From a virus, in the IMG/VR virus record IMGVR_UViG_3300029268_000144, positions 1 through 22,765 of that record: a stretch of 22,765 bases of DNA. One strand, 5' to 3'. Positions 1 to 22,765 of the stretch are shown piece by piece (the stretch's first letter is position 1; each line of letters begins with the position of its first letter). Under the pieces are notes generated by a model. That model did not search any database and was not told the DNA's origin. It saw only the letters and a list, made by a program, of their open reading frames with translations. Position numbers and translations under genes: made by a program.

Positions 1-1020
1 AGCAGCAGAGGCTTGGTCTTTAATTAAAATTCTATCACCAGCTACAAGTGTATATCCGTCAATTACATCAGCACCTTCAAAGTCAGAAGCAAGTGTAAGA
101 GGAGCTGTAGTAGCAGCTTTAACTGAATTCTTCCATGTACGACCATCAAGTACGCTATCCACATAAGCTTTAGTAGCTGCATCTTGAGCTACTGTAGGGT
201 CAGCAACGTTGGTAAGTTTAAATCCACCCATTGATTGAGCGGCTGTGAAAGCAACTGAACCGTCTTTTTTGATAACGACAGAGTCTAAAGCTCTAGTTCC
301 GATGTCAGTATTTAAAGAAGATGTAGAATAACCAAGAGCTAACTTAGATTCAGCAATTGCAGCGCCAGAAGCAACGTCAGCGTTAACGATACTTGCAGCA
401 AGATTTAACTTACTATAAGCGATAGCTGCTGAAGCGTTAATATCACCGTTAACGATACTATTAGAAAGAGCTAGTTTGCTGTAAGCAATAGCAGCAGCGG
501 CGTCAATATTTGAGTTAGTTAGAGCACCAAGGTTAACGTCAGCATTCGGCATCGTAATTGTACGAACCGTAGAAGCTGAAATTCCTGAAGCTTGAAAAGC
601 GATTTTCTTAGAAGGAGTTGCGTTATCATAGATTTCAAAAGCAGCATCTGAAAATGAAGTTCCACCGGCAGAAAGTAAAGCTGCGTCAATCCCAGCTAAA
701 GCACCTTTTACGGTGGCGGCTGTTGGAGTAAAGTTAGAATAAGTACCGTCATCACCAATTAAGTCAGAGCCTGAGCTTGCTGAAGATGAGCCTAGTTCAG
801 TTTCTGTAAAGTAACGACCATCATGGGTATGTGCGTTCGTGCCGGTAGAGAAATCCGAGCCGTTTTGAAGTGCTATTAAGTTTGTAAGGATTGTTTTGGT
901 AAGCTCTACAGGAGTTGTAGTTCCAACTTTCAAAGAACCAACCAACAATGCGTTCTGCTGTAAGTCTACGTTTCTTTGTACTGCGTTTACCAAACGACTT
1001 AAAATGTTGATGTCAGCCAC
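1..1020 (-). CDS. Tail fiber protein, 3' end cut by window edge
   Basis: 340 codons are visible and the frame stays open to position 1, so the C-terminus lies outside the window. I place the start at the GTG at 1018-1020 (VADINILSRLV), which has AGGAAGG five nucleotides upstream; there is no ATG for a long way downstream. The protein is rich in Ala, Ser and Thr. It carries three tandem units of the type xDxxAxAAIAYSKLxL, then a DPTxAQDAATKAYVDS segment, then a block ending in DGYTLVAGDRILIKDQ. These are hallmarks of phage tail fiber shafts and of a common fiber domain. Its promoter-distal position after other tail genes fits a fiber. Receptor binding is inferred, because the tip is not in view. 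Confidence 0.85.
   Translation of the reverse strand, partial: MADINILSRLVNAVQRNVDLQQNALLVGSLKVGTTTPVELTKTILTNLIALQNGSDFSTGTNAHTHDGRYFTETELGSSSASSGSDLIGDDGTYSNFTPTAATVKGALAGIDAALLSAGGTSFSDAAFEIYDNATPSKKIAFQASGISASTVRTITMPNADVNLGALTNSNIDAAAAIAYSKLALSNSIVNGDINASAAIAYSKLNLAASIVNADVASGAAIAESKLALGYSTSSLNTDIGTRALDSVVIKKDGSVAFTAAQSMGGFKLTNVADPTVAQDAATKAYVDSVLDGRTWKNSVKAATTAPLTLASDFEGADVIDGYTLVAGDRILIKDQASAA
334..519 (-). repeat. Three tandem fiber-shaft repeats within the fiber gene
   Basis: Three consecutive units encode NSNIDAAAAIAYSKLAL, NGDINASAAIAYSKLNL and NADVASGAAIAESKLAL. They are separated by short SNSIV or AASIV linkers. Such repeats form trimeric shaft segments in phage fibers, and their number varies between relatives by slippage or recombination. 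Confidence 0.75.
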
Positions 1021-1065
1021 AATGCCTTCCTATGCTACCGTTATATTTGTTGTATATTATAAAGA
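1021..1065 (-). promoter_or_regulatory. Possible promoter and RBS before the fiber gene
   Basis: On the minus strand, TATAAT (1056-1061) lies about 36 nt before the GTG start, and AGGAAGG lies just before the start. The box overlaps TAATCTTTA (1060-1068), the reverse of a motif also found at three other gene boundaries here. No clear -35 is visible, so the promoter call is tentative. It would give the fiber its own transcript in addition to read-through. Confidence 0.35.
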
Positions 1066-1269
1066 TTATGATTTCTTGTTACTTTTAGATTTTTTCTTTA
1101 CTTTGTAAGCTATCTGCACTTCAATACCGTAAGTATTTAAAATTGCGTTAGCTTCTTTTCCTGCCGTTTCTAGTATTTTCGATAACTTATCCGATAATAC
1201 CTTAGAAATTTTCTCTTCCTGTTCTGGAGTAACAGTACTTAAATCTACACTTCTTTCTCTATTAATCAT
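1066..1269 (-). CDS. Small hypothetical phage protein, 67 aa
   Basis: Not recognised. It starts at an ATG with AGGA seven nucleotides upstream, and this site overlaps the TAA stop of the preceding gene three bases away, so the two are probably translationally coupled. The predicted protein is mostly helical and charged (VTPEQEEKISKVLSDKLSKIL) and ends in a very basic tail, KVKKKSKSNKKS, suggesting contact with nucleic acid or an acidic partner. It sits between two structural genes in the same orientation. A small virion component or assembly factor is possible, but nothing in the sequence decides this. Confidence 0.7.
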   Translation of the reverse strand: MINRERSVDLSTVTPEQEEKISKVLSDKLSKILETAGKEANAILNTYGIEVQIAYKVKKKSKSNKKS

Positions 1270-1272
1270 TTT

Positions 1273-1707
1273 TTATCCTAGTTGCCCTACTAGCGTGATT
1301 TCCAATACCAAATCCTTTTGGAGTGGGTTATTTTCATTTCTTGCTACAGTTGCGATTCTGACTACGAAATCACCAGCTACAAATCCGCTAATACCTACCT
1401 CTGGCTTTATATTAGTTAAAAAACCATCTTTGCCAAGATAGATAGCATCACCAAAAATAGCTGAAATTGTTACGTTTTCTATCCTTCCGTGAGTAATTAC
1501 AGGACCTATATTGGTAGGTAAGATAGAAGATGAGGTAACACCTATAAGAGCCAATACTTCGCTTTCTATAGATACATCAATAAAATCTATATACCCTGTA
1601 GGAGTTTTCCTAACTGGAGTAGCTTTAAGAATAGTAACGCCAGCGCCATTCTGGAACTTGCTTTCTAATCCACTTGCCTTTAATGCACTATATGGTCTAT
1701 AACTCAT
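1273..1707 (-). CDS. Putative phage structural protein, 144 aa
   Basis: No named family is recognised with certainty. The sequence alternates short beta segments and glycine turns (FVAGDFVVRIATVARNENNP, DLVLEITLVGQLG). The N-terminal part contains GLESKFQNGAGVTILKATPV followed by IDFIDVSIESEVLALIGV. This resembles small beta-sandwich decoration or accessory proteins found near phage fiber genes. The ATG is preceded by AAGG at a spacing of six, and the gene begins seven bases after the stop of the 924-aa protein. A fiber-associated or capsid/tail decoration role is inference only. No cysteine, membrane segment or catalytic motif is seen. Confidence 0.65.
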   Translation of the reverse strand: MSYRPYSALKASGLESKFQNGAGVTILKATPVRKTPTGYIDFIDVSIESEVLALIGVTSSSILPTNIGPVITHGRIENVTISAIFGDAIYLGKDGFLTNIKPEVGISGFVAGDFVVRIATVARNENNPLQKDLVLEITLVGQLG

Positions 1708-1714
1708 ATTTACC

Positions 1715-4489
1715 TTATAAAATATACCAAGAACCAGCAGAAGCTATGATGGTAACAACTTCATATTGAATAGTTACGTCCAAGGGAGCTGCATCGATAT
1801 CTACCCCGTCAAGAGTCTGAGATGAGATGGATTTTATAAACATACTATTTAAAGCTGAAATCTTTTTTAGATTGTATATCTTACCATCTACCGAACTAGC
1901 GTCAGGTAAGGTAAGGATGATACTTCCAGAAGCTGTATCAGCTAGAATTACATCGTCACTTGAATTTAACGTATAATTAGATATTTTTGTAGCTGTTGAA
2001 CTATTAGCCACCCCAGAACTTGATGAAATTACAATATCATTTGCATTTTCTGTAATAGTTACATTTGAACCGGCGGTAAGTCTTCTGAATTGAAATTGAG
2101 AACCTGCAAGTTGTTTAAATACATTTGCGTCAGAAACAGTACCTAGGTTTGCACCTGTATAAGTTCCGCCTCCACCACCACCGGCTGCGCCTTCGCCTTC
2201 AATTTTAAAGACAAGGATATCGTCTAATTCCAATATAATCAATGTCGTTATTTGATAGCTATCACTAGCCGGAGCACCAACTTCAGTATAATCAGAACCA
2301 ACAAATAATCTTACACCATTTAAATAAACAGCTAAAGTACCTGAGCCTACAACATAAGTCTGCTGAACATCACTATTTCTTGAATTCAGAGGAACTGAAA
2401 AAGTAGTACTGGCAGGAATTGGACCAGTAAGTTCATTATCATTAGCTGGAGCGCCAGCTACAATATCAATTTTCTCTTCGTAACCTTCTAAGCTAATAGA
2501 ATCTACGAAATCACCTAGAGCTTCATCTAAACGCTTGATAGATTTTGTAAGATTTTCATCATCTATAATATAATTATTAGTAGCGCCAGCACCTTGAGTG
2601 TTAGTAACAATGGATAACCCACCAACATCAACGTTAGAGGCATCTGTACAATCACCTGCTGTAGCTAAAGTTACTGTTACAGTACCGTCTAAATTATCTA
2701 CTGCATTAAAATCACCAATAGAGTTTATAACAACTGTAGCCGCAGCAGCTACTACCGTATTAGGTTGACCTGTAGTTACTGCAATAGCGTGAGCAAATTT
2801 ACCGGGAACTAGTGGATTACCTCCAGCTCCGTCTTTATCAATCCAAAAATAATGTTCGTTAGCATCTCCAGAAGAGTTAGCTAGGAAGTATTCGCCAGAA
2901 GTCGTAGAGTTTGCTGCTGGAAAAGTAATGGTGAATTGCTCAAATACAGCAGGAACTACAGCGCCAGTGTAGTCTGGAGTTGAAACATGTTCTGCTGGAG
3001 AACCGATATATTCTAATACGTCCTGAGCTGTATTGTCTGAAATTTCTCTACGCTCACCTTGCTCTAATTCTCCGAATCCAGAACCACGAACATATACACG
3101 AGCTAATGAGCCGCCGTTATCCTGACGCAACAAAAGCCAATAAGTATCTTCATCAAATGGAACGTTCTGTCTAGATACAACCTTAACATGTCTGTCTGTT
3201 GAAGGAGCTGCATCAGTTAGGTATTTACCCCAAGCATATTGAGCCGCTGAGCCGCCTACGCCTGTAGATGTCTCAAGAAATGGTGTAGAAAGAGTTACTT
3301 GAGAAGCTGAATCTACCGATAAGATTTTATAGTATTTAGTATCTAGTTGAGAAGCTTGCTTTACAAAATCCCCGGCAACTACATCATTTGTCCAAGATAC
3401 GGCTCCGACTGAACTTACAGTACTAGAACCATTAGTGAATATTAAAAGAGGAGTAATTGATTGACCACGAACTAATTTAATGTATGCAGCTTGGTCATCA
3501 GAAAGAACAATGTGCGATGTAGCTGGGTTGGCAAGAACGGTATACGTAAGCCTAGAGCCTACGAAATTGAAATTAATATCATCTGACCAGTTTACTTTAC
3601 CGGCAATAGTCTCACTATGAGAAATATCACCAATACCAGTCATCATCATGTTTGCAATATCTTGCTTGGTTTTAACTAACGAACCAGCAACGTTTTCCGA
3701 GTACCAATAAGTAGTACCTTTAATTTCTTTAATCGCAGACATTACTGCGTCTTTCCACTCTTTCTCGGTACGGATTTGTTTATCTCCACCAATAAAAGGA
3801 GAAGATGCACTGGAAGTTGTTTTAAAGTTATTTTCTTCTCGCCCATCATCCCAAGGATAAACATAAGATGGGTCTGGAGTAGATGAACCAGCAGTACCTA
3901 ATCTGAAGAACATAGGTCTACGGTCTTCAACTGATAATACGTTATTAGCCGCATCAGTTTCAACAATAGCTAAAGGAAGTACGTTTGACGTAAATACAGA
4001 AGACGATATTACAAATTTATAGCTTAATGTTTGAGCTAGAGGTACGGTTTTTGTGAATTCAACATCAATGGTCGGATTCCAGAAATATACTTGAGCGGTT
4101 GTAGAATCGTCTACAGCCCTTGTAAATTCAATACCAACGTAGTTTAAAGCTCCGGGTGTGAATGAACCTTCTACTTTTTCGTTAGTTGTTGAGCTAAGTG
4201 TTTGATTTGGTTCAGATGCGTCAGTAACAAAGAAAGTACCGGACTCAGAAGATTGAGTGTGTAGAATGGCTGAATCAGCCGCAAGTACTTGTAAACTGGT
4301 AGAAGAAGAGCCGATAGCTCCTGTTATGTTAATTTCAAAGCCACGAATAAAGAAAGACTTGTCAGCGCCTGTAAGTAAACCCTTAGCTACGTCATCGAAA
4401 TCATTACGAATTGCAGACTCAATAGAGCGAAGATGTGGTGTATCGACCCTCTGCTGATTTAAGAAATTTTGTGAGCGCTTAATAGCCAT
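1715..4489 (-). CDS. Large tail fiber or baseplate-attached structural protein, 924 aa
   Basis: The N-terminal ~190 residues (LNQQRVDTPHLRSIESAI, then FFIRGFEINITG) look like an anchoring domain. The middle is a chain of beta-rich modules. Around residue 365 there is a WTNDVVAGDFV unit like those in the J-like protein, and around 611 a CTDASNVDV unit also matched there. A seven-residue glycine-rich hinge lies near 766-774. It is followed by LAGSQFQFRRLTAGSNVTIT and a C-terminal domain (ISNYTLNSSDDVILADTA, ILTLPDAS, ending ASAGSWYIL) typical of phage fiber ends. The ATG has AGGG upstream and an extended -10 box about 20 nt away. It is first in its operon, ahead of two small genes and the 1-1020 fiber. 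Confidence 0.8.
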   Translation of the reverse strand: MAIKRSQNFLNQQRVDTPHLRSIESAIRNDFDDVAKGLLTGADKSFFIRGFEINITGAIGSSSTSLQVLAADSAILHTQSSESGTFFVTDASEPNQTLSSTTNEKVEGSFTPGALNYVGIEFTRAVDDSTTAQVYFWNPTIDVEFTKTVPLAQTLSYKFVISSSVFTSNVLPLAIVETDAANNVLSVEDRRPMFFRLGTAGSSTPDPSYVYPWDDGREENNFKTTSSASSPFIGGDKQIRTEKEWKDAVMSAIKEIKGTTYWYSENVAGSLVKTKQDIANMMMTGIGDISHSETIAGKVNWSDDINFNFVGSRLTYTVLANPATSHIVLSDDQAAYIKLVRGQSITPLLIFTNGSSTVSSVGAVSWTNDVVAGDFVKQASQLDTKYYKILSVDSASQVTLSTPFLETSTGVGGSAAQYAWGKYLTDAAPSTDRHVKVVSRQNVPFDEDTYWLLLRQDNGGSLARVYVRGSGFGELEQGERREISDNTAQDVLEYIGSPAEHVSTPDYTGAVVPAVFEQFTITFPAANSTTSGEYFLANSSGDANEHYFWIDKDGAGGNPLVPGKFAHAIAVTTGQPNTVVAAAATVVINSIGDFNAVDNLDGTVTVTLATAGDCTDASNVDVGGLSIVTNTQGAGATNNYIIDDENLTKSIKRLDEALGDFVDSISLEGYEEKIDIVAGAPANDNELTGPIPASTTFSVPLNSRNSDVQQTYVVGSGTLAVYLNGVRLFVGSDYTEVGAPASDSYQITTLIILELDDILVFKIEGEGAAGGGGGGTYTGANLGTVSDANVFKQLAGSQFQFRRLTAGSNVTITENANDIVISSSSGVANSSTATKISNYTLNSSDDVILADTASGSIILTLPDASSVDGKIYNLKKISALNSMFIKSISSQTLDGVDIDAAPLDVTIQYEVVTIIASAGSWYIL

Positions 4490-4518
4490 ATTTTATACCC
4501 TGATATTTTATTATACCA
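4490..4518 (-). promoter_or_regulatory. Extended -10 promoter and RBS for the 924-aa gene
   Basis: On the minus strand TGG-TATAAT occupies 4518 to 4510. The TG one base before the hexamer is the classical extended -10. AGGG lies eight bases before the ATG, and the distance from the box to the ATG is about 20 nt, so the leader would be only some 13 nt. The stretch matches 14677-14706 closely, base for base apart from a few substitutions and one indel. Confidence 0.6.
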
Positions 4519-4556
4519 TAAATGTGTGGATTTTTAGGAAGGGGTGAATGAGAGCG

Positions 4557-4628
4557 TATACTATAAAGATTAATATTTTTGTTGTAAATACTTATGATTA
4601 TGGTATTATATATGGAATAGGAGATTTT
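4557..4628 (+). promoter_or_regulatory. Leader of plus-strand island 1
   Basis: TATACT at 4557-4562 is a possible -10. It is followed by TAAAGATTAATATTTTT (4564-4580), GTAAATACT (4584-4592) and AATAGGAGA (4616-4624). The last contains the ribosome binding site for the ATG at 4629. The same three blocks recur in the same order at 17418-17467 ahead of the PhoH gene. The short arms TATTT and AAATA could also form a weak hairpin. Confidence 0.55.
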
Positions 4629-4892
4629 ATGAACAATTCAAAGAAGTTACAAGACGATGCAGCTAAACATAGAGGGTTTGTTTCAAGCGCAGAACAGGCT
4701 TGGCTTGAGGAGTCTGATTACGAACGCCTTCAAAGTATTATAAACACTACATCTAAGCAAATTGCTGAAAATATGATTAAGGCTTTTAATACTTTCGACA
4801 TAGGTAGAAGCTGCCCACACAAAGAAACCGTTAAAAAATACGTACTTACAAGCCATTACTACGTCTGTAAAGCTTGTGGGGAGGAAGTATGA
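4629..4892 (+). CDS. Small protein with zinc-finger-like C-terminus, 87 aa
   Basis: Not a recognised family. I start at the ATG at 4629 (MNNSKKLQDDAAK) because AGGAG lies five to six bases upstream. An upstream in-frame ATG at 4548 would turn the leader and its conserved blocks into protein and has a poorer context. The N-terminal 60 residues are helical and charged. The C-terminus has C-x-H-x15-C-x2-C (CPH ... YYVCKACGEEV), a plausible zinc-binding finger that is closely matched by the C-terminus of the next gene. Its stop overlaps the next ATG in an ATGA junction, indicating coupled translation. It may be a small regulatory or host-interaction factor. Confidence 0.7.
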   Translation: MNNSKKLQDDAAKHRGFVSSAEQAWLEESDYERLQSIINTTSKQIAENMIKAFNTFDIGRSCPHKETVKKYVLTSHYYVCKACGEEV

Positions 4893-5404
4893 AAGTAAGC
4901 GCTTTACGTAAGTTACTGGATTTACTAGGTAATGAAGATGCTGAGGTTTATATTGATAACCTAGAGGTTGAGTATTTTGACGCTTGGCAAAGCTCGGTAA
5001 GTGAAGTTAGTTTTGGTCAAAGAAAATACGTTCATCCTAAATATTTAAAAGTAGCCGGTAGACCTTGCCAAGAAACAAAAGGAAGTAGAGAGGCTTTGGT
5101 ACTATATGTCAAATCAAAAGAAAATTATGAAGAAGAACTTCTTAGACAGTTTGAAGAAATGCTTGGAGAAGGCGGAGTCGATTTCTCCGACGACGAGGAA
5201 GAAGATTTTGGCTTCTACTATCCTCCTTCTAATACCGGGGTCCATCCCTATCGCTCTTTTGATATTGACGATGAGGAACCGCCGCCAGTCCCAAAAGAAA
5301 CTAAAAGAATCAATAGATTCTGTAGACACCCAAATAAAATAAAGAAGTGGTTAATAACTAGTTTTTATTACTATTGCCCTGACTGTAAGAATGAGGTTGA
5401 ATGA
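4889..5404 (+). CDS. Acidic protein with zinc-finger-like C-terminus, 171 aa
   Basis: Not assigned to a named family. The start is the ATG at 4889, with GGAGG just upstream; a TTG at 4874 is possible but overlaps the previous gene more. The N-terminus (MKVSALRKLLDLLGNEDAEVYIDNLEV) resembles a common opening of small phage and bacterial proteins. A very acidic segment (FSDDEEEDFGF and later DIDDEEPPPVP) with a proline run lies at about 100-135. The last 28 residues (C-x-H, then WLITSFYYYC-x2-C) repeat the finger of the preceding gene at about half identity. The stop overlaps the endonuclease start as ATGA. The acidic stretch could mimic DNA, but that is speculative. Confidence 0.7.
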   Translation: MKVSALRKLLDLLGNEDAEVYIDNLEVEYFDAWQSSVSEVSFGQRKYVHPKYLKVAGRPCQETKGSREALVLYVKSKENYEEELLRQFEEMLGEGGVDFSDDEEEDFGFYYPPSNTGVHPYRSFDIDDEEPPPVPKETKRINRFCRHPNKIKKWLITSFYYYCPDCKNEVE

Positions 5405-6060
5405 AAAATAATACCTATTATATATACAGATGGGTTAGATTGGATAAAAACACTCCTTTTTATATAGGAAAGGGAACTGGTAAAAGAGCTTTTAGAGTTA
5501 AAGGAAAGAGAAATCAATATTTTACAAATATAGTAAATAAAATCAATTGTAAGTGTCAGATACTTATTGATAATTTAACAGAAGAAGAAGCTTTTCAAAA
5601 AGAAAAGCAATTAATTAAATTATATAAAACTTACGGTTATTGTGAGGCTAACCTAACTCTTGGTGGTGAGGGAGCTAGTGGATTAAAACACTCCCCAGAG
5701 ACAATATCTAAAAGAGTTGCAAGTATGAGGAGGGTTGGTAGAAAACCTACTTCCCAAGAAGCTCGTTTAAATCATTCTAAATGGCAAATAGGTAGAAAGT
5801 TATCCGATACACATAGAGCTAATATGAGTAAGGCTGGTATAGGTAGAAAAGTTTCCTTAGAAACTAGATTAAAGAGGTCGAAAAAAGTTTGCATAAAAAA
5901 TATTTTTACGCATGAGATTGTTTTATTTAATTCAGTGAGTGAGTTTAAAGAAAAAACCGGCATTAGTAGAGATATATACCAAAGACTCGTATCTAATAAA
6001 ATCAAAACACCAAAAAATAAAGAGCTTAAGGAGTTTTTAAATCAATGGGTAATAATATAA
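5401..6060 (+). CDS. GIY-YIG homing endonuclease with NUMOD3-type repeats
   Basis: Free-standing mobile endonuclease of 219 aa. The catalytic GIY-YIG domain spans about residues 5-90: YIY (7-9), FYIGKG (20-25), Arg in GKRAFR (29-32), acidic EEE within LTEEEAF (59-65) and Asn84 in NLTLGG. From about 95 to 163 there are three or four NUMOD3-like DNA-binding units (HSPETISKRVASMRR, KLSDTHRANMSKAGIGRK, VSLETRLKRSKK). A C-terminal helix-turn-helix segment follows (SVSEFKEKTGISRDIYQRL). Such enzymes cut an allele lacking them and spread by repair. It is locked into the operon by a 4-nt overlap upstream and a 16-nt overlap downstream. No interrupted exon or intron boundary is seen. Confidence 0.9.
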   Translation: MKNNTYYIYRWVRLDKNTPFYIGKGTGKRAFRVKGKRNQYFTNIVNKINCKCQILIDNLTEEEAFQKEKQLIKLYKTYGYCEANLTLGGEGASGLKHSPETISKRVASMRRVGRKPTSQEARLNHSKWQIGRKLSDTHRANMSKAGIGRKVSLETRLKRSKKVCIKNIFTHEIVLFNSVSEFKEKTGISRDIYQRLVSNKIKTPKNKELKEFLNQWVII

Positions 6061-6341
6061 AGTTATTAGAAAATGACGAATGGGTTTTATTGGAACAATG
6101 TTCTATTAACGATAGAACTATTTTATGCTATTATAATTCAGATATTAGACAATCTGGAATTATAATATTTAATCTTACAGAGCAGCCCAATACCCTAAGT
6201 AAAAAATCAGTATATTCAACGTGGGGTTACGTTACTTACTGTGTATTTAAACTAAACACTCTAAGTGAGGCGGCTGAAGTATATGGGCTGTATCTACAGG
6301 ATATGGAAAAAGATAATTTCTGGTGGGAAAAATTAGGCTAA
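6045..6341 (+). CDS. Hypothetical protein, 98 aa
   Basis: Not recognised. It starts inside the end of the endonuclease gene (16-nt overlap), with AAGGAG eleven bases upstream of the ATG. The product has several beta-type stretches (WVLLEQCSI, TILCYYNS, SGIIIFNLTE, GYVTYCVFKL) followed by an amphipathic helix (LSEAAEVYGLYLQDMEK) and an aromatic end, FWWEKLG. This suggests a small alpha/beta cytoplasmic protein without signal peptide or membrane segment. It is last in the plus-strand island, and its stop overlaps the converging structural gene by nine bases. Whether it belonged beside the 171-aa gene before the endonuclease arrived is an open question. Confidence 0.65.
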   Translation: MGNNIKLLENDEWVLLEQCSINDRTILCYYNSDIRQSGIIIFNLTEQPNTLSKKSVYSTWGYVTYCVFKLNTLSEAAEVYGLYLQDMEKDNFWWEKLG

Positions 6342-6758
6342 GTCGATTGCACTGTAAGGAATAATCCCTCTAAAACTAAAGTTCACTTTAACTGTACCTT
6401 TAGCTCCAACGTTTGTGCTTTCACTAGTAACTACTATTTGTGGGCAAAAGAATAAATCTTTATCTGTCTTTCTATCTTTAAGTCTTAATGAGATGTAAGG
6501 TTGGTAAAGTATCTGAGTAATTCTAGGTGTAATATCATTACCTTGTAAACCACCACTTGCGTTAACATAGACTCCAGATAAAGAGCCTTGAACCGTTACA
6601 CGACCGGGTGATATTTCTTGCGGAAACGCTGAATCAATCCCAAAGATAGATTCCTGACCATAATCAATAGTGTAATTTATAGACTGACATTCTTTCCAAA
6701 GCTTACCGTTAATGTAAACTTTTACTTGAGCGCCTGATAATATCAAAGTCTGAGCCAT
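6333..6758 (-). CDS. Tail/baseplate structural protein, tube-like fold possible, 141 aa
   Basis: The compact beta-rich protein (VKVYINGKLWKECQSINYTI, GRVTVQGSLSGVYV, PYISLRLKDRKTDKDLFFCP, GTVKVNFSFRGIIPYSAID) has the strand pattern of phage tail-tube and related tail proteins. I cannot confirm the family. GGAG lies six bases before the ATG, and the gene begins three bases after the stop of the 535-aa gene, so they are co-transcribed. It is last in the baseplate operon and overlaps the end of the plus-strand island by nine bases tail to tail. Alternatives are a tail terminator or a baseplate adaptor. Confidence 0.7.
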   Translation of the reverse strand: MAQTLILSGAQVKVYINGKLWKECQSINYTIDYGQESIFGIDSAFPQEISPGRVTVQGSLSGVYVNASGGLQGNDITPRITQILYQPYISLRLKDRKTDKDLFFCPQIVVTSESTNVGAKGTVKVNFSFRGIIPYSAIDLA

Positions 6759-6761
6759 CGT

Positions 6762-8369
6762 TTACTCCGGGTCTGAACCAAAAATGTAATATTTTTCACT
6801 GTTGATAGTTCCGGCTTTTCCTAATCCGATATCGCCCGGATAGAGAACTGTAATTACAAGCCTAATACCTGTAGCTGCAACTAATTTAATCAAATCCTCA
6901 GCGTAGATTCTTCCTGATACAACATCGGTTAAATAAAAAGCATAATCTAAGCCATTTGACTTAACATCATAAACATAATTTTGAGCAATTAGACTGATAT
7001 TAGTTCCAGAAGCATGTGTATTTTTAAATTTATATGAAGGGTTTATCATTAATGTATTAGATGAAGGTCTAGCGATATAAGGAACTGGACCCTCTTCTTT
7101 TTCAGTACCAAAAGCAAACACTAGGTTGCCGGATGCATCTGGAATATTAGAAGAATCATCAACTTCAATTACAAGATTTGAATTAGAATCCACTGTCTGA
7201 GTAGTTCCACATTCCTCTCCACCGATTATGAATGGCTTAGAGTTCTCGAACATATAAGGACCTAATTGAGTTCCAGAAGGACCATTATCGTGTATATGAG
7301 CCGAACCTCTAAGGTCTCTTCTAACAACTTTAGTAGTGGCTGGAATAAAAACTTCTAAAAGTCTAGCTTCTGTCTGGTATGCTGCTGCGTATGTTGTTTT
7401 TGATGATAAAGTAGCTCTAGCTGGATTAAAAAATAAAATAGCTTCGGTATTACCTTGAACTACAACTTCTGCAATTCCGTTTGGATTTAAGAATTCTACA
7501 TAAGCATCACCTACTACTCCGCCCTGTACTTTAGATACAGTAAAAGTACCACGGTTAACCAAACTAAAAGCCGTACCGTAAATGTTTACATAATCATCTT
7601 TTCTAGCTTTACCGATGGATGGGTTAGGTCCACCCGTCCAAGTAGCTCTTATAACCCCACCTGATTGCTGAGTTAAGGTCCATTGAGTTGTAGCTAATCC
7701 CGTAGTGGGTCTAATACTATCGAATTTGAGTTTATTCTGAGCCTTACCACCAACTACTTTTACTGTAGAGGCTGGACCAACTGTATTAGAAATTAACGTT
7801 ACATAACCGCCAATACCACCGTCTTTTGCAAACGCAGCTCCTGTCTTACCTAATCTTCTTAGCTCTTTAGTAATAGCATCTGCAACTTCTTGAGCTGTGG
7901 CTGTGCTGATATTTGAGAATTGAGAAGATGAGAAAACAACTTCTACGATTTCTGCATCATCAAATTGAATTTGTAAAGTGTCGCCATCTTCCAGCGCATA
8001 AGTCTCAAATTCTGAAGAGTGAGAGGTAGCTCTGGTGAATTCTTCACCATACATAATTTCAAGAATAGATAAAACTAAATCCCTGATTTGCTTTCTAGTG
8101 GAAATTTCAATCCCTATTTGTCTGAAAATGTCATCAGAAAGACCTACGTTTTCCGGTCTAGTTAATCCACGACCAGCTAGTAGGGTATCTAGATAACGAC
8201 CAGTAGCTGATACAATATAGATATTATCATTAACAGCTTCGACGTTTTGGATGAGGTGAGTAGCACCCTGAGAAAGAGCTTCAAGTACGGCGTCAGTATT
8301 TGGTCCACGTATAGCGGGATTCAAATACTGCCTTAATCTTTGTTTTTCTTTTTCTTGTCTAGTTGCCAT
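6762..8369 (-). CDS. Baseplate-type structural protein with J-like N-terminus, 535 aa
   Basis: Residues about 5-110 (TDAVLEALSQGATHLIQNVEAVND, ATGRYLDTLLAGRGLTRPENVG) match the opening of baseplate J-type proteins, in which a helical region leads to a G-x-x-LD-x-L-x-x-x-x-x-x-R segment. Two beta modules follow. At about 125-205 is a DTLQIQFDD...ATAQEVADAI unit with GYVTLISNT. At about 240 is a WTGGPNPS...FSLVNRGTFTV unit also seen in the 2101-aa protein. The C-terminal third (YAFYLTDVVSGRIYAEDLIKL, VITVLYPGDIGLGKAG) may be an assembly face. It lies one base after the J-like gene stop. I infer a baseplate wedge or peripheral component, possibly filling the gp7-like place. Confidence 0.75.
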   Translation of the reverse strand: MATRQEKEKQRLRQYLNPAIRGPNTDAVLEALSQGATHLIQNVEAVNDNIYIVSATGRYLDTLLAGRGLTRPENVGLSDDIFRQIGIEISTRKQIRDLVLSILEIMYGEEFTRATSHSSEFETYALEDGDTLQIQFDDAEIVEVVFSSSQFSNISTATAQEVADAITKELRRLGKTGAAFAKDGGIGGYVTLISNTVGPASTVKVVGGKAQNKLKFDSIRPTTGLATTQWTLTQQSGGVIRATWTGGPNPSIGKARKDDYVNIYGTAFSLVNRGTFTVSKVQGGVVGDAYVEFLNPNGIAEVVVQGNTEAILFFNPARATLSSKTTYAAAYQTEARLLEVFIPATTKVVRRDLRGSAHIHDNGPSGTQLGPYMFENSKPFIIGGEECGTTQTVDSNSNLVIEVDDSSNIPDASGNLVFAFGTEKEEGPVPYIARPSSNTLMINPSYKFKNTHASGTNISLIAQNYVYDVKSNGLDYAFYLTDVVSGRIYAEDLIKLVAATGIRLVITVLYPGDIGLGKAGTINSEKYYIFGSDPE

Positions 8370-8370
8370 A

Positions 8371-11300
8371 TTATTCCGTCTTAGCTACAATAATGTCGTT
8401 TACGATATCGATAATTAAGGCTTTCTCCGTAGCTGCTACAGCGATAATGTCATTTGCCGCATCGTAAGCTGGAGAGCTAATAGCTACTGCACTTACACCC
8501 GGAATTGAGTTTACTGTAGAAACAATATCACTGATAGCGATTGGCTCTCCAATTCCTGTAGAGTTGATTAAAGCAGCTACGTTATTCCTAACTTGTTCAA
8601 CAACTCTTGTAAATGGAATACCAGTTCTGATTCTTACGTTAATAGAAACTTTAATTCTCTTAAACAGAGGCGGTTTAATAAAGATTTCAGCACCAGCAGC
8701 GGCTACGCCCGGATAAGTAATATTATCCCTTGGGTCTCCGTAAACAACTTTATTAGCTTGAGCGATTAATCCTGTATCATATCTGTATGAATCTAATCCT
8801 CTGCGATTTATCTCAGAAAAGCCAAGCTTACCCAGACCGGAAATAGTTGAAACAGCGACATCATTTACTTTAGAAGATTGATTATTACTATCAAAAATCA
8901 TTAAGTATCTATTACTATTAGCCGGGTCTACAATCAAGTTATGTATTTTCTTGTAGCCTACATAAGCCTTTTCTTCTTCAACGTATATCTGAGTAAAATT
9001 AGAAGTCAAAGCTACGCTATTTTGGATAGCTAATAATTCATCTATTACAACTCTACTTTCATCTAAAACTTCAACGATAGTATACGTTCCTTTATTAGCT
9101 GAAGTAAGTACGTTTCCTGATATTACCAGACTATCACCAGCGTTTGTATTTTCGTATGGGCTAATAACCATAGAAGGATTGTGCGCTTTAAATACATTTC
9201 CTCCTACTCCTGTTACAGATATACCAGCTTCAGAGGTAGCGACTGAATTAGCACATTCTACAAAGGCTAAAGAGCCTTGCTGTGTAATAACTATTTCACA
9301 AGCCTCTACGTCGATATTTTGAGCATCTACACATGGTCCATAATTATCAAATTCTACAGTTACAGTATCTCCTAGAACAGTAGCTGTTACTCCAGATAAA
9401 GCATTTAAAGCTGACTGAATAATGAGAGCCATAGCTGAAGAGGTTTCAGAACCTGTAAAATCGAATTGAACACTAGTTCTAGCTATAGGAGTAGGGTCTA
9501 CTGATGTATTATTTAAATCAAACCATCCGTAATAAGCAGTACCAAGATTTGGTAGGTCAAAATGAATTCTCTCCCCACCTTGGATATCCGCCGCTGCCGG
9601 TGCGACAATTGTGAAGGATTCTTTCATTGCTTTATTTGATTTAGTAACCATGAAAGAGCCTTGATTCAATGAATTGAAGGCTGTACCAATAGTTAATATA
9701 TCACCAAGCTTAGCATTTTGTAATGTAGGTTGAGTACCAGTTCCATTCCAAGTAATTCTCATATTGCCAGGAACTGTTACATCGAATTGGGTAGTAGCGT
9801 CAAATCCTAGAGACCTTAAATTTTCTGATACTACAACTCTTTCTTCAACAGCAACTTCATTATCTATATAGAAACTATTAGCAAACTGCTTAATAATTCT
9901 AAATTTACCTTGATTTAAACTAGTGAAAGGACTTCCGATTTGGACGGTATCTCCTTCTTGCAGATTAGTAATTACGCTAATATTAGCCGATAGTACTGGA
10001 GCGGCGGCGGCATCAACTCCCGCTGAATTGTCCACTACTATAGTTTTCTTATCTTCGGAAGTTCCAACAACATTAAAAGTACCATTGTTAGATACATCAG
10101 CCAAGGTAGATACGGTGAATTTATCTCCTACCTGAACTTCTGAGAAATTCCTAGAACCTGAAGTCGATGTATAAGACGTTAACCCTAAAGAACCATCAAA
10201 ATCAACGGAAATATTTCCATTGCTGGTATTAATCTGTACATTTTTTGTAAAAAGAGGGTTTGAGCCTGTCTGACCATCCCAAGAAATACATACTAATTTA
10301 CCATGTTTTTCTACATGGAAAGCACGACCGATATCTCTTACGGCGTTTCTAGGTTGACCGAAAAGCCTATCATGATTATCCTTGTTTCCGATTTCCAGTA
10401 CTGTTTTTCCTGATACAATAGTATTGGGATGTACGGTAACGTTTGACGTAAAGCTGACTCCAGATTCTTTCTTTTGTACGCTTTCGGCAGATACCTTAAC
10501 TAGCTGACCTGTCTGGAATCCAGAAGAAGCCGAACGTAGAATAGATACTTTCATTAATTCAGTTCCAAGCATAGGTATAGCTTGATTGATTACTTTAGCG
10601 ATTGCATTATTTGCAGTACCGCCTGTAATCTGAATAGCTCCACCAGAACCTAGAACGTTTGTAGATATTTGTAGTTTTCCATTTCTATAAGAAGTACTGA
10701 TATCAGAAAGAGTAGTAGCTCCAGAAACAGCTAAGGTAGAGATTAGGTCATCAATTTGCTTTGATGTTGTAGGGATGAATCTTACCTCTTCACCGTTGTT
10801 AAAAGAATACGCATTTGCAGTATTGGTACTGAAACTAGCTAATTGCAATGTATTCTTAAATCCAAATTGAGGAACTGGTGAAGCCGCTGCCAATGAGGAG
10901 AATTCTAGGTAATTAATACCATCTACTAAAGAAATACTTTCTTGACCTGAGGCAAAGTTATTATCTTCATAAGTTGAAGATAGGATAACTCCAGCTCCAG
11001 ACAATCCAGCATCATTCAATAGAGTAGCTGTAATAAAGTCAGCAAGGTTAGCTGTAACATAAGTTACAATTTCCTGAGCTGTAGTTGCGCTATTTTGATA
11101 CAGAAGAACAGTAGTTAGTGTCAAGTTAGCTATGTTGTTTTCAGCAACAGCTACTCCGCTTGGTCTACGTACCGTAAAAGATGTTGAGGTAGCGCTAGAT
11201 ACTTTAAAAGTACCTTGGTTTCCAGCAGAGAACTCTCCGTTAGAATTAATCGTTACGTAGTTTCCTGCTGTTAGAGATGTCATGGTTGGGTTTGAACCAG

Positions 11301-14300
11301 TTCCATTCCAAGTGTAACTAACTTCATCTACGCCAGCTACAGGAGTATTGGGTGTAATAGTAACGCCCCACTCGGTAGTTCCATCAATTTGATTTGTAAC
11401 TGGAGCGCCTGATTTAAGAGCGATAGAGATATCTACTTCATTTCCTACAACAATAGTATGGGAGACAGGAAGATTTGCCGCAGTAGGATAAGAATATCCT
11501 ATATTGAATTTTTCTCCAGAAGCTCCCCATAAAGAAGACCTGAATAAAATAGCGTCTTCATTGGCTCCTGTGTTAGGGTCTATGACATTTTTAGCTTTCA
11601 TTAAAGCTTTGTAATTGGAAAAATCGTAAGTAGACCCAAAATATGTCTCAAATTCAGAAGTAACGCCTGAATCAACATCGTAAGCTCTAAAATCATTAGA
11701 GTTTATAGGCATAGTAGCGTTAGTTATAGCTCTACGGTAAAGAGGGATAGAAAAAGTTTTACTAGTAGGGTCTTCATCTAAGACTAAAGTAAGCCCATCA
11801 CTTGCACCAAAATTAAATGTACTAGCTACGTAATATCTGTCCGATTGTCTAAGTCTTTTTACGAACTGACTAGGTTTGATATTAACAGTCAACGCTGCAA
11901 GAGATTGAATTTGAGCAAACTCACCGTCTGCTTGAGCGTCTTCTACTTGCACTCCAGACGTTAGGTACGGATGTATAAATCCGATAAGCTCGTTAGAGGA
12001 GATTGATTGCAAAGCCAAATCTAAGGCTGAAGCAAAATCTGCGATGGATGTGTCTGGTGGGTCTGATTGTTTATTGTTAGTAATTGAACTATGTACAAAT
12101 AAAGGGAAGTCTCCGTCAGCATTAGCACTTTCATAAAATGCAAAATGCGAATCTATAGATGTTCCTAAATCACCTTCAGTAAAATTTAAGTTTTTTCCTG
12201 AGTCATTAAATGTTACAATCAATACTGAGCCGTAAAGGTCTGCGCTCTTACTTGTAATTAGTATGATTTCATCATCTAAAGTAGACGCCGTTACTCCAAC
12301 CAAACTATCTTGGATTGAGTTTGAGATTGCATTAATGTTGTAAGTACCTGCTGTAAACTTAATTTTTTGAGGAGGTTGGGAAGTTCTTAAAAACACTATC
12401 CCTTCTGAAAAAGATACTAGCACTTGAGGTACTGCTGCTGCAAATTCAATAGGAGTTACTTTCAAATCAAAAGTAGAGTTTGTTTTAGCGTTAACCCTTC
12501 CTTCTATTCTATTATTAGCATTAAGCTCATTAGACCATACGATAACGTAATCACCAACTTCAACGTTTGTGAAAGCTGTAACTACGTTAGATGTAAATCT
12601 GACTACGTTAGTAGCTGGCTTAGATACTGAGATTAGGGTATTAGAAACAGCTCCAGTAGTAATAATTTCAGCAGCTTGGTTATCTATTAAAAACCACAAA
12701 TACGCATCAGTAGCAAAGCTAACAGTTCCGCCAAGAATTTTATCACTAGATACGCTGGCGTTACTAAACTCTGTTCCAGCCGTTAAATTATCTCCGGCTA
12801 CTAACGGCGTTGATAGTTTAAATTGAGCGGTATTTCTCGATAAAGTAAAGTCGGATTCAGCTCCAGAAGCAGACAACCCGATAGTTGTAGTAAATACGCC
12901 TTTAGTAACAAGAGTAGAGGAAATATCAATTTGCAAAGAAGCTCTAGAGCTTACGCCAAGATTCGATGTTAAAACAATTCTACTTCCGTTAATTGAAGCT
13001 GTTACGCCTGTAACTTTAGAATTTATTACATTAATCCAAGATTGTAAGCTATTTGATTTAGATATGGAAGGGTAAGTTCCCTCCGAAATAAAATCAGAAT
13101 TTGTGAAAGAATAAGTGATTGCGTCTGTTCCATCTACTGAAATGATTAAAGTGTCGCCAGTTGAAATAGCATTTGACCACTCGGATTGAGTAGCTGATTC
13201 TAATAGAGCTTTTTTACCGTTTCTACTTAAAGGAATTCTATTTTTATATAATCTTAATGTTTGGACTTCGCTTGAAGTCAAACCCATTGAAGTTCCAGCA
13301 TTACCACCAGTGGTAGTATCTGTAACTTCAAGATACTCATCATCTTCTGATTTAGCTTCAAGAGTAACTCTTTTTCCGGTATTTGAAGTTCTAGCTACAA
13401 AAGTTAAATCAGGATTAGCGTTAATTGAAGCCGCAACTTCGTATGCCGTAGCAAATCCATTGGAGCGGAAATCACCTTCAGAGAATGTATGTTCGCTCAG
13501 CACACTCCCTACCAAGATAGCTAATCTATCGTTCGGTTGGATGCTGAATGGAGAATCAATTGAAGATTCTAAATAAGCTTTAGTTACTGATGTTTGTGTT
13601 CCGCCGGTAGCTAATTGAAAGCGCTCTTCTCCGCCAATCGCAGAATCTACGATGTATTCTAATCCTACGCCTTTATTTTTTTGCTCATAGCCTTCGCCAT
13701 TATCAATATAAAGAATTGCAGAGTCAGTATCGGAAAAGATTTCGTTAGATGCTACACGAGCATTTTCATCAGTTGCTTGGATACCTAATGTAGAGTTCTT
13801 AATTGCTAAAGCAGTTCCTAAGCCTTTAGAAATCCTAGCTCTTTTAATTTTAGCTCTGATTTCTTCGTCAGTTTCTGCGTTACGACCTGTTGATAAAGGT
13901 TGGTCGTTAAATACTGTAGCTCCAGTAAAAGGAAGGGAGCCGAAAGATTTGATTGAGTTACGTGGAACGTTACTATCAGTACCCGGAGATTCAGCAGCAA
14001 TAGCCACTCCAGTAATTTGATTTTCACCATCTAAAATGATAGCGCTTGAGGTTGTTTTAAAATTTACATCAGGTGCTCCACCAGCGGTTGGAGACTTAAC
14101 GATAGTTCCAGCGGGGATATTACGTACTCCACCTTGAGCTAGTATTATACTTTCCGATATGTTATGAAATTTAGTTGTAGCTACTGTTAGGTTAATTTCC
14201 CAGTATCCACCGACTTGAGTAATTGATGTATAGGCTAATGGACCTTCAGAATTTGGAGTTCCACGACCAATATAAATAGAACCAGTAGGAGAAAATAGAG

Positions 14301-14676
14301 ATGCATCAGAAGCTTTAATTACAGTAGAACCTACGTTAGGAGCTGTAGCTCCTGCATATACTTTAGTTGAAATCTTCTCAAAACTAGAATCTTTAATGAC
14401 TACTTTACCAGTAGCAACACGAGCTGGTTCTAATTTAATATTTTCAGCGGAAGCGATTTTCTTAAGGGCTTCGCCAGTTGCTCTATCTACGTCATTATCT
14501 CTAAGAATTGAGAAAGCGTCACCTTGAGCACGAAAAACGGCTTGAGCCATTGTTTCAAAGAAAGAAGAAACAGCCGAACCTACCGTTAAATCATTTATTC
14601 CGATTTTAGCCATGTAAGATGCTGTTATCTCACCGAGAATTTGCTCATACGATTTTGGATTTGGAGTTTGACTCAT
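8371..14676 (-). CDS. Giant baseplate J/gp6-like wedge protein, 2101 aa
   Basis: The N-terminal ~330 residues have the baseplate J pattern: ATGEALKKIASAENI, PAGTIV, then ITGVAIAAESPGTDSNVPRN, and ETDEEIRAKIKRARISKGLGTALA. The last ~125 residues (FKRIKVSINVRIRTGIPFTRVVEQVRNNV... IGEPIAISDIVSTVNSIPGVSAVAIS) match the J C-terminal region. Between them about 1,600 residues of repeated beta modules are inserted, including WNGTGxxPT...GDxxxIxxxFxSLNQGxFxV units near residues 1118, 1573 and 1638. J and gp6 usually have a few hundred residues, so this protein is greatly expanded. In T4, gp6 forms the inner baseplate ring with gp7, gp25 and gp53. The start has AGGA at spacing eight and an extended -10 box. 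Confidence 0.88.
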   Translation of the reverse strand: MSQTPNPKSYEQILGEITASYMAKIGINDLTVGSAVSSFFETMAQAVFRAQGDAFSILRDNDVDRATGEALKKIASAENIKLEPARVATGKVVIKDSSFEKISTKVYAGATAPNVGSTVIKASDASLFSPTGSIYIGRGTPNSEGPLAYTSITQVGGYWEINLTVATTKFHNISESIILAQGGVRNIPAGTIVKSPTAGGAPDVNFKTTSSAIILDGENQITGVAIAAESPGTDSNVPRNSIKSFGSLPFTGATVFNDQPLSTGRNAETDEEIRAKIKRARISKGLGTALAIKNSTLGIQATDENARVASNEIFSDTDSAILYIDNGEGYEQKNKGVGLEYIVDSAIGGEERFQLATGGTQTSVTKAYLESSIDSPFSIQPNDRLAILVGSVLSEHTFSEGDFRSNGFATAYEVAASINANPDLTFVARTSNTGKRVTLEAKSEDDEYLEVTDTTTGGNAGTSMGLTSSEVQTLRLYKNRIPLSRNGKKALLESATQSEWSNAISTGDTLIISVDGTDAITYSFTNSDFISEGTYPSISKSNSLQSWINVINSKVTGVTASINGSRIVLTSNLGVSSRASLQIDISSTLVTKGVFTTTIGLSASGAESDFTLSRNTAQFKLSTPLVAGDNLTAGTEFSNASVSSDKILGGTVSFATDAYLWFLIDNQAAEIITTGAVSNTLISVSKPATNVVRFTSNVVTAFTNVEVGDYVIVWSNELNANNRIEGRVNAKTNSTFDLKVTPIEFAAAVPQVLVSFSEGIVFLRTSQPPQKIKFTAGTYNINAISNSIQDSLVGVTASTLDDEIILITSKSADLYGSVLIVTFNDSGKNLNFTEGDLGTSIDSHFAFYESANADGDFPLFVHSSITNNKQSDPPDTSIADFASALDLALQSISSNELIGFIHPYLTSGVQVEDAQADGEFAQIQSLAALTVNIKPSQFVKRLRQSDRYYVASTFNFGASDGLTLVLDEDPTSKTFSIPLYRRAITNATMPINSNDFRAYDVDSGVTSEFETYFGSTYDFSNYKALMKAKNVIDPNTGANEDAILFRSSLWGASGEKFNIGYSYPTAANLPVSHTIVVGNEVDISIALKSGAPVTNQIDGTTEWGVTITPNTPVAGVDEVSYTWNGTGSNPTMTSLTAGNYVTINSNGEFSAGNQGTFKVSSATSTSFTVRRPSGVAVAENNIANLTLTTVLLYQNSATTAQEIVTYVTANLADFITATLLNDAGLSGAGVILSSTYEDNNFASGQESISLVDGINYLEFSSLAAASPVPQFGFKNTLQLASFSTNTANAYSFNNGEEVRFIPTTSKQIDDLISTLAVSGATTLSDISTSYRNGKLQISTNVLGSGGAIQITGGTANNAIAKVINQAIPMLGTELMKVSILRSASSGFQTGQLVKVSAESVQKKESGVSFTSNVTVHPNTIVSGKTVLEIGNKDNHDRLFGQPRNAVRDIGRAFHVEKHGKLVCISWDGQTGSNPLFTKNVQINTSNGNISVDFDGSLGLTSYTSTSGSRNFSEVQVGDKFTVSTLADVSNNGTFNVVGTSEDKKTIVVDNSAGVDAAAAPVLSANISVITNLQEGDTVQIGSPFTSLNQGKFRIIKQFANSFYIDNEVAVEERVVVSENLRSLGFDATTQFDVTVPGNMRITWNGTGTQPTLQNAKLGDILTIGTAFNSLNQGSFMVTKSNKAMKESFTIVAPAAADIQGGERIHFDLPNLGTAYYGWFDLNNTSVDPTPIARTSVQFDFTGSETSSAMALIIQSALNALSGVTATVLGDTVTVEFDNYGPCVDAQNIDVEACEIVITQQGSLAFVECANSVATSEAGISVTGVGGNVFKAHNPSMVISPYENTNAGDSLVISGNVLTSANKGTYTIVEVLDESRVVIDELLAIQNSVALTSNFTQIYVEEEKAYVGYKKIHNLIVDPANSNRYLMIFDSNNQSSKVNDVAVSTISGLGKLGFSEINRRGLDSYRYDTGLIAQANKVVYGDPRDNITYPGVAAAGAEIFIKPPLFKRIKVSINVRIRTGIPFTRVVEQVRNNVAALINSTGIGEPIAISDIVSTVNSIPGVSAVAISSPAYDAANDIIAVAATEKALIIDIVNDIIVAKTE
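9736..9753 (-). repeat. 18-nt exact repeat in J-like gene, copy 1
   Basis: The plus-strand sequence ACCAGTTCCATTCCAAGT here is identical to 11296-11313. It encodes the TWNGTG core of a repeated beta module, so recent duplication or gene conversion between modules is likely. Confidence 0.7.
11296..11313 (-). repeat. 18-nt exact repeat in J-like gene, copy 2
   Basis: Second copy of the element at 9736-9753, in the same reading frame and same position of the module (YTWNGTG). Confidence 0.7.
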
Positions 14677-14706
14677 ATTTATATTCCTATATCTTATTAT
14701 ACCACA
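14677..14706 (-). promoter_or_regulatory. Extended -10 promoter and RBS for the J-like operon
   Basis: On the minus strand TGTGG-TATAAT runs from 14706 to 14696 in the 30-base gap after the LysM-gp25 gene. AGGA lies eight bases before the ATG, and the box is about 20 nt from the start. The whole element is nearly the same as the one before the 924-aa gene. No good -35 is visible, as expected for an extended -10 promoter. Confidence 0.6.
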
Positions 14707-17349
14707 TTAAACATCAAAGCTAATAGGTATCACGCCTGAATTATTAGCTAATATTACTGCCATATCAATCGACATTGTTGGACCGTTAATAGATATCTTA
14801 AGTCTTTCAATACCTGAAAACCTAGAATCTGAAATAACTAAGTTGGTTAATTCCTGAGCAATAGCTCCGCTTTCTACATCTGCTAAAGAAATACCGGGAT
14901 TAATACCTATTCCAAAATCAGGATGTCTCATAAGACTTCCCTTTTTTGTTCTAATTTTGATTTTAAGAGCTTGAACTAAGTTATTAAGTCCGTTAGCAAT
15001 CCTGAAATCACCTACTCCATTAATAGCAATATCGCCGTCATCTGTAAGTAACCAGTCAATTCTTGAAATCTTAGTTAACCTATCGTTATCAAATGCTGGA
15101 GGTAAAACAATTCTATCATCGGCATCTGAAGGAAGACTAGAAGGTATAAAAATCTGGTCTTGACTATTTACAGTTCCCGGTAAGTAACCTATGATTTTAG
15201 CATTTAAAGAAGTTTGTAGATTATCTAAATCAGCCAAACCATCAACTGTTACTAGGTAGTTATTATCACTTATCTTTTCAATATTAGTTATTTTTCTAAC
15301 AAATTGAGGTATTGTATTAGCCGAAAGCATTATCTTCTGACCGATATAAAGCTGCTTTAAGCTGTCATCAACGTTAAACTGTCTTCCTGTAGCGTTAGAA
15401 AGTAGATTGTAAGTAAATCCATCCTCATCGATATATGGAGACCTTAGGTTATTTAAAGTAGCTATTTCAATCCAACGGTCTGTGTTTTTTAAGTATCTAG
15501 CAGAAATTTCTTCAATTGTTAATCCAAAAGGAACTGGTACTAAAAATTTTGAAGTTGAATTCTCGAAAGGAATTCCAGCTTGGTTAGCCATATTACCGAC
15601 ATACTCTAAAGAATTTTCTTTTTTAGAGTCATCGAATAGTTTAGTTGAAGTTAAGATATCAAATGCTTGGATAGCCTCGAACAAAGCCGCCAATATCTCT
15701 GTCTCATCTATCGTCATTGAAGTAGCTCTTTCTTTAGGAGCTGGAAGTCCATAGATATTAGAGTATGTCGCATTACCAGCACCGTAATTATTACTGATAC
15801 TTAGAGCTAGACTTAGGATGTCTTCTCTATAGCCTCTTAAATCATCTTGAGTAATTAAAGTAGCGTTTTGGATTTCATCGTCAATTACAGATTGTTGCTC
15901 TGGAGTTAAAACCAATGAGCTAATATCTACTCCGTCAAATAAATCAAAGTTTTCTTCAGGACTACTAAACACTTCATTAATTGGACTTAAATCTTGCTGT
16001 TGAGCCGCATCATTACCTAAAGCTCCTTCAGCAATAGCTGAGCCGCTAAGACCTTCGTTAATTCCAACCGAATAAGCAATTAAATTAATTGAGTTACCAG
16101 CTTTAGCTTCTAATGTACTAGCTCTCATTGCTGAAGCCGATACGCCTGTAAGGGTTTGACCAGAACTAGAACCTCTAATCTGAGAAGGTCTTTTGAAAGA
16201 ATCTCTAGCGATATATAGTGAGTCTGTAATTGAAGACTTATAGTCATTAATAATAGCTTGAGGCATATCCGCCACAGTATGAACAAATCCACCTAAATCT
16301 TTGACCGCAAGAGCTGCCTGTCTTAGCGAATTTAAAGGCTTTTGAAAGTCAGAACGAACAGCTTTAATTAAATTTACACTAGCGCCAACAGTTCTTCTTG
16401 TTTCTCTAAGAGTATCATTAATTATAGAAAGAATATTAGGTGAGCCAAGGTTTAATGGTATGTTTTTAGCAGGTTCAGCTTGAGCATTTAAATCTATTCT
16501 TTTCCATGCCTTAAGTTGCATAGACCAGATATGTTCGTTTGGCTTTTGAGCTGACTTAGTTAAACTGAACTGAACTGGAGTTACAATATAAGACTGCTTG
16601 TCTTTAGGAACATCTAAAACAAGTCTCCACCCTTTATTATTAGGATTCTTTTTTGCTTGGGCGTATCTTTCAAGAAATTGCGCTAAATATTGAGCTTGAT
16701 AATATCCTGTTTGAGTTAAATCAGAAGGTATTTGTGCGATACCATCACTTCCACCGCCAGAAAAACCCTTAGCCACTCTACTAGCTTGTCCAATTACATT
16801 ACTGAAATTTTCCGCAGTATTATTAAATAAACCACCAAGTATTTGAGGCTGTTTAAAACTCCCACCTGAAACAGGTTTTTGAGACCATATACCTGTCGTG
16901 CCCGACATAGCTATCATTTTGAATTTAATACCGTTATGCTCTTCTACAACACCACGCATGGTAGCATTAGTACTTATAGCGAATTGGTCTGTTACGGAGT
17001 ACTGTTGAGGGGTTATAGGAAAATTGTATATCCAATTACCAGCCACTACTTCTTGAGTAAGTACATAGGCAATACCTTTTTCTGAACTAACCTTACTTTT
17101 AAAACCAAGTCCTCCCGAATCTCCCGGCACTATTTCATTTTCCCTATTTACATCAATAACTACTAAACGATATGGATATAAGCTATTCCAGCGACTTTCT
17201 TCTATCTTCACCATAGGGAAAAAAGCATCTTTAGCAGACGCTATACTAGCCCAAGGTAATTTATTGTGCGATTTAGATGATTCTTCAAGAGCATCATTAA
17301 AAGCACCTATACTTGGAATAAAATCTGGAAATCCGGGGACTAGAGCCAT
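14707..17349 (-). CDS. Baseplate protein with LysM-like segment and C-terminal gp25 domain, 880 aa
   Basis: The N-terminal ~290 residues (IYNFPITPQQYSVTDQFAIS, ATMRGVVEEHNGIKFKMIA, HIWSMQLKAWKRID) form a beta-rich tail domain seen at the front of some phage LysM tail proteins. The region 300-600 is low-complexity helical linker. Residues about 604-676 are LysM-like (VPFGLTIEEISARYLKNTD, RWIEIATLNNLRSPYI, LYIGQKIMLS). Residues about 770-880 match the GPW/gp25 wedge family (GDFRIANGLNNLVQALKIKI, KGSLMRHPDFGIG, DSRFSGIERLKISI). In T4 gp53 (LysM-like) and gp25 are separate wedge proteins, and here they appear fused. It lies immediately upstream of the J/gp6-like gene, matching the known baseplate gene order. 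AAGG precedes the ATG. Confidence 0.82.
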   Translation of the reverse strand: MALVPGFPDFIPSIGAFNDALEESSKSHNKLPWASIASAKDAFFPMVKIEESRWNSLYPYRLVVIDVNRENEIVPGDSGGLGFKSKVSSEKGIAYVLTQEVVAGNWIYNFPITPQQYSVTDQFAISTNATMRGVVEEHNGIKFKMIAMSGTTGIWSQKPVSGGSFKQPQILGGLFNNTAENFSNVIGQASRVAKGFSGGGSDGIAQIPSDLTQTGYYQAQYLAQFLERYAQAKKNPNNKGWRLVLDVPKDKQSYIVTPVQFSLTKSAQKPNEHIWSMQLKAWKRIDLNAQAEPAKNIPLNLGSPNILSIINDTLRETRRTVGASVNLIKAVRSDFQKPLNSLRQAALAVKDLGGFVHTVADMPQAIINDYKSSITDSLYIARDSFKRPSQIRGSSSGQTLTGVSASAMRASTLEAKAGNSINLIAYSVGINEGLSGSAIAEGALGNDAAQQQDLSPINEVFSSPEENFDLFDGVDISSLVLTPEQQSVIDDEIQNATLITQDDLRGYREDILSLALSISNNYGAGNATYSNIYGLPAPKERATSMTIDETEILAALFEAIQAFDILTSTKLFDDSKKENSLEYVGNMANQAGIPFENSTSKFLVPVPFGLTIEEISARYLKNTDRWIEIATLNNLRSPYIDEDGFTYNLLSNATGRQFNVDDSLKQLYIGQKIMLSANTIPQFVRKITNIEKISDNNYLVTVDGLADLDNLQTSLNAKIIGYLPGTVNSQDQIFIPSSLPSDADDRIVLPPAFDNDRLTKISRIDWLLTDDGDIAINGVGDFRIANGLNNLVQALKIKIRTKKGSLMRHPDFGIGINPGISLADVESGAIAQELTNLVISDSRFSGIERLKISINGPTMSIDMAVILANNSGVIPISFDV

Positions 17350-17356
17350 AATAGCC

Positions 17357-17384
17357 TTGATTTATATAAGTGGTGTGGTATAAT
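17357..17384 (+). promoter_or_regulatory. Sigma-70-type promoter for the PhoH island
   Basis: TTGATT (17357-17362), a 16-bp spacer and TATAAT (17379-17384), with TG one base before the -10 box. The flanking TGTGGTATAATA is identical to the minus-strand box before the J-like gene. Transcription would give a leader of roughly 135 nt before the PhoH start. A second TATAAT at 17502-17507, 18 bases before the start codon, is an alternative. Confidence 0.6.
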
Positions 17385-17525
17385 AGATATAACGATATGA
17401 GGATATGGTAACTAGTTTAAAGATTAGTATTTTTAGCAATCTTTAAGGTAAATACTACAATAGGAGAATAAATAAAAATCAGTTACAGGACGAGCTAAGT
17501 ATATAATTTTATTAAGGAGCGCCTT
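17385..17525 (+). promoter_or_regulatory. Structured untranslated leader of the PhoH gene
   Basis: No gene is seen here. It holds the blocks TAAAGATTAGTATTTTT (17418-17434), GTAAATACT (17448-17456) and AATAGGAGA (17459-17467), shared with the island 1 leader. The last looks like a ribosome binding site, yet no start codon follows it. AAGGAG at 17514-17519 is the working site, six bases before TTG. An in-frame stop at 17496 rules out a longer protein. Confidence 0.55.
17417..17446 (+). repeat. Perfect 9-bp inverted repeat in the PhoH leader
   Basis: TTAAAGATT (17417-17425) and AATCTTTAA (17438-17446) are exact reverse complements around a 12-nt loop. The loop segment AGTATTT (17426-17432) is also complementary to AAATACT at 17450-17456. 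The element could be an operator dyad in DNA or a switchable RNA fold. There is no U-run after it, so it is not a standard terminator. Confidence 0.6.
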
Positions 17526-18689
17526 TTGGAAAAGAAGTATGTTATTGATACGAACGTGATAGTACAGTACCCTAACAGTATTAATAAGATGGAAGGAATT
17601 GTAGTTTTAACATCAACCGTACTTGGAGAACTCGATAATTTCAAGAAACATAATGATGAGAGAGCTAGGAATGTACGTAATTTTACTAGACTTTTGACTA
17701 AAATAGATGAAGATAAAGTTGAGTTTTATGACGATGAAACGGACTTTGAACAAAAGCCGTACCCTCAAAATAACGACCACAAAATCATTTCAGCAGCCCT
17801 AGACCTAGAGGCTGTTCTGGTCACTAACGACATTCTAATGAAATACAGAGCTGAGTCCTACGGATTGGAGGTAGAATCCTACCAAGACGATATGGTTCAG
17901 GCTGAGGAGCAATATACCGGCATTGCTCAAGATAGCCCACTTATGGTATCTAATCCCTTCCCTAACCAATATGTCTTCAACCGTTCAGGTAAAATTGAAA
18001 AATTTAACGGAACTGAATTTGTAGGTCTGGGTAAGGATGTAGAAGTATGGGGTCTTAAACATAAGAACCTTGAGCAAAGATGCGCTATCGATGCCTTACT
18101 TGACGACAAAATTAAACTAGTAACTCTGAGCGGTAAGGCAGGTACTGGTAAGACTCTTATTACCCTCGCATGTGCTCTTGAGAAGACTATTACCGACAAC
18201 AAATATAAAAGAATTCTAGTTGCTCGACCTGTAATCCCTATGGGGAATGATATTGGATATCTTCCGGGCGATATTAAAGAAAAACTTGGTCCTTGGATGC
18301 AGCCTATTATGGACAACTTAGACTATCTTTTCAGTAAAGATAAGAACGCCGTAGATGTTTATGAAGAACTTGAGATGAATGGAATTATCAAAATCGAGCC
18401 ACTAACTTACATTAGAGGTCGTTCTATCCCTAACCAATTCATTATTATTGACGAAGCTCAGAACTTAACTAAGCACGAAGTCAAAACTATCATTAGTAGA
18501 GCTGGGGAGGGTACTAAGATTATCCTAACTGGAGACCCTGACCAGATTGATAATACAAAACTTGACTCAGTTAATAATGGATTAAGTTATGTTATTGAAA
18601 AATTTAAAGACCAAAAGATTGCGGCTCATATCACACTTTCAAAAGGTGAGCGTTCTGAGTTAGCAGATATAGCAACAGAGATTTTATGA
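17526..18689 (+). CDS. PhoH2-type protein: PIN ribonuclease domain fused to PhoH ATPase
   Basis: The PIN domain occupies residues about 4-125: Asp8 in VIDTN, Glu35 in LGELD, Asp84 in NNDHK and Asp102 in TND form the usual acidic metal site. The PhoH ATPase domain spans about 170-387. It has Walker A SGKAGTGKT (202-210), RGRS (297-300), Walker B IIIDEAQ (306-312), TGDPDQID (335-342) and a possible arginine finger in SKGERSELA. PhoH2 proteins of this order act as RNA helicases with RNase activity; the activity here is inferred from intact motifs. The start is TTG with AAGGAG at spacing six, and starting at the next ATG would delete Asp8. Its stop overlaps the next gene as ATGA. Confidence 0.92.
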   Translation: MEKKYVIDTNVIVQYPNSINKMEGIVVLTSTVLGELDNFKKHNDERARNVRNFTRLLTKIDEDKVEFYDDETDFEQKPYPQNNDHKIISAALDLEAVLVTNDILMKYRAESYGLEVESYQDDMVQAEEQYTGIAQDSPLMVSNPFPNQYVFNRSGKIEKFNGTEFVGLGKDVEVWGLKHKNLEQRCAIDALLDDKIKLVTLSGKAGTGKTLITLACALEKTITDNKYKRILVARPVIPMGNDIGYLPGDIKEKLGPWMQPIMDNLDYLFSKDKNAVDVYEELEMNGIIKIEPLTYIRGRSIPNQFIIIDEAQNLTKHEVKTIISRAGEGTKIILTGDPDQIDNTKLDSVNNGLSYVIEKFKDQKIAAHITLSKGERSELADIATEIL

Positions 18690-19243
18690 GAACTAATTTG
18701 ACACTATTTTTATTAGGTATTCTGGTAAGCTGTGGTCAGGTTGTTGCTCCTCAATATTCAGATAACAGCAATGGTGAATTTAAACCATATATACAGGACT
18801 TTGTAAATATAGTATCAAATCATAAGTTTAATAAAAAATTAAAAAATACTAACTTTATGTTCGGTGATTTAAATCCATTAAAAGACCCTAATCAATCCGT
18901 AACAACAATAGGTACGTGCTATGGTATGTACCGTGATAAGTCTATAATTGTAATTGATACGGATTACTGGAGTAAAGCCAGCCCTACCTCTAAAGCATTT
19001 ACTATGTATCACGAGATGGGACATTGTATTTGTAATTTACAACATACTCAACCTTCTAATGGTTGGTATAGACCGTTTGAAGAGATTCTATTTAAATTAG
19101 GATTAATTGAAAAGAAAAGCTTTTTAGATGACGGATGTCCGGGTAGTCTTATGCATCCTTCAGATATGAGTGAATTCTGTATGCTTAATAATTATATGTA
19201 TTATATGGATGAGTTGAAAAGGTCATGCAATGAAAATAGATAG
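18686..19243 (+). CDS. Lipoprotein with HExxH zinc-metalloprotease motif, 185 aa
   Basis: The N-terminus MRTNLTLFLLGILVSC is a short lipoprotein signal peptide with lipobox L-V-S-C (Cys16), so the mature protein should be lipid-anchored outside the cytoplasm. Residues 109-113 are HEMGH, the zinc-protease helix, with another His at 120 that may be a third ligand. SLMHP at 154-158 resembles the Met-turn of metzincins, although the His spacing is one residue longer than HExxHxxGxxH. Several cysteines (78, 114, 116, 151, 165, 181) could pair in the periplasm. The start overlaps the PhoH stop (ATGA). It may modify the host envelope, for example for exclusion or lysis; the target is unknown. Confidence 0.8.
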   Translation: MRTNLTLFLLGILVSCGQVVAPQYSDNSNGEFKPYIQDFVNIVSNHKFNKKLKNTNFMFGDLNPLKDPNQSVTTIGTCYGMYRDKSIIVIDTDYWSKASPTSKAFTMYHEMGHCICNLQHTQPSNGWYRPFEEILFKLGLIEKKSFLDDGCPGSLMHPSDMSEFCMLNNYMYYMDELKRSCNENR

Positions 19244-19502
19244 GTACGTAGATAAGATTATGGAAAAATTTGAATATGCTAATGGATATAGCGAACTTAC
19301 CTACGACCAGTTAAAGAAAGTGATTACTAAATATCTAGTAGCGGAGCACGACAAGGAAATTGAAGAGTTGGCATTTCAGATGGAAACAGAAAGACAGAGC
19401 GGTTATACTCCAAATATAGAGCATTATCATCGGGAGTACGATTTAATAAAAGATAAAGTTATTCAAAAAGCTCTTGATTTAGCTCAAACAGAAAAGCCCT
19501 AA
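19230..19502 (+). CDS. Small helical acidic protein, 90 aa
   Basis: Not recognised. The ATG lies inside the end of the protease gene (14-nt overlap), with AAGG about nine bases upstream. The product is predicted almost entirely helical and charged (DRYVDKIMEKFEYANG, EHDKEIEELAFQMETERQSG, LIKDKVIQKALDLAQ), without cysteines or membrane segment, so it should stay in the cytoplasm. A small phage regulator or adaptor is possible. It closes the second plus-strand island. Its TAA stop shares four bases (CTAA) with the stop of the converging gene. Confidence 0.65.
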   Translation: MKIDRYVDKIMEKFEYANGYSELTYDQLKKVITKYLVAEHDKEIEELAFQMETERQSGYTPNIEHYHREYDLIKDKVIQKALDLAQTEKP

Positions 19503-20872
19503 AGCTCTTTATAAATCCTAGCATTTTCATTTTGGCGGTATTTGGCAGGGATATTAACCGATAGGGTTATAGCATTTCCAGATATAGCTACAATCGTAGC
19601 TGGAATTTCCGCTTGAGTGTCAGATATTACATATACAGAATCAGATACAGAAAATCCAGTAGCGTCTTTTATATGTATGGTAGGTATGCCGGTAGCCGGG
19701 GCTCTAAAAGCCGATACCTTCATTACTGAGCCGTATACTGAAGCTGCATTAACATTTGAATTAACCGCCTCATCCTGAGCCTTTTCACCTAGCTTTAACC
19801 CCTCTACTTTACGAAGAGAACCATTCATTAGATTCAATCTAAGATTTAGAATACTCATTCTATCACCGTAAAAACCAGATGAAGAAGTAATATTACCCGT
19901 AGATAAATCCTGAACTACAGAGCCTAAATTAGTATTTATTTGAGCAGCTCTGGTTGGGATAAACGAAAGCCTAGCCGTAATTTCATTCTTAATAACTAGT
20001 AATTCGCCAGCTCTAAACTTAGTAGCGGATAATAGATTTACATTATAAGAGTTAAATCCAGCACACGTAGTTTGACCGTGAGACGTATCAAAAGTAGCAT
20101 AAGTAAGCCAGATATCAATCTGAGCTATAGCGTTAGCTACGTCAGCAATTGAAGTGTTGTTTTGAGTTTGTCTACCTGTGTCAGTATCAGTAGTTATAAT
20201 AACAGGAGTCGTAGCTTGTAAGAAAGCTTTCCAGTTATTAACTTCTGTAATTAAATTGGTAGCAGTTGTTTGGATGATTAAATTGTTAGATATCGAATCT
20301 GGTCCCGAAGTCCAAGTACCGCCATTTGCAGTACAAGTAAGTTGAGTCGTATAAGCTGGTAAAGAACACGTTCCAGTAGCATTACAGGATTGACCAGTAC
20401 TTCTACCTATAGAGGTGTAAGATTCCATAGTAGTGATTAGAGCGCTTATAGCACTTATAATATCTTGCTCTTTCTGAATTACGGTGTTTGTTTCGTCGTA
20501 TTTCTTACCAACAGCTTTATTCTTAGAATAAGGGATAAAGTTTTTCCATACTCCGCCGGGAAGTGAAGGTGTAGGTACGTTAGTTTGGTTTGGAGAGAAG
20601 AAATTACCCAGAACCATTTGAGCTGAATTTACAACATCCTGCTCTAGAATTTCAGTCCTATCTAATCCATCAATTCGCTTAAGCTCATTCTGATAGCCGT
20701 TAATAAGTACGGTTTTAGCATCCATTAAGTTCTTATTGGCATCGTCTTGCTTCTGAGCTTTAACCTTGGCTTCTTGGAGCTTAGACTTATTGTCAGCAGA
20801 AGCCGCATCCTCTTTAGGGATGTCTACAAGCTTCTTACTAATTGCTATACGGTCATCTTGACTAAGTGCCAT
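19499..20872 (-). CDS. Virion-type structural protein with coiled-coil N-terminus, 457 aa
   Basis: Residues about 1-80 are highly charged and helical (KSKLQEAKVKAQKQDDANKNL), likely coiled coil. Residues 163-187 hold a cysteine motif (CNATGTC...LTCTANGGTW), a CxxxxxC-x10-CxxxGGxW pattern also found in secreted bacterial and phage tail proteins. Two further helical stretches follow. The C-terminal ~60 residues are beta-rich (IPTIHIKDATGFSVSDSVYVIS... AITLSVNIPAKYRQNENARIY) and resemble fiber or adaptor end domains. The start ATG has AGG eight bases upstream. It is separated from the baseplate block by the PhoH island. A tail or baseplate adaptor is inferred; the family is unknown. Confidence 0.7.
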   Translation of the reverse strand: MALSQDDRIAISKKLVDIPKEDAASADNKSKLQEAKVKAQKQDDANKNLMDAKTVLINGYQNELKRIDGLDRTEILEQDVVNSAQMVLGNFFSPNQTNVPTPSLPGGVWKNFIPYSKNKAVGKKYDETNTVIQKEQDIISAISALITTMESYTSIGRSTGQSCNATGTCSLPAYTTQLTCTANGGTWTSGPDSISNNLIIQTTATNLITEVNNWKAFLQATTPVIITTDTDTGRQTQNNTSIADVANAIAQIDIWLTYATFDTSHGQTTCAGFNSYNVNLLSATKFRAGELLVIKNEITARLSFIPTRAAQINTNLGSVVQDLSTGNITSSSGFYGDRMSILNLRLNLMNGSLRKVEGLKLGEKAQDEAVNSNVNAASVYGSVMKVSAFRAPATGIPTIHIKDATGFSVSDSVYVISDTQAEIPATIVAISGNAITLSVNIPAKYRQNENARIYKEL

Positions 20873-20917
20873 AAATACCTGAATTCAATGGGTTATATAC
20901 TAAAGATTACTATTATA
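20873..20917 (-). promoter_or_regulatory. Promoter region of the 457-aa gene with shared motif
   Basis: On the minus strand TGC-TATAAT (20917-20912 for the hexamer) forms an extended -10 that overlaps the TAA stop of the upstream 111-aa gene. TAATCTTTA (20909-20901) follows directly, the same nonamer found at 1060-1068, 4564-4572 and 17418-17426. AGG lies before the ATG at 20872. Confidence 0.5.
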
Positions 20918-21248
20918 GCAACTTAAATTGACTAGAATACTGAAACCCAAACCCAAGTACTTGAAATCTCACTAAAGTAAAGTCTAGAGCATGATTCCTA
21001 ACTATACTTACTTTATTTGAGAAATAAAGAGTTAGAAATGTCTCCTGCTCTTCAAACACTTCAGTATGACGACGACCCATATCTACCATAGGAATTAGAA
21101 TACGTAACGACTTGTGGCTATAATCATCAAACCCTACAGAAAAATTAGCTCTATTAAAAAGTGTTATTTGACCATATTTAAATGAATATTTTATAAATAT
21201 AATTAGGTCGGCTATTTTTGATAATAGCTTTTCTACTAAATCATTCAT
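20913..21248 (-). CDS. Hypothetical phage protein, 111 aa
   Basis: Not recognised. Its ATG overlaps the TGA of the MazG-like gene by eight bases, indicating translational coupling within the nucleotide-metabolism operon. The N-terminal helix (MNDLVEKLLSKIADLIIFIKYSF) is amphipathic to hydrophobic but too short and charged to be a clear membrane anchor. The rest looks like a small beta fold (QITLFNRANFSVGF, SLRILIPMVDMG, ETFLTLYFSNKVSIV, FTLVRFQVLGFGFQ). No catalytic motif is seen. It is the last gene of this operon, and its stop codon lies inside the -10 box of the next transcription unit. Confidence 0.65.
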   Translation of the reverse strand: MNDLVEKLLSKIADLIIFIKYSFKYGQITLFNRANFSVGFDDYSHKSLRILIPMVDMGRRHTEVFEEQETFLTLYFSNKVSIVRNHALDFTLVRFQVLGFGFQYSSQFKLL

Positions 21249-21624
21249 TTTCTAGAATCTCCCGTTCTTTATCTAGGTCACGAACAATAGCGTTTTCTTC
21301 TGTGAACTTCTGAGGATATCGAGCTTTAAGCTTTTCGATGTTACGCTCCATGACCGTTTCAAAATCTGTATTAAGAGCACGTAGAGCCAGCGCAGCATAC
21401 CATAAAAGGTCGCCAATCTCTTCTTTGAGATTTACTTGGTCAATAGGCTTGCCGTAGAAAATAGCTTTCTTAAGCATATCTGAGAACTCGGCAGACTCTG
21501 TTTGTAAACCAAGAGCTGCGTGTAATAGGTCGATTTCTTTATTACCCGACATTCTACCAGCAATTTCATGGTAATTGTCTGAAACTGTACGAGCTGAGTC
21601 GCTCAAATACTTCTTACTATCCAT
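21241..21624 (-). CDS. MazG-like nucleotide pyrophosphohydrolase, 127 aa
   Basis: This is an all-helical MazG-family protein. LQTESAEFSDMLKKAIFYGK carries the first ExxE pair (Glu43, Glu46), and NLKEEIGDLLWYAALA the second, ExxD (Glu69, Asp72). Together they form the magnesium site. The family hydrolyses nucleoside triphosphates to monophosphates and pyrophosphate. In phages it may adjust dNTP or alarmone pools or destroy non-canonical nucleotides. A single MazG domain is present, as in most phage versions. The ATG overlaps the end of the dNMP kinase gene by eight bases, so both should be made together. The exact substrate cannot be read from the sequence. Confidence 0.88.
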   Translation of the reverse strand: MDSKKYLSDSARTVSDNYHEIAGRMSGNKEIDLLHAALGLQTESAEFSDMLKKAIFYGKPIDQVNLKEEIGDLLWYAALALRALNTDFETVMERNIEKLKARYPQKFTEENAIVRDLDKEREILENE

Positions 21625-22294
21625 TGAGTTGCTCCTTAATAATTTTCAATACTTGCTTTTCTGTTTCTTCAAGAGAACCATTATTATCAACTAGAAAACA
21701 TTCGTTACAGAATTTAAATACTGATGTTTCAGAAACGTGAGATTGTGGAGTTACTTGAGATTCAGCAGCTTCTCTTTTAATGTAGATAGGTATAAATTTA
21801 ATACCCTGCTTACGAGAAAGATAAGCAAACTCATTAGGGAAGCGCATATCAGAAACAACTGTAACGCCAGAATCATTAAACTCAAGATTTTCGCAATGAA
21901 CGTCCTCACCCACTCTCCTTAGTACTTCAGTCCCAACAATCTGAGCGATTTTACGAGGTGACTCAAGCTTCATTCCAATAATATCTTTATACATGTCGAT
22001 TCTTTTTGTATAAAGAACCGGGTCAATTAGTTCATCGGGGTTTACTTTAAAGAAAGTCAAAAGAGAACGAATTGAATCTTCTGTTAGAATCTTAGGTCCG
22101 TCTGCAAAAGGAACTTCTTTATATCTCTGGTCGTCAAAATCACTTCTAGCAACTCCAAAGGTTTCTGCTGAAGCTACTTTGAGCTTTTCGGCTAGAGCAG
22201 CCTCTTTAAGGTCAAAGTATTTTCTAATAATGTTAGTTACCGTAGACTTACCTGAAGTTTTAACTCCTGCTAATCCAATTACAACGTTACTCAT
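21617..22294 (-). CDS. Deoxynucleoside monophosphate kinase, T4 gp1-like, 225 aa
   Basis: The P-loop is at residues 7-18 (GLAGVKTSGKST). SPRKIAQIVGTEVLRR (112-127) and VVSDMRFPNEFAYL (147-159) are the substrate and lid motifs characteristic of phage dNMP kinases of the T4 gene 1 type. The enzyme phosphorylates dNMPs to dNDPs and supplies precursors for phage DNA synthesis, including hydroxymethylated ones in T4. No dCMP-modifying enzyme is visible here, so base modification is not implied. GAGGAG precedes the ATG by six bases, and the start directly abuts the stop of the HAD gene. Confidence 0.88.
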   Translation of the reverse strand: MSNVVIGLAGVKTSGKSTVTNIIRKYFDLKEAALAEKLKVASAETFGVARSDFDDQRYKEVPFADGPKILTEDSIRSLLTFFKVNPDELIDPVLYTKRIDMYKDIIGMKLESPRKIAQIVGTEVLRRVGEDVHCENLEFNDSGVTVVSDMRFPNEFAYLSRKQGIKFIPIYIKREAAESQVTPQSHVSETSVFKFCNECFLVDNNGSLEETEKQVLKIIKEQLNG

Positions 22295-22693
22295 TTAATT
22301 CTCCTCATCTTCTCTGGGTGCATACCCATGTCGTTTACCGTCTATGTTATAAAAAGCGTATTTACCTAAGACCCTAGCTGGGTCTTTAATGTCATCGATA
22401 TAATAAGTAGCTTTTGGGGCTACTACATCTACGTACTTTTCAATCCCTAATCCCTTAACTACCGCTTCAGCCCAATCACTTCCGCCAGCGCTCCAGACTA
22501 TAATTCCATGACCACGATTAGATAGCTTAATTAGGTGCTCTAGATTGTGGCGATTAATTAGGTATTCTTCTTGCCTGTCTCTACACTCAATGAGTACATA
22601 ATCGTCTTTAGGATAACCTTCAACAAAGTTCCATTGGATGAGTGTATCATCAATGTCTATATAAGCTGTAGGACCGTTAGGTACTTTATACAT
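22295..22693 (-). CDS. HAD-superfamily phosphatase, 132 aa
   Basis: All four HAD motifs can be seen. They are DIDDT at 13-17 (nucleophile Asp13, acid Asp15), Ser68 in IIVWSAGG, Lys94 in VAPKATYY, and the acidic pair Asp100-Asp101 in YYIDDIKDP. At 132 residues it is a minimal HAD fold with little or no cap domain, resembling phage 5'-nucleotidase or 3'-phosphatase-like proteins. Its substrate is probably a nucleotide or a DNA/RNA phosphate end, given that it heads an operon with dNMP kinase and MazG, but this is inference. AAGGAAG lies nine bases before the ATG. Confidence 0.82.
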   Translation of the reverse strand: MYKVPNGPTAYIDIDDTLIQWNFVEGYPKDDYVLIECRDRQEEYLINRHNLEHLIKLSNRGHGIIVWSAGGSDWAEAVVKGLGIEKYVDVVAPKATYYIDDIKDPARVLGKYAFYNIDGKRHGYAPREDEEN

Positions 22694-22723
22694 TTTCTTT
22701 TACTTCCTTACTTAATAATACCA
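22694..22723 (-). promoter_or_regulatory. Putative extended -10 promoter of the nucleotide operon
   Basis: On the minus strand GTGG-TATTAT (hexamer 22720-22715) has the same spacing and flanks as the TGGTATAAT boxes at 4518 and 14704. It is followed by AAGGAAG and the ATG. No -35 is clear. Confidence 0.45.
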
Positions 22724-22765
22724 CGTTTTGAGCTGGTTCCTTTTCTTTTTTATATTACCATCTCT
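22712..22765 (-). CDS. Possible 3' end of an upstream minus-strand gene
   Basis: Reading in from the window edge, one minus-strand frame stays open for 17 codons (RDGNIKKKRNQLKTWYY) and stops at 22714-22712; the other two frames stop within the first 15 nt. This basic tail may be the C-terminus of the next gene. The stretch is too short to be sure, and the rest lies outside the window. Confidence 0.3.
   Translation of the reverse strand, partial: RDGNIKKKRNQLKTWYY

Follow-up and report, generated by a model that had tools for sequence, protein, structure and literature searches.

To our knowledge, the phage lipoproteins of the host envelope known so far act by binding. Llp of phage T5 blocks its receptor in this manner and is associated with superinfection exclusion (PMC9586334). 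Among peptidases, Mtz of Listeria is a metzincin of phage origin, which sensitises cells to phage lysins (PMC8235301), and a survey of jumbo phages contains passages in which zincins were proposed for host protein cleavage or virion maturation (PMC7824862). The passages found in that survey hold no description of the lipoprotein family with the zinc motif HExxHx6H treated here, and no paper on this family was found in the open-access literature.

In the present study a virus record of IMG/VR with a length of 22,765 bp, hereafter the window, was analyzed with regard to a candidate peptidase gene and its surroundings. The following features are referred to throughout:

18686..19243, plus strand: gene of the lipoprotein metzincin-like peptidase (open reading frame, homology, synteny, model)
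18686..18733, plus strand: signal peptide with lipobox LVSC (residues 13-16), read from the sequence; codon of Cys16 at 18731-18733
18917..18919, plus strand: Cys78, covarying with Cys114
19010..19045, plus strand: HEMGHCICNLQH, with the presumptive zinc ligands His109, His113 and His120, the general base Glu110 and, inside, Cys114
19130..19159, plus strand: DDGCPGSLMHP region (Asp149, Cys151, Met156), end of a lineage insert and Met-turn-like motif
17526..18689, plus strand: PIN-PhoH gene (Pfam), upstream neighbour, not a conserved partner
19230..19502, plus strand: 90-aa open reading frame, downstream in the same islet, overlapped by the 3' end of the peptidase gene
14707..17349, minus strand: 880-aa baseplate protein, bait of the synteny test
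8371-14676, minus strand: 2101-aa baseplate J-like protein, a tail gene
19499..20872, minus strand: 457-aa protein, function not assigned, which closes the islet in the same phage lineage

The peptidase frame starts with ATG and encodes 185 amino acids. Its N-terminus, MRTNLTLFLLGILVSC, ends at residue 16 and presents a lipobox of the form L-[ASTVI]-[GAS]-C, preceded by a hydrophobic segment; HEMGH occupies residues 109-113, His120 follows as a further presumptive ligand, and SLMHP covers residues 154-158. Inspection of the sequence gave coordinates, lipobox, both motifs and His120 as an earlier note had described them, and bore out its remark that the distance from His113 to His120 is one residue longer than in the HExxHxxGxxH of classical metzincins.

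Since motif scans had imposed the motif themselves, the 880-aa baseplate gene alone was used as bait for a search independent of it, which led to 80 loci, 72 of them with enough flank to be evaluated. Records of the lineage reach 177 kb. A peptidase homologue was present at the same place, on the strand opposite to the baseplate gene, in 59 of these 72 loci and lacking at the site in the other 13; three phages without a gene at the site carry a homologue elsewhere in the record, and several possess two copies. This conserved synteny with baseplate genes could be taken to indicate a virion or assembly peptidase processing tail proteins, in keeping with the maturation role proposed for jumbo-phage zincins in the passages found of that survey (PMC7824862). 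A signal peptide with a lipobox and covarying cysteines are hardly expected of such an enzyme, however, and the opposite strand, the loci without the gene and the homologues that other phages carry at a distance from their tail genes likewise make this role highly unlikely. Patchy presence and extra copies would rather suit a counter-defence factor degrading an envelope-associated host defence protein, but the position is very stable across most of the lineage, a known defence target is missing and bacterial chromosomes frequently carry members of this family, so that we give counter-defence a poor chance.

The only isolated phage which matched both large baseplate proteins was Myxococcus phage Mx1. 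As its protein was the sole match of the 2101-aa protein among isolated phages (36% identity), the window can be assigned to a poorly sampled contractile-tailed lineage. A peptidase homologue was not found in Mx1, where the gene adjoining the baseplate gene is unrelated to the peptidase, and tblastn searches of isolated phages with the window protein and with that of a phage relative (L001) returned no match or weak unrelated ones.

For the study of conservation, 51 distinct syntenic homologues were aligned with the window protein (52 rows); as the aligned proteins are kin, the counts are not to be read as probabilities. His109, Glu110, His113 and His120 are invariant in all rows but one, which is cut by the contig end, and Gly112 within the same motif is glycine in just 21 aligned rows. 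Met156 is kept in 48 of 51 homologues, Asp149 and Cys151 are present in all complete rows, and 42 of 52 rows, when read from stop to stop, have a cysteine aligned with that of the lipobox. Both Cys78 and Cys114 occur in 44 of the 51 homologues and neither occurs in seven, without a single mixed case, the replacements following at least two patterns (Tyr/Ala, Thr/Ala or Ser/Ser). Being kept or lost jointly, these two residues suggest a disulfide and therefore export; Cys151 and Cys165 co-occur as well (50/50). Thus the alignment shows that the predicted export and lipid-anchor signal is conserved and that the presumptive catalytic residues are invariant, as would be expected of an enzyme that is exported, disulfide-bonded and constrained in its active site.

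Homologues lacking the HExxH had been named in the earlier note as a finding that should count against its proposal; all complete syntenic homologues keep this motif, which favours the proposal, and the exception, a degenerate chromosomal relative (L265) that has lost it, lies outside the syntenic set. That relative, along with the receptor block by binding known from T5 Llp (PMC9586334), would be the argument for a binding lipoprotein, in which a metalloprotease fold is retained without enzymatic role. Against the invariance of histidines and glutamate in all complete members of the lineage, with adjoining positions free to vary, this appears extremely improbable. Similarity of the peptidase to the syntenic phage proteins reached E-values down to 8e-28 in blastp and, because presumptive ligands and glutamate are also kept in the 51 homologues, goes far beyond chance. 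The reading frame is a genuine gene on which purifying selection acts (dN/dS of 0.15 in the one usable close pair).

The peptidase gene is part of an islet of three plus-strand genes (17526-19502), and the tail and baseplate genes around it are on the minus strand. It therefore lies outside the tail operon, for which it had been called an unusual cargo. Its orientation opposite to the tail genes and the second copies found elsewhere argue for a host-directed accessory function. One such function would be that of a lysis helper, whereby the anchored peptidase cuts an envelope-stabilising protein late and endolysin and spanins work better; the lipobox would place it suitably in the envelope, and the phage-derived Mtz acts in this direction in Listeria (PMC8235301). 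Yet the gene runs opposite to the structural genes, and a lysis gene was not recognised among the adjoining genes, as far as their partial annotation reaches, and help in lysis is accordingly considered unlikely.

The overlap with PhoH claimed before is real and amounts to 4 nt (ATGA) shared by the PhoH stop and the peptidase start, but the coupling to PhoH derived from it could not be upheld: PhoH adjoins the peptidase in only four of the 59 loci, and in four of the eight loci with PhoH the peptidase is missing at the site. The overlap is ordinary gene packing, and a functional link is not supported. The 90-aa reading frame was rejected as an obligate partner or inhibitor in the same manner, the peptidase being absent at the site in four of its ten loci. 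Upstream of PhoH, TTGATT-16-TATAAT at 17357-17384 is a candidate promoter only, and the promoter scan was not above shuffles (12 found vs 13.5 expected).

Some further reading frames were observed in the window and its relatives. Two on the plus strand (4548-4892 and 4889-5404), for which a Pfam match was not found, have similar C-terminal tails of a CxxC zinc-ribbon-like type, KYVLTSHYYVCKACGEEV and KWLITSFYYYCPDCKNEV, and frames of about 50 aa with a cysteine pattern like these tails lie between PhoH and peptidase in L153, L191 and L209. A 219-aa frame among the tail genes (5401-6060, plus strand) resembles by eye a GIY-YIG homing endonuclease (YYIYRW...FYIGKGTGKRAF) and also has repeated DNA-binding-like segments; it gave no Pfam match at E 1.

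Beyond the lineage, the family was defined here by a lipobox, a cysteine pair of the Cys78/Cys114 type, HExxHx6H, S-x-M and Y-x-x-E-L near the end. The window protein has all of these and is thus a member of a lipoprotein family of phages, Bdellovibrionota and Bacteroidota; L001 displays the same layout, with HEMGHCVLFRVH and SSIMYP. A motif scan with one genome per species gave at least 120 matches, and those listed stem mostly from Saprospiraceae and other Bacteroidota, in addition to Bdellovibrionales/Oligoflexia and a few Gammaproteobacteria; the bacterial matches share HExGHC-x5-H, S-I/L-M and a Y-L-x-E-L-F tail, and most have a lipobox. More than 110 family proteins were detected in a motif scan of viral contigs. 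Since the search pattern itself made it inevitable, the complete conservation in these motif-based sets was left out of the evidence. In the phylum to which a Bdellovibrionales record (L004) belongs, 75 of 192 genomes were matched in a profile search, 50 of them at E <1e-14. As HExxHx6H is the norm of a large family, it is no peculiarity of this phage, and the longer spacing, which the earlier note had thought might be a new variant, proved to be the standard form. This family is large, conserved and essentially undescribed, and Pfam and NCBIfam models give it no adequate cover; the window protein alone had no Pfam match above cut-off and no NCBIfam match. Three distant relatives in Bdellovibrionota-type genomes (L271, L275 and L276) combine the classical spacing with the family cysteine (HELGHCAGMEH) and may represent evolutionary intermediates that link the HExxHx6H form to classical metzincins.

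Single members deserve mention on their own account. A plasmid of 161 kb from Bdellovibrio sp. HM001 encodes one of them (L358:11725-12339), which is annotated as hypothetical and carries a lipobox and HELGHCNLWRDH. An environmental phage protein of 330 aa, annotated as 'neutrophil collagenase' (L359:3572-4564), contains HEMGHAALARPH with the family spacing; it has no Cys pair and, by eye, no signal peptide, in line with a link between the Cys pair and export. Several phage loci which carry the peptidase also contain a ClpP-like protein with what looks like a signal peptide (MKFLVIFLLTISTCFA), found in L241:6664-7404 and relatives (8 viral loci), a hint that protease export by such phages is not confined to a single enzyme.

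Structure prediction with AlphaFold2 and a 98-sequence alignment gave a model of the window protein with pLDDT 85.8 and pTM 0.77. The best 50 rows of VIA-align were all catalytic domains of matrix metalloproteases or snapalysin, the best one with Z 9.2 and rmsd 3.2 over 116 residues. A second model, of a bacterial relative and from another alignment, reached pLDDT 90.4 and aligned best with MMP-11 (Z 10.1, rmsd 2.8, 116 residues). Both models thus agree with the catalytic-domain fold of metzincins, although a Z near 9 is modest. Foldseek alone, at E <= 0.001, found no PDB match for either model, and two uncharacterised phage proteins in a viral library; chains of anthrax lethal factor (TM ~0.24-0.29, rmsd 12-20 A) were set aside as generic resemblance. 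Among PDB sequences, a search with the single protein yielded nothing meaningful, and the family profile placed snake-venom metzincins on top at a weak, not significant E of 0.12, in an alignment that inserts one residue on the way from HELGH to the third histidine.

Taken together, it seems rather probable to us that the gene encodes a lipid-anchored, metzincin-like zinc endopeptidase, which is made in the infected cell and sent to the host envelope. The zinc protease already proposed in the earlier note, exported and lipid-anchored and bearing a Met-turn-like motif, is well supported as far as can be inferred from family conservation, synteny, cysteine covariation and the model; the non-classical spacing of the third ligand, the modest Z and the 10 of 52 rows without lipobox cysteine are points against it. 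The peptidase would be exported by Sec, then lipidated and cleaved at Cys16, and in the periplasm would form the disulfides Cys78-Cys114 and, probably, Cys151-Cys165. Zinc would be bound by His109, His113 and His120, Glu110 would serve as the general base and Met156 would provide the Met-turn, and the anchored enzyme would most likely cut a protein of the host envelope. Of its purposes, removal of a receptor or envelope protein is ranked as most likely, before help in lysis, counter-defence and a role in the virion; that the purpose lies in disabling a surface or periplasmic protein, for instance a receptor in superinfection exclusion, is put forward tentatively and falls clearly short of probable. 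The broadest version, in which many phages have adopted an undescribed, large clade of envelope-anchored metzincin-like peptidases, their third zinc ligand shifted and their fold stabilised by a disulfide, to remove host surface proteins proteolytically for superinfection exclusion or counter-defence, has to be called rather doubtful. A widespread family of tethered phage proteases, if borne out, would add host-envelope proteolysis to the phage toolbox and offer a testable role for proteins of which predatory Bdellovibrionota, and likewise Bacteroidota, have many, and the invariant HExxHx6H with its covarying Cys pair would mean that the zinc-site geometry accepted for metzincin-like enzymes has to be drawn more widely.

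With respect to known systems, the metzincins of MA(M) (matrix metalloproteases, snapalysin, adamalysins) share with the window protein the HExxH helix with catalytic glutamate, a third histidine, the Met-turn-like S-x-M and the overall fold. They differ from it in the spacing, HEMGHCICNLQH having its third histidine at +7 and lacking the glycine of the HExxHxxGxxH turn, as well as in the additional Cys pair, the lipid anchor and the encoding by a phage. PhageMetallopep (PF18894) shows weak similarity to 71 of 98 family members in the region of the HExxH helix; just some relatives pass the gathering cut-off of 23.7, and the window protein scores 19.4. The zinc-dependent metalloproteinase lipoprotein metzin_BF0631 (TIGR03952) is, by its name, a lipoprotein metzincin too, but only one of the 98 members matches it (E 4e-4), and the window protein does not. 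Since it deviates from the zinc motif HExxHxxGxxH/D and stays below the nearest Pfam cut-off, and has a methionine after the third ligand and the predicted fold, the window protein is best regarded as metzincin-like rather than a metzincin proper. T5 Llp is likewise a small phage-encoded lipoprotein of the host envelope, but unlike the candidate peptidase it acts by binding and is not described as a peptidase (PMC9586334). The Mtz-Tim pair of Listeria resembles the present case in that a metzincin derived from a phage is exported and acts on the envelope of the bacterium; Mtz is SPI-secreted, shows the classical motif and is paired with a lipoprotein (PMC8235301), whereas here no partner is conserved and the peptidase itself bears the lipobox.
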